Shown here: piece after piece, positions 1 to 64,000 of the stretch | How positions within the stretch are numbered: the first letter of the stretch is position 1 | Layout: each line of letters opens with the position of its first letter | Translations under genes and position numbers: made by a program | Notes under the pieces: generated by a model | Told to the model about the DNA's origin: nothing | Seen by the model: the letters and a program-made list of their open reading frames with translations, nothing else | Databases searched by the model: none | DNA from: Flavobacteriales bacterium | GTDB taxonomy: Bacteria > Bacteroidota > Bacteroidia > Flavobacteriales > Schleiferiaceae | Assembly (NCBI GenBank): GCA_017795025.1 | Contig: CP051243.1 | Span: 806,001 to 870,000 of the forward strand | Reading direction: 5' to 3' | Length of the DNA: 64,000 nt

Positions 1-392
1 CTTTCGTAGATGAGATCTTTACGCTCGGTATCTAAAACCTTAAAATGCAAGGGAAAACTGATATGGGCATCGGTGATGTCTAATTGCTGACGAATCGCTA
101 CTTCCAGTTTTTTAGGTCCATAAAGGTAAAGGGGGGCATGGCGATCGAGTAGCTGCAGGGTAGACAATAGGGGCACCAATCCGTAAAAATGATCACCGTG
201 TAAATGGCTAATCATTATGTGTTTTAAGCGACTAAAGCCAATGCGGTGCTGCCTTAATTTAACCTGAGTACCTTCTCCGCAATCGAGTAAAAAGTACTCC
301 TTGCCAATTTGCAGGAATTGGGCTGATGGACTGCGGTCGCTAAGGGGAACAGCCGATGAAGATCCTAAGATGCTTAGGCTAAGTAGCTCCAT
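1..392 (-). CDS. rnz: Ribonuclease Z (tRNase Z), N-terminal part, cut by window edge
   Basis: Endonuclease of the metallo-beta-lactamase fold that removes 3' trailers from tRNA precursors. My translation of the minus strand from the ATG at 392 gives an N-terminus MELLSLSILGSSSAVP, then LDCGEGTQ, then the zinc motif ISHLHGDHFYG (HxHxDH), all diagnostic of the tRNase Z family. About 130 residues are present and the frame is open to base 1, so the C-terminal half lies outside. Its ATG overlaps the pyrB stop by one base (TAATG), so it is probably co-transcribed with pyrR-pyrB. A related MBL-fold nuclease is possible, but the N-terminal GSSSAVP block favours RNase Z. Confidence 0.9.
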   Translation of the reverse strand, partial: MELLSLSILGSSSAVPLSDRSPSAQFLQIGKEYFLLDCGEGTQVKLRQHRIGFSRLKHIMISHLHGDHFYGLVPLLSTLQLLDRHAPLYLYGPKKLEVAIRQQLDITDAHISFPLHFKVLDTERKDLIYE

Positions 393-1333
393 TAATTTTG
401 GAAGCTGATTTTACGCTTAGCGGCTAAAAGGTAAAGAACCGCCATGCGAATAGCCACGCCGTTTTCTACCTGATTTAGGATAATACTTTGGTCACTATCA
501 GCAACATCAGTGCTAATTTCTACCCCACGATTAATAGGTCCCGGGTGCATGACCACAATTTTGGATTTTAGGCTTTCCAGCAAGGCTCTATCGATACCAT
601 AACGCTGGGCGTACTCGCGGATACTGGGGAAGTATTTTAAATCTTGGCGTTCATGCTGAACCCGCAGCATATTAGCGACATCACACCACTCGAGGCTTTT
701 CTGTAAATCATGACTTACTCTAACGCCTAAAGAACCGATATGCTTGGGAATCAGGGTGCTGGGTCCGCAAACTTCAACTTCGGCGCCTAGCTTTTGCAGG
801 CAGAGGATATTTGAGAGCGCCACCCTAGAATGCAGGATGTCGCCAACGATTACAATTTTCTTTCCCTTAACCTCGCCTAATTTTTCTTGAATAGAGAAGG
901 AGTCGAGTAAAGCTTGAGTGGGATGCTCATGGGCGCCATCACCAGCGTTAATGATGGTGCTGTCCACATGTTGACTTAAAAAATAGGCGGCCCCGGGTTT
1001 AGGATGACGCATAACCACCATATCCACCTTCATGCTGAGGATATTGTTTACCGTATCAATTAGGGTTTCCCCTTTAGAAACGGAAGATGAGGCGGCTGAG
1101 AAGTTCACTACATCTGCTGAAAGGCGTTTTTCGGCTAATTCGAAAGAAAGCCTTGTACGGGTACTATTTTCGAAGAATAGGTTGGCAACGGTAATGTCGC
1201 GTAAACTGGGCACTTTTTTAATGGGGCGATTAATAACCTCTTTAAATTGTTGTGCCGTTTGAAAAATGAGTTTGATATCCTCAGCTTGGAGGTATTTGAT
1301 GCCTAGGAGGTGATCAACCGATAATTCACTCAT
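392..1333 (-). CDS. pyrB: Aspartate carbamoyltransferase catalytic subunit
   Basis: Condenses carbamoyl phosphate with aspartate, the committed step of pyrimidine synthesis. The carbamoyl-phosphate motif FFENSTRTRLSFE, the HPTQALLD block and the C-terminal HPGPINRGVEI are all present; at about 313 residues it is full length for the family. I chose the ATG at 1333 (MSELSVDHLLG) over an in-frame TTG nine bases upstream. That ATG overlaps the end of pyrR by 8 bases, which suggests translational coupling. No pyrI regulatory-subunit gene is next to it, so the enzyme may be unregulated or use a distant PyrI. Confidence 0.96.
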   Translation of the reverse strand: MSELSVDHLLGIKYLQAEDIKLIFQTAQQFKEVINRPIKKVPSLRDITVANLFFENSTRTRLSFELAEKRLSADVVNFSAASSSVSKGETLIDTVNNILSMKVDMVVMRHPKPGAAYFLSQHVDSTIINAGDGAHEHPTQALLDSFSIQEKLGEVKGKKIVIVGDILHSRVALSNILCLQKLGAEVEVCGPSTLIPKHIGSLGVRVSHDLQKSLEWCDVANMLRVQHERQDLKYFPSIREYAQRYGIDRALLESLKSKIVVMHPGPINRGVEISTDVADSDQSIILNQVENGVAIRMAVLYLLAAKRKISFQN

Positions 1334-1874
1334 GTTCCCCAATTTCTAAGTATACCGCATTTTCCTTAGCCTCAGGACCTTGCCATTCTACCGAAACACG
1401 ATCGCCATCTAAGCTATCTACTTGGCGGCCCACATAATCGGGCTGAATGGGTAATTCGCGACTAAAGCGACGGTCAATTAAGACCAGTAATTCAATTTCA
1501 GAGGGTCTGCCGAAAGACTGAATGGCATCCATCGCGGAGCGTACACTGCGACCGGTGAACAATACATCATCAACAAAAACCACTTTTTTGCCTTCTAATA
1601 GCACATCAATTTTGGTCATGCTGGGTTGCAAGGGCGCGTCTCTTCGGCGAAAATCATCCCTAAAAAAGGTGATGTCCAAGGTGCCATGGGCTAAATCCTT
1701 AACTCCTGAAGACTCTAATATGCCCACCAATTGATGCATTACATGAATGCCTCTGCTTTGTAAGCCAATGATTACCGTGTTTTTAAAATCACCGTGATTT
1801 TCAATTAGTTGTTGAGCTAACCGATTGAGGGTGATTTCGATACTACGGGCGTTCAGGAGTTTTTTTCTGTTCAT
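1326..1874 (-). CDS. pyrR: PyrR-type regulator / uracil phosphoribosyltransferase
   Basis: PyrR proteins bind pyr mRNA in Gram-positive bacteria and often have weak uracil phosphoribosyltransferase activity. The PRPP-binding loop VVFVDDVLFTGRSVRSAMDA is clear near residue 100, and the 182-residue length fits the family. It is the first gene of pyrR-pyrB-rnz, with an 8-base overlap into pyrB. A TAnnTTTG box lies only 15 bases before its ATG, so its own leader has no room for a Bacillus-type attenuator. Whether it regulates RNA here or acts only as a salvage enzyme cannot be told from the sequence. Confidence 0.92.
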   Translation of the reverse strand: MNRKKLLNARSIEITLNRLAQQLIENHGDFKNTVIIGLQSRGIHVMHQLVGILESSGVKDLAHGTLDITFFRDDFRRRDAPLQPSMTKIDVLLEGKKVVFVDDVLFTGRSVRSAMDAIQSFGRPSEIELLVLIDRRFSRELPIQPDYVGRQVDSLDGDRVSVEWQGPEAKENAVYLEIGEHE

Positions 1875-1888
1875 AGCCTTTAATGCGT

Positions 1889-1896
1889 CAAAAGTA
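1889..1896 (-). promoter_or_regulatory. Putative -7 box of the pyrR-pyrB-rnz operon
   Basis: The minus strand reads TACTTTTG, an exact match to the Bacteroidota -7 consensus TAnnTTTG. It lies in the 40-base gap between mpl and pyrR and ends 14 bases before the pyrR ATG. I see no TTG at the usual -33 spacing, so this is supported by motif and position only. Confidence 0.4.
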
Positions 1897-1914
1897 CTAA
1901 TAATGGCTAAAGCC

Positions 1915-3261
1915 TTAATCGAAAACTTCGTCCCATTCTAAGCCATCGAAATTTCCGGAGCTCATCAGCAGTATGATGTCGAAATTCCCGTGCTCCGCTT
2001 TTAAATACGATTGAAGTTCCCCGCTTTCCATAATCACTTTTAGATTTTGGTTAGCAAAAGCAGCTTTTACCGCAGTACTTGAAAGAGGAGGCAGCTTCTT
2101 ACGCTCGAGTACATGGGGGTTAAAGTACACTACAGCTTGTTCAGCAGGATCCATACTTTTAGCGTACTGCTGCATAAACTCGATGTTGAGGCTGCTAAAA
2201 GTGTGCAACTCTAAAATGGCTAAAACCTTCTTATCCGCATAGGTCTCTTCACAAGCTTGCACACTGGCTTTTACCTTGGAAGGTGCATGCGCAAAATCTC
2301 TAAAAACCTGGATACCGTTTTTCTCCAGTAGGGGTTCCATTCTTTTCGATGCCCCTTGGAACTCAATTATGGCTTCGTAAAACTCTTCGTCGGTGATACC
2401 CATTTGGCTGCAAACCCAGCGCGCGCCTTCGAGGTTATTCATGTTATGCGCCCCGAAGATGTTTAAGGGTAAATCACCTTCCTGAGTTTCCAACACAAAT
2501 TTTTGCTCCGCAACATGATAGGCCGGAGTTTGGTAGGGGAACTTTTTCACTTCATTTTGCGATTCCTCTACTACGGCTTTAACTTCTGGATCCTCCTCAT
2601 TATAGATGATTTGACCGCCGGGCTCTATGTAATCGAATAAAAGTTCAAATTGCTTGCGATAATCTTCATACTGCGGGAACACATTGTAATGATCCCATGC
2701 AATACCCGAGAGCAAGGCGATATTAGGTCGATAGTGCACAAATTTGGGACGGGGATCAAGCGGAGAGGAGAGGTATTCATCTCCTTCGATAACCATAAAT
2801 TCATTGTGATCGGTTAGGCGCACCATAGTTTTAAAACCATCCAACTGCGCTCCAACCATATAGTCACAATCACGATCGTGAAAGTTTAAAACGTGTAGAA
2901 TCATGGAGGTGATGGTCGTTTTTCCATGACTACCGGTAATCACCACTCGGGTTTTGTTCTTACTACTTTCGTAGAGGTATTCGGGATAGGACAAAACCTT
3001 GAGACCGAGTTCCATCGCTCTTTTTAGCTCGGGGTTTTCTTTGCGGGCATGCATTCCTACTACCACTAAATCGAGGCCCGAATGAATGCGTTCCGATTGC
3101 CAACCAATGGATTCGGGAAGTATCCCTGCTGCTGCCAGTCTACTGCGTGAAGGTTCGAAAATTTCGTCGTCGCTACCGCTTACCGTGTGGCCCTGTTCAT
3201 GAAGGGCCAAGGCCAAATTATGCATGGCGCTACCGCCAATGGCAATAAGGTGAATGTTCAT
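1915..3261 (-). CDS. mpl: UDP-MurNAc:L-Ala-gamma-D-Glu-meso-DAP ligase (murein tripeptide recycling)
   Basis: Mur-ligase family enzyme that reattaches recycled murein tripeptide to UDP-MurNAc in the cytoplasm. The N-terminal Rossmann motif IGGSAMHNLALALHEQGH, the ATP loop ITGSHGKTTITSM (about residues 108-120) and the central GDEYLSSPLD region match Mpl rather than MurC: the start NIHLIAIGGSAMHNLA and the 448-residue length are typical of Bacteroidota Mpl. MurC is the main alternative. It has its own likely promoter (box at 3277-3284). The gap to pyrR is only 40 bases, so read-through into pyrR is possible. Confidence 0.9.
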   Translation of the reverse strand: MNIHLIAIGGSAMHNLALALHEQGHTVSGSDDEIFEPSRSRLAAAGILPESIGWQSERIHSGLDLVVVGMHARKENPELKRAMELGLKVLSYPEYLYESSKNKTRVVITGSHGKTTITSMILHVLNFHDRDCDYMVGAQLDGFKTMVRLTDHNEFMVIEGDEYLSSPLDPRPKFVHYRPNIALLSGIAWDHYNVFPQYEDYRKQFELLFDYIEPGGQIIYNEEDPEVKAVVEESQNEVKKFPYQTPAYHVAEQKFVLETQEGDLPLNIFGAHNMNNLEGARWVCSQMGITDEEFYEAIIEFQGASKRMEPLLEKNGIQVFRDFAHAPSKVKASVQACEETYADKKVLAILELHTFSSLNIEFMQQYAKSMDPAEQAVVYFNPHVLERKKLPPLSSTAVKAAFANQNLKVIMESGELQSYLKAEHGNFDIILLMSSGNFDGLEWDEVFD

Positions 3262-3276
3262 GGCTATGCTTTAGCA

Positions 3277-3284
3277 CAAAGCTA
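3277..3284 (-). promoter_or_regulatory. Putative -7 box upstream of mpl
   Basis: The minus strand reads TAGCTTTG, an exact TAnnTTTG match, ending 15 bases before the mpl ATG. The nearest TTG upstream is 26 bases away, slightly further than the usual -33 spacing. Confidence 0.4.
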
Positions 3285-3299
3285 AGCCCAATAAAGTAA

Positions 3300-4082
3300 T
3301 TAAGGAATTACAATGGCGGCTGTTTCGGCCAAGTTATCCATAAACTTTTTAGCAATATGGAAATCGCCAGGGACGGTAGGACTACCCAATTCGCTGTGGG
3401 TTTGTGGCTCCGTGCGCATGTCAATTCCTTCGCCTGCCGAGAACAGTTGATCGATGTAAATCTGCAGATCGATTTCTTGTTGCTGACCTTCTGCCAAATC
3501 GAGGTTAATAGGATAGCTTACCACCCGATACAAAGAATCCAATCCGGGGTGATAGGCATTTAGAATATCGCTGGTATCACCATCAAGCTGACCAGTATTA
3601 TCCGAACGGCCTTCCAAAATTGCGAAGCGATATTTGAGCATGGTCCAGTACATCTGGTTCCAGGAGGAGAGGGGATGTTCCCTCGGGAAACTTTCTGGGT
3701 CTTGATCGTTTTGCTGAGGGTCTAATCCAAAGCCTAAACGAATACTGGTGTATTTGCCTGTTGCTACGCTAGCGCTAAAACTTCCAGTATTGGCATCCCC
3801 AACATCTGCTAAAAGGATGTCTTCAATTTCGGTTTCTTCCCCATTCTTAATCAGGGTCACCCGACTGAGGTAGAGCTTAAACTTTTTTAGATTAAAGTCA
3901 TAGCCCGTATTCATTCTTAAAGTGTCTCCAATCTGATAAACTTCTGGTCCATCGCTGAGGTGAATGGAAGTCTTGAAATTTACGGTTGCCTCTGCTGGGT
4001 CTGTAGTATCGTTATCCTGACAATTACTAACCAAAAAGGCGATTACGAGTAAGCTTAACAGAGATTGGAGGGTCGTTTTCAT
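3300..4082 (-). CDS. MbnP-like lipoprotein
   Basis: The start MKTTLQSLLSLLVIAF leads to a lipobox ending LVSNC, so this should be a lipidated envelope protein of 260 residues. The body has the layout of MbnP-family proteins: a beta-rich start with the stretch LKKFKLYLSRVTLI, then a loop with EHPLSSWNQMYWTMLKYRFAILEG, and a late repeat of beta segments. MbnP is known as the partner of the di-heme protein MbnH, and the pair is linked to metal handling. No MbnH gene is in the window. It lies 5 bases after a second, more divergent lipoprotein gene, and both end before mpl. The assignment rests on the W-x-x-MYW block and the overall layout. Confidence 0.72.
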   Translation of the reverse strand: MKTTLQSLLSLLVIAFLVSNCQDNDTTDPAEATVNFKTSIHLSDGPEVYQIGDTLRMNTGYDFNLKKFKLYLSRVTLIKNGEETEIEDILLADVGDANTGSFSASVATGKYTSIRLGFGLDPQQNDQDPESFPREHPLSSWNQMYWTMLKYRFAILEGRSDNTGQLDGDTSDILNAYHPGLDSLYRVVSYPINLDLAEGQQQEIDLQIYIDQLFSAGEGIDMRTEPQTHSELGSPTVPGDFHIAKKFMDNLAETAAIVIP

Positions 4083-4087
4083 GGGGT

Positions 4088-4834
4088 TTAGAATATGCCG
4101 ATGCTCAGGCTATCTGCCATAAGCTGAGCAATCGTAAAGTCTTGGGTATTAGTAGGGTCACTTTCTACTTCCTGCACCAATCCCATAGGCAGAGTATTGA
4201 GCATGGGCTTAAGGTCGGCTAGTAAGAAAATACGTACTTGTTGAAGGTTGTCAATACTAAAGCTGCGGGTTTCGCTAACAGTGGTATCGGTAAGGAGATA
4301 AGAGCCAATGGTGTAACTAATCGGAATCATCACCGAATCCTCAAGAGGGAGGGTAGGATCAAAAATTCGACCCTTAATGCGGAAATAATCTACCCCATAA
4401 TCATCTTCTCGTACTAAGCTTGGGTCTATCGCTAAAATTTCCTGAAGGTTATCTACTGCACCCGCCGAGTCGGTTCCGGCAACCATGTGGAAATTACCAT
4501 AATACCCAGCAGCAGGTAGTCTGCCGCTTCGCTTAGTAGGTTTGAAATTGCTCAGCATGAAAAAATTACGTCCAGTATCAAGCTCCATTTCTAGGTTCCG
4601 ATCGTAAAAACCAATGTCGCCCACTAATAGGCTAATGGTATCTAACATGAAGTGCACTCCGGTGGCATTGATGTATACCGAATCGAAATCAACCGGCCTA
4701 TCTCCATAGTAAGTTACTAAGTTCCACTCGAGGTTATCACCGCTTGGCGCTGGATTTTCCTCGATCAGGCTTTCCTCCTTACAAGAAGAAAATACCGCTA
4801 GAATGAGACCTATGAAAAGAAAATGCTTTTTCAT
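4088..4834 (-). CDS. Divergent MbnP-like lipoprotein
   Basis: 248 residues with a signal peptide ending VFSSCKEES (lipobox). The body has NATGVHFMLDTISLLVGDIGF and AAGYYGNFHMVAGTD, which parallel the Y/F-L-S-x-I/V-x-L and G-x-Y-x-x-I-R-x-G-x-G segments of MbnP-like proteins, but it lacks the W-x-x-MYW loop of its downstream neighbour. It is the first gene of the two-gene unit, with a 5-base gap to the second. The similarity to MbnP is my inference from layout; a safer name is conserved envelope lipoprotein. The 90 bases upstream contain the near-box CAATTTTG close to the start. Confidence 0.55.
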   Translation of the reverse strand: MKKHFLFIGLILAVFSSCKEESLIEENPAPSGDNLEWNLVTYYGDRPVDFDSVYINATGVHFMLDTISLLVGDIGFYDRNLEMELDTGRNFFMLSNFKPTKRSGRLPAAGYYGNFHMVAGTDSAGAVDNLQEILAIDPSLVREDDYGVDYFRIKGRIFDPTLPLEDSVMIPISYTIGSYLLTDTTVSETRSFSIDNLQQVRIFLLADLKPMLNTLPMGLVQEVESDPTNTQDFTIAQLMADSLSIGIF

Positions 4835-4926
4835 GCTTTTACAAAATTGAAAGGAATTAGCTAATTTATCTGTAATCTATGTCGCCAAGGTACTGCGAAT
4901 CCCAATAGTTAGACGATTGTTTTTGT

Positions 4927-5697
4927 TCATTCGTTGGAAACACCTACCGACTCTTCGATTTTTTTCATGGTATTGAACTCATCGCTTTGCTCAATACTAT
5001 CCATAATCTGCTGTAAGATTTCCGCAGAATCTTTATCGTAGTCGATGTCTAAGGGCTCTTTAAAGCGAATGCTTAAATCAATACCCTTCTTTTTAAGGAG
5101 TAAACCCTTTTTATCAAAGGCCCGTCGGAAACCATCCACAACAACCGGAATTACAATAGGCTTGGTTTCTTTTATGATATGGGCTGTTCCCTTACGACCA
5201 TTTACAAATGGAGTGGTGGTGCCTTGCGGGAAGGTAATTACCCAGCCACTTTCCATGGCGGTAAATATTTTTTGGATATCCCGGGGATCTACGCCACGGT
5301 CCACATTTTTCCCTGCACTGCGCCAAGTACGCTTGATGGAAACCGAGCCTACATAGGCGAAAAGCTTTGGTAGTATTCCGGCCGACATGGTTTCGAGCGC
5401 CGCAATAAAGTAAATGTTGAGCTTGGGATTAAAGATGAAAAAGGGGAAGTTGATTCGATCGTAGATACCCCATTTAGCACAACAAAAGACCTGATACATT
5501 CCGGTTACATCCGCGAAGTAAGTTTGGTGATTACTTACGAAGAGTACATTCTTATCGGGAAGACCCTTTAGAACCTTGGTGCCGCTAACCTTGGTTTTAT
5601 TAGCGACATTAAAGCGGTAATAGGCTATTGCTCCAAAAATGAAGATTAATATCCTCTTGATGATCAGTGAATTACCGAAAGGGTCCCTAAATCGCAC
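4927..5697 (-). CDS. PlsC-like lysophospholipid acyltransferase
   Basis: Membrane-anchored 1-acylglycerol-3-phosphate acyltransferase-type protein. A hydrophobic N-terminus (IIKRILIFIFGAIAYY) is followed by FVSNHQTYFADV (motif I) and FPQGTTTPFVNG (motif III, equal to FPEGTRS), then PIVIPVVVDGF (motif IV). Motif I has five residues between His and Asp, whereas the family norm is four (HX4D). The frame is open up to a TTG at 5784, but that would overlap the Nudix gene by 47 bases. I prefer the GTG at 5697, which falls 40 bases after the Nudix stop; the true start is uncertain. Co-transcription with the Nudix gene is likely. Confidence 0.82.
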   Translation of the reverse strand: MRFRDPFGNSLIIKRILIFIFGAIAYYRFNVANKTKVSGTKVLKGLPDKNVLFVSNHQTYFADVTGMYQVFCCAKWGIYDRINFPFFIFNPKLNIYFIAALETMSAGILPKLFAYVGSVSIKRTWRSAGKNVDRGVDPRDIQKIFTAMESGWVITFPQGTTTPFVNGRKGTAHIIKETKPIVIPVVVDGFRRAFDKKGLLLKKKGIDLSIRFKEPLDIDYDKDSAEILQQIMDSIEQSDEFNTMKKIEESVGVSNE

Positions 5698-5737
5698 TGT
5701 GTATTCCTGTTTTTGATCTTCGCAAATATAAGCGATT

Positions 5738-6382
5738 CTAAAGGCTTGCGCGGCTTTGCAAGAGTAAGGCACGAATTTCGGCAATCATCATGGCCGTGGC
5801 TCCCCAAATTACCAAACCATCCATTTCAAAAGCGGGACTATTGAGTTTAAAACCATTGCTCAGCTTTATTTGAGTCCGGCTTATGGCGCTCTCGTCTAAA
5901 AATCGGTTTATGGAAATGCGGTGAATGGCAGCAACCTCTTTTTCCTCCGCCACAAAACTTAAGGCTTCGGCTGCCTTGGCAAGATAAGGGTGTACTAAAA
6001 AGTTGCTAGGCGGAATATATAAAGGACTCAAGGCACCCCAAATTTCATAATCCGAATCTGATACGCCGATCTCTTCTTGTGTTTCTCGGCGAGCCGTAGT
6101 TCTAAAATCCGCGTCTTCTTCCTCAAAACTTCCTCCGGGAAAGGAAACCTGCCCGCTATGCGCTCCAGGATATTTGGTCCGCGAGGTAAGAATTAAATGC
6201 GCCTCACCTTGGTAATTCTCCACTAAAGCTAAAACGCCCGCTTTTCGGACCTTATTTAAATCGAGGTCCATATCCGACAAGGATACCCGGCCACTTGGGG
6301 CTAACTCAATTTGTGCTTCCTCTCCAGGAAGCGGAATATCCTTTGCCTTTTTTAATAAGCTTTCGAACTCTTTAAAATCCAC
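5738..6382 (-). CDS. CoA-pyrophosphatase-type Nudix hydrolase
   Basis: Hydrolyses nucleoside-diphosphate derivatives, probably CoA or ADP-ribose. The subgroup signature LTSRTKYPGAHSGQVSFPGG is followed by the Nudix box ending RRETQEEIGV; this combination is typical of the NUDT7/NudL-like CoA pyrophosphatases. Length 214 residues. It starts with GTG at 6382; an out-of-frame ATG sits two bases upstream. A TAnnTTTG box lies 17 bases before the start, and oxyR is transcribed in the opposite direction. Confidence 0.88.
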   Translation of the reverse strand: MDFKEFESLLKKAKDIPLPGEEAQIELAPSGRVSLSDMDLDLNKVRKAGVLALVENYQGEAHLILTSRTKYPGAHSGQVSFPGGSFEEEDADFRTTARRETQEEIGVSDSDYEIWGALSPLYIPPSNFLVHPYLAKAAEALSFVAEEKEVAAIHRISINRFLDESAISRTQIKLSNGFKLNSPAFEMDGLVIWGATAMMIAEIRALLLQSRASL

Positions 6383-6399
6383 ATCGTTTACTTAAGTGA

Positions 6400-6407
6400 C
6401 AAAAATA
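6400..6407 (-). promoter_or_regulatory. Putative -7 box of the Nudix/acyltransferase unit
   Basis: The minus strand reads TATTTTTG, an exact TAnnTTTG match, 17 bases before the GTG start of the Nudix gene. It lies back to back with the oxyR box, 34 bases away on the other strand. Confidence 0.4.
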
Positions 6408-6441
6408 ATAAGCGGTGGAACATTTAATAGAAGCTTATTAT

Positions 6442-6449
6442 TAATTTTG
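6442..6449 (+). promoter_or_regulatory. Putative -7 box of oxyR
   Basis: TAATTTTG matches TAnnTTTG and ends 21 bases before the oxyR ATG. If used, transcription starts about 6456, which rules out start codons further upstream such as 6396. Confidence 0.4.
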
Positions 6450-6470
6450 AAGTATCCTTTAGATTTTCTT

Positions 6471-7412
6471 ATGACACTTACTCAGCTCAACTACCTCATA
6501 GCCGTCGATAATCACCGACATTTTGCGCGGGCTGCCGAAGCTTGCTTTGTAACTCAACCTACGCTATCCATGCAAATACAGAAGCTGGAAGAAGAGTTGG
6601 GGGTTTTATTATTTGACCGCAGTAAGCATCCGGTGCGGCCCACTACCATCGGGGAAAAACTCATTAGTCAAGCGCGCACCATTTTACATGAGGCAGAGCG
6701 GATGAATCAAATTTTACAGGAATCGAAGAATGTTTTAGAAGGTCCCTTTAAACTGGGAGTAATCCCTACCATAACGCCATCTTTGGTGCCTCGCTTCCTA
6801 AGTAAGTTTAGCGCGAAGTTCCCTAAAATTCAATTGCATGTAATTGAGCTTACTACCGAGATGATTATCGAAAAATTACAAAGGGATGAGCTGGACGCAG
6901 GAATTTTAGCCACGCCTTTAAAGGAGCGCTCCATAATAGAAAAGCCTTTGTACTACGAGCCCTTTATGGCTTATATCCCCAAGGAGCACAAATTGGGTAA
7001 AGAAGCTTTTGTAACCAATTCAGAATTGGATATCGACGAAATTCTCTTATTAAATGAAGGGCACTGTTTTCGTAACTCCGTAATTAATCTTTGCAGTTCG
7101 CAACCATCCTTGGGTGGCAAAAATATTGACCTTGAGAGTGGCAACTTTGACATTCTGGTTAAACTAGCGAAGAAGGGTTATGGTATGACCTTAATACCTT
7201 ATTTATACGCTTTAGATCTTCCAGCGGAGGAACAACCTCAGGTAAAACCCATTGCAGACCCTAAGCCCACCCGAGAAATTAGTTTGGTGTATTCTCGCGC
7301 CGAATTAAAAATTAAGGTGATTGAAGAGCTTGCACGTATCGTCCAATCTTCTATCCCTGATAAATTACTGGAAACTTCGGAGACGGTTTTAAGTCCCGTT
7401 CAAATGCTGTAA
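6471..7412 (+). CDS. oxyR: OxyR-type LysR transcriptional regulator
   Basis: LysR-family activator that senses hydrogen peroxide. The helix-turn-helix is clear (FARAAEACFVTQPTLSMQIQ, residues about 18-37). The redox motif GHCFRNSVINLC places cysteines at residues 199 and 208 when translation begins at the ATG at 6471, the same numbers and spacing as the redox pair of E. coli OxyR. I chose 6471 because it begins MTLTQLNYLIAV, the normal family start, and follows a -7 box. It is divergent from the Nudix gene. Target genes cannot be read from the sequence; the glutathione peroxidase at 33.9 kb is one plausible member of an oxidative stress response. Confidence 0.93.
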   Translation: MTLTQLNYLIAVDNHRHFARAAEACFVTQPTLSMQIQKLEEELGVLLFDRSKHPVRPTTIGEKLISQARTILHEAERMNQILQESKNVLEGPFKLGVIPTITPSLVPRFLSKFSAKFPKIQLHVIELTTEMIIEKLQRDELDAGILATPLKERSIIEKPLYYEPFMAYIPKEHKLGKEAFVTNSELDIDEILLLNEGHCFRNSVINLCSSQPSLGGKNIDLESGNFDILVKLAKKGYGMTLIPYLYALDLPAEEQPQVKPIADPKPTREISLVYSRAELKIKVIEELARIVQSSIPDKLLETSETVLSPVQML

Positions 7413-7442
7413 ACTTTTTAAGCGAAAAAGGGTTTTATAGTT

Positions 7443-8036
7443 ATGCAAGATTATCCTCTGTTCCCTATAAATCTCTTCTTGCTACCCGGCGAGTACAGTC
7501 AGCTCTATATTTTCGAAGAGCGCTACAAGCAGTTAATTAACGAAGCTTGGGAAGGTTCTTGGAGCTTTGGTTTGCCCTTCTCCAATAAACTGAATGCCCG
7601 AAATTACGGCACTGCGGTTAAGGTTCATGAAATCGTTAACCGTCATGAGAACGGTGAGATGGAAATCATTATCCGGGCCGTTGGTAATTTTAGGCTCGAT
7701 AAGTTTCACTACCAAAAAGGGGAAAAGCTTTACCCTTGCGGGGATGTCTATTTTTTAGATGGAGAAGGAAACTTACAAGCCTCCGCAGAATTAATGGAGC
7801 GGTTTCGCTTGCATATGGTCGAAAGTCGGAATCCCGATATAGAGTTGTTGGCCTTAGAATCTCCGGGCATATACGAATTAGCCGCCTTGTTAAACCTGAG
7901 CGATGTCCAAAAGATGGATTTCATTTCTATTGAAAGTCACCAAGGCAAGGAAACCTTTCTCTTAAACTATCTTCGCTACCTGGAACTTCTACAGGAACAG
8001 GAATCTCATGTTTATAAGAATCTTTATCTCAATTAG
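7443..8036 (+). CDS. Stand-alone Lon substrate-binding-domain protein
   Basis: The 197-residue protein starts MQDYPLFPINLFLLPGEYSQLYIFE, which matches the N-terminal (substrate-binding) domain of Lon (LPLFPLxxVLFPG...LxIFExRY). It has no AAA+ or protease domain. Such LON-N-only proteins are widespread and their function is mostly unknown. It lies 30 bases after oxyR, and its last 29 bases overlap the following lipoprotein gene, so the two are probably translated from one mRNA. Confidence 0.85.
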   Translation: MQDYPLFPINLFLLPGEYSQLYIFEERYKQLINEAWEGSWSFGLPFSNKLNARNYGTAVKVHEIVNRHENGEMEIIIRAVGNFRLDKFHYQKGEKLYPCGDVYFLDGEGNLQASAELMERFRLHMVESRNPDIELLALESPGIYELAALLNLSDVQKMDFISIESHQGKETFLLNYLRYLELLQEQESHVYKNLYLN

Positions 8037-8787
8037 CTTTTTATTGGTCCTTACGGCCTGTCAGAATCCCCCTTCAGCCCCAAAAAGCAATACTAATCAA
8101 AAGCAGTCGGAAGAAAAGCTTAAATCCAAAGAAAAATCCAAGCCCGAAATGCAGGCATGGCAATCGGATGAGGAAGCAGTAGCCTTTTTAAGGAAATACG
8201 GAAAAGCCAATCAGGAGAACACCATTCGCATTGAAACCAAGTTTGGCGAAATCGTAATTCGACTGTATATCAATACGCCTGTTCATCGGGCGAATATGGT
8301 GTACCTCATTAAGGAGCATCAATACTTTAATGGCACTTGGTTTCATAGAGTAAGTAAAGGCCATGTAATCCAGGCAGGGAATAACGACGAGTACACCTTA
8401 CAACAGCTCAGGGACAAAATTGGCAAATACGAACTACCCGTCGAAGCCAGTGGTGAGAATTACCATAAATACGGCAGTGTGGCCATGGCGCGGTCCTATC
8501 ATGATAATCCGGAAAAACGATCCGATCCTTTTGAGTTTTATATTAACCTCGGACAAGTGTATAGTTCTGCTCAGCTTGATGCGATGGAGGAGGAGTATGA
8601 CATAAAACTCAATCCTAAGCAAAGGTCTATATACTCTAGTATTGGCGGCAGTCCCCATCTTGACCATGAGCATACGGTAATAGGTGAGGTAATCAAAGGA
8701 ATGGAGGTAGTCGAAGCCATTTCTAAAGTACAAACGGATAAAGGAGAATGGCCTTTGGAAAACATCCCCATTAAGGTTTTTATGTAA
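8008..8787 (+). CDS. Lipoprotein cyclophilin-type peptidyl-prolyl isomerase
   Basis: Signal peptide FIRIFISISFLLVLTAC with lipobox LTAC, so it should be an envelope lipoprotein of 259 residues. After a Lys/Ser-rich spacer comes a cyclophilin fold: IETKFGEIVIRLY, then TPVHRANMVYLIKEHQYFNG, FHRV near residue 112, and HTVIGEVIKGMEVVEAIS near the end. The active-site arginine is in WFHRVSKGHVIQAG. There is an insertion of about 60 residues (from NDEYTLQQLRD to PKQRSIYSS) relative to small cyclophilins. It overlaps the preceding gene by 29 bases. Confidence 0.88.
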   Translation: MFIRIFISISFLLVLTACQNPPSAPKSNTNQKQSEEKLKSKEKSKPEMQAWQSDEEAVAFLRKYGKANQENTIRIETKFGEIVIRLYINTPVHRANMVYLIKEHQYFNGTWFHRVSKGHVIQAGNNDEYTLQQLRDKIGKYELPVEASGENYHKYGSVAMARSYHDNPEKRSDPFEFYINLGQVYSSAQLDAMEEEYDIKLNPKQRSIYSSIGGSPHLDHEHTVIGEVIKGMEVVEAISKVQTDKGEWPLENIPIKVFM

Positions 8788-8841
8788 AAATAAGGACCAA
8801 GTGTATTATCTAAGGTCAGAATCCCTATATTCGTTTTAGTA

Positions 8842-8928
8842 ATGGCGACACAATCTCATAATCATAAGTTCATGTACTGCAATTGGAATTATTTCCAAGC
8901 GGGTGAGCTGTGTTATAGATCTGTATAA
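8842..8928 (+). other. Candidate small RNA, leader or 28-residue small ORF
   Basis: In the 237-base gap between the cyclophilin and the next gene, TATATTCG (8826-8833, a near -7 box) is followed by ATG at 8842 and an open frame of 28 codons ending TAA at 8928 (start MATQSHNHKFMYC). A strong terminator begins 21 bases later. The promoter-like box, short transcript of about 150 bases and terminator fit an independent small RNA, a small-protein mRNA or an attenuator leader for the gene at 9025. I see no clear ribosome-binding site and no homology I recognise. Confidence 0.3.
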
Positions 8929-8949
8929 GACCAATCTAACAGGAACTGT

Positions 8950-8986
8950 AAAAGCCCCCGCAAGAGTAATCTGGCGGGGGCTTTTT
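8950..8986 (+). terminator. Strong Rho-independent terminator
   Basis: A perfect 12-bp stem (8950-8961 with 8974-8985; AAAAGCCCCCGC pairs with GCGGGGGCTTTT) encloses a 12-base loop and runs into a T tract. It closes the unit containing the 8842-8928 small ORF and separates it from the gene at 9025. Confidence 0.85.
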
Positions 8987-9024
8987 CATTTTCTGGCCGT
9001 AGTAATTATTAATGTGGATATTCC

Positions 9025-9399
9025 ATGAGTGCATTTATTAGTTTATTGGAAAAGCAAAAGAAAAGGGAATTGCAACACTTCTTTGATCTACCTTCTAAAG
9101 CAAAGAATACCGAATGGTTAACCTTGCAAGAATTAGAAGAGCAGGCTCAAAAGCTTTACAATCGCATTAGCGCCTTGCTACCCAATAACATTGATTTGGT
9201 GCGCCAACAGGTGCAGCTCGAAACCTATCGTCGGCCCAAAGCCGCCGCGCGTCTACAAATTAGAGCCAATATCAGCGCCTCAAACCACCGCTCCTATGTC
9301 CTCAAATTGCACTGTCACGAAATAAACCCGCGTGGCAATATGGTGAAGGTGGCTCGAGTAGAGTACCACTACAAAGAATCGCGTAAGCGCATCGTTTAA
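9025..9399 (+). CDS. Hypothetical protein, 124 residues
   Basis: I do not recognise this protein. It begins MSAFISLLEKQKKRELQHFF and has a helical, charged N-terminal half (to about residue 70) and a basic C-terminal half with beta-like segments (SYVLKLHCHEINPRGNMVKVARVEYHY). No signal peptide or membrane segment is seen, so it should be cytoplasmic. It stands alone between a terminator and a promoter-like region, 80 bases before the tricorn-like protease. Codon use looks like that of its neighbours, and the frame is intact from ATG to TAA. Confidence 0.7.
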   Translation: MSAFISLLEKQKKRELQHFFDLPSKAKNTEWLTLQELEEQAQKLYNRISALLPNNIDLVRQQVQLETYRRPKAAARLQIRANISASNHRSYVLKLHCHEINPRGNMVKVARVEYHYKESRKRIV

Positions 9400-9478
9400 A
9401 ATTTTAAGCGCCAATCCTTATATTCGTGGCCATTACCGATCTGAACCCTATTTAGGTTTAAATTTTAGCACACGTTTT

Positions 9479-12400
9479 ATGAAGAAATTGGCACTTACGT
9501 TGCTCGGCTGGGGTATTAGCTTATACCTTCCAGCTCAGAGCTTTGTGCGCCATGCACAGCTGTCCCCCGACGGACAATCACTCGCTTTTAGCTATCAAGG
9601 TGATATTTGGTATTGGCCCCAAATGGAAGGGAAGCCCCAGCGCCTAACCTTGCATGAGGCCTATGATGCACGTCCGGTTTTTCACCCTACCGATAATCGC
9701 TTAGCTTTTACATCAAGCCGTTTCGGTAATACGGATATCTTTAGCTTAAACCTGGATGGAGGCTATCCGGAGCGATTAACCTACCATGCAGCCAGCGACA
9801 ATTTAAGTGATTGGCATAAGGATCTAGGCGTGCTGTTTCATACCGAGCGTGCCTTTGTTACGGTAGAATGGGATGCCGAAATTCATCGGATTGCCCCCAA
9901 TAACGCAACTCCACAAAGGTTTATGGATGGCCTAGGAAGCAATGCCGTGGCTTCACCTGATGGTCGTTACATCGCCTTCATGCGCGGTTCCTGTCGTAGC
10001 AGCCGCGAGAATTATTCTGGTCCTGCGGATCAAGAGATTTGGCTTTACGATTTAAACAAGGGTAGCTATAAGGCCCTAACCGATAATGATGTTAATGATA
10101 TCAATCCGCAATGGCTTGATAATAACACCCTGGTATTCTTAAGTGCCAAAGAGGGGCGCTACAACCTAAAAAAACTCAGCTTAGAGGGAGAAGCAACTTG
10201 GTTATCCGATTTTAAAGATGAGGGCATTCACGACTTTAGCTTGGCTGGATCTAAATTGCTTTTTGCGCGCAAAGACCTTTGGTATCTAGGGGAGCTCTCT
10301 AAAGCATCTGCCGCCAAGGCCTTAAAACTTGATTTAAAAAGTGATTACCGCTTTTACCCGGTAGAACGTGAAACGATTCGCAATCGAATTTCGAATTACA
10401 GTCTTTCCCCAAATGGTAAGGAGGTTGTTTTAGAAACGCGAGGCGAGATATTTATCGGCGCCCTGGACGATGAAAAATCCAGAACAACCAATTTGAGTGA
10501 TCATTCCTACTACGATCGGGAAGCGATTTTCCTAAACGATACTACGGTAGTATTTACTTCCGATCGGGAGGCCAATTCCTACCGTTTTTATAAAAGCCTT
10601 TCGGCAGATGAACAGAAATCGAGCTTATTTGAAAGTTTGCGTCACAAAACCGAATTGATGGCCAAGGCCGATGGGGATCTTCGCGATGCCGTTTTAGCGC
10701 CTAATGGCAAATTACTGGCCTATGTGGAGGGCGGAACAAAATTGCAAGTGTCAGAGGTAAAAGAGGATGGAAGTTTAGGCAGTACCACCACCTTACACGA
10801 TGCCTGGTATGGTGCCGGCGGAATTGCCTGGAGTCCTGATAGTCGCTATATCGCTTACCACCGATCAGACTTAAATTTTAACCGAGAAATTTATATTCAA
10901 GCGGCCGACGGTAGTACTGATGCCGTGAATATTAGTATGCATCCAGGCTCTGATTATGGCGCAACCTGGAGTAAGGATGGCTCTAAGCTGGCCTTTATCT
11001 CCGATCGTAGTAATGATGATGCGGATGTGTGGTTTGTATGGCTGCAACGGGAAGACTGGCTCAAGTCTAAAGAAGAGCGCGAGGAAGGCTATTACTTTGA
11101 TGAGGAAGAAACAGAGGACTCCAAAGACGAAGAAAAGGATGAGGATAAGGAAACTTTGGTTCAAATCGATTTCGAAAATATCCATGATCGTTTAGAGCAA
11201 GTAACCTATTACAGCGGTAGCGAATCGCAAGTTTTAGTTTCGGCCGATGGCGAAACCTTCTATTTTACGCGACAAACTGCTGGGAGTAGAGGAATTGATT
11301 TATTTGAAGTGCAGTTCGACGGTAGTGATTTAAAGCAACTTACCCAAGGTGGAATTAGCCCCACCAATTTGCAATGGGATAAAGATGGCAAGGGGATTTA
11401 TTTCCTTTCTCGCGGAAGCTTAAAGCATATCAACCCTGCCAGTAAAAAGATTACTTCTTACTCCTATTCGGAAAAAATGACCATCGACAAGGCAGAGGAG
11501 CGCAAACAGGTGTATGAGGAGGCCAGTCGCCTTATTCGTGACCGTTTTTACGATCCCGAGTACCACGGGGAGAACTGGTCGGCCCTAACCGATTATTACC
11601 GTCCATGGGCTTTGAAAGCCTCTACCACTGAGGACTTCAATTTTGTATACAACTTGATGCTCGGTCGCTTGAATGCCAGCCATATGGGGCTTTACGGCTC
11701 TAACGGTGATACCGAGGTGCAAAGAGAGTCGACCGGTAGAATTGGAATCGAGGTTTCGATGACCAATGATGGAGCTACGGTGACCCGTTTGGTGGCAAAT
11801 ACTCCAGCCGACCGAACCAAAAACAATTTGCAACTGGGCGACCGTATTACCCATATTAATGGAGAGGCGGTTAATCTGGAGCGCAATTTCTACTCCTATT
11901 GGACGGCCACTGTTGGTGAGCCGGTATTGGTGCAACTAGATCGTGGTGGTACCAAGATGGAGATTGTAATTCACCCAAGTTCCAGTATCAATTCACAGCT
12001 TTATGAAGAATGGGTAGCCAGTCGAAAGGCCTTGGTGGAAAAGTACAGTAAAGGCCGATTGGGCTACATCCATATCCGCGGAATGGATATGCAAAGCTTT
12101 GAGCGCTTTGAGCGCGAGCTAATGGCTTCCGGATATGGTAAAGAAGGGATTGTAATTGACGTTCGCTTTAACGGCGGTGGTTGGACTACCGACTACCTTA
12201 TGGCGGTGCTTAATGTGCGTCAACATGCCTACACCATTCCCAGAGGAGCTACCAATAGCCTAAAGAATCACCAAGATTTTAGCAATTACTACCCTTACAG
12301 CGAGCGACTACCACTTGCGGCTTGGACTAAGCCTTCGGTGGCCTTATGTAACGAAAGCTCTTACTCCAATGCCGAAATTTTTAGTCATGCCTATAAAAGC

Positions 12401-12664
12401 CTAGGTATCGGAACCTTAGTAGGAAAGCCCACCTTTGGGGCGGTTATTTCTACGGGTGGTAGCGGCTTATTAAATGGCAGTTTCTTACGCCTTCCATTCC
12501 GTGCCTGGTATGTGAAAAACAGCGGGCAAAACATGGAAAATGGACCTGCGGTACCCGATGTGGTGCTGGATAATCCTCCAGCAAGTCGTGCTAATGGCGA
12601 TGACGCTCAGTTGGCTAAGGCGGTTGAAATCCTTTTAGAACAAATCAATAACTCCAATAAATAA
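9479..12664 (+). CDS. Tricorn-like S41 family protease
   Basis: 1061-residue secreted peptidase. A signal peptide (MKKLALTLLGWGISLYLPAQS) is followed by WD40/PD40-type beta-propeller repeats (SPDGQSLAFSYQGDIWYWP, FTSSRFGNTDIFSLNLDGG and others, to about residue 650), an acidic insert (about 531-559), a C1-type helical domain with GRLNASHMG (His about 735), a PDZ domain (about 750-835) and the S41 domain with NESSYSNAEIF (Ser about 960). This order is that of tricorn proteases, which cut peptides to smaller products. It is followed after 2 bases by a C1B peptidase gene, so the two form a peptide-degrading operon. A TATATTCG near-box lies at 9419-9426. Confidence 0.93.
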   Translation: MKKLALTLLGWGISLYLPAQSFVRHAQLSPDGQSLAFSYQGDIWYWPQMEGKPQRLTLHEAYDARPVFHPTDNRLAFTSSRFGNTDIFSLNLDGGYPERLTYHAASDNLSDWHKDLGVLFHTERAFVTVEWDAEIHRIAPNNATPQRFMDGLGSNAVASPDGRYIAFMRGSCRSSRENYSGPADQEIWLYDLNKGSYKALTDNDVNDINPQWLDNNTLVFLSAKEGRYNLKKLSLEGEATWLSDFKDEGIHDFSLAGSKLLFARKDLWYLGELSKASAAKALKLDLKSDYRFYPVERETIRNRISNYSLSPNGKEVVLETRGEIFIGALDDEKSRTTNLSDHSYYDREAIFLNDTTVVFTSDREANSYRFYKSLSADEQKSSLFESLRHKTELMAKADGDLRDAVLAPNGKLLAYVEGGTKLQVSEVKEDGSLGSTTTLHDAWYGAGGIAWSPDSRYIAYHRSDLNFNREIYIQAADGSTDAVNISMHPGSDYGATWSKDGSKLAFISDRSNDDADVWFVWLQREDWLKSKEEREEGYYFDEEETEDSKDEEKDEDKETLVQIDFENIHDRLEQVTYYSGSESQVLVSADGETFYFTRQTAGSRGIDLFEVQFDGSDLKQLTQGGISPTNLQWDKDGKGIYFLSRGSLKHINPASKKITSYSYSEKMTIDKAEERKQVYEEASRLIRDRFYDPEYHGENWSALTDYYRPWALKASTTEDFNFVYNLMLGRLNASHMGLYGSNGDTEVQRESTGRIGIEVSMTNDGATVTRLVANTPADRTKNNLQLGDRITHINGEAVNLERNFYSYWTATVGEPVLVQLDRGGTKMEIVIHPSSSINSQLYEEWVASRKALVEKYSKGRLGYIHIRGMDMQSFERFERELMASGYGKEGIVIDVRFNGGGWTTDYLMAVLNVRQHAYTIPRGATNSLKNHQDFSNYYPYSERLPLAAWTKPSVALCNESSYSNAEIFSHAYKSLGIGTLVGKPTFGAVISTGGSGLLNGSFLRLPFRAWYVKNSGQNMENGPAVPDVVLDNPPASRANGDDAQLAKAVEILLEQINNSNK

Positions 12665-12666
12665 AC

Positions 12667-13845
12667 ATGAGATATCGTGTACTAGCCCTAGCGGCTTTAT
12701 GGTCTACGGGGATGTTTGCCCAAGACGACCTTATTAATAAAGTAAAAGACAATGGCGCGGAAGAAGCCGGATTTGAATTTACGACTATCGTAGATTTAGA
12801 GGCGACTCCCGTTAAAAACCAAGGTCGCAGCGGAACTTGTTGGTCCTATGCCACAACTGGTTTTGTAGAAAGTGAAATGCTGCGAATGGGCAAAGACCCC
12901 GTAGATATTTCGGAGATGTTTACCGTGCGCAATGTGTATTACGATAAAGCTCTTAAGTATGTGCGCTTACATGGCTACTTAAACTTCGCCCAGGGAGGCG
13001 CATTGCCAGATGTAATGTATGTGATTGCCCGTTACGGTGCCATGCCTCAAGTGGAATATGAAGGTTTGGATTACGGGACGGAAATCAACAATCATGGTGA
13101 ATTGGAAGCGGTTTTAAAGTCTATGCTTGATGAGGTGATCAAAAACAAGAATGGATCGCTTACACCAGTTTGGCAAGAAGCTATTGATGCCACCCTTGAT
13201 GCTTATTTGGGCGAGGTTCCCGAAGAGTTTGAATGGGAAGGAAAAACCTATACACCGCGATCTTTTGCTGATGAGGTTTTGGGGATTAACCCAGATGATT
13301 ACGTGCAATTGACTTCTTTTACCCATCATCCGATGAACAGTGAAGTGATGATCCAAGTACCGGATAACTGGGCTTGGGGTAAAGCTTATAATGTGCATTT
13401 GCAGGATATGATGGACGCCCTGGACAATGCCTTAAATGAGGGCTATACGGTTGCTTGGGCTACCGATGTGAGCGAGAAAGGCTTTTCCCTGCGTAATGGT
13501 GTAGCGATTGTTCCCGCTACCGATTACAATGATATGAGTGCTGAAGAGCGCAAGGCGATGTTCGATGGCCCTAAGGAAGAAAAGGAGATCACTCAGGAAA
13601 ATCGTCAGGAGGCTTATGATAATTACGAAACTACCGATGATCATGGTATGCTCATTACCGGTATGGTAAAAGATCAAGAGGGCAACATTTACTATATCGT
13701 AAAGAACTCTTGGGGGGAGCGCGGCAATGACTTCCGTGCAGGTTACATCAATGCTTCAAGAGCTTTTGTAGCTTATAAGTCCATTGGTATTATGATGCAT
13801 AAGGATGCCCTTCCAAAATCCTTGAAAAAGAAATTGGGTCTCTAA
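12667..13845 (+). CDS. C1B family cysteine aminopeptidase (bleomycin-hydrolase/PepC type), exported
   Basis: 392 residues with a signal peptide (MRYRVLALAALWSTGMFAQ). The papain-like triad is visible: NQGRSGTCWSYATTG (Cys about 58), DDHGMLITGM (His about 325) and VKNSWGERG (Asn about 347). The spacing between Cys and His, with a large helical insert, is that of the bleomycin hydrolase/PepC group, but canonical members are cytoplasmic, so the signal peptide is typical of the Bacteroidota version. It starts 2 bases after the tricorn-like protease and ends before a clear terminator. Confidence 0.9.
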   Translation: MRYRVLALAALWSTGMFAQDDLINKVKDNGAEEAGFEFTTIVDLEATPVKNQGRSGTCWSYATTGFVESEMLRMGKDPVDISEMFTVRNVYYDKALKYVRLHGYLNFAQGGALPDVMYVIARYGAMPQVEYEGLDYGTEINNHGELEAVLKSMLDEVIKNKNGSLTPVWQEAIDATLDAYLGEVPEEFEWEGKTYTPRSFADEVLGINPDDYVQLTSFTHHPMNSEVMIQVPDNWAWGKAYNVHLQDMMDALDNALNEGYTVAWATDVSEKGFSLRNGVAIVPATDYNDMSAEERKAMFDGPKEEKEITQENRQEAYDNYETTDDHGMLITGMVKDQEGNIYYIVKNSWGERGNDFRAGYINASRAFVAYKSIGIMMHKDALPKSLKKKLGL

Positions 13846-13867
13846 AAGAGATTCTTTTTAGACTTTT

Positions 13868-13896
13868 AAATGCGCTCCTCGGAGCGCATTTTTTTT
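13868..13896 (+). terminator. Rho-independent terminator after the protease operon
   Basis: A 10-bp stem, AAATGCGCTC paired with GAGCGCATTT, with a CTCG loop, is followed by a run of T to 13896. It lies between the plus-strand C1B gene and the minus-strand hutG. Confidence 0.85.
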
Positions 13897-13899
13897 GGC

Positions 13900-14919
13900 C
13901 TAAGACTGATGGGATTTGATAAAGTCGGTGATGAGGTAAACCATCGCTTTGCTGCTAAGAATCCGCTCTGTTTCGTTTTCGGCCAGATCGGGAGCGCCTT
14001 CGGCAATATGGAAGTAGAGTGGGGCGGCCAAATGAGCGGCAGTTTTAACTAAGCCCCGCACTTGCCGCATGGTGAATCCGCTGGCGTTCAAGGCACTTAC
14101 CGGAAAACCAGTAATGCTATCTAAATCCAATTCCAATCCGATAGGTCGCGGTCCTAACCAGCGCAAAGCATCCTTAAAGAGGCGATCTCGCTCATCGGTG
14201 CTGTAAATTAAAAGCTCATCATAGCTCAGGTAATACAAATCTGCGGAAGCTCTAAAGGTCTCTAAAATTGCCTGATTGTTGTAAGACTCATGCAAGCCAA
14301 AAACCGCATATCTTCCCAGAAAGCCTTCATCGTGGGCATAACTAAAACCATTGCCACTATGACGTCCTTCCAAGGCCCGGAAATCGGCATGAGGGTCTAT
14401 GTTTAATACTTCTATAGCTCGGTTTTGGGCAAGTGAAACGCCCTTTATAATTCCATAGCTGTTGTTATGTCCGCCCCCAATTACAATAGGTGTTTTCCCA
14501 CATTTAGCAATATGCTCAATAAGACCAGTCACCGCTTGATCTATAAGGGAGGTAAGTTCCCGAAGGCGCTCTAGGTCGGCCGATCGATTGGGGTCCAAGT
14601 GTCGCGCCTCATCGCTTAATTCTTCGAAGTCGAGATAAGGACCAAGGACCAAAGACTCGGGATTTAAAAAGCGGTTAACCTGCACATTAAACAGCGGGGA
14701 AAGAATTTGCTGAAAGGCATTGGCACAGCCAGCTTTACCCAGATTGGCTCTTACGCCAATATCCTCTTGAATACCTAAAATGACAAATTGAGCAGGATGA
14801 TTTTCAAGCTCTTTTAAATCGGAAATCACCTGCAGGGCTTCCCCGAGTTTTTGTTCGCCCGCTCTCGGGAAAACATGATCCTGAATTTGATTACTGCTTA
14901 AGAACTTCAAATATTTCAT
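13900..14919 (-). CDS. hutG: Formimidoylglutamase-type ureohydrolase
   Basis: Arginase-fold Mn enzyme that likely turns N-formimidoyl-glutamate into glutamate and formamide, the last step of histidine breakdown. The metal motifs are GGGHNNS, NIDPHADFR and GLELDLDSITG. The specific role is inferred from the neighbour hutI, with which it overlaps by four bases (ATGA); the fold alone would also fit arginase or agmatinase. Length 339 residues, slightly longer than most HutG but usual in Bacteroidota. hutH and hutU are not in the window. Confidence 0.85.
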   Translation of the reverse strand: MKYLKFLSSNQIQDHVFPRAGEQKLGEALQVISDLKELENHPAQFVILGIQEDIGVRANLGKAGCANAFQQILSPLFNVQVNRFLNPESLVLGPYLDFEELSDEARHLDPNRSADLERLRELTSLIDQAVTGLIEHIAKCGKTPIVIGGGHNNSYGIIKGVSLAQNRAIEVLNIDPHADFRALEGRHSGNGFSYAHDEGFLGRYAVFGLHESYNNQAILETFRASADLYYLSYDELLIYSTDERDRLFKDALRWLGPRPIGLELDLDSITGFPVSALNASGFTMRQVRGLVKTAAHLAAPLYFHIAEGAPDLAENETERILSSKAMVYLITDFIKSHQS

Positions 14920-16154
14920 GTGCGTTTTTCACCTTTAATATAAACCTCGCTAATTAAGTTGTGACCAAAATGATAAGCTAGGGAAGCGAGGCTATAACCG
15001 GGTTCGAGGGTCATAAAATTAGCCCATTTGCCTACTTCCAAGCTACCTAAGTCCTCACTCAGCTCGAGAGCCGCCGCTCCATTTAATGTTGCCGCCACTA
15101 AGGCTTCCTCCGTTCGTAGTTTCATCTGACTGCATGCCAAAGACATCATTAAGGCCATATTACCACTTGGGGCGGAGCCTGGGTTAAAATCAGTAGCCAA
15201 GCAGAAAATCGCATTCGCATCAATCAATTTTCTACCCGGGGTGTAGGGTATATTTAAAAACAAACTGCAACCGGGTAGGGCAGTGGCTATGGTTTGGCTT
15301 TCGCCGATGTAGTTCAACTCTTTATCCGAAAGAACCTCAAGGTGGTCTAAGGATAGGGCCCCACGATCGACCATAGCCTCCACAGCTCCCAGGCTATTAA
15401 ACTGGTTCACATGTACTTTAGCCGGCAAGCCATAAGCCTCCGCGGCTTCTATTATGGCTAAGGACTGATCAAGGCTGAAGTAGCCTTCCTCACAAAAAAC
15501 GTCAACATAATGGGCCAGGCCTTCCTCTACCACAGCAGGAAGCATTTCCTCTATCACCAGCTTAACATAAGCATCCGTGTCGCCATTAAAAGAGGCCGGT
15601 ACTGCGTGGGCACCTAAAAAGGTCCTTTTAATAGGAATGCCGCTTTCGGCTTCCAGTTTACGTGCTACTCTTAAAATTTTAAGTTCGGCTTCGGTACTTA
15701 AGCCATAACCGCTTTTTATTTCGAGTGCCCCAGTACCCATGCGGATCAGAGCTTCCAAACGGTGCTGGGCTGATTCGAATAGGGCTTCCTCTGAGGCTGC
15801 GGCTAGTTTTTTAGCCGAGTTTAGGATTCCTCCTCCCGCAGCCGCAATTTCGGCGTAAGACTTACCCGCTAAGCGCTGGGCAAACTCATCCTCGCGATTG
15901 GCTGCGTATACAAGGTGGGTATGACTATCTACAAAAGTGGGCAGCACTAGTTGGCCTTGAAGGTCAATGGCTTCATCATAACGATTTGAAGCCGGTTTTT
16001 CGCCCGAGCCTATTTCGATGATTCTTCCCTCATTCACCAGCATCCAGCCATTTTTTAATGGGGCTACTTCCGACATTTCAGCACCACGCTTGTAAGGTCG
16101 GTTTTCCCGCTCTACTTGAATAATGGCCGAGGTATTGTGATATAGTAAGGTCAT
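14916..16154 (-). CDS. hutI: Imidazolonepropionase
   Basis: Amidohydrolase that opens imidazolone-5-propionate to N-formimidoyl-glutamate. The metal motif VDSHTHLVYAANREDEF, the AAAGGGILNSAKKL block and ATDFNPGSAPSGNM are all characteristic. Length about 412 residues from the ATG at 16154 (MTLLYHNTSAII). A longer frame reaches 16211, but its extra 19 residues look unlike the family and run into the region of the divergent gene. Its stop overlaps the hutG start by four bases. Confidence 0.95.
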   Translation of the reverse strand: MTLLYHNTSAIIQVERENRPYKRGAEMSEVAPLKNGWMLVNEGRIIEIGSGEKPASNRYDEAIDLQGQLVLPTFVDSHTHLVYAANREDEFAQRLAGKSYAEIAAAGGGILNSAKKLAAASEEALFESAQHRLEALIRMGTGALEIKSGYGLSTEAELKILRVARKLEAESGIPIKRTFLGAHAVPASFNGDTDAYVKLVIEEMLPAVVEEGLAHYVDVFCEEGYFSLDQSLAIIEAAEAYGLPAKVHVNQFNSLGAVEAMVDRGALSLDHLEVLSDKELNYIGESQTIATALPGCSLFLNIPYTPGRKLIDANAIFCLATDFNPGSAPSGNMALMMSLACSQMKLRTEEALVAATLNGAAALELSEDLGSLEVGKWANFMTLEPGYSLASLAYHFGHNLISEVYIKGEKRT

Positions 16155-16237
16155 GTTTGGTATTTGCAGGCGAAGATACAAAGCCTGGATAGGCATATTC
16201 GAAAAAAGCATTTTGTAAATTGCCCAAAATTGGGATT

Positions 16238-18322
16238 TTGAAGAAAGCTCTTATACTCTGCATCACCTTACTTTTCTTCGCTATCACTGCTTGTCGTCCG
16301 GATATTACTCCCGCCGATTGGGAGGTCGATACCCTAGTACCGGTTCTTAAAACGCGTATTGATTTACTCGACTTACCTCAATTGGATAGCACCGTTCAGG
16401 TTAACCCCGATGGGCAATTGCAACTGGTATTTAGCGAAAGTATTGCCAGTTTAAAACCCGGTGAAATTGCTCCGCCCTTTAACGAGGAGTTTGAAAATAC
16501 CGCTAAACTGCAAAGCATAACACTGGGCAGCAGAGTAATCACAAACAAAATATCATTAGGTCGCATTGCCCTGCAAATGGGATTACAAGGCGCCCTTTTG
16601 GTAGCGGCAAATGGGACCAATCAGGTTATTCCACCCATTAGCAATGTAGGCCCTAGTAATTTTAATATCGACGCTACCGACTATTTTCAGAGCATCACCT
16701 TACGGGATGGTTGGTTAGTCCTGCGCCTAGAGAATAATTTCCCAATTGACCTGACCAACTTGCAATATGGTATTCAGAATACGAATGCGGGTAACTTCAT
16801 CTTGCAAAATACTTTAGCCAGTTTACCAAGTGGGGCCGTTCACTACGATTCGGTACAATTGGTCAATAACTTTTTAATTGAAGGAAATTTAGTGGCTTCC
16901 CTTATCAACTTAGATTCGCCGGGGAGTAATGGAAATACGGTATTGGTTGACACCTCCGATGCGATTGACCTGCGCGTAACCTTAGATAAATTGGATCCGG
17001 TATCGGCCACCGCGGTTTTTCCCGCTCAAAATTTATTCGATGAAACGGCCGAGGCCTTTATTTATCCCCCCTCCGCATTATTAACCTCGGTTCACGTTTC
17101 GGAAGGGGATATATACATGGATGCTTACAGCACCATCAACGACAGTATTAACTTGCAATACATCCTTCCCGGCGCGGTAAACAATGGAAATATTTTGCAA
17201 TTTTTACGCGTGGTTCCCGCAGCGCCTAGTGGACAGGTGGTGAATGAATACGTAGAAATCCCGGTGCGGAATTATACCCTAGATCTTCAGGGAATGCCAG
17301 GAAGCGCTAATATTCACAATACCTTCTACACCACCTTTATTGGTAGTATTGATAGCACCGGTAGGATAATTAACCTCTCGCTTCAAGACAGTGTGTTTGT
17401 AAAAACCGGTATCAAAAACCTAATTGCCGATCGCGGGTACGGCTACTTGGGAAATGATACTATTATCGGGAGCGATCGGGTACTTTTAGAAAATGTTTCT
17501 CAGTTTTTTGAAGGGGCCATTCGCTTAGAAGATGTTGATTTATCGCTGGAAGTTGAAAATTATATTGGTGCCCCTTTCGCTTTTAAAATCAATAGTTTAA
17601 AGTCGTACACCGAAACACAAACCCGAAGTTTAACTTGGAATCAATTGGGCTTTGAGTTTAACCTGCCTCGAGCACAGGAGCCCTTCCCGGGGGCTATACC
17701 TATTCCTGGTCGGAGCCAGATTAGCCTCGATAAGACCAACAGTAATATTCAAGAACTGGTAGAGATTTTCCCCGAGGAAATTAGCTTCGACCTCGAGGCC
17801 TACATGAATCATAATCAGAGCCCAACCGATTTTAGTCAGTTCTTAAATACCAATTACGGGATTGAGGCCAAGCTTCAAGCGACCATTCCTTTACAAGTGG
17901 GATTGGATTCCATTTCCTTTCAGGATACTGTAGGCTTTGAGTATATATCTGTTGATAAGGACTGGCGCATGAAAGGAGGAGACTTGATTATTAAAGCGGA
18001 TAACAATTATCCCTTTAATATGGAGGTGGCCATGATTTTGCATAATAATGGCCGTATTCCACTTGATACCTTATACAGTAGTGATATTATCGCCGCGGCA
18101 CCCATTGATACCAATCAAAGAAGTGTTGGATCAACTCAAACCACCTTGCGCTATTCTTTATCAGGCCATAGCCTGTGGGCCTTACAGAATACCGACTTTA
18201 TTGTATTTAAAACCTTGTTTCATACCAAGCCTGAAGATGGTTTGGTGAAAATCTATTCTGATAATTATCTGGATTTGCAGCTTATTGCAGATTTCCGACT
18301 TTCAACCGACAAAGAAAGATGA
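16238..18322 (+). CDS. Large lipoprotein of unknown function
   Basis: About 694 residues. A basic start followed by LILCITLLFFAITAC gives a lipobox, so it is an envelope lipoprotein. The rest is beta-rich, with many Asn/Asp/Ser turns and repeated V-x-L-x-N-x-F-P-I type segments (ENNFPIDLTNLQYG, DNNYPFNMEVAMIL). No ATG precedes the signal peptide: the candidates are TTG at 16238 (LKKALIL) and TTG at 16220; I chose 16238 as it places two lysines directly before the hydrophobic core. It overlaps the next gene by four bases (ATGA) and heads an envelope operon. I do not recognise a named domain. Confidence 0.8.
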   Translation: MKKALILCITLLFFAITACRPDITPADWEVDTLVPVLKTRIDLLDLPQLDSTVQVNPDGQLQLVFSESIASLKPGEIAPPFNEEFENTAKLQSITLGSRVITNKISLGRIALQMGLQGALLVAANGTNQVIPPISNVGPSNFNIDATDYFQSITLRDGWLVLRLENNFPIDLTNLQYGIQNTNAGNFILQNTLASLPSGAVHYDSVQLVNNFLIEGNLVASLINLDSPGSNGNTVLVDTSDAIDLRVTLDKLDPVSATAVFPAQNLFDETAEAFIYPPSALLTSVHVSEGDIYMDAYSTINDSINLQYILPGAVNNGNILQFLRVVPAAPSGQVVNEYVEIPVRNYTLDLQGMPGSANIHNTFYTTFIGSIDSTGRIINLSLQDSVFVKTGIKNLIADRGYGYLGNDTIIGSDRVLLENVSQFFEGAIRLEDVDLSLEVENYIGAPFAFKINSLKSYTETQTRSLTWNQLGFEFNLPRAQEPFPGAIPIPGRSQISLDKTNSNIQELVEIFPEEISFDLEAYMNHNQSPTDFSQFLNTNYGIEAKLQATIPLQVGLDSISFQDTVGFEYISVDKDWRMKGGDLIIKADNNYPFNMEVAMILHNNGRIPLDTLYSSDIIAAAPIDTNQRSVGSTQTTLRYSLSGHSLWALQNTDFIVFKTLFHTKPEDGLVKIYSDNYLDLQLIADFRLSTDKER

Positions 18323-19554
18323 GAAAGCATTTGGCCTTAGGCCTTTGGCTCCTGGGATTTGCAGTGGTCGCCCAAAATGATAGCCTGATTGAATTTAAGG
18401 TAGGACGTTCCTTTAAGCGTTTAAACCGACCTTTTTTAGAGCTCTACACCGAGCAGGGTGGGGCGAGTCGCAATTGGTCGAGTCAGCAGATGTACCAATT
18501 CTTTTACGGTGATTTTGTAGATGACGCGATGAAAGCCAAGCTGATGGACCGCGCCCAAAATGGTTTGCAATTGGCCAGCTTACAAAATTGGGATATCCGC
18601 CTTTGCTACGAGGGACATCAGAAATCAAGATTGGTCCCTTTTCCAAAGCAATCTCTTTATTTGTTTAGCCGTTCCGCAACAGTTTTAAATATGTCCTCCG
18701 ACCTCACAGGATTAATTCTTTATGGTAATCGCTCTAGTAGGGGAATCCCACAGGATATCGGCGACTTTAATTACCAATCTTGGTTTTACTCGGGTATTGG
18801 TCATCAATACACCTTTTTAATCGATACCATTCCGCTATCTGTTGGTTTAGGGCTGGTTGCGGTGCATACACATGATGATCACCAAATTGGCAGTGCTCAA
18901 ATGCTTACCGCAATTGACGGAAGTAGTATCGATTTTAATGGCGATTATCAATTCGGGCAAAGCGGAGCAACCGCCACGTATGGGATTACCGGCTGGGGTT
19001 TTGCTCTAAACCTTGAAACCGCCGAACGCTATAAGGAACACGAGATCAGCTTAGGTGTGCGTGATTTGGGATTGGCCTATTTACCCGATTGGCTGTCTAT
19101 CGAACGCGATTCTAGTTTTAGTTTCTCGGGGGTAGATGCAGGGCGATTATTCACTTTAGAGCAGGAATCCTTCGAACAGCTGATTGATTCGCTGGGAAAT
19201 GGCCTCGTAGGCGGCTCCAGGCCGGGCGCATGGACGGTTTTACCTGCTAATGCCTATTTAGATTATACCTATCACCTCAAGGAACAAAGTCTCTACTTTA
19301 GTTTCCAATATCGATACCTCCCCAAATACATTCCTCGCTTCGCTCTGGGCTACGGCTACAGCTGGGAGAGCTTTCGTATTCGCAGTGGCTTCGCTTACGG
19401 CGGGTTTAACGCATTCTCATGGGACTTGGGAATGGTATGGGAGGTGAATAATACTTGGCATTTAAGAGGCGGACTTACTAACTTGTTTGGCCTAAGCCTT
19501 CCAACTTGGTCGGGAGGAACCGTGGGTGATTTAGGTATTCGATACATCTTTTAA
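18319..19554 (+). CDS. DUF5723-like outer-membrane protein
   Basis: 411 residues with a signal peptide (RKHLALGLWLLGFAVVAQ) and a beta-barrel-like pattern, ending in aromatic GDLGIRYIF, a typical C-terminal barrel strand with final Phe. The block NMSSDLTGLILYGNRSSRG and the order of glycine-rich strands resemble the DUF5723 group of Bacteroidota outer-membrane proteins; this is a resemblance from memory. It overlaps the upstream lipoprotein gene by four bases and the downstream gene by one, so the three are tightly coupled. Confidence 0.75.
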   Translation: MRKHLALGLWLLGFAVVAQNDSLIEFKVGRSFKRLNRPFLELYTEQGGASRNWSSQQMYQFFYGDFVDDAMKAKLMDRAQNGLQLASLQNWDIRLCYEGHQKSRLVPFPKQSLYLFSRSATVLNMSSDLTGLILYGNRSSRGIPQDIGDFNYQSWFYSGIGHQYTFLIDTIPLSVGLGLVAVHTHDDHQIGSAQMLTAIDGSSIDFNGDYQFGQSGATATYGITGWGFALNLETAERYKEHEISLGVRDLGLAYLPDWLSIERDSSFSFSGVDAGRLFTLEQESFEQLIDSLGNGLVGGSRPGAWTVLPANAYLDYTYHLKEQSLYFSFQYRYLPKYIPRFALGYGYSWESFRIRSGFAYGGFNAFSWDLGMVWEVNNTWHLRGGLTNLFGLSLPTWSGGTVGDLGIRYIF

Positions 19555-21170
19555 TGAATAAGCTTTTCTTATTTCTATCCCTTGGCATTTTGCTTCAAGC
19601 CTGTAATTCGGCTCCGAAGCGAGATTTAAACACAGTTTTCAGGTATAATGAATCGGCGGGTATTAGTAGCCTGGATCCAGCTTTTGCCCGTAATCAGGCT
19701 AATATTTGGGCTTGTCACCAATTGTACAATGGACTGGTACGAATGGACGATGCGCTTAAGGTGCAAGCGGATTTAGCCCATGCTTGGGAGATTTTAGATA
19801 GTGGCCGCACCTACCGCTTCCAATTAAGAGAGGATGTTTATTTCCACCAAAATGCCTGCTTTGGTTCGGATAGTACGCGATTGCTTAAGGCCGAGGATGT
19901 GGTATTCTCTTTAGAAAGGTTGCGTGACCCTGAACTAGCGGCCCCTGGCGCATGGGTCCTCAAGAAGGTAGAGTCCATCAAGGCCCTAGGTCCCTTTCAG
20001 GTGGAAATAAAATTAAAGGAGGCCTTCGCTCCGTTTTTGGGCATCCTCAGTATGAAGTATTGCTCGGTTATCCCTCGCGAGGCCCTTGCACATTATGGAG
20101 GCTCCTTTGGTCAAAACCCAGTAGGTACAGGCCCATTCCGCTTTCAGCTTTGGCTGGAAAATGAAAAGCTTATCCTTAGAAAGCATGACCACTACTTTGT
20201 ACTCGACGAAGCAGGGAAGCGCTTACCCTATTTAGAGGCCGTAGCTATTGATTTCATCAGCGATAAGCAGAGTGCATTTTTAGAGTTTTTAAAGGGTAAC
20301 CTCGATTTCCTTTCGGGTTTAGATGCCTCTTATAAGGACGAGCTCTTAGACGCAGAAGGGAATCTCAATGCCAAGTATCAAGCACGATTTAATTTGTATC
20401 GGCAGGCCTATCTAAACACGGAGTATTTAGCTTTCCAAACCGATTCGAACAGTACCTTAAAGGAGGCAGAAATATGGCGACATAAGGCCATCCGACAAGC
20501 CATCAACTACTGTTTTGATCGTACTAAAATGATGCGCTTTTTACGTAATAATATCGGTACGCCGGCGCAGCAAGGAATGATTCCCAAAGGCTTACCGAGT
20601 TACGACTCTACGGCGAACTACGGTTATCATTATCGTCCCGACCTTACCGATTCCTTATTGGCGGCGGCCGGATTTCCAAATGGTAAAGGCTTGCCCGAGC
20701 TGCGCTTACAAACTAATAGCTCTTATTTAGATTTATGCGAATACATTCAGGGCGAAGCAGCCAAGCACGGTATTCCGATCAAGGTAGAAATGAATCCCCC
20801 GAGTACCTTACGACAAGCCATGGCCACCGGTAAAAGTCCGTTTTTTAGGGCTAGTTGGATTGCCGATTATCCTGATGCAGAAAACTACCTCTCTTTGTTT
20901 TATAGTAAAAACAAGGCCCCTAATGGCCCCAATTACAGTCGCTTTGAACACCCTCAATTTGATGCTTGGTACGAAGCCGCAGCCCGAACCACTTCGGATA
21001 GCCTGCGAATAGACTATTACCAAAAAATGGACTCCCTCGTAAGTCGCGAAGCACCGGTGGTTCCGCTTTACTACGACCAGGTATTGCGGTTTTACCCCAA
21101 GCATATTAAAGGTCTTGGCGGGAATGCCTTAAACCTATTGGATCTTACTCGGGTGTATAAAAAAAGCTAG
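19554..21170 (+). CDS. Family 5 extracellular solute-binding lipoprotein (Dpp/Opp type)
   Basis: 538 residues. The start MNKLFLFLSLGILLQAC gives a lipobox, then FRYNESAGISSLDPAFARNQANIW, a family 5 start, and DLAHAWEILDSGRTYRFQLR, ENVYFH-like and NPVGTGPF blocks typical of oligopeptide/nickel-binding proteins. The classic partners (two permeases, two ATPases) are absent from the window. The ATG overlaps the stop of the DUF5723-like gene by one base (TAATG), so it is translated with an outer-membrane protein rather than with a transporter. The ligand cannot be read; peptide is the default guess. Confidence 0.88.
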   Translation: MNKLFLFLSLGILLQACNSAPKRDLNTVFRYNESAGISSLDPAFARNQANIWACHQLYNGLVRMDDALKVQADLAHAWEILDSGRTYRFQLREDVYFHQNACFGSDSTRLLKAEDVVFSLERLRDPELAAPGAWVLKKVESIKALGPFQVEIKLKEAFAPFLGILSMKYCSVIPREALAHYGGSFGQNPVGTGPFRFQLWLENEKLILRKHDHYFVLDEAGKRLPYLEAVAIDFISDKQSAFLEFLKGNLDFLSGLDASYKDELLDAEGNLNAKYQARFNLYRQAYLNTEYLAFQTDSNSTLKEAEIWRHKAIRQAINYCFDRTKMMRFLRNNIGTPAQQGMIPKGLPSYDSTANYGYHYRPDLTDSLLAAAGFPNGKGLPELRLQTNSSYLDLCEYIQGEAAKHGIPIKVEMNPPSTLRQAMATGKSPFFRASWIADYPDAENYLSLFYSKNKAPNGPNYSRFEHPQFDAWYEAAARTTSDSLRIDYYQKMDSLVSREAPVVPLYYDQVLRFYPKHIKGLGGNALNLLDLTRVYKKS

Positions 21171-21192
21171 CTTCGTGCTCAAATTAAAATCT

Positions 21193-21675
21193 ATGCTTCG
21201 TTTCAAACTTTATACTGTTTTCCTATTCAGTATCATTTTCCTTGCATCCTGCGGCAGCCGTAAGTCGGAGCCCTCGTTTATTGCTACCATGGAATTGCCC
21301 GAACCTATTCCTGGGGTTTGTAATCCCGAAATGGTAGTGGTTATTTTACCCCTTCCCAATGCCAACCAAAAGGAAGCTAAAGCGCCCGTTACGGAAGAGG
21401 AAATGCAGGTTCAACTAAATAAAATTCTGGCGGAGGACTTAAAAGATTTGACGCTCGAGGCAGATGGGATGTTCCGCTTAATTGTAAACTGCAGAGGCAA
21501 GCTGGTGGATGTGGCAGTTGATAATGAAGAGCTTCCAGAACCAATGAGCAGTAAGGTAAAGGCCTATTTTAAGGGCTTGGGAAAATGGTCGGCCGGTCGA
21601 TACGGAAAGAAAGCGGTAGACACCGTTACCCTAATTAGTTTTAAAATTGAAGAAGGCGTATTAAGCTTCGATTAA
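21193..21675 (+). CDS. Small lipoprotein with TonB-C-like domain
   Basis: About 160 residues from the ATG at 21193. The signal YTVFLFSIIFLASC gives a lipobox. The C-terminal 80 residues (MFRLIVNCRGKLVDVAVD, later LGKWSAGRYGKKAVDTVT and ISFKIEEG) resemble the TonB C-terminal domain pattern (x-V-x-F-x-V-x-x-x-G-x-I-x-x-x-x-V ... W-x-P-G-x-x-x-G-x-x-V). If so, it would be a lipid-anchored TonB-C-type domain without an energy-coupling helix. The gene starts 22 bases after the solute-binding protein. A GTG six codons upstream is possible. Confidence 0.7.
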   Translation: MLRFKLYTVFLFSIIFLASCGSRKSEPSFIATMELPEPIPGVCNPEMVVVILPLPNANQKEAKAPVTEEEMQVQLNKILAEDLKDLTLEADGMFRLIVNCRGKLVDVAVDNEELPEPMSSKVKAYFKGLGKWSAGRYGKKAVDTVTLISFKIEEGVLSFD

Positions 21676-21720
21676 GCAAGCCTTGATAATTTGTACTTTA
21701 CCGTTTTAAACTCACGGTAT

Positions 21721-22071
21721 TTGCGACGTCCAGGTTTCCTTGTTCTGCTTTTAGTCCTAGCATCGATGTGTACTATCGAAGCCAAGCCTTATGGTAAGCT
21801 TTTAAAGACCCACAGCTTCGAATCCTGTCATTACTATGATATTGTAATCATGGATGACCAAGGTACCGCCAGCCCTAAGGATGATGTTGTGCTTGCCAAG
21901 GGCATAATTCGCGATTGTAAGAATGAGGCTTGTTTGTTTTACCAGGATATCGAAATCATATCCATGTTTGCTTTAGCCGACAGCAATTGCCAGGTTTATG
22001 ATTTTCGCATTCACTTTAAAAAAGGATTAAGCTTAAGAGGCCTTGCTCAATCTCCTAATTGTGAGGACTAA
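21721..22071 (+). CDS. Small secreted hypothetical protein
   Basis: About 116 residues with a signal peptide (RRPGFLVLLLVLASMCTIEA). The mature part has five cysteines (SFESCHYYD, RDCKNEACLFYQ, DSNCQVYD, SPNCED) that could form disulfides in the periplasm or outside. No ATG precedes the signal; a TTG at 21721 fits and gives two arginines before the hydrophobic core. A TTG at 21691 lies in a TAATTTG motif that may be part of the promoter. The stop overlaps that of nhaC on the other strand by four bases. Function unknown. Confidence 0.65.
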   Translation: MRRPGFLVLLLVLASMCTIEAKPYGKLLKTHSFESCHYYDIVIMDDQGTASPKDDVVLAKGIIRDCKNEACLFYQDIEIISMFALADSNCQVYDFRIHFKKGLSLRGLAQSPNCED

Positions 22072-23501
22072 TTTTTAGCACTCAAGTCTTTGATTTTGAT
22101 GCGGAAGCCTGCTACAATCAGAGTCATGATTGGGCTCATATAGTTAAAGAAAACGTAGGGTAAATAAGCCATAGTGCTTACCCCTAATACACCACTTTGA
22201 TAGGCGCCACATGTATTCCAAGGAATCAACACTGAAGTTACCGTTCCGCTATCTTCTAAGGTCCTACTTAGGTTCTCTGGGGCTAAGCCTAGTTTTTTAT
22301 AGGCATCGGCATACATACGCCCAGGCACTACAATTGCCAAGTACTGATCACTAGCTGTGTAATTAACCGCTAAGCAAGTTGCTACAGTGGTGGCGACTAG
22401 GGAGAACAAGCCATTGGCCATTTTTAAAAGCGCGGCTGATATTGCTTCCAAAAATCCACAGGCTTCCATAGCACCGCCAAAAACCATGGCGGCAACAATA
22501 AGCCAAACTGTTTTTAACATTCCGGCCATGCCAGATGAATTGAGTAAATCCACCAAAATGGGGTGATCGGCGGGAATAACCACATCTACCGAAAGGGCAT
22601 TCATAATAACCTTATAAATGCCTTTATACCCTTCCATGTCGGCAAGTTGCGCAATTAGGTCGTACTGAAAAATGAGAGCCGCCAAAACGCCAGCTAAGGC
22701 CCCAGCGAGAATAGCGGGAATAGCGGGTACTTTTCGCACAATCAGTAGAATTACAATGGCTGGGACCAGAAAAAGCCAAGGACTTAAATAATAGGTGCTC
22801 GAGAGTTCTTGCAGCAAAGGTTCAATTCCGCCAATAACTTCGCTACTAGACTGGTTTAAGCCCAGGATGATGAAAAAAATAAGGGTTAAAAGGAAGGTGG
22901 GAATAGTGGTGTACAGCATGTAGCGGATGTGACTAAAAAGATCGGCGCCTGCCATGGCCGGAGCTAAATTGGTGGTGTCGGATAAGGGAGAGAGTTTATC
23001 GCCAAAATAAGCGCCGGAAATAACGGCTCCCGCAACCATGGCCTCGCTCATACCCATGGCTTTGCCAATCCCAATGAGTGCAATCCCCACCGTGGCCGAT
23101 GTGCCCCAACTACTCCCTGTTGCCACCGAAATTAGGGCGCAGATAATAGCGGTTACCGGTAAAAAAACTTCTGGGTTTAAGAGCTGCAAACCATAGTAAA
23201 TCATGGCTGGAATAACCCCGCTTAGCATCCAGGCCCCAGCCAAAGAACCAATAAGCAGTAAAATAATGATGGAGCCAACGGTCGACATAATGGCCTTGGA
23301 TATACCATCAATAATATCCTGCCATTTCACTCCTTGGATTACACCTACCAGCGCTGCTACAGCGCCGCTCAACATTAAGATAACCTGATTGGAACCATCC
23401 AAAGCTCCATCTCCAAAAACGAATTTCACATTAAAGGCCAGCAAGCCAATTAAAAAGGCTACTGGTATCAGGGCGGCGCCCATGGATGATTTTTGCTCCA
23501 T
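22068..23501 (-). CDS. nhaC: NhaC-family Na+/H+ antiporter
   Basis: 477-residue polytopic membrane protein with about 11-12 hydrophobic segments. The stretches ATGSSWGTSATVGIALIGIG, GAYFGDKLSPLSDTTNLAP and LEDSGTVTSVLIPWNTCGAY are characteristic of NhaC. It exchanges Na+ for H+ across the inner membrane and fits a marine or saline life. It follows maf after 44 bases on the same strand. Its 3' end overlaps the convergent small gene by four bases. Confidence 0.93.
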   Translation of the reverse strand: MEQKSSMGAALIPVAFLIGLLAFNVKFVFGDGALDGSNQVILMLSGAVAALVGVIQGVKWQDIIDGISKAIMSTVGSIIILLLIGSLAGAWMLSGVIPAMIYYGLQLLNPEVFLPVTAIICALISVATGSSWGTSATVGIALIGIGKAMGMSEAMVAGAVISGAYFGDKLSPLSDTTNLAPAMAGADLFSHIRYMLYTTIPTFLLTLIFFIILGLNQSSSEVIGGIEPLLQELSSTYYLSPWLFLVPAIVILLIVRKVPAIPAILAGALAGVLAALIFQYDLIAQLADMEGYKGIYKVIMNALSVDVVIPADHPILVDLLNSSGMAGMLKTVWLIVAAMVFGGAMEACGFLEAISAALLKMANGLFSLVATTVATCLAVNYTASDQYLAIVVPGRMYADAYKKLGLAPENLSRTLEDSGTVTSVLIPWNTCGAYQSGVLGVSTMAYLPYVFFNYMSPIMTLIVAGFRIKIKDLSAKN

Positions 23502-23545
23502 CTTAGTATTTAAGGCGGGCCATAATACAAAATTTTACCTAAGGA

Positions 23546-24127
23546 TTAAATCCGTTCTTTCAGGTATGCCACTATTCGGTGGGTCGGTAAGCCCATTACC
23601 GTAAAGAAGGAACCTTCAATAGCTTCAATTGCGCTTAAGCCAATCCACTCTTGAATACCGTAGGCACCCGCTTTATCAAATGGCTGATAGGTATCTACAT
23701 AGTATTCTATTTCGGATGTACTGAGCTCGCGAAACCTAACGATGCAAGCATCAGAAAACACGGTTTTTCCTTCGGGGCCAAGGCAACATACGCCGGTAAT
23801 CACCTCATGCTGTCCACCGGAAAGCGCTTGAAGCATGGCAATGGCCTCCGCACGACTTTGCGCTTTTTCTAAGGATTGCCCTTTATTCCAAACCACGGTA
23901 TCGGAGCAAATCAAGATTTCATCTTCCTGTCTTTGGTCCGCCAAAAAATCCGCTTTAGCTTCTGCGAGGTACTCCGCAATTTGCGCTCCTTTCAATTCGG
24001 AAGGATAGCTTTCCTCCATATCCGCTTTGGTTTGCCGAAAGCTTAAACCTAGGTCTTTGAGTAGGTTAGCCCTTCGAGGAGACTGTGAACCAAGTAATAG
24101 GGGTGTGTTTTGCCAATCTAAGGCCAT
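23546..24127 (-). CDS. maf: Maf family nucleotide pyrophosphatase
   Basis: 193-residue housecleaning enzyme that hydrolyses non-canonical or excess nucleoside triphosphates (dTTP/UTP type is likely). The family start LLGSQSPRRANLLKDLGL, the ICSDTVVWNKGQSLEKAQS region and DKAGAYGIQEWIGL are all present. The ATG overlaps the end of the ubiA gene by 10 bases, so it belongs to the DUF2520-kdsC-ubiA-maf operon. Confidence 0.93.
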   Translation of the reverse strand: MALDWQNTPLLLGSQSPRRANLLKDLGLSFRQTKADMEESYPSELKGAQIAEYLAEAKADFLADQRQEDEILICSDTVVWNKGQSLEKAQSRAEAIAMLQALSGGQHEVITGVCCLGPEGKTVFSDACIVRFRELSTSEIEYYVDTYQPFDKAGAYGIQEWIGLSAIEAIEGSFFTVMGLPTHRIVAYLKERI

Positions 24128-25050
24128 TGGTAAAGAAGGGATAAAGTGAAAAAGGGCATGCTGAGAATTCCCAATAACATAATCAGCTTACTAAAGCTAG
24201 CTGCCCGGTGATAAGCCTTAGGCTCTTGCGCTTTTAATACCAGGTAGATTAAGCCCAGCATTGGGGTGGCCACAAAAAGGATTAAGTATAAAGCAGCGCT
24301 GTACTGGGTTTCCATTTGCCACAAATCGGAGGCATACCAAAGTACAGGAATTACCGCCCCTAAAATGAGCACGGCTAAAATTGCCTTCAAGCCTTTTTCG
24401 GGTATTAGGATAGCTAAGGTTTTATAACCCGCTAATAAATCTCCTTTGCGGTCTTCAAGGTCTTTAATGATTTCTCGAATTAGGGTAAGCCAAAAGGCGA
24501 AGCTGGCATAAGCCGATAAAACATAAAAGCCCTGCAAAACTTGCGCTGCATTATCGTCGCTTGCCGCAGGGATAATGTCAAATACCGCCACTAAAAAAAC
24601 GGGCATGGCACTTAAAAGGCTCACAATCACATTGCCGATAACAGGGCGTTTTTTTAAATCGAGTGCATAGAAATAGAGCAGCAAGGATGCTAAAGGAGCC
24701 AGTAACCATAAATTATCGAGTCCCACATGGAGCGCCAAGAAGTAAGCACAAATAGCGGCTCCTATGGTGCTGCCAAAATAGAGGTACCAGGCAAAATCTT
24801 CACTAACCCCTTTGCCAATGGTGATTCGATTGGGTTTATTGGTGGTGTCGGTTTCCAAATCATAAAGGTCATTAACAATATAGCCTCCACCAGCGAGAAG
24901 CACCGAGCAAAGTACTCCTAAAGCGTAGTACCAGTGATCGAGGACATAAGGCATGCCAATGGCCTCAGTAAAGCTGAACCGAATGAGGTATTGGATAAAA
25001 ACAATCATTAGGAGATTGGGCCAACGGAGGAGTTGCAACACTTTTACCAT
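24118..25050 (-). CDS. UbiA-family prenyltransferase
   Basis: 310-residue integral membrane prenyltransferase. The first Asp-rich motif is NDLYDLETDTTNKPNR and the second is IREIIKDLEDRKGDLLAGYK, separated by membrane helices as in UbiA. In Bacteroidota this gene is commonly labelled geranylgeranylglycerol-phosphate geranylgeranyltransferase, but substrates are not proven by sequence; a role in quinone or other isoprenoid lipid synthesis is also possible. It overlaps kdsC upstream by 7 bases and maf downstream by 10. Confidence 0.88.
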   Translation of the reverse strand: MVKVLQLLRWPNLLMIVFIQYLIRFSFTEAIGMPYVLDHWYYALGVLCSVLLAGGGYIVNDLYDLETDTTNKPNRITIGKGVSEDFAWYLYFGSTIGAAICAYFLALHVGLDNLWLLAPLASLLLYFYALDLKKRPVIGNVIVSLLSAMPVFLVAVFDIIPAASDDNAAQVLQGFYVLSAYASFAFWLTLIREIIKDLEDRKGDLLAGYKTLAILIPEKGLKAILAVLILGAVIPVLWYASDLWQMETQYSAALYLILFVATPMLGLIYLVLKAQEPKAYHRAASFSKLIMLLGILSMPFFTLSLLYQWP

Positions 25051-25577
25051 GAAAAATCTTCGTCGAGCATCCAGTTATCCTGGACTTTTAAGGTTTGTTC
25101 AATAACATCTCTAGCGCAGCCGGCCCCACCAATACGGGGAGAAACATAATCTACCATTCCTCTCACCTCAGGAACCGCATTATGCGGACAGGCGGCGATT
25201 CCAGCCAGTTTCAAAACGGGGATATCGGGAATATCGTCTCCCATATAAAGTATATTCTCTGCCTTTATTCCTTGATGTTCATACACGGCCAGTAAATCCT
25301 CCCAGGCCTCTACTTTATGCGAAGCGCGCATGTAGATGTCGGTTAAGCCTAAACCCCGCAAGATTCTCTTTACGCCCTCGCAATGTCCGCCCGAAATGAG
25401 CGCCACCGGATAGCCCTTTTTTATGGCCAACTGAATGGCATAGCCATCCTTACTATTGAGGTTTCGGATTGGCTTGCCATCGGCTCCAACCTGAAAAACT
25501 CCACTGTTTAAAACCCCATCCATATCAAAGGCAAAAACTTTTATTTGATGAAGGAGCTCTTTATAGTTTCTTTCCAT
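25044..25577 (-). CDS. kdsC: KdsC-like HAD phosphatase (Kdo 8-phosphate phosphatase)
   Basis: 177-residue cytoplasmic HAD phosphatase without a cap, as in KdsC. Motif I is FAFDMDGVLNSG, motif II ALISGG, motif III MGDDIPDIPVL, followed by ACPHNAVPEVR and GGAGCARDVIE. It should convert Kdo-8-phosphate to Kdo for LPS, which agrees with the LptD-like gene at 43 kb. It overlaps the end of the DUF2520 gene by 17 bases. Confidence 0.9.
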   Translation of the reverse strand: MERNYKELLHQIKVFAFDMDGVLNSGVFQVGADGKPIRNLNSKDGYAIQLAIKKGYPVALISGGHCEGVKRILRGLGLTDIYMRASHKVEAWEDLLAVYEHQGIKAENILYMGDDIPDIPVLKLAGIAACPHNAVPEVRGMVDYVSPRIGGAGCARDVIEQTLKVQDNWMLDEDFSW

Positions 25578-26301
25578 ATTCTTTTTGAATCAGCTGGGTA
25601 ATCTTCTGATATAATTCCGCAATCTCCGGATTGTCGAGCATCTCTAAATGTGCGGCAAGGGTATTCTCATCTTTTCGCACTGCCGGTCCGGTTTGGTTTA
25701 AAATGGGATCTGCTTCACTAAGTCCCGCAATTTGCTGTTGCAGAAGGGGTTTTAGGATCGTTAAGGGCAGTCCGGCCGCTTTTAAAACCTGATAACTTTG
25801 GTGGTAAAGTAGGTTGGAGAAATTGTGACTAAAAACAGCGGCTAGATGCAGATAACGACGTTTCTCACTGGGAACGGGGTAGTACTGTAGCTTATAATGC
25901 TCTGCAAAATGAGCCAGTTGCTGGTAGTTCGCTTCCGAATTTGCTTCGAGGCAAAAAGGAATTTCTTTAATCGAAAACTCACTTTCTGCTTTAATGCTCA
26001 TCAATGGGTAAAAAATTCCCCGATTGGGGTGCTTGGGGTTCAATTGTTCCAAACCTATGCTTCCTGAAGTATGCACGAGCATTCCTTCCTGGATAGGGAT
26101 TTCTCGAGATACGGTGGCAATAGCACGATCGGCGACACAGATAAAACATAAATCCGCATCGGTATTAATCGCCGCCCACGATTTTTCGCCAGTCTTTGGC
26201 TGCCGAGCAAACACTCTTACCTCAATAGCCATCTGCCGAAAGGCTTGGGCTAAATAGGTACCTACGCGGCCGTTTCCTAAGATGGATACTTGCTTAATCA
26301 C
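25561..26301 (-). CDS. Rossmann-fold and DUF2520 domain protein
   Basis: About 246 residues. The N-terminal nucleotide-binding motif is VSILGNGRVGTYLAQAF, followed by CVADRAIATV and VHTSGSIG, the layout of ProC-like or F420-dependent NADP oxidoreductase domains. The C-terminal half (HLAAVFSHNFSNLLYHQSYQVL) is a DUF2520-type helical domain. A longer frame starts at 26343, but GTG at 26301 fits because it directly precedes KQVSILGNGRVG and follows a TAnnTTTG box by four bases, which would make it leaderless or nearly so. It heads the kdsC-ubiA-maf operon. The substrate is not known. Confidence 0.85.
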   Translation of the reverse strand: MIKQVSILGNGRVGTYLAQAFRQMAIEVRVFARQPKTGEKSWAAINTDADLCFICVADRAIATVSREIPIQEGMLVHTSGSIGLEQLNPKHPNRGIFYPLMSIKAESEFSIKEIPFCLEANSEANYQQLAHFAEHYKLQYYPVPSEKRRYLHLAAVFSHNFSNLLYHQSYQVLKAAGLPLTILKPLLQQQIAGLSEADPILNQTGPAVRKDENTLAAHLEMLDNPEIAELYQKITQLIQKEYGKKL

Positions 26302-26305
26302 AGCC

Positions 26306-26313
26306 CAAAAGTA
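26306..26313 (-). promoter_or_regulatory. Putative -7 box of the DUF2520-kdsC-ubiA-maf operon
   Basis: The minus strand reads TACTTTTG, an exact TAnnTTTG match that ends four bases before the GTG start. A transcript starting at the usual distance would begin at or next to the start codon. Confidence 0.4.
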
Positions 26314-26383
26314 CGCATTGCCTAAAGCATAGCCTAGGGGCAAAAAATACTTAGTATCTTGAGGCCTTCACTCTGCTACTTTT

Positions 26384-28321
26384 ATGAAGAATCGATTATT
26401 CCTTTGGATTTTAATCTTGGTAATTTCAGCTCCGGCTATTAAGGCGGCACACCTTATTGGAGGCGAAATAACCTATACCTGTCAAGGTAACAATTTGTAC
26501 ACCGTTTCCTTAAGAGTTTACCGTGACTGTCAAGGTGGTGGGGCCGCCTTTGATGGGGTGGCCAATGTGGCTATTTACGACATTAATAACCAACTTATTC
26601 AAACCCTTGGGATTCCCAGAGGGCAAATCATATCCTTAAACAATAGCTTAACCAGTGATCCTTGTGTAAGCGTTCCCGCCAATTTATGTGTGGAGTATGC
26701 TGATTATGTGGATACGATTACGCTGCCACCTTTAGTAGGAGGCTATACTTTGGTACACCAACGCTGTTGCCGAAACGCGGTAATTGGCAATGTGAGTAAT
26801 CCCGGGAGTATAGGAAACACCTATTCGGTGCGAATTCCAAGCATGGATACCACTTGTAATAGTGCGCCACAAATTGTTCGTCCGCCCGATAATGTATTGT
26901 GCTTAAACCGCCCAGCCAGTATAGATATTCAAGTAACCGAAGCCGATGGCGATTCGTTGAGCTTTGATCTTTGTCAGATTTTCGCTGGTGGGGGAAGTGC
27001 CGGTGGAGGCGGAGGCGGAAACTGCTTCTCGGTAATCCCTAATCCTCCTTGTCCGCCGCCCTTTACTCCGGTACAGTTTGCCGCTCCCTATACCTTTTCC
27101 AATCCCATTCCAGCCTCTTCTAATTTTACCATAAACCCACGAACTGGTCGCATACGTGGACAATCTAACCAGGCGGGCATTTACGTGGCGGGAATTTGTA
27201 TTACCGAATGGCGAGACGGGCAGATTATGTCGACCGTAAGACTGGACTACCAATTTGCAGTTACCCAGTGCACCCAAAATGTGGTGAGTGATATGGTTAC
27301 GCCCATTGAAGACCCTACCATTTTATGTGATGGATTAACGGTACTCTTTGAAAGTGAAACCCAAAATACCAATGACCTTTTGTGGAATTTTGGCGATCAT
27401 ACCACCAATCGCGATACCAGCACCGCAGCCAACCCCACCTGGACCTATCCTAGTCCTGGAACCTATTTAGTGACCCTAGTGGCCAACCCCGGTCAAACTT
27501 GTAGCGATACCATGTTTGCTCCTTTTGAGGTAAAAGCGCCGGTGCAAGCCGATTTTCTTTGGGATGGGGTTCCTTGTTTTGAGGTGCAAGATTTGCGTTT
27601 TGAAGCAACGGGATCTAATGTCCGACCGAATACCCGCTACGAATGGGAGTTTGGAGCTGATGCCTTAATTCCTTTTGTAACTGGTCCTCGGGCCTTCGGT
27701 ATATCATGGGTGCAGCCCGGACGAAAACCGGTGAAGCTGACGCTCTATTGGGACAGTTGTTCGCAAACGGTGATTGATACCATCGATATTCAAAGAGGCA
27801 ATGTATTTGTTGATGCAGGTCCGGATACAGCCATTCAAAGGGGATCCGAATTGCGTTTAAACGCCAATTATGGTTCCGATTACTATTGGTATGCCAGCTC
27901 GCCTATCGAAATTGACAACCCCTTTGGTCGTTCACCGAGCATTCGCTTTAGGCGAGAGGATGATACCGTTTTGGTTTATTTGATATTAACCGACCAGTAT
28001 GGCTGTAAAGGCAAAGATTCGCTATGGGTGTATATAAGTGATGATTTGGATCAAGTAGTCTATAATATCATTACTCCCAATGGGGATGGTCTCAATGACT
28101 TCTTTGACCTCAAGCATATCAATCCTGCAGGGAATTGCGGTTTAACCATCATGAATCGCTGGGGATCGGTGGTTTACCGCGATGAAGCTTATGGCAACGA
28201 CTGGTTTGGAACCGATCAGGATGGAAACCCCTTACCGGATGGCACCTATTATTATGTGGTTCAATGCGGCCTAGAGGTCCGATCTACCGGGCCTATTACC
28301 ATTCAGAATTTTACTGATTAA
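26384..28321 (+). CDS. PKD-containing secreted protein with type B T9SS sorting domain
   Basis: 645 residues. The signal peptide is followed by AAHLIGGEITYTCQGNN, a start common to Bacteroidota surface proteins of this kind, then Cys pairs in a beta-rich domain, a PKD-like domain (about 312-382; LLWNFGDHTTNR) and a C-terminal gliding-motility-type domain (about 559-645; NIITPNGDGLNDFFDL, NRWGSVVYR, DGTYYYVV). This C-terminus marks type B cargo of the type IX secretion system, usually attached to the cell surface. A run of glycines (about residues 206-212) looks like a linker and keeps the frame. The gene ends one base before the convergent ccmF stop. Confidence 0.9.
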   Translation: MKNRLFLWILILVISAPAIKAAHLIGGEITYTCQGNNLYTVSLRVYRDCQGGGAAFDGVANVAIYDINNQLIQTLGIPRGQIISLNNSLTSDPCVSVPANLCVEYADYVDTITLPPLVGGYTLVHQRCCRNAVIGNVSNPGSIGNTYSVRIPSMDTTCNSAPQIVRPPDNVLCLNRPASIDIQVTEADGDSLSFDLCQIFAGGGSAGGGGGGNCFSVIPNPPCPPPFTPVQFAAPYTFSNPIPASSNFTINPRTGRIRGQSNQAGIYVAGICITEWRDGQIMSTVRLDYQFAVTQCTQNVVSDMVTPIEDPTILCDGLTVLFESETQNTNDLLWNFGDHTTNRDTSTAANPTWTYPSPGTYLVTLVANPGQTCSDTMFAPFEVKAPVQADFLWDGVPCFEVQDLRFEATGSNVRPNTRYEWEFGADALIPFVTGPRAFGISWVQPGRKPVKLTLYWDSCSQTVIDTIDIQRGNVFVDAGPDTAIQRGSELRLNANYGSDYYWYASSPIEIDNPFGRSPSIRFRREDDTVLVYLILTDQYGCKGKDSLWVYISDDLDQVVYNIITPNGDGLNDFFDLKHINPAGNCGLTIMNRWGSVVYRDEAYGNDWFGTDQDGNPLPDGTYYYVVQCGLEVRSTGPITIQNFTD

Positions 28322-28322
28322 C

Positions 28323-31055
28323 TTAGGCTTTTAAGCGTTGCCAAACAGCGATAAAGCTGCCGATAACCATTAGGATGGAGCCAATCCAAAGGATGTTAAT
28401 CATCGGGAAGATAATAGCCTTTTGAACGATAAAGGGCTTTTCATCTTCATCCTTTTTGGTCCAGGCCTTTAATACGATATCACCCGTTTCGGCGTCTACA
28501 TCTTCAAAGCGGAATTTTAATCCGGCTGCCTCCAAGCTGGTATCGCGGTATTCGGTAAAGTCCTCTTCATTAATAATGGCGGGTTGGATAGAAAACTCAT
28601 TGCCCATTACATTCACTACCCGAATATTAGCCGCTAATACGGTTTGCTGTGAGTTTTTGAATTCCTCCAGCTGGGTCGAGACTTTCAGAATAATTTTCTT
28701 GCTGCTGGTTTCCACGTCTTCAAAACGCAGGGCAAGATTGTATTCTTCGAGCAGCGTGTCACGGTACTCTTTGGTTTGATCGTCAATAATAAAGGCGGGC
28801 CGCACGATTTGAACCTTACCATTAGGTGCCAAAACCTGCAAGTTGGCGGTAATCTTAGCCGCTCTTAGCGCTTTGGTTTCCTCATCCATGCGGGCGTTTA
28901 CGCTTACGCTGTCCAAACTTATTTGGTAATCTTTATAGCTGGCGCTTTCCCCGCGGTTAAGCATCAGCTGAGCGGTTTCGGTTAATCCGCCCGGACTGCG
29001 ATACTCCAGACTGTCGAGGATGACAAAGTGATTGCGATAAAGGGCTGTATCCCCCGTATTAAACTTAATCTCCGCTTCATTTTTATACCCCTCGGGGCTA
29101 GGAGCCTCCAAGTCGGATGAATAGGTAATATGGGTATAAATGTCGCGGTCCCAAAAATGCTTAGTGTCCGGATTGGGATTGGGTCCCATTTGCTCAGACA
29201 TCTGTAAGAATGGCCTTAAAGTGAATTCTGGCGAATCGTCATTTTGATCTTTAAAGTAGGATACTTGATAAAACTGTTTGTCTTTCTCCACTTCCATTCC
29301 CTCAAATACCGCCTGGTATTGCCCCATTGGAACCGTATCACCCAATTCCATGAGAGCATTCTCGTTAGAGGGGAAATCTTCCCCTAAGGATACCTGACTT
29401 TGACTAATAATATCCTTACGGGCATTAGAGATTAAGGCACCTAATAAAATGAGCGCAAAACCCATATGGGCTACCGAGCTTCCCGCGAAGGAGAGTTTAC
29501 CTTTTCCCTTTTTTAGCCAAAACCAGAGGTTACTGACGCTAGCAAATACCGCAGCGAAAAGTAAACTGAGGTATAAGGGATCGCGCCAAAAATCATACAG
29601 TTGGGCAAATAAGGCAGTAACAACTAAGCTTGAGGCAAAGCCCACCGCAATACCTCGCCAAAAGAATTTAAGACTGGTTTTTCCGTATTTAAGAAACTGA
29701 CCAATCGCCATTAAAAGGGCAATGATGATAGCGAAGGGGAGCTGCCAACTATTGTAGTGCTTAATGGCATCAAGAGGAGGGGCCATGGCATCTTCTAAAA
29801 TAGGAATTAAGCCCTCGGGACCAATAAGTTTATTAATCACCGGTATGGAGGTGCTAAAAATGATTTGGAAAGCAGAGATAAGTAAGACCAGACTCGCAAT
29901 AAACATCCAAAACTCTCGAGAGCTTAAATCGTCTCCATCGTCGGGTGTTTTCATCTGCTTATAGCGATAGAGGAATAGGCCTAAAGAAATGAGGGTGAAA
30001 AATAAAAGGTAAATCAAAAGCTGTCCGCTTAATCCGAGGTCTACGAAAGCATGCACCGACGAATCGCCTAGCACCCCGCTACGAGTAAGGAAAGTAGAGT
30101 AGAGGATGAGGATAAAAGTGAGAATACTCATGAAGAATGCGGCCGCCAGACCAGTACGCTTATTGCGAAACACAATAAGCAAATGCGCTGCTCCCGCCAT
30201 GGTGATCCACGGAACTAGGGAGGAGTTCTCTACCGGGTCCCATGCCCAAAAGCCACCAAAGCTTAAGGCTTCATAGGCCCAAGCGCCACCCATTAAAATA
30301 CCTAAGCCTAGAATTCCTACACTAAAAAAGGCCCAGGGAATGGTTGGCTTAACCCATGATTTAAGATCGCCTTTAAACAAGGCCGCCATCGCTAAAGCAA
30401 AAGGCACTAAAGTAGAAGCAAAGCCTAGAAATAGGGTCGGAGGATGGATGGTCATCCAATAATTCTGCAGGAGCGGATTTAAACCACTGCCGTCCATGAA
30501 GTAAGGAAAGCGATCTAAGTAATCGGCAAATTGCGTCCAGGGTAAACCTAAGTTATCCTCGGTTTCGCGCATCAGTATGAAGGGGCTGCTGCCGATTTTC
30601 AAACCTAAGGGATAGATTCCCAAGACCATAGAAGCCAAGAAGGCCTGTACCGCCGAGAAAACCATCATGGCATAGCTTTCCCATTTTTTAGCGGTGAACA
30701 TCAGAATTAAGCCAAGCACCGCATGCCAGAAAAGCCAAAGTATAAAGCTGCCTTCCTGACCTTCCCAAAAAGCACTAAACACAAAACGGGTTTCTAAATC
30801 GAGGGAAGAGTGTTTAAATACGTAATCGTATTCGAAGTAATGATTGAGCAGTAAATAGAATAGGCTCAAGACTATGCCAAACACCCCAACACTGTGAGCG
30901 GCAAAGGCAGATCGAGCCAATTTGCGGTAATTTGAATTCTGCGTTTTCTCGAAAAGGTAGTAACCAATGATAGCCACCAAGGCAGCAGCAAAAGCTAGGC
31001 TAACTGATAGTCGACCAATCTCCCCAGGGAGAATGTGTTCCCCAACATATTCCAT
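28323..31055 (-). CDS. ccmF: CcmF-like cytochrome c heme lyase subunit
   Basis: 910-residue membrane protein, longer than E. coli CcmF (about 650) because of an extended periplasmic C-terminal region typical of Bacteroidota. The WWD heme-handling motif WAYEALSFGGFWAWDPVENS lies near residue 265, and multiple membrane helices surround it. The last helix is near the C-terminus (INILWIGSILMVIGSFIAVW). It attaches heme to apocytochrome c in the periplasm. It is the last gene of the ccm operon, 11 bases after ccmE. Confidence 0.93.
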   Translation of the reverse strand: MEYVGEHILPGEIGRLSVSLAFAAALVAIIGYYLFEKTQNSNYRKLARSAFAAHSVGVFGIVLSLFYLLLNHYFEYDYVFKHSSLDLETRFVFSAFWEGQEGSFILWLFWHAVLGLILMFTAKKWESYAMMVFSAVQAFLASMVLGIYPLGLKIGSSPFILMRETEDNLGLPWTQFADYLDRFPYFMDGSGLNPLLQNYWMTIHPPTLFLGFASTLVPFALAMAALFKGDLKSWVKPTIPWAFFSVGILGLGILMGGAWAYEALSFGGFWAWDPVENSSLVPWITMAGAAHLLIVFRNKRTGLAAAFFMSILTFILILYSTFLTRSGVLGDSSVHAFVDLGLSGQLLIYLLFFTLISLGLFLYRYKQMKTPDDGDDLSSREFWMFIASLVLLISAFQIIFSTSIPVINKLIGPEGLIPILEDAMAPPLDAIKHYNSWQLPFAIIIALLMAIGQFLKYGKTSLKFFWRGIAVGFASSLVVTALFAQLYDFWRDPLYLSLLFAAVFASVSNLWFWLKKGKGKLSFAGSSVAHMGFALILLGALISNARKDIISQSQVSLGEDFPSNENALMELGDTVPMGQYQAVFEGMEVEKDKQFYQVSYFKDQNDDSPEFTLRPFLQMSEQMGPNPNPDTKHFWDRDIYTHITYSSDLEAPSPEGYKNEAEIKFNTGDTALYRNHFVILDSLEYRSPGGLTETAQLMLNRGESASYKDYQISLDSVSVNARMDEETKALRAAKITANLQVLAPNGKVQIVRPAFIIDDQTKEYRDTLLEEYNLALRFEDVETSSKKIILKVSTQLEEFKNSQQTVLAANIRVVNVMGNEFSIQPAIINEEDFTEYRDTSLEAAGLKFRFEDVDAETGDIVLKAWTKKDEDEKPFIVQKAIIFPMINILWIGSILMVIGSFIAVWQRLKA

Positions 31056-31066
31056 CTACACCCGTA

Positions 31067-31465
31067 TTATTCTTGGTAGGTATCGTAACCCGCCAATTCA
31101 TTTTGTTCGTTGTACTTACTTGGACATTTCATTAAAATCTCCTCCGCCACAAAGGCGCTGTCCGTAGCAAAGCCCTTCATGGTAATCTCTTCGCTACGCT
31201 CAAAATCCTGAGGTTTTGGCTGATTGTAAAAAACCTTTTGTTTTTCCCCCTCTTTATCGATAGCGGTGAAGGTAAAGCGGTTGGCGCGCGCATCGTAGTC
31301 CATCGGAGCATCGGTATCCAAATAACCAATAACCGTGTATTTCGTGCCTTTTTGTTCTAAGGCCTGATTAAAACCAACATAGGTTGAAGCATCGTTTATG
31401 GTCACCATAATGGCGCCAATCGCAATGGCAATAAAGATGATTATAGCGATGTGGGTCTTTTTCAT
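31067..31465 (-). CDS. ccmE: CcmE heme chaperone, CXXXY variant
   Basis: 132 residues: an N-terminal membrane anchor (HIAIIIFIAIAIGAIMV), then the OB-fold CcmE body (KYTVIGYLD, FTFTAIDKEGEKQKVFYNQ). At the site where most CcmE proteins carry the heme-binding His of HXXXY, this one has LMKCPSKY, so Cys114 takes the His place and Tyr118 is kept. A CXXXY form of CcmE is known from archaea and some bacteria whose system I lacks CcmH. It overlaps ccmD by four bases and precedes ccmF by 11. Confidence 0.9.
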   Translation of the reverse strand: MKKTHIAIIIFIAIAIGAIMVTINDASTYVGFNQALEQKGTKYTVIGYLDTDAPMDYDARANRFTFTAIDKEGEKQKVFYNQPKPQDFERSEEITMKGFATDSAFVAEEILMKCPSKYNEQNELAGYDTYQE

Positions 31466-31683
31466 TTATTATTGACTTTCTCCAGTTTTGAAATCTTTCT
31501 ATCGAGCCGAATTAGGTAAGTGGCAATCCCTGCGAAGATGATGAGCAATACGCCTACAACCACATAAATTTTCCCCTCTGCACGAAAGGTATCGGCCATC
31601 TCTGGTCCTGCTTCTTGGGCGATAAGCCCCATGGGAGTAGCCATTAAGAGGCTTAAAAGCAGATAGTTAATTTTATTCTTCAT
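31462..31683 (-). CDS. ccmD: CcmD-like small membrane protein
   Basis: 73 residues with a signal-like N-terminus (NYLLLSLLMATPMGLIAQ) and one membrane helix (KIYVVVGVLLIIFAGIATYLI), then a charged tail IRLDRKISKLEKV. Size, topology and position between ccmC and ccmE match CcmD-family proteins, which help release holo-CcmE. The sequence itself has few diagnostic residues, so the name rests mainly on context. It overlaps ccmC by 11 bases. Confidence 0.78.
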   Translation of the reverse strand: MKNKINYLLLSLLMATPMGLIAQEAGPEMADTFRAEGKIYVVVGVLLIIFAGIATYLIRLDRKISKLEKVNNK

Positions 31684-32326
31684 GACTAAGTTTTATAAAT
31701 CGGCTTCGCAATTGACTTATCCAAAGCCCAATTAATATCCATCCTACTACCGCAGCGTAAAAAATGGGACGCATATCCGAATTCAAATCGTATTGATTAA
31801 AGCCGGGGTTACCGCCATTGCCGGGGTGCAGGCTATCGGTTAAACGTGGGAGGATGCCGATAAATACAATCATCATTACAAAGGCAAAGATGTTATACAC
31901 TCCGGCTAAACGGGCCTTTTTTTGCGGATCTTCTACCGAGCCGCGCAATACAAAATAGGCTAGGTAAATAAGCATGGTAACGGCCGTGCCATTGAGTTTA
32001 GGATCATTGGTCCAAAAGCTACCCCAGGTAAATTGCGCCCAAAACATTCCGGTTAACAAGCCCAAGCTGGAAAGTAAAAAGCCGGTTCGAGCGAACTCAT
32101 AAGCCCAGAGGTCGCGATTAAAACTGTAATTGCCCAATGTAAGGATGCTGAAAATCACACTCAATAGCATCATGGCAATCATCGAAAACCACATGGGCAC
32201 ATGGTAGTACAGAACCCGAATCGTTTCATTTAGAATATCCAAACGGGGTACTTCACCTAGTAATCCCATGATAATTGAATACGCTACTAGGATGATTCCT
32301 AGTACCTTCCACCAGATGCCTTTCAT
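31673..32326 (-). CDS. ccmC: CcmC/CcsA-like heme handling membrane protein
   Basis: About 217 residues with six hydrophobic segments. The WWD-type motif WGSFWTNDPKLNGT and conserved histidines (YYHVPMWFSM, DSLHPG) identify a CcmC, which loads heme on CcmE. I use the ATG at 32326 (MKGIWWKVLG), which is 8 bases after ccmB; a TTG at 32347 would overlap ccmB. Confidence 0.9.
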   Translation of the reverse strand: MKGIWWKVLGIILVAYSIIMGLLGEVPRLDILNETIRVLYYHVPMWFSMIAMMLLSVIFSILTLGNYSFNRDLWAYEFARTGFLLSSLGLLTGMFWAQFTWGSFWTNDPKLNGTAVTMLIYLAYFVLRGSVEDPQKKARLAGVYNIFAFVMMIVFIGILPRLTDSLHPGNGGNPGFNQYDLNSDMRPIFYAAVVGWILIGLWISQLRSRFIKLSHEE

Positions 32327-32334
32327 AGCTCTTT

Positions 32335-32988
32335 TTAATCGCGCCAAAGGTAGGGAAATAAGAGGTAGGACAATAGCAAAGAAACCAATGCCAGTAAGGC
32401 TAAAACTATCAAAAGGGAGCTGTTTACTTCCCAGCTAAAACCGCTTAAGCCACGCAAGCTTAATTTACTTAAAGTGAGTATTTGAGGGTACAGCAAGGGA
32501 ATGCTTAAAATAGCGGGTAGGGCAGGATTATTTCCAGCTTTGGCGGCGATAGCTGCAACCAAGGTAAGGATGGCGCTAAAGCCAAGGGAGGCTAAAATCA
32601 AAACGGTGATAAATGCCAAGGGAGAGGCAATGGGAAATCCCATAAAAAAGCCAAATACCAAAACGGTTATCAATGCCAATAAACTGAGGTAGATGAAGTT
32701 GTAGATGATTTTCCCCAGAATTAACTTCTCCGGGGCTATCATACCGTAGTATAAGAGAAAGCGCTGATCTGCCTCATAACTGAAGCTTCGAAAAGCGGCC
32801 TGCACCGCAGCAAACAGAAAGATTACCCAAAAAAAGGCATTCCAACTTTCGATGGAAAGACTTTGCATGAACACCAAATTGGCCAGGTAAACAGTGGAAA
32901 GCACGTAAATTAGGATGGAGAAGTAGGATCGACGTTCCCTGAACTCCAAACGAAAGTTTAGACTAATTACTTGCCACAGTTTTTTCAT
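32335..32988 (-). CDS. ccmB: CcmB-like heme exporter membrane subunit
   Basis: About 217 residues with six membrane segments. The N-terminus WQVISLNFRLEFRERRSYF and YLANLVFMQS, and the positive loop before LILGKIIYNFIY, fit CcmB. CcmB normally works with the ATPase CcmA, whose gene is not next to it. Start at the ATG 32988; a TTG nine bases upstream is less likely. It follows the 33019-33696 gene after 30 bases. Confidence 0.88.
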   Translation of the reverse strand: MKKLWQVISLNFRLEFRERRSYFSILIYVLSTVYLANLVFMQSLSIESWNAFFWVIFLFAAVQAAFRSFSYEADQRFLLYYGMIAPEKLILGKIIYNFIYLSLLALITVLVFGFFMGFPIASPLAFITVLILASLGFSAILTLVAAIAAKAGNNPALPAILSIPLLYPQILTLSKLSLRGLSGFSWEVNSSLLIVLALLALVSLLLSYLLFPYLWRD

Positions 32989-33018
32989 GGGCCGCAAAGA
33001 TAGGCCTCAGGTGCTAAA

Positions 33019-33696
33019 CTAGGCTTCCGGATTGGCCTGCCTTTTAAGGTCTTCTAAATTCAATTGCCGAAAAGAGAACTTATAGCCTTCTACCACGGCT
33101 AATACGTAAAACAGGATATCTATAACACTAAAGGAGTCCATCATAATTTCGGGCAGATAGCTGTAATCCAATTGTAAGATTACCTCAAAGTAACTTAGGC
33201 CAACTTCCGGGGCTATAAAACCGATAACGCTAAAGAAATTACCCAGTAAAACACTAAACAAGGAAATAGCTCCTCCAGCAATACCAAATTTTGGTTCTAG
33301 TCCTTTACCAAAGTTTCGAATGGCAATACCGACTAGGGCGCCAATACCAACGGCCATAAACCCAATTTGATAACCGGTAGCCACAGTTAAGATTCCCCAA
33401 ATTATGGCACCGCCTATACCGGCCAGAATGCCCATTCCCAAACCTAATTCCCAACGTTGTTCGGCGAGCAGGCTTTCCATTTTTTCGGGACTTAGGGCAC
33501 GACTAAGCTCGTCATGATGAACCGCCTCTTGATATTCTGTGGATGGTTCCGGAACAGTGGGGTCATTTTGATAATCAGGACATTCGCCTTCAAAATCGGC
33601 CTTCTCGCCAGTTAGCGTGCAAATAATTCCTTGTTTAAGGTCTAATTTTCGATTGGTGCATTGCTTGCAAAAGACCAATTGTTCTTCTCGGGTCAT
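33019..33696 (-). CDS. Conserved membrane protein with N-terminal Cys motif
   Basis: 225 residues. The N-terminus has four cysteines in a zinc-ribbon-like layout (FCKQCTNRK, GIICTLTG, FEGECPDY), then a charged helix and four to five membrane segments (GLGMGILAGIGGAIIWGIL, GFMAVGIGALVGIAI, IAGGAISLFSVLLGN, IDILFYVLAVVEG). I know no function; similar proteins are common in Flavobacteriia. It is the first gene of the ccm operon, downstream of a good promoter and 30 bases before ccmB, which suggests but does not show a link to cytochrome c assembly. Confidence 0.82.
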   Translation of the reverse strand: MTREEQLVFCKQCTNRKLDLKQGIICTLTGEKADFEGECPDYQNDPTVPEPSTEYQEAVHHDELSRALSPEKMESLLAEQRWELGLGMGILAGIGGAIIWGILTVATGYQIGFMAVGIGALVGIAIRNFGKGLEPKFGIAGGAISLFSVLLGNFFSVIGFIAPEVGLSYFEVILQLDYSYLPEIMMDSFSVIDILFYVLAVVEGYKFSFRQLNLEDLKRQANPEA

Positions 33697-33743
33697 ATGT
33701 TAAGGTTTTAGCCTTTCGGCAGATGGTTATCGCGCTTTGCCAC

Positions 33744-33776
33744 CAAATGTAAATGGGAAAGGCGAAGCGGTTCAAA
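33744..33776 (-). promoter_or_regulatory. Promoter of the 33696-ccm operon
   Basis: The minus strand reads TTTG (33776-33773), 21 bases, then TACATTTG (33751-33744). Both elements and spacing match the Bacteroidota consensus TTTG-N17-23-TAnnTTTG, the best match seen here. A second exact box, TATATTTG, lies at 33780-33773. The leader would be about 40 bases. Confidence 0.6.
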
Positions 33777-33823
33777 TATAGAATTAGCTCCGAAAAGATG
33801 AGGGCAAAATGGGTGGTTAAAGC

Positions 33824-33855
33824 AAAAAAAAAGCCCTTCTAAAAATGAAAGGGCT
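33824..33855 (-). terminator. Rho-independent terminator of the glutathione peroxidase gene
   Basis: On the minus strand a 7-bp stem, AGCCCTT (33855-33849) with AAGGGCT (33838-33832), is followed by a run of T, 20 bases after the stop of the peroxidase gene. Confidence 0.75.
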
Positions 33856-33876
33856 CTGTAAAGCAATGATATATAA

Positions 33877-34470
33877 TTATTTACCTGAGGCGAAATTCAC
33901 AATTTCTTCATCCATCGGATTCGTGCGACTGCTGTGATGGGCCACCCAATTACCTTTTTCGTCTACCAAGAATTTATTGAAGTTCCAGGAAACACTAGCA
34001 TCATCTACACCATTCAAAGCCTTGTCGGTTAGCCAAGCGTAAACGGGATGTTGATCATCGCCCTTTACATCAATTTTGTCCATCATCGGAAAACTAACTC
34101 CGTAGTTCTTTTTGCAGAATTCAGCAATCTCTTCATTGCTGCCGGGTTCCTGACCCATAAACTGATTGCAAGGGAAACCCAAAATCACAAATTTATCGCC
34201 ACCATATTCTTTATACAGCGACTGTAAATCTTCGTATTGAGGGGTATAGCCACACTTACTGGCCGTATTTACAATCAACACTCTTTTTCCTTTTAAACTT
34301 GAAAATTTAAAGTCATCGCCGTTGATGTCCTTTACGGTAAAATCGTGGAAATTCACGGTACTCGCCTCATTTAAGGCCAAGCGCCGATTGGAATTTTCGG
34401 AAGTGGAGGGAGAAGTATTGCAGGCACTTAAAAAGGCCAATCCAAATAACAGAGAAAGAATGCGTTTCAT
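33877..34470 (-). CDS. Lipoprotein glutathione peroxidase
   Basis: About 197 residues. The signal RILSLLFGLAFLSAC has a lipobox, so it is anchored in the envelope. The catalytic residues are Cys in NTASKCGYTPQ, Gln in FPCNQFMGQEPG (with a likely resolving Cys) and Trp in SVSWNFNKFLVD. Cys-type members mostly use thioredoxin rather than glutathione. Start at the ATG 34470, which precedes the signal peptide; a frame open to 34506 adds 12 residues before it. It lies divergent from mtaB and has its own terminator. Confidence 0.92.
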   Translation of the reverse strand: MKRILSLLFGLAFLSACNTSPSTSENSNRRLALNEASTVNFHDFTVKDINGDDFKFSSLKGKRVLIVNTASKCGYTPQYEDLQSLYKEYGGDKFVILGFPCNQFMGQEPGSNEEIAEFCKKNYGVSFPMMDKIDVKGDDQHPVYAWLTDKALNGVDDASVSWNFNKFLVDEKGNWVAHHSSRTNPMDEEIVNFASGK

Positions 34471-34626
34471 GCGATTGTTTTTTTGAAGAACACTCGGAAA
34501 GTACAAAGGTTTAAATAAGCTTACAATTTTATTTGATGTTTCGTCAGTCCAAAATTGAGCAGAATTAGAACAGGAAAGGAAACAAGCATAGCTATGGTCA
34601 AACTGCTAATCCCCAAAACATTTCCT

Positions 34627-34634
34627 TAATTTTG
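34627..34634 (+). promoter_or_regulatory. Putative -7 box of mtaB
   Basis: TAATTTTG matches TAnnTTTG and ends five bases before the mtaB ATG at 34640. A transcript from it would be leaderless or have only a few leader bases; the second in-frame ATG at 34646 is then an alternative start. Confidence 0.4.
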
Positions 34635-34639
34635 CTGCC

Positions 34640-35980
34640 ATGAAAATGAACGGGAAGAAAGTAGCTTTTCACACCTTAGGTTGTAAATTAAATTTTTCGG
34701 AAACCGCGACCATTGCACGCGATTTTAAGGACCAGGGCTATGAAAAGTCGGAGTTTGATGAAGCGGCAGATGTGTATGTGATTAACACCTGTTCGGTAAC
34801 TCATAATGCCGATAAGGAGTGTAAACTTTGGGTCCGTAAAGCTAAAAAAGCCAATCCCGATGGCTTAGTGGTAATTGTGGGATGTTATGCCCAACTCCAG
34901 CCCGAAGAAATCGCCGCCATGGAAGGGGTGGACCTGGTATTAGGCGCTACCGAGAAATTTAAGATTACCGATTACCTGGATGGATTAAGTCAAAGTGATA
35001 AGGGCGAGGTGCATTCTTGTGAAATTAATGAAGCTGATTTTTACGTAGGAGCCTATTCCCTTGGTGATAGAACCCGTGCCTTTCTTAAGGTGCAAGATGG
35101 ATGCGATTATAAATGCACCTACTGCACCATTCCCTTAGCGCGCGGTATTTCGCGCTCCGACACGCTGGAGAATGTTTTAGCCAATGCCCAAATGATTGTA
35201 GAAGAGGGAGCCAAAGAGATTGTACTTACCGGGGTTAATATTGGGGATTATGGAAAAGGAGAATGTGGTAACAAAAGGCATGAGCATACCTTTTTAGAAC
35301 TCATTCAAGCTCTGGATAAGGTAGAGGGGATTGATCGTTTCCGGATATCCTCTATTGAGCCAAATTTACTTAAAGACGACACCATTGCCTTTGTCGCTCA
35401 ATCCGATCGTTTTGTGCCGCATTTTCATATTCCACTGCAAAGTGGGAGTAATAAGATTCTAAAGCTGATGAAGCGCCGCTACCTGCGCGAACTATACGCT
35501 GAAAGGGTGGCAAAAATTAAAAGCTTAATGCCGAATTGCGCCATTGGTGTAGATGTAATATGTGGCTTCCCGGGCGAAACGGAGGCCGACTTTATGGAAA
35601 CGTATAACTTCCTTAAGGACTTGGATATAAGTTACCTCCATGTTTTTACTTACAGTCAGCGGCCCAATACGGAGGCCGATGAGATGGCTGATCAAGTGCC
35701 TTATGGTGAGCGGAAAAAACGCAGCAAAATGTTACGGGTATTAAGCGCGAAAAAGCGGCGGGCATTTTACGAATCTCAGCTTGGTTCGCAGCGGGAAGTT
35801 TTATTTGAAGATAACTTCAAGGACGGCTACATCACTGGCTTTACGGAGAACTACGTAAAAGTGAAAACCACTTGGAATCCAGAGTTGGTTAACCAAAAGG
35901 CGAAAATCGAATTAAAAGATATTGATGAAGATGGCATGGTACGTTTTGACTACCTCGATAATGTGCCTATCTTCGTTTAA
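34640..35980 (+). CDS. mtaB: MtaB-type tRNA methylthiotransferase
   Basis: Radical SAM enzyme that methylthiolates t6A37 of tRNA. 446 residues: N-terminal UPF0004 domain with HTLGCKLNFSE, NTCSVTHNADKE and VGCYAQ (three cysteines for the second cluster), radical SAM motif DGCDYKCTYCTIP near residue 153, and a C-terminal TRAM-like region (LFEDNFKDGYITGFTENYVKV). The set fits MtaB rather than MiaB or RimO, since KLNFSE follows the first Cys. It is followed by two genes with one- and 11-base overlaps. Confidence 0.93.
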   Translation: MKMNGKKVAFHTLGCKLNFSETATIARDFKDQGYEKSEFDEAADVYVINTCSVTHNADKECKLWVRKAKKANPDGLVVIVGCYAQLQPEEIAAMEGVDLVLGATEKFKITDYLDGLSQSDKGEVHSCEINEADFYVGAYSLGDRTRAFLKVQDGCDYKCTYCTIPLARGISRSDTLENVLANAQMIVEEGAKEIVLTGVNIGDYGKGECGNKRHEHTFLELIQALDKVEGIDRFRISSIEPNLLKDDTIAFVAQSDRFVPHFHIPLQSGSNKILKLMKRRYLRELYAERVAKIKSLMPNCAIGVDVICGFPGETEADFMETYNFLKDLDISYLHVFTYSQRPNTEADEMADQVPYGERKKRSKMLRVLSAKKRRAFYESQLGSQREVLFEDNFKDGYITGFTENYVKVKTTWNPELVNQKAKIELKDIDEDGMVRFDYLDNVPIFV

Positions 35981-36288
35981 TGTTTGCAAGCCTTATCCAA
36001 TATCGCCTCAACCCCATTTTTAAAGCAGATTTTTTCCGTTTTTGGGAGGGGCACCGGCAGCATCTACTCGATGAAAAAGCCATCGACTTTTCGGTTCTGC
36101 ACCGCGAAACTCCCATCGCCTATTTAAGTTACACCCGTTGGAAAGATCGGCCTGAGTTTGAAAAACACATTTTGAACGTAGCCGGTGAAACTCGGGAATG
36201 GCAACAAAAGATTGAAGATTGTTGCAATGAGGTACATGTACTTTACCGAATGGAAATCGTGAAGGACATCCCCATCTATGGAGTATAA
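35980..36288 (+). CDS. Small protein, ferredoxin-like fold (ABM/dimeric barrel-like)
   Basis: 102 residues with no signal peptide. The pattern beta-helix-beta-beta-helix-beta (FASLIQYRLNPIFKADFFRFW, IDFSVLHRE, IAYLSYTRWK, FEKHILNVAG, VLYRMEIV) resembles dimeric alpha/beta barrels such as antibiotic biosynthesis monooxygenase-like proteins. That is inferred from pattern only. It overlaps the mtaB stop by one base (TAATG) and the next gene by 11. Confidence 0.65.
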   Translation: MFASLIQYRLNPIFKADFFRFWEGHRQHLLDEKAIDFSVLHRETPIAYLSYTRWKDRPEFEKHILNVAGETREWQQKIEDCCNEVHVLYRMEIVKDIPIYGV

Positions 36289-37078
36289 TTCAGCGACTCA
36301 TTTAGAAGCCCTCGCTAAAGTTTGTAAGGATGTGGGCGGCTTTATCTCGGATCAAGCGCAAAAGGTGAGTGCCGATCAAATTGAGATTAAAGCCTTAAAC
36401 AGTTTAGTTTCTTATGTTGATCAGGAAGCCGAAAAGCAATTGGTCGCAGCCTTAGCTTCCATTTGTCCTGAAGCGGGCTTTTTAACCGAGGAAGAAACTA
36501 CCACCCAAGAAACTAAGGACTGGATGTGGATTATTGATCCACTCGATGGAACAACCAATTTCCTTTTTAATATTCCAGTTTATGCAGTTAGCGTGGCACT
36601 CTACCATAAGGAGGAGCCTGTATTAGCCTGTGTTTACGAGATCGGTCGGTCAGAATTGTTTACCGCCAGAAAGGGAGGAGGAGCCTATTGTAACGGACAA
36701 AAAATTAGCGTTTCCAAGCAATCGGAATTAGCTAAAAGTTTACTAGCTACCGGTTTTCCCTATTATGATTTTGAGCGTTTAGAGGAGTTTAATCAACTTC
36801 TAGCCTATTTCTACACTCATAGTAGAGGCGTTCGTCGTTTGGGTTCGGCCGCGGTTGATTTGGCCTACGTGGCAGCTGGAAGGTTTAATGGCTTTTTTGA
36901 ATATGGCTTACATGCCTGGGATGTGGCAGCCGGCATTCTTTTGGTCCAGGAAGCGGGAGGTACCATCTCCGACTTTAAGGGGGGAAACCAAGCCTTGAAG
37001 GGTAAAGAAATTGTAGCGAGTTCCCGGGCTTTATATTCTGATTTTCAAGCTTTAGTAGCTCAATATATGCTGCCTTAA
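36278..37078 (+). CDS. Inositol monophosphatase family protein
   Basis: 266 residues with the family motifs EEETT, WIIDPLDGTTNFLF and WDVAAGILLVQEAGG (metal and active-site residues). It hydrolyses a sugar or nucleotide phosphate; inositol-1-phosphatase and PAP phosphatase (CysQ-like) are both possible, and the RLGSAAVDLAYVA segment favours the SuhB/IMPase type. It shares the 3' TTAA with the convergent gene at 37075. Confidence 0.9.
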   Translation: MEYNSATHLEALAKVCKDVGGFISDQAQKVSADQIEIKALNSLVSYVDQEAEKQLVAALASICPEAGFLTEEETTTQETKDWMWIIDPLDGTTNFLFNIPVYAVSVALYHKEEPVLACVYEIGRSELFTARKGGGAYCNGQKISVSKQSELAKSLLATGFPYYDFERLEEFNQLLAYFYTHSRGVRRLGSAAVDLAYVAAGRFNGFFEYGLHAWDVAAGILLVQEAGGTISDFKGGNQALKGKEIVASSRALYSDFQALVAQYMLP

Positions 37079-37569
37079 GCTATTGGTAGCCAGTCTTTAT
37101 GCCAGCTTTCGCTGATGCTTACTTCCCATTTCGATTCGAACTCTTCCTTAGTACTTACCAAGTTATTAAAGACGGTGGTTTGCGCATCTAAGTCTCCGTT
37201 TTCTAGGGCCGCCCGAAAATCCATCATATGCATGGTTTCAATCATGTCATTATGATCACGGAAAGCAATCTGGGTACGATCAAGCAAGGAAATGTTTAAC
37301 TCTTTTTCGAAGCCTTGAATCTGTTGCACTAATTTATCGATGCTGCAACCGGTAGCCTGATAAGAAGCTTCGTCGAGTCCCACGACAATAAAACGGTCGT
37401 ATACAATGGTGAAGCTAGCCTGCAATGGGTGCCCATGGGCTTTCCACTCATCTAAAAAGTTCATTAGTCGGGCCGAAACACGTTCCACCTTTTCGAATTC
37501 TAAGAACTGAGTACTTTGGAAAATCCAAATTCGGGTACTCGGCTTCATTTCATCAAAAGCTAGGTACAT
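37075..37569 (-). CDS. Conserved protein without ATPase motifs (often misnamed ABC transporter ATPase)
   Basis: 164 residues beginning MYLAFDEMKPSTRIWIFQ. Relatives in Flavobacteriia are labelled as ABC transporter ATPase, but this protein has no Walker A (GxxxxGKS/T), signature or Walker B. It has the compact alpha-beta pattern STRIWIFQSTQFLE, FTIVYDRFIVVGLDE and a conserved GCSIDKLVQQI segment near residues 80-90. No signal peptide. It is the last gene of the amidase-MCE-Fe/S operon, four bases after the CCG-domain gene. Function unknown. Confidence 0.82.
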   Translation of the reverse strand: MYLAFDEMKPSTRIWIFQSTQFLEFEKVERVSARLMNFLDEWKAHGHPLQASFTIVYDRFIVVGLDEASYQATGCSIDKLVQQIQGFEKELNISLLDRTQIAFRDHNDMIETMHMMDFRAALENGDLDAQTTVFNNLVSTKEEFESKWEVSISESWHKDWLPIA

Positions 37570-37573
37570 AATT

Positions 37574-38365
37574 CTATAAGTCTTGGGCGTTCACTATGAG
37601 TTCGGCTAAATCGAGTACGGGCAAATCCCCTTCGCGCTCGCTGCTCTTCACGCCGTCACTCATCATGGTGTTGCAAAAAGGACATGCCGCAGCAATCACA
37701 TCCGGCTGGGTTTCCAAGGCCTCTTCGGTACGTTCTATATTGATATCTTTCTTACCTGCTTCGGGCTCTTTAAACATCTGGGCCCCACCGGCTCCGCAGC
37801 ATAGCGCATTACTCTTGCAACGTCGCATTTCTACCAGCTCGGCATCCAATTTTTGAATTAATTCACGCGGGGCTTCATAAACGCCATTGGCCCGTCCTAA
37901 ATAGCAAGGATCATGGTAAGTAATTTTCTTACCCTTATAATTTCCTCCTTCAATGCTAAGTCGACCATCTTTTAATAGCTGGTTAATGAATTGGGTATGA
38001 TGTAAAACCTCATACTTACCGCCAAGCTCAGGGTATTCGTTAGCCAGAGTGTTAAAACAATGTGGACATGTGGTTACGATTTTCTTCACTTCGTAGGCGT
38101 TCAACACTTCGATATTTTGCATGGCCTGCATCATAAAGGTGAACTCATTACCTGCGCGTTTTGCGGGGTCTCCTGTACAAGATTCTTCTGTACCAAGCAC
38201 GCCAAAATCCACTTCGGCCTTGTTTAGAATTTTAACGAAGGCTTTCGTGATTTTCTTGGCACGATCATCAAAGCTTCCGGCACATCCTACCCAAAAGAGT
38301 ACTTCCGGTAATTTATCACTGGCCATTAATTCGGCCATGGTTGGTACGATTAACTTTTCTTCCAT
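37574..38365 (-). CDS. CCG-domain Fe-S oxidoreductase subunit (HdrD/GlpC-like)
   Basis: 263 residues, soluble. Two Cys-rich CCG-type regions are visible: TTCPHCFNTLANEYP with DPCYLGRANGVY, and SNALCCGAGGAQMF with ACPFCNTMMSDG. Such domains bind a non-cubane [4Fe-4S] cluster in heterodisulfide reductase, GlpC and LutA-type enzymes. The membrane-bound dicluster protein encoded two genes upstream is its likely partner. The electron donor and acceptor are unknown. Its ATG overlaps the upstream stop by one base. Confidence 0.88.
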   Translation of the reverse strand: MEEKLIVPTMAELMASDKLPEVLFWVGCAGSFDDRAKKITKAFVKILNKAEVDFGVLGTEESCTGDPAKRAGNEFTFMMQAMQNIEVLNAYEVKKIVTTCPHCFNTLANEYPELGGKYEVLHHTQFINQLLKDGRLSIEGGNYKGKKITYHDPCYLGRANGVYEAPRELIQKLDAELVEMRRCKSNALCCGAGGAQMFKEPEAGKKDINIERTEEALETQPDVIAAACPFCNTMMSDGVKSSEREGDLPVLDLAELIVNAQDL

Positions 38366-38985
38366 CAGTTGATTAATTCAAATAGTTCACCAGCGCGGGT
38401 TTGAAAACCTACTAAGCCCTGGCTTAAGCTGAAGTAAAAAATACGACTTTCGGTAGGGTCGCTAATTATAGGACTCAATACCTCCTGGTATGATTTTGAA
38501 ATTAAATTCAAAGTATCATTATAGGTAGCCGGAGCATTAAGCAATAAACTATCGTTCCGGTACATAAGTTCAATTTTATCGTTTAGGGCACCCAAGCTAT
38601 CCGAAAAGCTAATTTGAAGGAGATCGGAATAATCGCGATCATCTAAGCTTTGGGGAATAATGCGAAAGCCATAAGTAAATGCAATTTCAGGATTATTGCA
38701 GTCGAGGCGGTAAGTCCTCGTTTCGGCAATGATATTGTCGGTACTAGAGAAAGAACCTATGGGAAAAAGACCATTTACATTTTCAGTAGCTCGGTTATTA
38801 GCACTGAGATAGACGGTAACCGTGTCGCCACTGGCATTTGCAAAGGACTTACTGTATTTATTAGCAGGTTTTAAACTCAAAAAGGAGGTGTTCAATTGAA
38901 TAGTCCTTTGCTCTTCGCTTTCACAAGCCACCAAGAGCAGGGCCATCAAAAGACCAATAATGATATGTGAAGGGCTATTTTTCAA
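38365..38985 (-). CDS. Lipoprotein of unknown function
   Basis: About 206 residues with a signal peptide (HIIIGLLMALLLVAC, lipobox LVAC). The mature part is beta-rich with a SYRLDC-like segment (RTYRLDCNNPEIAFTYGFRI) and FYFSLSQG near the end; I recognise no family. Starts with TTG, either at 38985 (after GAGG) or at 38994; both overlap the HAD gene. It lies inside the Fe-S operon between the HAD gene and the CCG gene. Confidence 0.7.
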   Translation of the reverse strand: MKNSPSHIIIGLLMALLLVACESEEQRTIQLNTSFLSLKPANKYSKSFANASGDTVTVYLSANNRATENVNGLFPIGSFSSTDNIIAETRTYRLDCNNPEIAFTYGFRIIPQSLDDRDYSDLLQISFSDSLGALNDKIELMYRNDSLLLNAPATYNDTLNLISKSYQEVLSPIISDPTESRIFYFSLSQGLVGFQTRAGELFELIN

Positions 38986-39409
38986 ATACCTCAATTTTCA
39001 CTTCTCTTTCTACCAAGTCGGTAAACTTCCCTTTATAGCGAGTGGCACGAACCAAGTGGTTATCAATCCAATGGTAATTCCCTCCGCGGGGTTTTCCCAT
39101 TAGCATACCGTGGTATTTAAAGCCTTTAGCGGCCAACCAGTCCTCGGTAACTTTGCGATGCTCTTCGGTTCGGGAGGTGAAAAAGTATATAATATGCCCT
39201 TCCTCATACCAGCGATTTAGGGTTTCGAGCGCATCAGGGTAATGTTGAGCGGTAGCCATGCGTTCGGGCTCCTCATTGGGAATATCATCGCAAATGGTTC
39301 CATCAATGTCAATGAGGTAATTTTTCATTCCCTCCGGAAGGGTTGGACTTAGCTTTTTACCATCAACTTCAAGCTCCTGTAACTTTACCTCTTTGGCTTT
39401 TTCCGTCAT
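38975..39409 (-). CDS. HAD-like phosphatase domain protein
   Basis: 144 residues from the ATG at 39409. After a short lead it has HAD motif I YLIDIDGTICDDIPNEEP, motif II-like IIYFFTSRTEEH and KGFKYHGMLMGKPRGGNYHW, ending with WIDNHLV as a late acid motif. Similar proteins occur in Bacteroidota and are sometimes labelled phosphoheptose isomerase, which the sequence does not support. It starts 2 bases after the Fe-S membrane protein stop. Substrate unknown. Confidence 0.82.
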   Translation of the reverse strand: MTEKAKEVKLQELEVDGKKLSPTLPEGMKNYLIDIDGTICDDIPNEEPERMATAQHYPDALETLNRWYEEGHIIYFFTSRTEEHRKVTEDWLAAKGFKYHGMLMGKPRGGNYHWIDNHLVRATRYKGKFTDLVEREVKIEVFEK

Positions 39410-39411
39410 TC

Positions 39412-40728
39412 TTAATCGTTTATCCAATTCGCACGATCTGCCTGAGCATAAGCCCAGGGAGCCGCATTGTTTTCGATATTGGTCATCATCGTGTTAAGGG
39501 AAGGATTGGCAGCCGACTCTTCCATAACAAGGTAACGGCGCATATCCACAATAATAGACATCGGGTCAATATTTACAGGACAGGCCTCAGTACAGGCATT
39601 ACAGGTTGTGCAGGCCCAAATTTCTTCCCGACTGATGAAGTCGTCGAGTAAACTGCGACCATCTTCCTCAAATTTTCCTTTGGCATCAACAATGGCGCTC
39701 ACTTCCTCGAGGCGGTCGCGCGTATCCATCATAATTTTTCGAGGGGAAAGTTTTTTACCGGTTTGGTTTGCCGGGCAAGAGGCGGTGCAACGTCCGCATT
39801 CTGTGCAGGAATAGGCATTCATTAATTGCACTTGATGCAAGTCCAGCACATCCTTAGCACCAAAACGAGAAGGCGCGGCTTCTTCGGCTCCTTCGGGAGG
39901 AGCAGCAAATGGATCCGCATTGGGGTCCATCATTAACTCCACTTCCTTTTTAACGCTTTCCATGTTATCAAACTGACCAGAAGGCTCCAGTTTGCTATGC
40001 CACACATTTGGGAAGGCCATAATGATGTGGAAGTGCTTGGAAAAAGGCAGGTAATTTAAAAAGGCCAGAATTCCTAAAATGTGCAGCCACCAAGCGATTC
40101 GCTCCAAAAGGTGTAAGCTCGATTGCTCCATTCCTGAGAAAAGGGGAGCTAGTTGGGAGCTGATGGCCCAACCCTCTACATTATTACCCTCGATATTGGC
40201 CTCAATTGCGCCTAATAGGAGTAGGGCCGACATCAAAACTAATTCGATGTAAAGAATATTATTACCATCGCGTTTGGCCCAACCCTTAAGTTCTTTGAAG
40301 CGTGGAATCACCTGCACATTTCTTCGCCAGAGGAAAATGATACAAGCAATGATGACTAAAACAGCTAAAATTTCAAAAAAGTGAATGGCGGCATCGTATA
40401 CCGGTCCAAGTAGGGGCATAAAAATTCGGTGACTACCCAAAAGTCCGTCAATTAAAATTTCGGCCACTTCAATATTGATGAGAAGGAAGCCAGCGTAAAT
40501 AATCACGTGAAAGGTTCCTGCAATTATCCGGCGCTTCACCATTTTACTTTGACCAAAAGCCACTCGCGCGGTTAGGGCCCAGCGCTCTTTGCGACGATCG
40601 GAACGGTTTACGGCCCGGCCTAGACGGATATTTCGCCAAACTTTGCCAAAGTTCTTACTAAAGAAATAGATTGCCACGGCTAGTGCGGCAAGAAACAAGA
40701 TGTTTTGGATGCCGAAGTGTAGTTCCAT
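39412..40728 (-). CDS. Membrane-bound 4Fe-4S dicluster reductase subunit (HdrE/GlpC-like)
   Basis: 438 residues. The N-terminal half has about five membrane helices with histidines that could bind heme b (for example FHVIIYAGFLLINIEVAE, SSLHLLERIAWWLHILG), as in nitrate-reductase gamma and HdrE subunits. The C-terminal half has two [4Fe-4S] motifs, CTECGRCTASCP (about 304) and CTTCNACTEACP (about 374). With the CCG subunit it likely forms a membrane quinone-linked or dithiol reductase. It follows mlaD after 8 bases. Confidence 0.88.
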   Translation of the reverse strand: MELHFGIQNILFLAALAVAIYFFSKNFGKVWRNIRLGRAVNRSDRRKERWALTARVAFGQSKMVKRRIIAGTFHVIIYAGFLLINIEVAEILIDGLLGSHRIFMPLLGPVYDAAIHFFEILAVLVIIACIIFLWRRNVQVIPRFKELKGWAKRDGNNILYIELVLMSALLLLGAIEANIEGNNVEGWAISSQLAPLFSGMEQSSLHLLERIAWWLHILGILAFLNYLPFSKHFHIIMAFPNVWHSKLEPSGQFDNMESVKKEVELMMDPNADPFAAPPEGAEEAAPSRFGAKDVLDLHQVQLMNAYSCTECGRCTASCPANQTGKKLSPRKIMMDTRDRLEEVSAIVDAKGKFEEDGRSLLDDFISREEIWACTTCNACTEACPVNIDPMSIIVDMRRYLVMEESAANPSLNTMMTNIENNAAPWAYAQADRANWIND

Positions 40729-40736
40729 AATTGGGT

Positions 40737-41759
40737 TTATTTATCACCATCACCGGAAAACGAATCGGCTTTGCGATTGGCCCGTGCTTGCGCTTCCAGT
40801 TCGAGGATCTCTGCTTCGTTGTATTCATCGCTTCTGCCAAAAAGCGAGAAATGAACGTAACGTTTGGGGTTGTACTTTAAATCAAGCAAAACCAAGTTCA
40901 ATTGTTCGGTAAGCTCAATTAAATTGTCATATAGTTCGCGGTCATTCACCAAAGCTCCAGCACTTCCCGAGCCCGCGTCTATCTTCGACATAATGGCATT
41001 GGTGCGCTTTAAGGTAGTGTCGAGATGACTAAAAGTTTGGTTGAAATCAATTTTGGAAAGGCTATCACTTAATTGGGCTAAGTTTTTGAAAATGGCATCT
41101 AATTCGCCGCGATTCCCTTCAACCGTTTGGGTAATCTTATTAAGATCATCAACCGAATTAACAATATTGTCTTCGCTGCGCTTAACGGCATTACTTAGAC
41201 GATCCACAACTTCCTGAAGCTTTCCGAAAGTATTCCGGAAGTTGTTGCGGGTTTCTTCATTTAAGAAAGCGGAGGCCAGTATCATTACGGTATCTATCGA
41301 TCCGATAAGCTTTTCGGCCTTTTCCTTAATAGGGCGCACCTGTTCGTTTACTTCCTCAGCAATACTAAGCTGGACTTTGGACTCTAGCGTGTCACCATCT
41401 TGGATATAGGATTGGCTATCGCCTAAAACCAACTCTACCGAACGGTTGCCTAATAGGTCCGAAGCGATGCGAGCCACCGAGTTATCTGGAATGGAAAAAT
41501 CAGTCGTAATATTCATGGCAACCATTAAGCGACCACTGCCGTCGGGATGAAAATAGATATTGTCGACTTGTCCGACTTTCAAACCATTAATGTTTACTGG
41601 TCGAGCAGGAGAGAGGCCGTCTACTTGTTTGTATTCGGCGTATACAATGGTTTTGTTGTTAAAAAGATCCTGTCCCTTTAAAAAGGAAATACCATAATAG
41701 AGCAGGGCTAAGGCCAGAATGCTAATAAAACCAACTTTGAATTCACGTGATATCTTCAA
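40737..41759 (-). CDS. MlaD-like MCE family protein
   Basis: 340 residues: an N-terminal membrane anchor (KVGFISILALALLYYGISFL), an MCE domain (VYAEYKQVDGLSPARPVNINGLKVGQV, ARIASDLLGNRSVEL, about 37-115) and a long helical coiled-coil tail (to about 300). MCE proteins bind and move phospholipids between membranes. The MlaE permease and MlaF ATPase are not in the window. It lies 35 bases after the amidase and 8 before the Fe-S protein. Confidence 0.9.
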   Translation of the reverse strand: MKISREFKVGFISILALALLYYGISFLKGQDLFNNKTIVYAEYKQVDGLSPARPVNINGLKVGQVDNIYFHPDGSGRLMVAMNITTDFSIPDNSVARIASDLLGNRSVELVLGDSQSYIQDGDTLESKVQLSIAEEVNEQVRPIKEKAEKLIGSIDTVMILASAFLNEETRNNFRNTFGKLQEVVDRLSNAVKRSEDNIVNSVDDLNKITQTVEGNRGELDAIFKNLAQLSDSLSKIDFNQTFSHLDTTLKRTNAIMSKIDAGSGSAGALVNDRELYDNLIELTEQLNLVLLDLKYNPKRYVHFSLFGRSDEYNEAEILELEAQARANRKADSFSGDGDK

Positions 41760-41794
41760 GGATCAAGCTTTTTAAGCCCACAAAGATTAAAAAT

Positions 41795-43021
41795 TTAGCG
41801 CAGCTTTTTGCGGGCTTCCACTGCACTAATTTTACGTCCATTTTCGAGGCCAATCACAAAAGCTCCTTTAAAGCCTAAATTTCGCAATCGTCGAGCTGCG
41901 GCCTCTGCCTCACGGTAATTGGTAGTTTTGCTCAGGTAGTACTTGTAAAGTCCCGACTCTTCAATGTAAGCCACGCCCTTCTGACCTTTAAACACCGGAT
42001 CATTAGGATCTTTTTTAGAGCTAAGGGTTAAAATTTGAACCGCTAAGAATAAACCCTCCTCTGAGGCCTCTTCCTTTGGCATTACTTGGGCCTGCGGCTC
42101 TACCTTGGGCTCGGGCTTTTGCTTTTTAGGACTGTCTGCTTTGGGACTTGATTTTGGCTCTTGTGTATTGCCATTACTATTCTGGGGAGGCGTATTGGGA
42201 AGTGGAGGGCCGGCTGTTCCTCTGGCATCGGCAATCAACAAGTCATTTTGCTTTTTAAAATCTCGAATAGCCCTAAAGATAGCGGAGGCCATATAACTCT
42301 GACCTCTTTCAGAATTCAAAAAGTCTTCCTCCTCAGGATTGGTTAAGAAACCCAATTCGATTAATACCGCAGGCATTGCCGTTCTGCTGGTAACAAATAA
42401 AGGTTGTTGCTTCACCCCGCGATCTTTGCGTTGAACTCTTTCCCTAAACTGTTTTTGTACTAAACTGGCAAACTCAATACTCTCATTAAGGTAGGTCTGC
42501 TGCATTAAGTTGAGGCCGATTAGGCTCATAGGATTATTTGGGTCGAAGCCCTCGTAGCGCTGCTCATAATCATCTTCCAGTAAGATGGCAGCGTTCTCCT
42601 TTAAGGCAATCCGGTTTTCGTCGCCGTGATTTTTTCCTAGAACAATGGAGGTGCAGCCATTTACGGAGCTACTGGTATAGGAGTCGCAATGGATGCTGAT
42701 AAACAAATCTCCTTCGGCTTCATTGGCAATTTCTGCCCGGCGTTCCAAGGTTACGGATTTATTGGTGGTGCGAGTGTACACCACATTTACCTCGGGCAAA
42801 TATTCCTTCAAATATTCCCCTAACTTGAGCGTTACCGCCAAGGTGATATCTCGTTCAACGGTTTTGTAGCGCTTGGTTCCTAGGTTACCGGGATCTCGGC
42901 CACCATGACCTGCATCGAGGACTACTGTGCGAATGCCGCCCAAATCTTGTTCACTTTGGGCATAAACCATGGGGATGCTCGAAAAGAATAAAGCAATTAA
43001 TACGGTCGTTTTAAATCTCAA
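41795..43021 (-). CDS. N-acetylmuramoyl-L-alanine amidase with SPOR-like C-terminus
   Basis: 408-residue periplasmic zinc amidase (Amidase_3). A signal peptide (TTVLIALFFSSIPMVYAQ) is followed by VVLDAGHGGRDPGNLG, RAEIANEAEGDLFISIHCD and VLIELGFLTNPEEE. A Pro/Lys/Gln-rich linker (about 270-325) leads to a SPOR-like domain with YREAEAAARRLRNLGFKGAFVIG, which would target septal murein. The start at 43021 is divergent from the LptD-like gene. It heads the operon that continues with mlaD. Confidence 0.93.
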   Translation of the reverse strand: MRFKTTVLIALFFSSIPMVYAQSEQDLGGIRTVVLDAGHGGRDPGNLGTKRYKTVERDITLAVTLKLGEYLKEYLPEVNVVYTRTTNKSVTLERRAEIANEAEGDLFISIHCDSYTSSSVNGCTSIVLGKNHGDENRIALKENAAILLEDDYEQRYEGFDPNNPMSLIGLNLMQQTYLNESIEFASLVQKQFRERVQRKDRGVKQQPLFVTSRTAMPAVLIELGFLTNPEEEDFLNSERGQSYMASAIFRAIRDFKKQNDLLIADARGTAGPPLPNTPPQNSNGNTQEPKSSPKADSPKKQKPEPKVEPQAQVMPKEEASEEGLFLAVQILTLSSKKDPNDPVFKGQKGVAYIEESGLYKYYLSKTTNYREAEAAARRLRNLGFKGAFVIGLENGRKISAVEARKKLR

Positions 43022-43037
43022 TGGTTCGAAATTTGAT

Positions 43038-43045
43038 TAGTTTTG
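43038..43045 (+). promoter_or_regulatory. Putative -7 box of the LptD-like gene
   Basis: TAGTTTTG matches TAnnTTTG. A transcript from it would begin about 43051, so an in-frame TTG at 43043, inside the box, cannot be the start codon; it supports the start at 43091. Confidence 0.45.
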
Positions 43046-43090
43046 GCGGCAATTTGCCCACTTACACACAATAGCAAATTTACCTTCATA

Positions 43091-45733
43091 TTGGGTCCTT
43101 CAACTCGTCAGATCGTCTTTTTATTAACGCTCCTTGTTGGCATTTCTGATAATTTGCTAGCACAAGAGGATACGAGTCAGGTGGTTCCAGCTGTCAAAGA
43201 CACTTTTGCCATCCCCGATCCAGTACCTAATAGTACCGATCCAAAGGCTACAGCTCAAAAGTCTGTTTTAGACTACGATATTGTATACGATGCTTTAGAT
43301 AGCATTCCGTCTTCCCCCGATAACAGTGTGATTGAGCTCTACAACCAAGCTGTTATTGAATATGGTGGGATGAAGATTGAAGCGGGATACATTCGGATAG
43401 AGTTCGAAAAGTCTGAAATCTACGCAACCGGATTAACGGACTCTAATGGCGTGATGACGCAAAAGCCCATTTTCACCGAGGCGGGAAAAACGTATCGAGC
43501 CGACGCCATGCGTTATAATTTCGAAACCGGAAAGGCCCGTATTAATAAGGTTATTACCCAGGAAGGTGAGGGCTTTTTACACGGTGAGAAGATTAAGAAA
43601 ACTGCAGGAGCCGCTTTTTTTGTTAAAAATGCCTCTTATACTACCTGTTCGCATGAGCATCCGCATTTTCGCATACGTACGCCGAAAGCTAAAGTGATAC
43701 CTGGCGAAAAGGTAGTGACACAGTTTGCTTTCTTGGAGCTTTTCGATATTCCAACTCCTTTAATGCTGCCCTTTGGCTTTTTCCCTACTACCGATAAACG
43801 GAAGTCGGGTATTATTATCCCCACCTATGGTTCTTCTCAGTTTCGTGGGTATTTTTTACAACGAGGCGGATTCTATTGGGCGGCCAGCGATTATTTCGAC
43901 TTAAGCTTAACGGGCGATATTTATACTAAAGGGGGCTATGGTTTGCAGGGGCAAACGGCTTATCGGGTGAGATACAAGTTTTCGGGAAATCTAAATGTGA
44001 ACTACAACTTACTTCGTTTCGGACGGGAAGAATTTGCCCCTTTTTTACCCGGAGCCTTTAACAATCAATCGGATTTCTCGATTCGCTGGAATCACAAGCA
44101 AGATGCCAAGGCCAATCCAAATTTCAATTTCAGTGCGAACGTTAATATTGCCACTTCGCAGTTTTTCCAAATTACCAGTATTAATCCCGATCAGGTTCTT
44201 CAAAACCGACTAAATTCCAGTGTGAGCTTTACCAAGCGTTGGGCTGGAAGACCATTTAACTTAAGCGTTACCCTTAACCACTCTCAAAACAACCGTACTC
44301 AGGATTTAACCTTAACCTTACCGAACATCAACTTTTCGGTTAATCGTTTTTTCCCATTCAAGAGTGAGGGGGGAATCGTAGGGAATAAAAAGTGGTACGA
44401 GGAAATCGGGATTACCTATACCTCTAATGCAAAGAATCAAATCCAAACTCGTTTGGATAAGCCGGTTTTTACCGAAACCGTTTTTCGCGACTCAAGTCGA
44501 ATGGGGATTCAGCATTCCATTCCCATTTCTGCCAACTATAAGGTGTTTAAGTTTTTCGTTTTTAATCCTAGTATTAACTACACCGAACGTTGGTATCCCA
44601 ATAAATTAGAGTTTGCTTTCGACTCAGCTAGCAATAGGGTAGTGGTGGTGGATACCATCAATGGTTTTTTTGCCAACCGTAACTTTAGCACCAATGCCCA
44701 GCTTTCTACCAAGTTATACGGTTTATGGCGCTACAAGGGCTTTTTAAGGGCAGTTCGCCATGTGATGACACCAAGGATTGGTTTCAATTTTCAACCGGAT
44801 TTTTCTACTCCCTTTTGGGGCTATTACGAAGAAATTCAGAGCGATACCTTAGGAAACACAACTTTAGTGAACCCTTATCGAAATGGGGTTTATGGCTCGG
44901 CTGGATCGGGGATGTCTGGTGCGATAACCTTTGGAATTCAAAATACCTTGGAAGCTAAGATTCGGGACCGATCGGATTCGACAGGCTTGAAAAAAATCAA
45001 AATCCTAGAGCGTTTTAGTGTGGATGGCAACCACAACCTGGCGGCAGAACAGTTTAAATGGAGCACCATTAGAGTGGCGGCATCCTCCTCGATGTTTGAT
45101 CGTTTGATCACGCTAAACTACAATGCCAGTTTAGACCCCTACGCCTACGATGAAACCTTAAATCAAAGGGTTAACGAATTCGCGATTAGTCAGGGTGGGC
45201 CTTTATTCCGGGTAACTTCTCAACGTTTTACAGCGGGTACGCGCTTGGATCCAAGAACTTTCGAGAGTAAGAAGAAGGATAAAGATAAAGACAAGGAGAA
45301 TAAGGATGATTCGGCTGATCCTACTACCGGTGCCGGAGCATTAGGTATTACCGAAGGCGATATTGATTACTACCGTTTGCCGGGATATGTTGACTTTAAT
45401 GTACCCTGGTCGGTGAATATGAATTACAACTTATCCTATAACAACTCGGGAGGAGGAGAACCCACCATTCGTCAATCGGTGGATATTTCGGGAGATATGG
45501 ATTTAACAGAGGGTTGGAAAATAGGTTTCCGCACGGGTTACGATATTGAAGCGCAAGATTTCACTTTTACTTCCTTCAACTTCTATCGCGATTTACACTG
45601 CTGGACCATGAGTTGCTCTTGGGTTCCATTTGGCTTTCAACAAACCTATATGCTCACCATTAGGGTGAAATCCAGCATTCTACAAGATCTCAAATTAGAA
45701 CGTCGCCGCGGAGTAGGAGATTTTCAGCGCTAA
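43091..45733 (+). CDS. LptD-like LPS assembly outer-membrane protein
   Basis: About 880 residues. The signal peptide is IVFLLTLLVGISDNLLAQ. An OstA-like beta-jellyroll start (SVIELYNQAVIEYGGMKIEAG, IRIEFEKSEIYATG) is followed by a cysteine-rich turn (TTCSHEHPHFRIRTP) and a large barrel with many aromatic strands. Bacteroidota LptD homologues have this layout. A Lys/Asp-rich stretch near residues 727-742 (KKKDKDKDKENK) is probably an exposed loop. I take TTG at 43091 because it falls between the -7 box and the signal peptide. LptE is not identified. Confidence 0.87.
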   Translation: MGPSTRQIVFLLTLLVGISDNLLAQEDTSQVVPAVKDTFAIPDPVPNSTDPKATAQKSVLDYDIVYDALDSIPSSPDNSVIELYNQAVIEYGGMKIEAGYIRIEFEKSEIYATGLTDSNGVMTQKPIFTEAGKTYRADAMRYNFETGKARINKVITQEGEGFLHGEKIKKTAGAAFFVKNASYTTCSHEHPHFRIRTPKAKVIPGEKVVTQFAFLELFDIPTPLMLPFGFFPTTDKRKSGIIIPTYGSSQFRGYFLQRGGFYWAASDYFDLSLTGDIYTKGGYGLQGQTAYRVRYKFSGNLNVNYNLLRFGREEFAPFLPGAFNNQSDFSIRWNHKQDAKANPNFNFSANVNIATSQFFQITSINPDQVLQNRLNSSVSFTKRWAGRPFNLSVTLNHSQNNRTQDLTLTLPNINFSVNRFFPFKSEGGIVGNKKWYEEIGITYTSNAKNQIQTRLDKPVFTETVFRDSSRMGIQHSIPISANYKVFKFFVFNPSINYTERWYPNKLEFAFDSASNRVVVVDTINGFFANRNFSTNAQLSTKLYGLWRYKGFLRAVRHVMTPRIGFNFQPDFSTPFWGYYEEIQSDTLGNTTLVNPYRNGVYGSAGSGMSGAITFGIQNTLEAKIRDRSDSTGLKKIKILERFSVDGNHNLAAEQFKWSTIRVAASSSMFDRLITLNYNASLDPYAYDETLNQRVNEFAISQGGPLFRVTSQRFTAGTRLDPRTFESKKKDKDKDKENKDDSADPTTGAGALGITEGDIDYYRLPGYVDFNVPWSVNMNYNLSYNNSGGGEPTIRQSVDISGDMDLTEGWKIGFRTGYDIEAQDFTFTSFNFYRDLHCWTMSCSWVPFGFQQTYMLTIRVKSSILQDLKLERRRGVGDFQR

Positions 45734-45736
45734 GAA

Positions 45737-46267
45737 TTATACCGGCTTTCCTTCGTAGGTATCGTACTCCAGCTCCTTGCGCTTAAAGCCGATTTCTTCA
45801 TTCACATAAACCCTACAAGAGTCGATCGGCTTAATGTAAAGATGCAAAGTCATGGCACGAACCTCACCCGTATTGTGCAAACTGTGAAAGCCCATAGTAT
45901 CGTGCATATAGCTAACTTCCCCTTCGTTCATTACCGCCTCTTGGGTTTCTTCAATTTCGGTTTTAGAACCTTGCCTAAAATCGAACCTTTTTTCGATTAC
46001 ACTTCCTTGAAGATTGTATACCCAGCATTCCTCGTTGTTATGGCAATGTACGGGTGTATCCTGACCAGGTTCCCAGCATAATAAAATGAGCTCGTACTCC
46101 TCACTTCGACTTACGCAATTTCGGGTATAATGATCTTTACTCCAGTAGGCATACTCTTCAAAATCCTCCGGTTGGAGTTCCATACCATGACTAATTTCAA
46201 CGAACTCGTTTCCGGAACATTCCGGTAGAATTTCGAGGAGCTCCTCTACACTGCTAATAGCTTGCAC
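45737..46267 (-). CDS. Cysteine dioxygenase
   Basis: 176-residue cupin that oxidises L-cysteine to cysteine sulfinate. The Fe ligands are in PVHCHNNEECWVY (H-x-H plus a Cys at the crosslink position) and MGFHSLHNTG; LHLYIKPIDSCRVYV carries the conserved tyrosine region that, with the Cys, forms the Cys-Tyr cofactor in animal enzymes. GTG start at 46267. It is divergent from a cysteine-sulfinate-type decarboxylase, which supports the substrate. Its 3' end is three bases from the LptD-like stop. Confidence 0.93.
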   Translation of the reverse strand: MQAISSVEELLEILPECSGNEFVEISHGMELQPEDFEEYAYWSKDHYTRNCVSRSEEYELILLCWEPGQDTPVHCHNNEECWVYNLQGSVIEKRFDFRQGSKTEIEETQEAVMNEGEVSYMHDTMGFHSLHNTGEVRAMTLHLYIKPIDSCRVYVNEEIGFKRKELEYDTYEGKPV

Positions 46268-46281
46268 TTGTACCTGTTTTT

Positions 46282-46325
46282 TCCGAAGTGTGAATTTGAT
46301 TAAAAATCATTAAAAAAACTTCGGA
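46282..46325. repeat. Nested inverted repeat in the cdo/decarboxylase divergent promoter
   Basis: Outer arms TCCGAAGT (46282-46289) and ACTTCGGA (46318-46325) are perfect inverted repeats with 28 bases between. An inner repeat TGATT-AAA-AATCA (46297-46309) has almost the same centre (46303). It could be a dyad operator for both genes or a hairpin in the cysteine dioxygenase leader, 15-58 bases before its GTG. Confidence 0.55.
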
Positions 46326-46399
46326 TTTTGTCTAAGAATCCTCAAAACTAGGGCATTTTTAAGCGAAAATGAAGGATTTCTATGCAAAATTTAAAAACT

Positions 46400-46407
46400 T
46401 ACCTTTG
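46400..46407 (+). promoter_or_regulatory. Putative -7 box of the decarboxylase gene
   Basis: TACCTTTG matches TAnnTTTG and ends 24 bases before the ATG at 46432. Transcription from it starts after the in-frame ATG at 46369, so the longer start would be excluded. Confidence 0.42.
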
Positions 46408-46431
46408 CCTGTATTTCCACAAAAAATATCC

Positions 46432-47802
46432 ATGAATCATGATTTAGACCTCTTTCGAAGTTTAGTAGAAACTTTATTGGAAGAGGAAAAAAAGGAGCCG
46501 GTATTAGAGCCTGAAGCACCGGAAGTATTATTTGAAAGACTCCAAATCCAGCTGTCAGAGCAGGGTATAAGCGATCAAGACTTCGCACAAATTCTTAAAG
46601 ACCTTATTCTCAGCACCCCGCGGACTGCTACCCGCAAGTTTTTTAATCAGCTTTTCGGGGGACGCAATAGCAAGGCCACTTTAGGTGACCTATTGGCTGT
46701 TATTTTAAATAATAGCATGTATACTTATAAAGTAGGTGGTCCGATGGTTGGGGTAGAGAAAGAAGTGCTGCGCCAAAGTGCACAGCTTTTAGGTTACCCA
46801 GCTACGGCTGATGGAACTCTTGCACCTGGGGGCTCAATGACCAACTTTATGGCCATGCTCATGGCTCGGGATAAAGTGAAAGCTTCCATTCGCAGTAGTG
46901 GTTTTGCGGGGGAAAAACTTTGTTTGTACACCTCTAAGGAATCGCATTACTCTATTCCTAAGAATGCAGCCTTTATGGGCGTGGGTCGAGATCATATTCG
47001 TTATGTGGAAAGTGACGATTATGGACGAATGCGCATGGACCGACTACGTGAGGCCATTGCTCGAGATCGAGAAAATGGTTTACAACCGTTTTTAGTGATT
47101 GGCACGGCGGGAACCACGGTAATGGGTGCCTTTGATCCCATGGACGAAATTGCCAATATCTGCGAAGCCGAGGGTCTTTGGTTTCATGTAGATGGCGCCT
47201 ACTGTGGTAGTGTGATCTTCAGCAAAAAATATAAAGGCTTAGTTAAGGGAGCAGAGCGCGCAGATAGCTTTAGTTATAACGCCCATAAAATGCTTGGGAC
47301 GCCCTTATCTTGCTCCTTAATTTTGGTAAAAGATAAACGCTGGCTCTATGAAAGTTTTGCCAATGATGCGGATTATCTATACCAAACCGATGGAGACGAT
47401 TATAACCTCGGGAAAACTTCCTTACAATGCGGGCGTCGTAATGATGCCTTAAAGTTTTGGACGCTCTGGAAATCAGTTGGAACGGAAGGTTTAGCTGCAA
47501 TTGTAGATAAACAATTCGAATTAGCGGATTATGCTTTAAAGTATGTACAGTCCAATCCGGATTATACGGTTTACAGTTACGAAAACTCCTTGGGAATTTG
47601 TTTCAATTACAAAGACCTTCCCGCTGATGTGCTTTGTAATCAACTATATGAGGCCGGAGAGTTGATGGTCGGTTACGGTCAGTTTAAGGATCAGGAGTTT
47701 GTTCGTTTAGTTACCGTTAATGCCGGGAATGAAACTTCCGACATTGATCAGTTCTTTAAGCAAATGGAAGAATTTGCGAATAAAATCGAAAATCTAGTTT
47801 AA
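46432..47802 (+). CDS. PLP-dependent group II decarboxylase, likely cysteine sulfinate decarboxylase
   Basis: 456 residues. The cofactor lysine is in SYNAHKMLGTPLSC, the Asp in WFHVDGAYCGSVIF, and the substrate/PLP histidine in KESHYSIPKNAAF; GTLAPGGSMTNFMAML is the family glycine block. Group II members act on glutamate, aspartate, cysteine sulfinate and aromatic amino acids. The divergent cysteine dioxygenase gene makes cysteine sulfinate the best guess, giving hypotaurine. I start at 46432 (MNHDLDLFRSLVE); a longer frame from 46369 would precede the -7 box. The symporter gene follows after two bases. Confidence 0.83.
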   Translation: MNHDLDLFRSLVETLLEEEKKEPVLEPEAPEVLFERLQIQLSEQGISDQDFAQILKDLILSTPRTATRKFFNQLFGGRNSKATLGDLLAVILNNSMYTYKVGGPMVGVEKEVLRQSAQLLGYPATADGTLAPGGSMTNFMAMLMARDKVKASIRSSGFAGEKLCLYTSKESHYSIPKNAAFMGVGRDHIRYVESDDYGRMRMDRLREAIARDRENGLQPFLVIGTAGTTVMGAFDPMDEIANICEAEGLWFHVDGAYCGSVIFSKKYKGLVKGAERADSFSYNAHKMLGTPLSCSLILVKDKRWLYESFANDADYLYQTDGDDYNLGKTSLQCGRRNDALKFWTLWKSVGTEGLAAIVDKQFELADYALKYVQSNPDYTVYSYENSLGICFNYKDLPADVLCNQLYEAGELMVGYGQFKDQEFVRLVTVNAGNETSDIDQFFKQMEEFANKIENLV

Positions 47803-47804
47803 AG

Positions 47805-49301
47805 GTGTTTACCAACTTAATTGTCCTTGGGATTTACTTCGCCATTTTATTTGGAATCGGTATTGCCGCTTCGAGGCGAATAAAAAACATGGACGATTAT
47901 TACGCTGGTGGTAAAAGCTTAGGCTATTGGATGGTGGCTTTTTCGGCCCGAGCTACTGGCGAATCCGGTTGGTTACTGATAGGTTTAACCGCCATGGGGG
48001 CCTTGGCCGGAGTTTCGGCCTATTGGGTCGTGGCGGGCGAAGTTTTAGGAGTGGCGGTATCTTGGTTTTTTATGGCTAAGCCCTTTAAACGGCTCACCGA
48101 CAAATACGATTCGCTTACCATTCCAGATTTCCTTGAAAGTCATTTTGGAAGCAAAACGCACACCCTCCGTACGGTAGCCGCCTTATGTCTTTCCAGCTTT
48201 GTAATCATCTACGTAAGTGCCCAAATCGATATTACCGGTAAGGCCTTCGAAACCTTCTTAAACCTCAATTACTTTACCGGAGCCTTATTGGGCTTTTTAA
48301 TTGTGGTTGCCTACATTTTTATTGGTGGATTTTTAGCCGTAGTCTGGTCCGATTTCTTTCAAGGAATGCTCATGTTTATAGGATTACTGGCTTTGCCAGT
48401 GGTAGCCTATTTTTCTTGGGATAATCGTGCAGAACTATTTGATCGGCTACAGGCGATTGACCCCAGTCTTTTAGAACCAATGGGAGCTACCAGCGACCCT
48501 TGGATGCAAACCGCTACAATGCTAGGCTTTGCCTTTATCGGACTGGGTTTTTTAGGTTCCCCACAAGTATATGCACGCTTTATTTCGGTACGCGATACCA
48601 AGGAAATTGATAAAGGGCGTTGGGTGGCCATAGTATTCACCCTTATTAGTGATGCCGCAGCCGTGAGTATAGGTTTACTGGCGCGCGCACTTTTTACCGA
48701 TGTAGGTGCAGATCCTGAGCTAGCTCTAGGGATGAATGGGGAAGACACTTTAATGGTGCTCCTAAAGGATACTTTCCCAGCGATAATCATCGCCATTTAC
48801 ATTGCGATTATCTTATCCGCAATTATGTCCACCATTGATTCGCTCTTGGTAGTCGCCTCCTCTGCTATTGTAAGAGACCTCTATCAAAAGGTGTTTCACC
48901 CGGATATTAGTAGCGAAAAACTCACTAAGCTATCTTCCTATATTACTTTAGGAAATGCCATGTTAGCCTTGGGTTTGGCTATGATGGTGGCGATTAATGT
49001 GCCCGGAAGAACGGTATTTTGGTTTACGATTTTCGGCTGGTCAGGCATTGCGGCTACCTTTTGTCCCATGATTATCATGTCCCTATTTTGGAAGGGCTTT
49101 GAAGAGAAGGGAGCTTTGGCTGCAATGATCAGTGGTTTCCTAGCGGTGCCTTTCTTTAAGTTTTACGTTCAGGAATTACCGAATATTGGCCCTTACTTCG
49201 AAAAGTTAGACGTGATGGGTCCGGCCTTTGCAGTATCCTTTATAATCGGAATTATCGTGAGCTTGGTTTTTGGTCTAAAAAAGGCCAATGCTAATTCTTA
49301 G
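47805..49301 (+). CDS. Sodium:solute symporter (PutP-like)
   Basis: 498-residue SSS-family transporter with about 13 membrane helices. The start IYFAILFGIGIAASRRIKNM and SLGYWMVAFSARATGESGWL, and later VWSDFFQGMLMFIG, LSAIMSTIDSLLVVASSAIV, resemble Na+/proline symporters. GTG start two bases after the decarboxylase stop, so it is in the same operon. Proline is the family default; uptake or release of an amino-sulfonate or hypotaurine-like solute is suggested by the context but not shown. The 3' end overlaps the convergent gene by 11 bases. Confidence 0.9.
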   Translation: MFTNLIVLGIYFAILFGIGIAASRRIKNMDDYYAGGKSLGYWMVAFSARATGESGWLLIGLTAMGALAGVSAYWVVAGEVLGVAVSWFFMAKPFKRLTDKYDSLTIPDFLESHFGSKTHTLRTVAALCLSSFVIIYVSAQIDITGKAFETFLNLNYFTGALLGFLIVVAYIFIGGFLAVVWSDFFQGMLMFIGLLALPVVAYFSWDNRAELFDRLQAIDPSLLEPMGATSDPWMQTATMLGFAFIGLGFLGSPQVYARFISVRDTKEIDKGRWVAIVFTLISDAAAVSIGLLARALFTDVGADPELALGMNGEDTLMVLLKDTFPAIIIAIYIAIILSAIMSTIDSLLVVASSAIVRDLYQKVFHPDISSEKLTKLSSYITLGNAMLALGLAMMVAINVPGRTVFWFTIFGWSGIAATFCPMIIMSLFWKGFEEKGALAAMISGFLAVPFFKFYVQELPNIGPYFEKLDVMGPAFAVSFIIGIIVSLVFGLKKANANS

Positions 49302-50151
49302 AATAGTACTCTTCTCGTTTCTTTGCTCGACCAGGTGCGGCCTGAAGTTGGCCGTTTTTAAAGATGAAATACTCCCACTCTAGAAAGCGCTTGTAGCCTT
49401 GTGGCGTGTCGTCCAAAAAGTCGTCGGTATGACGAATGACCAAGTTTGCTTCACCTTTAATATCACATGGGAAAATAAAGGTGCTTCCGCCGCTAGCCCA
49501 GGCGTCAGCAGTTCCTAGAGCACTGTAAACAGGGCTAAATTCCTTACCATCCCAAAAGATGTAATAGTCACCGGTGCTGCAACCACAGCCACCTTCGCAG
49601 GGGAGGTGCCAGGTGATGATATCATCGAGCTTTAAGCCGCAAGGTCCTTTACTGCTAGGAGGCCAAAAATCAGGATTGTAAGGGAATTCTTTTTTGGCAA
49701 GCAGTTGCCCATTCCGCACGGCACGAATTTGAGCAAGGTAGTTTGGATATTTTCCGGTGTCGAGCACGCGCGATAAACCATAATAGAATTTCACCGCACC
49801 GTCGGCATGACTACCAAAGGCGCAAAAAGCAATAAATCCACCCCAGATATAACCACTTTGATTGTCGTAGCTGATGCGATACCAATTGGATATTACTCCA
49901 TTTAAGGTGTCTCTTTTCCCACTACGATCATCGATTACAAGGGCCTGTCCAATGCGCATTAAGTTTAAAGCTGTGCTTTGCCGATCGGCTGATTTACGAA
50001 GTATTACACTGTCGGCAAGTAAATAGTGAAGGGGGCGAGCTTCGGGATGTGTATAATTTTCCAAATAGCTTGGATTGAACATTGGAGTTTCAATCTGAGC
50101 TTGGAGGCTTAAGGTTAAAAAAAGAAAAATGAAGAAAGGAGTCTTCTTCAA
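49291..50151 (-). CDS. Secreted SH3-like domain protein
   Basis: About 286 residues with a signal peptide (KTPFFIFLFLTLSLQAQ). Residues after this include a bacterial SH3-like stretch (VILRKSADRQSTALNLMRIGQ ... GYIWGGFIA) and a later Cys-rich segment (KGPCGLKLDD, PCEGGCGCSTGDYY). No catalytic motif is clear. The frame is open from 50196, but the signal peptide begins after a TTG at 50151, which also falls after the upstream stop at 50174. It is the last gene of the three-gene unit with the coiled-coil/sensor pair. Confidence 0.75.
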   Translation of the reverse strand: MKKTPFFIFLFLTLSLQAQIETPMFNPSYLENYTHPEARPLHYLLADSVILRKSADRQSTALNLMRIGQALVIDDRSGKRDTLNGVISNWYRISYDNQSGYIWGGFIAFCAFGSHADGAVKFYYGLSRVLDTGKYPNYLAQIRAVRNGQLLAKKEFPYNPDFWPPSSKGPCGLKLDDIITWHLPCEGGCGCSTGDYYIFWDGKEFSPVYSALGTADAWASGGSTFIFPCDIKGEANLVIRHTDDFLDDTPQGYKRFLEWEYFIFKNGQLQAAPGRAKKREEYYSKN

Positions 50152-50173
50152 AATGAGGACTCGTTTCGATGGG

Positions 50174-51019
50174 CTATTTCTTTCCCACATGGGCAAAGGT
50201 TTGACCTAAAAGTCGAATACACAGTTTAGAGTTGTAATCGAAATCACCGGGATGCATTTCAGGGAGCATCATCTTCGCAAAATCCATAACCGTATCCTCT
50301 AATCGGTTCATATAGTCTTTATCGGGCATACCGGAAACGGTTACCGCTATAGAGATTCGCTTGAAGGTAATAAGGTAGATTTTATAGCCGTTAAAGTCGA
50401 CCCAATCTAAGGCCTGTCCATTGCGAAGCACGGCATCTTCTACCATGCGACGAATGGTGTCCAACATTAAAGAGGTCACTTCATGATCGTCAACGGCATT
50501 GTAACGGCTGCGCATCCCAAGTAGGTTACGCGCCTCATTTTCAAGTACAAAGATGTCGCTGATTTGCACTTTCTCTGCCCGCTTAGCTTCTTCAATTTCT
50601 TTCTCCTCCGGATTGAAGGTCAGATTGTCGCGATCTCGATAAAGTTCGGTGGGGTCCTTCAGCTTATTGATTTTCCCGAAGCCCAGACGTTCTTTCCAGG
50701 AGCGGAAGCGATTGCTAAAATGATTGCCAATCATATCCTCCACGATAGGAGAGAGCACCGCTTTCATTTTATCTGGATTCTCCGAAATTTCCTTTTCGAG
50801 GGTTTGATAGAATAGATGTCCAAATTCCTTGGGGAAGTCGCGACGGAATCGCATGAACCAATCCACCAAAATAGGCTCCATGTTCTGCTCCATCTTTTCC
50901 CGCACCTTTATCTCATCCTCCAATCGCTGAAGGTCAGATTCATGGGCATCTTGCTGGGCACGCTCTTCACGAAGGAGGAGGTCCTTTAAAATCTCTAAGC
51001 TATTTGGCTTCTCACTCAT
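50174..51019 (-). CDS. Sensor-like protein related to the non-OmpA part of OmpA-family proteins
   Basis: 281 soluble residues with no signal peptide. After a charged helix come PILVDWFMRFRRDFPKEFGH, SPIVEDMIGNHFSNRFRSWKE and a C-terminal alpha-beta region (ISDIFVLENEARNLLGMRS, VTSLMLDTIRRMVEDAV, YKIYLITFKRISIAVTVSG). The order resembles the cytoplasmic region of some OmpA-family proteins of cyanobacteria and proteobacteria (PIIGPAIRKAI..., then a roadblock-like sensor with FLIH, GLLL, LVSAMLTAI), but the OmpA domain is missing. Similarity is from memory and unverified. It overlaps the coiled-coil gene by 8 bases. Confidence 0.7.
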   Translation of the reverse strand: MSEKPNSLEILKDLLLREERAQQDAHESDLQRLEDEIKVREKMEQNMEPILVDWFMRFRRDFPKEFGHLFYQTLEKEISENPDKMKAVLSPIVEDMIGNHFSNRFRSWKERLGFGKINKLKDPTELYRDRDNLTFNPEEKEIEEAKRAEKVQISDIFVLENEARNLLGMRSRYNAVDDHEVTSLMLDTIRRMVEDAVLRNGQALDWVDFNGYKIYLITFKRISIAVTVSGMPDKDYMNRLEDTVMDFAKMMLPEMHPGDFDYNSKLCIRLLGQTFAHVGKK

Positions 51020-52148
51020 CGAGTAACTGACTTAAAGTTTTTAAGGTGTCCTTGATGGCTTTCATCTTTGGATCTTCCTGAGGAGCTGCCTGACGCATCA
51101 TTTGACGGCTCGACATATCCATTAAGGCCTCCATTTTGGCTTCCATACGGATATTGTTCTCCGTAATCTTACGTTCCAAATCGGCCGCTAAACTTTTAAC
51201 ATGCGCTTCTAGAGCTGGACCGCCATTGGCTCCACCCTTTTGAAGGAAGCTCATAATATCATTCTCCAGGATATCTTGAATGCCGTTTACCCGAGATTTA
51301 AGTTCATGATGTTCCTCATTTACTTTTAACTGGTTTTCGTGGATAGCGTTTACTTGATTCTTAAGTTCACCTTGGGCCTCATTTACCTTCACTTGGTTTT
51401 CGTGAATGCGTTTTTGGCCTTTTTCCAGTTCTGCTTGTTTTTCGAACAATTGCTTGCGGCTCTTGCCGGCAAATTCAAAACGCTCGTTCACACGACCTGC
51501 GAGGCGCTCTACCAAATCCTGAACCCCATCTTCAAACTCGTTTTGACGTTCGTGTAGTCGGGCTTCAATTTTCTTAGGATTAAGGGCTTGAACTTTGGCT
51601 TCCAATTTGCTGAGGCGCTCATTAACCCGCGCCTTTTGTTCGGGACTGGCACCACGGTCTAACTGACTTAAGCGCTCTTGAGTATTTTTTAGACGGTCTT
51701 TAAACTCTTGGATATCAGAGGCCATGCTCTGAATTTTGGCCTGACTTTCACCAGCCATTCCTTGAGTATTGGTCACCGTATTTTCAATAGTATTGATGCG
51801 ATCTTCCAACTGCTTACAGATTTGTGGATCCTCTAAGTTAAGACCTTTTTGAGCCTCCAACAATTTTCGCAGTCCTTCTTGTAATTTAGAAGTGTCTTCC
51901 GAATTAGGGTCACGCAATTGCATTTCTGCCTTAAGCAAGGAAATTTGCTGGTTTAGATCATCTACGGTAGAAACTAAATGTCCATTAGTAGACTCTACGC
52001 GACGGCTCAAACCTCGAAAACGATTCTCTAATCGTTCGATTTGATTACCCACCAAAATTTGCTTGATAGCTTTAAGTCGCTGCTCCTCCTGTGACAGTTG
52101 AGCAGGGTCTTTGGTTTCGATGTCTAATTTAAATTCTCGCGCTTCCAT
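51012..52148 (-). CDS. Coiled-coil protein partnered with the sensor-like protein
   Basis: 378 residues from the ATG at 52148. After MEAREFKLDIETKDPAQ comes IKQILVGNQIERLENRF, which resembles the L-x-x-L-L-x-G-x-E-x-x-x-L motif that opens the related OmpA-family proteins. The remainder is a long heptad-rich coiled coil with Glu, Lys and Gln, including a twofold 21-residue repeat (IHENQ... units), ending MKAIKDTLKTLSQLLDE. No signal or membrane segment. A GTG at 52172 would add eight residues. It overlaps the sensor-like gene by 8 bases, so the two are translated together. Function unknown. Confidence 0.72.
   Translation of the reverse strand: MEAREFKLDIETKDPAQLSQEEQRLKAIKQILVGNQIERLENRFRGLSRRVESTNGHLVSTVDDLNQQISLLKAEMQLRDPNSEDTSKLQEGLRKLLEAQKGLNLEDPQICKQLEDRINTIENTVTNTQGMAGESQAKIQSMASDIQEFKDRLKNTQERLSQLDRGASPEQKARVNERLSKLEAKVQALNPKKIEARLHERQNEFEDGVQDLVERLAGRVNERFEFAGKSRKQLFEKQAELEKGQKRIHENQVKVNEAQGELKNQVNAIHENQLKVNEEHHELKSRVNGIQDILENDIMSFLQKGGANGGPALEAHVKSLAADLERKITENNIRMEAKMEALMDMSSRQMMRQAAPQEDPKMKAIKDTLKTLSQLLDE
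51282..51407 (-). repeat. Two tandem 63-bp units in the coiled-coil gene
   Basis: Units 51407-51345 and 51344-51282 each encode 21 residues starting IHENQ-V/L-KVNE. They are close in sequence (the shared run on the plus strand starts cctcattta, at 51314 and 51377) and lie exactly 63 bases apart, so they arose by an in-frame duplication. Confidence 0.75.
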
Positions 52149-52340
52149 GTGGCTTCTTTTAGAATGCTCCACAAATGTGGGGGAGACAATCTATAGTCTA
52201 TTAATCTATTCGATGAACGGTTAAAATTTGGTGATAAGTTGAAAGAAGCGCCCTATCGATAAATTGATGGACCTAAATATAAAGGCTTTTTCGGCAACAA
52301 TTGTATATTCGCAGCCTTAAAATCCAAAGCTTAAAAATCA

Positions 52341-54524
52341 ATGGCGACATTAGAGCGTATCCGTCAGCGTTCCGGTTTATTACTAATAGTTATCGGTTTG
52401 GCCATGGCAGCCTTTATATTAACCGACTTATTTAGTAGTGGCAATTCAGTCTTGCGCAATGATGCGAACAAGGTTGGAGAAATCAATGGAAAATCTATTG
52501 ATGCCCAGGAATTCAGTAAGCGCATCGACGAGCGCATGGAGCTTTTAAAAGCTCAAAACCCACAGCAAGCAGCGAACCTATCAAGAACCATGGTAGCCAA
52601 TCAAATTTGGACTGAGTACCAAGAAGAGGTTCTTCTTTCAGATCGCTATGCTGATTTAGGAATTAAGGTAACTAATCAGGAGCTATTCGAAAGAATTATT
52701 AGCAATCCTCAAGTGCGCAGTCAATCGGGCTTTGTGGATGAAGTAACTGGGAAGTTTTCTCCTGCAGCCTTAAAAAACTACATCACCAACATTCGCGACA
52801 ATGCCGGTACTGATCCACAATCGGCAAATGCATACAACCAGTGGTTGAGCTTCGAGGATGGTACGCGTGAGCAGGCAGAGCGTGACAAATATTTGTACGC
52901 TGTGCGCAAAGGTATTTATATGCCAAAGGCCTTAGCGCAAATCGATTACACCCGTCGTAATGAGTCTACTAGTCTGCAATATTTCGGTTTGGAATACAGC
53001 AGCATCGCCGATTCCACCATCGAGGTGTCTGAATCTGAAATGAAGTCGTACTACAACGATCATAAGGAAGAGTTTAAATCGGACAATACTCGCGAAATAG
53101 CTTTCGTAACTTTTAACGTTCAAGCCTCAGAGAGCGATCGTGCGGCTCTAAAAAAGGAATTGGAAACCTACTTAGCACCTGAGGTGATTAACAGTCGTGG
53201 TCGGGTTGATACCTTGCCTAGCTTCCAAAATGCTGAAGACGATTCTACCTATGCTGTAGGGCGTTCTGATCGTCAGGTGAATCCTACTTTTAAAACCAAG
53301 GACCAGTTTACGGCTCCAATGGATAGTATCCTGTTTGCTGCCGAAGAAGGCTTTGTTTACGGACCTTACGAGCAAAATGGAACCTTCGTACTTTCTAAGA
53401 TTAGCGAGATTACCGATAAGCCTGATAGCGTTCAGGCGCGTCACATCTTATTGAGCTTCCAAGGAGCCAATCAAGGACAATCACAATCTACTCGCCAACC
53501 CATGGACGCTAAAAACTTGGCGGATAGTCTTTTGGCTTTAGTACAAGAAGATTCGACTCAGTTTGGTGCCTTAGCCAAGCAGTACAGCGATGATCCAGGT
53601 TCTGGCGCCAAAGGTGGTGTGCTTGGATGGTTTAAGCCTGGTGCAATGGTACCGAGCTTTAATGATTATTGTTTTTACAATGAGACCGGTGACATTGGTT
53701 TGGTATTTAGCCAGTTTGGCTTTCACATCATTCACATTCAAGATCAGAAGGGAGCGAATAAGGCCATTAAATTGGTCGATATTGTGCGTGAAATTGAGGC
53801 CTCAGACCGCACTATGGATAGCATCTATAAGAAGGCAGATGAATTTGCCGCTAAGGCGAGTGAAATGGCTGACTTTGGTGCCGCAGCAGAAGAGATGGGT
53901 TATGTTTCCCGTCCGGCTTCAAATATTGAGCCCATGCAAGAAAGCATTTTGGGTGTAGGTAACAATCGTGAAATGGTACGTTGGATTCACAATGAGGAAA
54001 CCGAACTTGGTGCAATTCAACTTTTCAATCAGGATAATGCCAGTTTCATTGTTACCCAATTGGTTGAAATTCGTCCCGAAGGTTTCTTACCCTTAAACCT
54101 AGTTGAGGATCAAGTGCGTACGGCTGTTATTAACGAAAAGAAAGCCGCCCAGTTAGCTGAAGATCTTGAAGCAAGAATGGGTGCCGAGATTGATATCAAA
54201 GCCCTAGCCGTAGCATTCAGTAAAGAAGTTCAAAGTCAGAGTGTAAACTTTGGCACCTCCAATTTAACCGGATATGGTTCAGAGCCTAAGGTGATTGGCA
54301 TGGCATCAGGATTAGCCATTGGCGAAATGTCGGAGGTTATTGAAGGCGATCGCGGGGTGTATGTGATTTACATTGCGAGCCGCAATCCAGCTGAAGAGTT
54401 AAACAGCTACCAATCGGAGCAAATACGCGTGGAAACAGGAATGTCAAATGCTGCTTCGGCTCAGGTATTGGAATCGCTTAAAGCTGCTGCAGATATTGTA
54501 GATCAGCGTCATAAGATTTTCTAA
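52341..54524 (+). CDS. PpiD/SurA-like peptidyl-prolyl isomerase
   Basis: 727-residue membrane-anchored periplasmic chaperone. The start MATLERIRQRSGLLLIVIGL is followed by a membrane helix (LAMAAFILTDLF), a SurA-type N-terminal region (VGEINGKSIDAQEFSKRID, LSDRYADLGIKVTNQELF), a parvulin domain (about 365-470: VQARHILLSF, LAKQYSDDPGSGAKGGVLGWF, GFHIIHI) and a C-terminal helical region. Bacteroidota PpiD homologues have this layout. TATATTCG at 52304-52311 may be its -7 box. It stands as a single gene closed by a terminator. Confidence 0.92.
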   Translation: MATLERIRQRSGLLLIVIGLAMAAFILTDLFSSGNSVLRNDANKVGEINGKSIDAQEFSKRIDERMELLKAQNPQQAANLSRTMVANQIWTEYQEEVLLSDRYADLGIKVTNQELFERIISNPQVRSQSGFVDEVTGKFSPAALKNYITNIRDNAGTDPQSANAYNQWLSFEDGTREQAERDKYLYAVRKGIYMPKALAQIDYTRRNESTSLQYFGLEYSSIADSTIEVSESEMKSYYNDHKEEFKSDNTREIAFVTFNVQASESDRAALKKELETYLAPEVINSRGRVDTLPSFQNAEDDSTYAVGRSDRQVNPTFKTKDQFTAPMDSILFAAEEGFVYGPYEQNGTFVLSKISEITDKPDSVQARHILLSFQGANQGQSQSTRQPMDAKNLADSLLALVQEDSTQFGALAKQYSDDPGSGAKGGVLGWFKPGAMVPSFNDYCFYNETGDIGLVFSQFGFHIIHIQDQKGANKAIKLVDIVREIEASDRTMDSIYKKADEFAAKASEMADFGAAAEEMGYVSRPASNIEPMQESILGVGNNREMVRWIHNEETELGAIQLFNQDNASFIVTQLVEIRPEGFLPLNLVEDQVRTAVINEKKAAQLAEDLEARMGAEIDIKALAVAFSKEVQSQSVNFGTSNLTGYGSEPKVIGMASGLAIGEMSEVIEGDRGVYVIYIASRNPAEELNSYQSEQIRVETGMSNAASAQVLESLKAAADIVDQRHKIF

Positions 54525-54546
54525 CCGAAAATTGTAGAAAGAATTT

Positions 54547-54577
54547 AAAGGCCGTTCCTAAGGGACGGCCTTTTTTT
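54547..54577 (+). terminator. Rho-independent terminator after the PpiD-like gene
   Basis: A 12-bp stem with one G-U pair (AAAGGCCGTTCC with GGGACGGCCTTT), a 3-base loop and a T tract to 54577, 22 bases after the stop codon. Confidence 0.85.
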
Positions 54578-54590
54578 ATTCCTTGCTTCT

Positions 54591-54598
54591 TAGTTTTG
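54591..54598 (+). promoter_or_regulatory. Putative -7 box of the S46 peptidase gene
   Basis: TAGTTTTG matches TAnnTTTG and ends 18 bases before the ATG at 54617. It makes the GTG at 54596 an unlikely start. Confidence 0.42.
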
Positions 54599-54616
54599 TG
54601 CAAAATCAATCCATTC

Positions 54617-56824
54617 ATGAAAAGAGTTCTTTTTTTAGCCCTAGGCTTATTAGTAAGCTTGAGCATATCGGCCAAGGAGGGGATGTGGCTACCGCATCTT
54701 ATTGCCCAGTTAAACTATTCCGAAATGCAAAGGATGGGCTTGCAGATTTCTGCTGAGGAAATCTACTCGGTGAACCAATCTTCCCTAAAAGATGCCATCG
54801 TTCATTTTAATGGAGGATGTACGGGCGAATTAATCTCCGATAAGGGTTTATTGTTGACTAACCATCACTGTGGGTTGGGTCAAATTCAAAGTCATTCTAC
54901 CGATGAAAATAATTATGTAGTAGATGGTTTTTGGGCCCAGTCAATGGCGGAGGAATTACCCAATCAGAATTTATATGCGGCCATCATTCAAGAAATTCGG
55001 GATGTGACCAATGATGTATTAATGGGGACCACCGCTGAAATGCCAGCGGAAAAGCGTGATTCCATTATTCGAAGCAATGGCGGGATGTTGTTGGCTAAAA
55101 TGCGCGAGGCTTATCCCGAACTTGACTTTGAGTTAAAGGACTTTTTCTATGGCAACCAATATCTCTTAATCAGCAAAAAGATTTTTAACGATGTTCGTTT
55201 GGTTGGCGCTCCCCCCAAGAGCATTGGCAAATATGGAGCAGATACCGATAACTGGATGTGGCCTCGACATACCGGAGACTTTTCCCTTTTCCGGGTGTAT
55301 GCTAATGCCGATAATAAACCGGCGGATTACAGTGCCGAAAATCAGCCCTACCAGCCCGCAAAACACTTGAAGATTAATATTGGCGGTATTGAGGAAGGGG
55401 ATTTCACCATGGTTTATGGTTTTCCGGGTAGTACCCAGCAGTATCTACCTTCGGCCGAGGTAGCCAATATTGTGAATGATATTAATCCCTTCCGAATTTC
55501 AGTTCGCGATAGGATCTTGGCCATTTGGGATAATAAAATGCGTCGCGATTCCAGTACACAGCTTAGTTATGTAAGCAAGTTTGCTCGTGTGAGCAATAGT
55601 TGGAAGCGCTGGAAAGGAGAAATTCTCGGTGTGGAAAGAACCAATGCCTTGGAGGTCTTAAAAGCCGAAGAGAAACTGTTCGTTCAAACCTGCAAGGCTA
55701 TCCCGGAATTGCAAAAGGATCAAAACCTCGTTTCGGAACTCACGGATTTATACAATAAAAGAAAGCCCATCGCTTTAGAGCGTTATGCTTACATCGAAGT
55801 GGGATATTTAGGTATTGAGGCCTTTCGACATGTTTTAGGTTATTCCAAGCTCCTAGAATTAGCCGAAGCGGAGGATGAGGCGGCATTAAAAGAAGAAGCA
55901 GAGCGACTCGCTAAACGTTTGAAAGGCTTTAAAGCAGATTACGATTTTGATTTAGATTGGCGTGTTGCGGTAAACATCTTACCCATTTATTTGGAGATGA
56001 TTAAAACCGAAGTAGGAGAGGAGGTTTCCGAATTACAAGCTTTAAAGCACGAGAAGCAAATCAAGGAAATTCGCGAATTGTTCGATGAAGCGCCCTATTT
56101 CGAGGAAGACTTTATCGAGGATCTATTGGATGATCCCGAGCGAATGGCTAAGAAAATAGCGGATGATGATATGTACGAACTCTCTTTGGAAATGTATACG
56201 CATTTCCTCACCGTGCTAAACGCGCGTTACCGTGATTATAATTTAGAGATTGATGCGCTACAGGCCCGTTATGTAAATGCTTTACAGCGTGCTTTTCCTA
56301 AGAAGCCTTTTTATCCTGATGCGAATAGCACCTTGCGTGTAGCTTACGGGAGGGTAGCTTCTTATCAGGCTCGAGATGCCGTAAAATATGAGTCCCAAAC
56401 CTATTTGGAAGGGGTGATGGAAAAATATGTACCCGGTGATTATGAATTTGATTTACCGCAAAAGTTAATTGACCTCTACGAAAGAAAGGACTATGGACCA
56501 TATGGTCAGGATGGTAAGCTACCGGTTTGCTTTGTAGCGACCAATCATACAACCGGAGGAAATAGTGGCTCTCCAGTATTAAACGCCAAGGGAGAGTTGA
56601 TTGGACTCAATTTTGATCGCGCTTGGGATGGGGTAATGAGTGATATGTACTTCGACCCCTCCATTTGTCGAAATGTAATGGTGGACCTTCGCTACGTGCT
56701 TTTCATTATTGATAAGTTTGGTGGAGCCTCCTACCTAGTGGATGAAATGGATTTGGTAACTACCCGACCCGATTCCATTATGGAAAAGAGTGATGCTCAA
56801 GTACCTGAGACTATTGGAATGTAA
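54617..56824 (+). CDS. S46 family dipeptidyl peptidase, DPP11-like
   Basis: 735-residue periplasmic serine exopeptidase. A signal peptide (KRVLFLALGLLVSLSISA) is followed by the catalytic His in LLTNHHCGLGQIQSHS, the Asp region in DNWMWPRHTGDFSLF and the Ser in TTGGNSGSPVLNAKGEL. The segment LIGLNFDRAWDGVMSD has Arg where the Asp/Glu-specific DPP11 has its S1 Arg and DPP7 has Gly, so removal of dipeptides after Asp or Glu is expected. The -7 box and start place the gene as a single unit closed by a terminator. Together with the two peptidases near 10 kb it points to growth on peptides. Confidence 0.9.
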   Translation: MKRVLFLALGLLVSLSISAKEGMWLPHLIAQLNYSEMQRMGLQISAEEIYSVNQSSLKDAIVHFNGGCTGELISDKGLLLTNHHCGLGQIQSHSTDENNYVVDGFWAQSMAEELPNQNLYAAIIQEIRDVTNDVLMGTTAEMPAEKRDSIIRSNGGMLLAKMREAYPELDFELKDFFYGNQYLLISKKIFNDVRLVGAPPKSIGKYGADTDNWMWPRHTGDFSLFRVYANADNKPADYSAENQPYQPAKHLKINIGGIEEGDFTMVYGFPGSTQQYLPSAEVANIVNDINPFRISVRDRILAIWDNKMRRDSSTQLSYVSKFARVSNSWKRWKGEILGVERTNALEVLKAEEKLFVQTCKAIPELQKDQNLVSELTDLYNKRKPIALERYAYIEVGYLGIEAFRHVLGYSKLLELAEAEDEAALKEEAERLAKRLKGFKADYDFDLDWRVAVNILPIYLEMIKTEVGEEVSELQALKHEKQIKEIRELFDEAPYFEEDFIEDLLDDPERMAKKIADDDMYELSLEMYTHFLTVLNARYRDYNLEIDALQARYVNALQRAFPKKPFYPDANSTLRVAYGRVASYQARDAVKYESQTYLEGVMEKYVPGDYEFDLPQKLIDLYERKDYGPYGQDGKLPVCFVATNHTTGGNSGSPVLNAKGELIGLNFDRAWDGVMSDMYFDPSICRNVMVDLRYVLFIIDKFGGASYLVDEMDLVTTRPDSIMEKSDAQVPETIGM

Positions 56825-56847
56825 GCTAAGCTTAGCTTTATTACTAG

Positions 56848-56876
56848 CCGCTTCTGAAAGGAAGCGGTTTTTTTTT
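56848..56876 (+). terminator. Rho-independent terminator after the S46 gene
   Basis: A 7-bp stem (CCGCTTC with GAAGCGG), a 6-base loop and nine T. A perfect palindrome GCTAAGCTTAGC lies just before (56825-56836). Confidence 0.85.
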
Positions 56877-56950
56877 ATTCTGCCGCGGAACCTTTTTAAC
56901 TTGGAAACTTCCACACTTTAGTTACCTTCAAAGCCACCTAATTTTAAATC

Positions 56951-58321
56951 ATGGACTTTAAACTGAGCCTCAGCGTATTCCTATTGTTTACCACCGTTGG
57001 TTCGAGTGCTCAAAATGCGCTCAACTTTGACGGAGTAAACGATCGACTTAATTGCGGCAACGATGCCAGTGTACAGCTTTCAGGTTCGGCAATCACCCTG
57101 GAAGCATGGATTTATCCAACCGCCTGGACTTCACAAGTGTGGCAAGGGAACATCATCAATAAGGAGAATAATGCACCCGATTATGGCTATATGCTCCGCT
57201 GTGGTGATAATGGTAAGTTGAATTTTAATTTAGGTAATGGTTCCTGGCATGAGCATACAACAGCTTCCAATACCTTAAGCCTCAATACCTGGCAGCACGT
57301 GGCAGGTACTTATGATGGCAGTAAAATTCGATTATATGTAAATGGTCAATTGGTAGACTCTAGTAATGTGAGCATCAGCTTTAGCAGTAGTTTGCAAAAC
57401 CTCACCATTGGCAATTGGAGTAATACCCCCGATAGAGGCTTTATGGGCAGTATTGATGAGGCTCGGGTATGGAATGTGGTGCGCAGCAGGGCCGAAATTA
57501 ATGCCAGTATGAACACCGAGTTTTGCACAGCCCCGGCAGGGCTCGTGGCTTATTATCAACTTAATGAGGGGATTGCAGGAGGAAATAATGCTGGGCAAAC
57601 CACCGCCGTAGATTTGTCGGCGAATGCTAATAACGGAACCTTAAGTAACTTTGGATTAAGCGGTTCCGCTTCCAATTGGGTAAATGGCTCTAGTATTAAC
57701 CCTGCTTCCGATTTTGTGCAGATAATAGATAGTACTTGTACGAATTACCTTGGTCCGGGTGGACAGTGGTACGATAGTACGGGGATTTACCTCGATACAT
57801 TGCAGAATAGTGAAGGTTGCGACTCTATTATCGAAACCAATTTAACCGTTAATAGTGTGAATAATGGTGTTACCGCGAACAGCAACATCTTAGTCGCACA
57901 GCAGGCCGGAGCCATGTATCAGTGGCTGGATTGTAATGCCGGTTTGCAGGCAATTAATGGCGCTAATGGCCAATTATTTACCCCACCAAATCCTCAAGGG
58001 TCTTATGCGGTTATTGTAAACTATCGGTCTTGTATTGATACTTCTACTTGTTATAGCCTCACTGGAATTAGTATCGAAGAGGAGCAAGGAAGGGAATTAA
58101 GCCTTTATCCCAATCCGGTTAAGGATAAGCTGCATCTTCACCATCCAACCATGCCCAAAGCCCAGCTAATATTAAGGGATAGCCAGGGAAGAGTTTTATT
58201 AATGCACGCACTCTACGGAAGGGAAACCAGCTTAAACCTGGAGAGCTACCCGCGGGGACTGTATCACATTCAGCTTTACAATGCCGACCAAAGTCTAGTT
58301 AGGTCAGTAATAGTGCAGTAG
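56951..58321 (+). CDS. LamG domain protein with type A T9SS sorting domain
   Basis: 456 residues. A signal peptide (MDFKLSLSVFLLFTTVGSSAQ) leads to a LamG/concanavalin-like domain (about 20-200: ALNFDGVNDRLNCGNDASV, ITLEAWIYP, WQHVAGTYDGSKIRLYVNG, GSIDEARVWNVVRS), a Cys-containing middle region, and a T9SS type A C-terminus (about 380-456: LSLYPNPVKDKLHLHH, PRGLYHIQLYN). The protein should be secreted through the outer membrane and bind a glycan or surface polymer. It has its own promoter region after the S46 terminator. Confidence 0.92.
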   Translation: MDFKLSLSVFLLFTTVGSSAQNALNFDGVNDRLNCGNDASVQLSGSAITLEAWIYPTAWTSQVWQGNIINKENNAPDYGYMLRCGDNGKLNFNLGNGSWHEHTTASNTLSLNTWQHVAGTYDGSKIRLYVNGQLVDSSNVSISFSSSLQNLTIGNWSNTPDRGFMGSIDEARVWNVVRSRAEINASMNTEFCTAPAGLVAYYQLNEGIAGGNNAGQTTAVDLSANANNGTLSNFGLSGSASNWVNGSSINPASDFVQIIDSTCTNYLGPGGQWYDSTGIYLDTLQNSEGCDSIIETNLTVNSVNNGVTANSNILVAQQAGAMYQWLDCNAGLQAINGANGQLFTPPNPQGSYAVIVNYRSCIDTSTCYSLTGISIEEEQGRELSLYPNPVKDKLHLHHPTMPKAQLILRDSQGRVLLMHALYGRETSLNLESYPRGLYHIQLYNADQSLVRSVIVQ

Positions 58322-58347
58322 GGCTAAATTGAAATTGAAAGAACGAA

Positions 58348-58896
58348 ATGGAAGATTCTAAGCTATTTAGCCTTAAATATCCGATAGGAACTTTTAGTTG
58401 GAAGTCAACCTTAACCGAGGAAGAGCGCTTAGCGGCTATTCGAAGTATTGCCAGTTTCTCGCGGCGATTGGAACAGTTGTTAGCGGATACCAATGCTCAA
58501 GAAAGAGAATGGCCTTATCGACCGAAGGGCTGGAATACCCGGCAATTGGTCCATCATTGTGCAGATAGTCACCTTAATGCCTTGGTGCGCTTCAAATGGG
58601 CATTAAGTGAAGAGGAGCCCTTAATCAAGGCTTATAAGCAAGAGGGCTGGGCGGCCGATGCAGATTACCAGGAAAAGGATTTAAGCAATAGCCTACAGTT
58701 TTTAGAATCCCTTCATAAAAGATGGGTCCAACTCATCGAATCTTTGGATGCCACCGCTTTAGCGCGTCGTTACAAACATCCTGAACATGCACAAATGCTT
58801 AATTTAGAAGGAACTATTGCCATGTATGCTTGGCATTGTGAGCATCATTTGGCGCATATTAAACTTGCTTTGGCCTCGGAGGGGAAACACTTTTAA
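58348..58896 (+). CDS. DinB/YfiT-family putative metal-dependent thiol transferase
   Basis: 182 residues with the start FSLKYPIGTFSWKSTLTEEE and the DinB-type histidines VHHCADSHLNA and WHCEHHLAHI, a layout shared with YfiT and BstA (bacillithiol transferase). No signal peptide. It is 26 bases after the LamG gene and 14 before the histidine kinase gene. The thiol substrate is not certain in this lineage. Confidence 0.88.
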   Translation: MEDSKLFSLKYPIGTFSWKSTLTEEERLAAIRSIASFSRRLEQLLADTNAQEREWPYRPKGWNTRQLVHHCADSHLNALVRFKWALSEEEPLIKAYKQEGWAADADYQEKDLSNSLQFLESLHKRWVQLIESLDATALARRYKHPEHAQMLNLEGTIAMYAWHCEHHLAHIKLALASEGKHF

Positions 58897-58910
58897 TTTG
58901 CTAAAAGGTC

Positions 58911-60827
58911 ATGTCTTATCTGTCAACAACTGCAAGGTTAAAGGTTTCGATTTTTTTGTTTGTGTTTTTAAGTTTCGGAAATGCTTCAATTTGGGCGCAA
59001 TCTGAGCCAAGACTTGATTCTTTGCTGAACAATTTAGATGATCTGATTTTTACAGATCCGAGTTTGGCCAAATCGATTATCGACAGCCTAAACCAGGGAG
59101 GTGAACTTGCAGAGCATAAGGAGTACCAGCATAGTTTAGGAAATTACTACTACCTAAGCGGACATTTCGATTCGGCTTTTACTGCTTATTCGAATGCTTT
59201 GGTTTTAGCTGAGGCTGATGGTGATTCGAGCCGAGTCCTTTCTTTAAACAATAATATCGGGGTGGCACTTATCGAAATGGGACGTATCTCTGAGTCGATT
59301 GCATATTTAAAGGAAACCCTTGAACAACGCAAAGCTTTAGGGGACACCCAAAGGGTTTTAAGTGGCTATGGTAATTTAATAGAGGCGTATCAAGTACTAG
59401 AGGCTAAGGATAAAATTGCAGAACTGCTGAAGGAGAGCTTTGAGTACAAGGTTGATTCCATAAGCTATGCAGAAGGCTTAAGACGCCTTCATTTACTAGC
59501 ATATTTCCATTTTTATAAGCAAGAGGATTACTCCAAAGCCCTGCTCCATTTGGAGGGTATGAGGCGTTTGAACACCTATTTAGACGACCTCAGAAGTTTG
59601 GGCGAGTATCATTTAGGGAAGGGTAGAGTTCTCGCAGCTTTAGGGGAGAATAACAAAGCATCGTATCATTTAAAACAGGCAATTCAGCGTTTTGAACAGA
59701 CCAAATATTTTGGGGGCCTAACGGCTGCATTTTTGGAGATGGCTCAGTTTGAGGAAAAACGAAATCCGTTGCTCGCTTTAAAGTATTACCAAGATGCGCT
59801 TAAAAATGTATCAGCACCTGATATCGAGATGAGTATTTATGCGGGACTCTTTAATTTATACAAGAAGGAAGGTCAATTTAAAAAAGCGATTGAGGCGCAA
59901 GAAAAAATAGCTATTCTAAAGGATTCTCTACAAGGTGTAGCAGTGCAAAAAGCTGTTTTCGAAATAGAAAGTAAATATCAGCTTAGAGAAAAGGAAAGTG
60001 AGATTCGACGCTTAAATGATGAAGCGATTATTGCTCAATTAAAGGCGGAGCAAGCCGAAACCAAAGCTAAACGCCTAGCTTATTATTTAGCGGCAGGGCT
60101 TGGAGTGCTGGTCCTTACTATTTTACTTTTTAGCCTTCAGATGCGCAACCAAGCCTTAAAGCGTCTTCAGTTAGATTTGAAAAGAGACCTAGATGAACAA
60201 ACCTTAAAGATTGAAAAGCAGCAGTTACAAATCCAATTGTTCCGCAGTCAAATTAATCCTCACTTCTTTTTTAATACCCTAAACTCCATTCAGAGTTATG
60301 TTTTAGAAAACAATCCTCTTGAATCGAGCCGCTACTTGGGGAAATTCGCTCGCTTGATGCGAGCAACGCTGGAGTTAAGCCAAAAAGAATTTATTTCTCT
60401 TGAGCAGGAAGTGACTATTCTTCAGGACTACCTTAGCCTAGAAAAACTGCGTTTTGAAGATAAGTTTACTTGGAAACTTGACTTACCTCCAGCTATGCGC
60501 GAGTTTTATATACCCAGTATGATTTTGCAGCCCTTTGTAGAAAACGCCATCGTTCACGGTTTAAGGGATATTAATGACAATGGTTTAATTGAGCTCTGTT
60601 TTACTGAAAGCGAGGAAAGTATTCAGATAGAAATACTGGACAATGGACGGGGATATTATCCCTCACCCATCAAGAATAAAGAAGGCCAATCTTCTATGGC
60701 GCTACAGTTAATTAAAAAGCGTTTGGAATTGCTAAGTGCAGAAAGCAAGGGGGTTTATACCTTTACCATTAGGAACCGTGAACATCAGTCTGGTACTCAA
60801 GTAAAACTTAATATACCAAAACAATAA
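58911..60827 (+). CDS. TPR-containing LytS-type sensor histidine kinase
   Basis: 638 residues. A signal peptide (LKVSIFLFVFLSFGNASIWAQ) and a periplasmic TPR-like array (about 40-370) are followed by a membrane helix (about 388-410) and the His kinase domain: INPHFFFNTLNSIQSYV (His about 449) and an HATPase with FVENAIVHGL (about 542) and LDNGRGY. The catalytic domain is of the HisKA-less LytS/YehU type. The signal is unknown. The cognate LytTR regulator starts three bases after the stop. Confidence 0.92.
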   Translation: MSYLSTTARLKVSIFLFVFLSFGNASIWAQSEPRLDSLLNNLDDLIFTDPSLAKSIIDSLNQGGELAEHKEYQHSLGNYYYLSGHFDSAFTAYSNALVLAEADGDSSRVLSLNNNIGVALIEMGRISESIAYLKETLEQRKALGDTQRVLSGYGNLIEAYQVLEAKDKIAELLKESFEYKVDSISYAEGLRRLHLLAYFHFYKQEDYSKALLHLEGMRRLNTYLDDLRSLGEYHLGKGRVLAALGENNKASYHLKQAIQRFEQTKYFGGLTAAFLEMAQFEEKRNPLLALKYYQDALKNVSAPDIEMSIYAGLFNLYKKEGQFKKAIEAQEKIAILKDSLQGVAVQKAVFEIESKYQLREKESEIRRLNDEAIIAQLKAEQAETKAKRLAYYLAAGLGVLVLTILLFSLQMRNQALKRLQLDLKRDLDEQTLKIEKQQLQIQLFRSQINPHFFFNTLNSIQSYVLENNPLESSRYLGKFARLMRATLELSQKEFISLEQEVTILQDYLSLEKLRFEDKFTWKLDLPPAMREFYIPSMILQPFVENAIVHGLRDINDNGLIELCFTESEESIQIEILDNGRGYYPSPIKNKEGQSSMALQLIKKRLELLSAESKGVYTFTIRNREHQSGTQVKLNIPKQ

Positions 60828-60830
60828 GCG

Positions 60831-61562
60831 ATGTGGCGAGCCATAATTGTGGATGATGAAAAGAAGGGACGTCAGGGACTTCTGAAGATGTTGGAACTAC
60901 TCGAAGCGCCCGTTCAGGTAATAGCCGAGGCCGCAGATGTGAAATCGGCTATCGCTCTCATTGATGACCATAAACCCGAATTGGTTTTCCTTGATATTCA
61001 ATTACAACAAGGAACAGGCTTTGATGTATTGGAAGGATTAAGCTTTAGGAAATTCAAACTGATATTTGTGACCGCTTACGATCAATATGCACTAAAGGCT
61101 TTTCGATACGCTGCTTTAGATTACCTAACTAAACCCATTAGTCCCGATCAGCTTGAGGCCAGCATTTCCCGCTTGGGAGATAATCAAGAGTCCTCGATTT
61201 TAGAATCAAAAATCCAAGCCTTATTGCAAAACAAAAAGGGTATCGCTCGACTGGCCTTGCACGATGCCCATGGAATACAACTGGTAAAACCGGAAGAAAT
61301 TATTTTCTGTCAAGCGCAGAATAATTATACCGAATTCAACTTAACCGATGGCCGAAAAATTTTGGTGAGTAAAACACTCAAGGAGTATGAAGAGCTGTTG
61401 ACGGAGCAGGGTTTTTTTCGGGTGCACCAATCCTACCTAATCAATATGGATGCGGTTAGTCAGTACTTAAAACAAGACGGCGGCTATGTTCAAATGCAGG
61501 ATGGAACTTTAATCGGGGTTTCTCGAAGAAAAAAAGAGGAATTGCTGCGCTACTTTTCCTGA
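60831..61562 (+). CDS. LytTR-family response regulator
   Basis: 243 residues. Receiver domain with IIVDDEKKG, phosphoacceptor Asp about 54 (LVFLDIQLQQG) and Lys in DYLTKPIS; LytTR DNA-binding domain (about 140-243: IIFCQAQNNYTEF, RVHQSYLINMDAV, LIGVSRRKKEEL). It is the cytoplasmic partner of the adjacent kinase, three bases away. Targets unknown; LytTR proteins usually bind direct repeats upstream of nearby genes, and the convergent small gene at 61621 is only 58 bases away. Confidence 0.93.
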   Translation: MWRAIIVDDEKKGRQGLLKMLELLEAPVQVIAEAADVKSAIALIDDHKPELVFLDIQLQQGTGFDVLEGLSFRKFKLIFVTAYDQYALKAFRYAALDYLTKPISPDQLEASISRLGDNQESSILESKIQALLQNKKGIARLALHDAHGIQLVKPEEIIFCQAQNNYTEFNLTDGRKILVSKTLKEYEELLTEQGFFRVHQSYLINMDAVSQYLKQDGGYVQMQDGTLIGVSRRKKEELLRYFS

Positions 61563-61620
61563 TAGGGAAGGAAGTATTGGAATTTCACGCCACAATCCTC
61601 TTTCTATAGCAAATCTGTTA

Positions 61621-61803
61621 TTAAACTTTATCTATTTTCTGTTTTCGATACTGGGCCGCACCAAGGGCAAGACCGGAAGCGATAAGAAGGCTCGCTCCGC
61701 CATCTAAAGGCGTAAGGTTTGGATTATCCGGTACGTTGGGTTGAGCTTTCAAGTCGATTGCCCAGCAAAGGATAAAACCAATAATTAGGATACCTCTTTT
61801 CAT
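61621..61803 (-). CDS. Mini-protein with PID-CTERM-like sorting signal
   Basis: 60 residues: a signal peptide (RGILIIGFILCWAIDLKAQ), a short proline/asparagine segment (PNVPDNPNLTP), then LDGGASLLIASGLALGAA and a basic tail QYRKQKIDKV. The pattern proline-rich, P-[IL]-D-G-G, hydrophobic helix, basic end matches PID-CTERM-type sorting signals described for Bacteroidota mini-proteins. It starts 11 bases after the large T9SS gene on the same strand. The role is not known. Confidence 0.65.
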   Translation of the reverse strand: MKRGILIIGFILCWAIDLKAQPNVPDNPNLTPLDGGASLLIASGLALGAAQYRKQKIDKV

Positions 61804-61814
61804 GGCTAATGCTT

Positions 61815-64000
61815 TTAAGGTTGTACAATTTTGAAGCGGAGTCCTTGGTCAGGGAATTGAAGGAGATATACTCCTGTGGTTAGAGCGGATGAGTTTATTT
61901 CAAGCTCTGTCGTTCCTTGGGCTTTCTTTCCGCTACGAATCAATTTTCCATCCAGGCTAAATAGATTCCAAATGCTATAAGCTTCGGATAGGTCTTTAAT
62001 CACAATAGCATCATCATCTATAAACCAGTAGCTAGTGCCATTTAGATTGTCTTTCAATCCTATTCTTTGAGGAAGGGCAAATAGGACAAATCGCTCTGGC
62101 AGGTTGCTGACTTGGTGATGGAAACGGTAGACTCCTTTATCGAGTAAATGAAATTGATCGAGGAGTTTATCCTCTAATAAGCAGGTATAAGCTTGGGTCG
62201 CATCTGCCGAAAGGCGGATAGAATAGAAGCCCGTTTTTGAAGCTTCAAATCCAATTTTAAGACCCTGACTTAAAGCACTTTCAGGAAGACTGTTAATGGC
62301 TACAGGCTTATCTATGGCGAGACTGTAGAAATTTAAATGTTCGGCTGCATTCTTAAGTTTAGCAGCATCCCATTCTTCTTCAAATTGAATTTGGGCGCGA
62401 GAGTCTACTAGTATATGTAAGGCATCTTTTTGGGAACCTTTTTCACTTACTACGCTCAAGCTAAATTGTTGCTTACCTTTTTTCTGTACCACTTGTTGAT
62501 GACTTAAACTGCGTTGATTAGGGTCGAAGCTGAAGCCATTTAAAGATTGCGCAGAATCGGTGCGAATAAAAAAGCCTTGAAGCGGTGCCAAATAACGCGC
62601 TTCGAGATCGCCAATATCAAGTTGGGTATTGTATTGCTTATAAGTAGTGCCATTCCAAACGTACACGGTTTTATAGCTACCCGGAATACTTTGCCCTTGC
62701 ATATCGTAAACGGCATGGTAGGGGTTAGCAAGGAAGTTCCAACCGTCATTGATTTGCGAAACATAGGTGTTAAACTGGGGCTGACTGGTGTAGGAAAGGT
62801 TTAAATGGAACAGACTATCGGCTGCTCTCAAATCACCACTCACATCAATGGTGGCAGGGAAATCATCGACCAAGAAATTCCCAAAGGCATTTTCACCGGC
62901 CGCTACCGCATAGCCAATACCGGGCTCTAAAAAGGAAGCGGTATCACTTGGACATTCCCATTGACCGGAGCTCGCATTCCAAAAGTAGATGCTTCCGCCA
63001 TTAGCGCCTGCATTGATAAAGGTTTGCGGATTGGCTAGATCGCGAACTTTAGTGCGAACAGGAACTCCTAAATGAAACCAACGAATGCTAGTATCTGCCG
63101 CACGTAAAACCCCTTCTTGCCTGATTATACCTCCTCCGGTAATTTCGCCTTGGATTAAACGGGCGTAGCTGCCATTGGTATCGGCTTCGAGGATAATGCT
63201 TCCTGAGTTCTCGAGTAGTGAATCTACCCTTAAACCAGCATTGGCCCGTATGCGCATCTGTGCATCGCGGTGCAATACAAAGTCTTGGACCTCCACACTC
63301 GCGTCAATAATAGGATGGTTGTTTTGAGGAGAAACAAATACCTTACTGCTGCGTGTGGGCACTTTGGTATCACTCCAATTAAGCGGGTTATTCCATTGGC
63401 TGCCGGCCGCACCAGTCCAAGCCACTCCATCAAACTCATAGCAGCCCTGGTCCGGATTTAATGGGGGGCGGTCTCTTCCCAGTCGATCTTGGATGTTGGC
63501 AAGGCCTATACCTTGACCATTGGCGGCAGGATTCATCGGCAAGAGATGATCATTCCCAATAAATTGTGGGTCAAGGAATAGTGAATTGGCATCTTTACTA
63601 CTAGCCGTTTGAAAGGCTGCTAAATCAGCAATATTCACCGCGGCATTAAACCCACTCTGGGTTTGAAAAGGACTTGCTGAGGAGGAGTAAAAAAGATTGT
63701 AATCGGAATCGGCAAAACTTTGATTCACATCCGCACGGCTGGTATAGAAACATACTCCATTGGGATTAACGATGATATTATTTCGAGCCTGCCAAGTATT
63801 GGGAGCGTAAAAGTTTTGCAGACCTACAAAGTTGCTGTTGTTTCCTAAAACATTGATGCTGTTGTAGTAAAGGCTTACAAATCCGCAGCTTACTGATATT
63901 CCGGCGCCATAGCCGAAGGATGAATTAACCGAAACTTCATTGTTCCAAATTTTAGCTGGTTGGTTGCTGTTTCCTGCACTAAAACTGGCGCTATAGATGG
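61815..64000 (-). CDS. Large T9SS type A secreted protein, beta-helix region, N-terminus outside window
   Basis: The frame has no stop from 64000 down to 61815, so at least 728 residues are present and the N-terminus lies beyond the window; the GTG at 63728 is internal. The N-terminal visible part has beta-helix-like repeats (YYNSINVLGNNS, ARNNIIVNP, DSDYNLFYSSS), the middle part is a beta-rich secreted domain (WTGAAGSQWNNPLNWSD) and the end is a T9SS type A domain (IWNLFSLDGKLIRSGKKAQG, TTGVYLLQF). It is probably a large surface or adhesive protein, followed after 11 bases by a PID-CTERM-like mini-protein gene. Confidence 0.88.
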   Translation of the reverse strand, partial: IYSASFSAGNSNQPAKIWNNEVSVNSSFGYGAGISVSCGFVSLYYNSINVLGNNSNFVGLQNFYAPNTWQARNNIIVNPNGVCFYTSRADVNQSFADSDYNLFYSSSASPFQTQSGFNAAVNIADLAAFQTASSKDANSLFLDPQFIGNDHLLPMNPAANGQGIGLANIQDRLGRDRPPLNPDQGCYEFDGVAWTGAAGSQWNNPLNWSDTKVPTRSSKVFVSPQNNHPIIDASVEVQDFVLHRDAQMRIRANAGLRVDSLLENSGSIILEADTNGSYARLIQGEITGGGIIRQEGVLRAADTSIRWFHLGVPVRTKVRDLANPQTFINAGANGGSIYFWNASSGQWECPSDTASFLEPGIGYAVAAGENAFGNFLVDDFPATIDVSGDLRAADSLFHLNLSYTSQPQFNTYVSQINDGWNFLANPYHAVYDMQGQSIPGSYKTVYVWNGTTYKQYNTQLDIGDLEARYLAPLQGFFIRTDSAQSLNGFSFDPNQRSLSHQQVVQKKGKQQFSLSVVSEKGSQKDALHILVDSRAQIQFEEEWDAAKLKNAAEHLNFYSLAIDKPVAINSLPESALSQGLKIGFEASKTGFYSIRLSADATQAYTCLLEDKLLDQFHLLDKGVYRFHHQVSNLPERFVLFALPQRIGLKDNLNGTSYWFIDDDAIVIKDLSEAYSIWNLFSLDGKLIRSGKKAQGTTELEINSSALTTGVYLLQFPDQGLRFKIVQP

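Follow-up and report, generated by a model that had tools for sequence, protein, structure and literature searches.

Probable remnant of a Group 1 Rup module without its GTPase: a coiled-coil protein and a predicted longin protein in Flavobacteriales

The 64,000-nucleotide stretch of DNA analysed here (the window), from a Flavobacteriales bacterium, carries two overlapping genes, for a coiled-coil protein and for a second protein (the sensor). The pair is without the GTPase of Group 1 Rup modules; with very high confidence we derive it from such a module by loss, and we put at roughly two in three the probability of the explanation as a whole, in which this remnant, its GTPase and kinase lost, would act as a GTPase-independent scaffold or adaptor. 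Descent, loss, the fold prediction, selective maintenance and the change in the alpha1 helix are supported by the results presented here. What is new is that the Group 1 Rup domain of unknown function is a predicted longin domain, a fold known above all from eukaryotic proteins that regulate Rab GTPases, and such a domain beside a Rab-like GTPase in bacteria would be a broader and more interesting result than the GTPase-less pair.

The two-gene locus and its parent module

Two ORFs, identified and translated on the minus strand, on which all features below lie, exactly fill the region 50174-52148: that of the coiled-coil protein (378 aa, 51012..52148, ATG start at 52148) and that of the sensor (281 aa, 50174..51019, ATG start at 51019). 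They overlap by 8 bases (51012..51019), and this overlap is the same in all eight loci where the pair stands alone (orphan loci) and in L021, the GTPase-linked sister locus of genome G024. Alignment placed the N-terminal motif of the coiled-coil protein, IKQILVGNQIERLENRF, at residues 28-44 (52017..52067), and the short coiled-coil proteins of complete modules have this motif in common with it. In the sensor, the AlphaFold2 model has long N-terminal helices (residues 7-111; 50687..51001) that include the SPIVEDMIGNHFSNRFRSW block (residues 90-108; 50696..50752), located with hhalign inside the part aligned to OmpA-type chains. A predicted longin domain (residues 152-281; 50177..50566), assigned using AlphaFold2, Foldseek and VIA-align 2, makes up the C-terminal part, and its alpha1 helix (residues 179-198; 50426..50485) has mostly replaced the signature of GTPase-linked relatives.

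The highest mean hydropathy over 19 residues was 1.16 and 0.24 in the window pair, versus 2.66 in the OmpA-type chain L040, and both proteins are predicted from this to be soluble, with no segment of transmembrane strength; the Pfam scan gave no OmpA domain (PF00691) match in either. Hydropathy, OmpA scan and coordinates thus agree with the initial annotation, which had described a motif opening the coiled-coil protein, a conserved block in the sensor, and two soluble proteins with an 8-base overlap and no OmpA or membrane domain. In Pfam and NCBIfam the sensor had no match, the coiled-coil protein had only generic coiled-coil matches, all below cut-off, and neither matched any cytoskeletal family above cut-off. 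The window sensor had no match among PDB chain sequences and no relatives on plasmids or viral contigs, whole-length family profiles returned only viral spike coiled-coil stretches (E 0.027 or worse), taken as chance, and a peptidoglycan-binding profile, searched without a positive control, had no match across the genus.

Next to the pair lies a gene, from 49291, whose product is predicted to be secreted and gave a sub-threshold SH3 match; this gene probably starts at a TTG at 50151, judging by its signal-peptide-like start. It had been annotated as following the pair, which holds in the window; in the other six genomes of the genus it is missing beside the sensor, and is therefore a neighbour rather than part of a conserved module. 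The sole constant neighbour of the pair is a divergent PpiD-like gene, present wherever the locus was read on that side (the G002 contig stops short of it).

Sensors occurred in 11 of 59 genomes, the source genome included. These are the seven genomes of the genus, two more from its family (G013 and G024) and two from another family (G047 and G058); G003 has two copies. Counts from the family-wide and class-wide searches were 9/88 and 11/345 genomes, again own included. A coiled-coil orthologue was found in each of the seven genus genomes, and coiled coil and sensor co-occur in 8/8 orphan loci. When named genomes were scanned with a profile built from GTPase-linked sensors, at least 574 relatives came up, of which 80 loci were kept for counts, and the orphan-only sensor profile matched the GTPase-linked one at probability 100 (E 1.9e-41).

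A Group 1 Rup system, as published, comprises a coiled-coil protein, a DUF protein often with OmpA, a Rab-like GTPase and a kinase or other output (PMC4316618); its GTPases are described as very similar to the Rab/Ran/Ras/Rho group and miss the G3 glutamine (PMC4316618; Wuichet and Sogaard-Andersen 2014). Downstream of the coiled coil and sensor of G024, G058 and G047, and of the second such pair in G003, come a GTPase gene (161-164 aa) and a gene of ~510 aa, and at the two loci L021 and L022 the downstream genes gave Ras matches (E 9e-36 and 8e-29) and histidine kinase and receiver domains. A GTPase gene lay within 79 of the 80 kept scan loci, a count biased to the linked type because the scan queries were GTPase-linked. 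By a fixed rule it was downstream of the sensor in 76, the exceptions being L050, where it overlaps the sensor, L084 and L094, where it is upstream, and L091, which stops at a contig end. Upstream, a typed pattern found the coiled-coil motif gene in 75/80, and the kinase N-terminal domain was encoded downstream in 76/80. These loci fit the published Group 1 description. In line with it, the G3 glutamine was present in only 2 of 54 loci parsed by pattern (26/80 were unparsed), though 2/11 aligned GTPases (L035, L036) have it; a glutamine, possibly the published one, stands near the start of 8/9 aligned kinase N-termini. Among solved structures, the best relatives of the Roseivirga module GTPase were Rab GTPases (Rab14, E 5.4e-23).

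The window therefore has two Group 1 Rup features, the coiled-coil cytoplasmic protein and the DUF-domain protein, where the sensor is equated with the DUF domain of PMC4316618 by gene order and OmpA link and not by that paper's sequence files. Absent are the Rup GTPase gene and the output protein with its conserved N-terminal region. The complex had been put forward as not yet described; its parent system was in fact already published (PMC4316618). The GTPase and the signalling output protein of that parent, absent at the window, had been overlooked.

For OmpA-family proteins of cyanobacteria and proteobacteria, the initial annotation had placed the motif and the sensor elements in one chain before an OmpA domain, so that at this locus a single-chain OmpA sensor would be divided over two genes and might form a cytoskeleton-like complex. 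The sensor is homologous to the N-terminal part of OmpA-type chains, as that account expects: a profile of orphan and GTPase-linked rows found the chains L038 (E 5.1e-26) and L040 (E 5.3e-22), whose lengths are 566 and 573 aa, and a profile made from orphan rows alone aligned with them over residues 6-251 (hhalign probability 95.1, E 3.4e-8), PF00691 being over cut-off in L040 and below it in L038. Four plasmid records match the N-terminal 290 residues of L040 (Rhizobium two, Mesorhizobium one, Nostoc one). On the Mesorhizobium plasmid (L130) the gene row reads coiled-coil-motif hypothetical protein, 'OmpA family protein', 'Rab family GTPase' and cyclase, and on the Nostoc plasmid (L131), unannotated there, the ORFs encode a coiled-coil protein, a 763-aa chain, a GTPase and an 822-aa protein that from its sequence resembles a kinase. 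However, in all four OmpA-type or large-chain systems examined (L038, L040, L130 and L131) the coiled-coil motif sits in a separate gene just upstream, and the window pair is for this reason not a split chain. Although both window proteins are soluble, neither has a cytoskeletal match above cut-off, and we consider a split sensor of this kind extremely unlikely. The relation to the OmpA-family N-terminal region and the joint conservation of the two genes both hold, and a rewired cytoplasmic complex was a fair guess, while nothing indicates a cytoskeleton.

The predicted longin fold of the sensor

The AlphaFold2 model of the window sensor (65-row alignment; mean pLDDT 78, pTM 0.50) begins with two helices, 7-80 and 82-111, which a weak linker joins to the C-terminal domain. 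This domain shows the five strands of the longin fold in their longin order (two strands, a helix, three strands and two helices), and in it residues 171-200 (the alpha1 part) have pLDDT about 64-71. A GTPase-linked sensor, that of Roseivirga thermotolerans, modelled at pLDDT 76 and pTM 0.49, has the same element order. Of the 80 scan sensors, 64 entered the structure alignments. The VIA-align matches listed for both were longin or closely related domains, at Z 10.9-14.4 for the window model and 10.2-14.1 for the Roseivirga model; according to the tool, the best Z is typically 7-8 for models without a clear match. For the window these included the Sec22b longin (Z 14.4, rmsd 2.6, 122 aligned), AP sigma subunits (11.7-13.8), Ykt6 (12.9), CPLANE (12.7), Mon1-Ccz1 (12.2) and a Lokiarchaeota longin (11.8), with MglB not among the 50 matches listed. 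For Roseivirga they included TRAPP subunit 2j3t_D (Z 14.1, rmsd 2.5, 125 aligned), TRAPP with Ypt1 (12.6), Mon1-Ccz1 with Ypt7 (12.5) and MglB 6hjm_Q (10.8); we give no meaning to the differing order of the two lists. The best Foldseek match of the window model was a TRAPP subunit (E 1.1e-4), MglB 6h5b_B being listed at E 1.2e-3, and those of the Roseivirga model were Ragulator and MON1A/CCZ1 (E 1.1e-4).

In a domain-only Pfam scan of 35 domain sequences, the only families hit by more than one member were Fuz_longin_1 (nine members, best E 0.0046), which covers FUZ, MON1 and HPS1, and Intu_longin_1 (five members, best E 0.0041), which covers INTU, CCZ1 and HPS4. Scanned at whole length, 65 sensors had DUF445 as the commonest weak match (21), followed by Fuz_longin_1 (13). 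A domain-only profile gave five rows, none of them significant, in which AP-4 sigma came fourth (E 0.45) and Bet5 fifth (E 0.94). No Pfam longin cut-off was reached, either by the window sensor, which hit no family, or by its relatives, whose Fuz_longin_1 and Intu_longin_1 matches stayed below it; this does not exclude the fold, because in sequence these domains are very distant from their eukaryotic counterparts. Robl_LC7 (PF03259) had no match in the sensor or in the seven genomes of the genus.

Longin, roadblock and PAS-like folds have a common core (PMC3521125). This, together with the moderate model confidence and sequence scores below cut-offs, lends something to the view that the C-terminal domain is merely a PAS-like lookalike that never bound a GTPase, the sensor being a ligand-binding or structural protein. 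Yet the Z scores of the matches listed, for window and Roseivirga models alike, exceed the typical 7-8, and the Pfam families hit by more than one domain member are RabGEF longin families, so that we judge the lookalike improbable. On these models we predict a longin fold for the C-terminal domain with high confidence; the domain had earlier been called roadblock-like, which places it in the right superfamily (roadblock/longin).

The published Rup survey names no regulator for Group 1 Rup GTPases and saw none of the Rup GTPases coupled to MglB (PMC4316618), and a longin partner falls outside such a roadblock search. In the open-licence literature searched, PMC4316618 alone dealt with Rup systems, and we found no description of a longin partner for a Rup GTPase.

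Loss of GTPase and kinase, and the fate of the pair

The pair stands alone in the seven genomes of the genus and in one further genome, G013. No GTPase gene is present in the window locus, and in its own genome none was found by the GTPase profile, or as a small ORF by the Pfam Ras model (G000 is one contig, 99.97% complete). Across the genus that profile found a single-domain GTPase in one of seven genomes, G003, in its second, complete module, plus a weak match inside a 470-aa ORF of G006; G013 has no single-domain Ras-like GTPase either, so that none was found in 7/8 orphan-bearing genomes. Small GTPases were present in 10/10 other sensor-bearing genomes of the class sample, and single-domain ones also in G024, G058 and G047. 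The kinase N-terminal profile was without match in 6/7 genus genomes, own included, and found only in G003. G173, considered as a second orphan case for having no GTPase beside its sensor, was rejected, a small GTPase being found on another contig.

A sensor tree was built from 52 sequences: eight orphans, 42 linked sensors, for which 32 of the 64 aligned scan sensors were used, and two OmpA chains as outgroup (G385 and L044 are identical in sequence, and the linked G237 is on a very long branch). The eight orphans form one clade (support 100/100) on a stem of length 1.69, with the linked G024 as sister (99/97) and the linked G058 and G047 next (98/93). The complete four-gene module of G024 lies between a PpiD-like and a CorC-like gene, and in G006 these two genes enclose the pair alone. 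A gain of the GTPase by G024, rather than loss by the orphans, is disfavoured by the tree, and the simplest reading of tree and synteny is that the GTPase and kinase genes were lost once.

The frames are open in 8/8 orphan loci (the G002 coiled-coil gene is cut by a contig end). Since dS was saturated in nearly all comparisons with the window, selection was measured on G001 versus G005. There the sensor had a dN/dS of 0.008 and the coiled coil one of 0.064, while three genes nearby had 0.059, 0.024 and 0.018; these values point to purifying selection maintaining the pair. With both main module parts lost and many once-conserved sites changed, the pair could be thought a functionless relic that is disappearing. 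We regard this as very improbable, given the open frames and preserved 8-base overlap, the sensor dN/dS, lowest of the five genes, and the fact that at most positions of alpha1 the seven genus genomes have the same new residues.

Mon1-Ccz1 and TRAPP bind their Rab mainly through the alpha1 helices of the two paired longin domains, and double mutations in these helices left no detectable exchange activity (PMC5216073). Conservation was counted in 73 linked sensors (64 of the 80 scan sensors and nine further linked ones, with G173 and G207 left out), in which alpha1 reads approximately D-x-D-M-x-x-G-M-L-T-A-I-K-x-F; the OmpA chains and the Mesorhizobium and Nostoc proteins retain much of this signature. 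None of the eight orphans retains D180, M181, T187, A188 or F192, and only one retains G184, the other seven having leucine. Over the 16 conserved columns of residues 176-198 the orphans keep 0.45 and the linked G024 0.94. The change is not special to alpha1, because helix 82-111 changed even more (21 conserved columns, 0.27 vs 0.81) and strands 151-172 changed too (seven columns, 0.55 vs 1.00); as many parts of the sensor changed, fast general change on the long stem could explain the alpha1 losses.

These data also bear on whether the pair regulates a different GTPase encoded elsewhere, either large or Ras-like and too divergent for profiles. In its favour, the predicted longin domain is retained under selection, and the window's own genome has three matches to the Pfam Ras model. 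Across the genus, however, 24 of the 25 Ras-model matches lie in ORFs of at least 400 aa, all but the one in G003's second, complete module, and 13/14 control genomes have similar matches; the GTPase profile, for its part, matched nothing in the own genome, and the alpha1 signature of linked sensors is mostly gone. A substitute GTPase therefore seems unlikely to us. The pair is most likely a longin/coiled-coil scaffold now working without its GTPase.

Proposed mechanism and comparison with known systems

We infer that the coiled coil and the sensor bind one another and that the sensor regulates the GTPase in the parent, and would assign the present function on the same footing. In the parent module, the coiled coil and the N-terminal helices of the sensor probably pack into a soluble scaffold, and the longin domain of the sensor probably forms a pair with another one. 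By analogy with the RabGEFs TRAPP and Mon1-Ccz1, the alpha1 helices would hold the GTPase, whose nucleotide state the longin domain may set, and thereby gate the kinase. In the window lineage, GTPase and kinase would have gone in a single loss, after which the sensor changed fast and then settled, leaving a scaffold or adaptor without either, its longin surfaces changed and serving another putative partner. For a GTPase-independent function taken by itself, the odds lean only slightly in favour.

That the Rup GTPase partner is a bacterial longin protein regulating a Rab-like GTPase through its alpha1 face is a tentative proposal, which we place somewhat short of even odds. Rab-longin pairing is usually traced to archaea and early eukaryotes. 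If the proposal is true, the pairing would also be old and widespread in bacteria, with homologous domains in Bacteroidota, Mesorhizobium and Nostoc, and the genus would show what becomes of such a complex after GTPase loss, namely an adaptor with a rebuilt alpha1 face, like the SNARE and clathrin-adaptor longins. The predicted longin partner would be a testable candidate regulator of Group 1 Rup GTPases and would tie signalling in bacteria to the machinery of RabGEFs. A natural loss experiment is provided by the orphan clade: sites that linked sensors conserve, in some cases all the way from Nostoc to Roseivirga, have changed in the lineage without the GTPase, which helps to propose a GTPase-binding face.

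Among known systems, MglA-MglB is alike in that roadblock and longin are related folds (PMC3521125), but the seven genomes of the genus have no MglA-type small GTPase and no Robl_LC7. The actinobacterial conservon CvnA-D resembles the parent module in having a kinase, a protein of GTPase-binding fold, a DUF protein and a small GTPase; its roadblock is of MglB type and its GTPase of the MglA family, whereas the window is without GTPase or kinase (PMC13343842). For the conservon set, the window's own genome gave no small GTPase and no Robl_LC7. The longin RabGEFs (TRAPP Bet5/Trs23, Mon1-Ccz1, Fuzzy-Inturned) agree in predicted fold, and the parent module likewise adjoins a Rab-like GTPase, but the window sensor is bacterial, its predicted likeness is significant by fold only, and its genome is without the GTPase. 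The OmpA-family chains of Rup loci (L038, L040 and Mesorhizobium L130) have the homologous helical region and a longin-like domain, and continue into a longer C-terminal part where the window sensor ends after the predicted longin domain. From the Group 1 Rup system the window differs in being without Rup GTPase, output protein and transmembrane or OmpA part, in its longer coiled-coil protein and in a mostly replaced alpha1 signature, and it has the same coiled-coil cytoplasmic protein and DUF-domain protein, adjoining and in the same order.

Length of the coiled-coil protein and the SH3-like neighbour

The coiled-coil protein spans 329-433 aa in the orphans, the eight loci that keep the coiled-coil and sensor pair alone, and in their GTPase-linked sister G024 (L021:4161-5285), and 105-153 aa in the loci kept from the scan with the GTPase-linked sensor profile; the short gene used for comparison was that of another complete module, L022 (L022:8437-8796). 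Since the protein is long in the orphans and also in the linked G024, lengthening preceded GTPase loss. In the window, a gene for a predicted secreted SH3-like protein (49291-50151), probably starting at TTG, lies between the sensor and transporter genes and is absent from the corresponding position in the genus's six other genomes.

Module variants in other genomes

The module appears to have a duplicated output half in L068, L073, L080, L086, L088, L095 and L102 (and also L082), where one sensor is followed downstream by two GTPase matches, often accompanied by two kinase-type N-terminal matches. Two genomes of family f17 show a further reduced form: downstream of the GTPase comes a protein of just 134-139 aa (L032:519-938 and L035:563-967), alignable with the kinase N-terminal domain but too short to hold a kinase, and the genes listed upstream include none for a coiled-coil protein. 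In genome G173 the module is possibly scattered, as neither a GTPase nor a coiled-coil gene adjoins the sensor (L034:1438-2376), and a small GTPase lies on a different contig.

A candidate envelope anchor

A gene for a ~210-aa protein is present in 22 of the 80 scan loci, in 18 of them directly upstream of the coiled-coil gene; none was found in the window or, in a search without a positive control, in its genus. All three sequences inspected (L022:7777-8424, L023:10522-11175 and L031:2723-3352) start with a hydrophobic segment, and that from L022, the sole one domain-scanned, has a peptidoglycan-binding domain above the Pfam cut-off. The envelope anchor of OmpA-family chains may in these loci be a separate gene, that of the ~210-aa protein.
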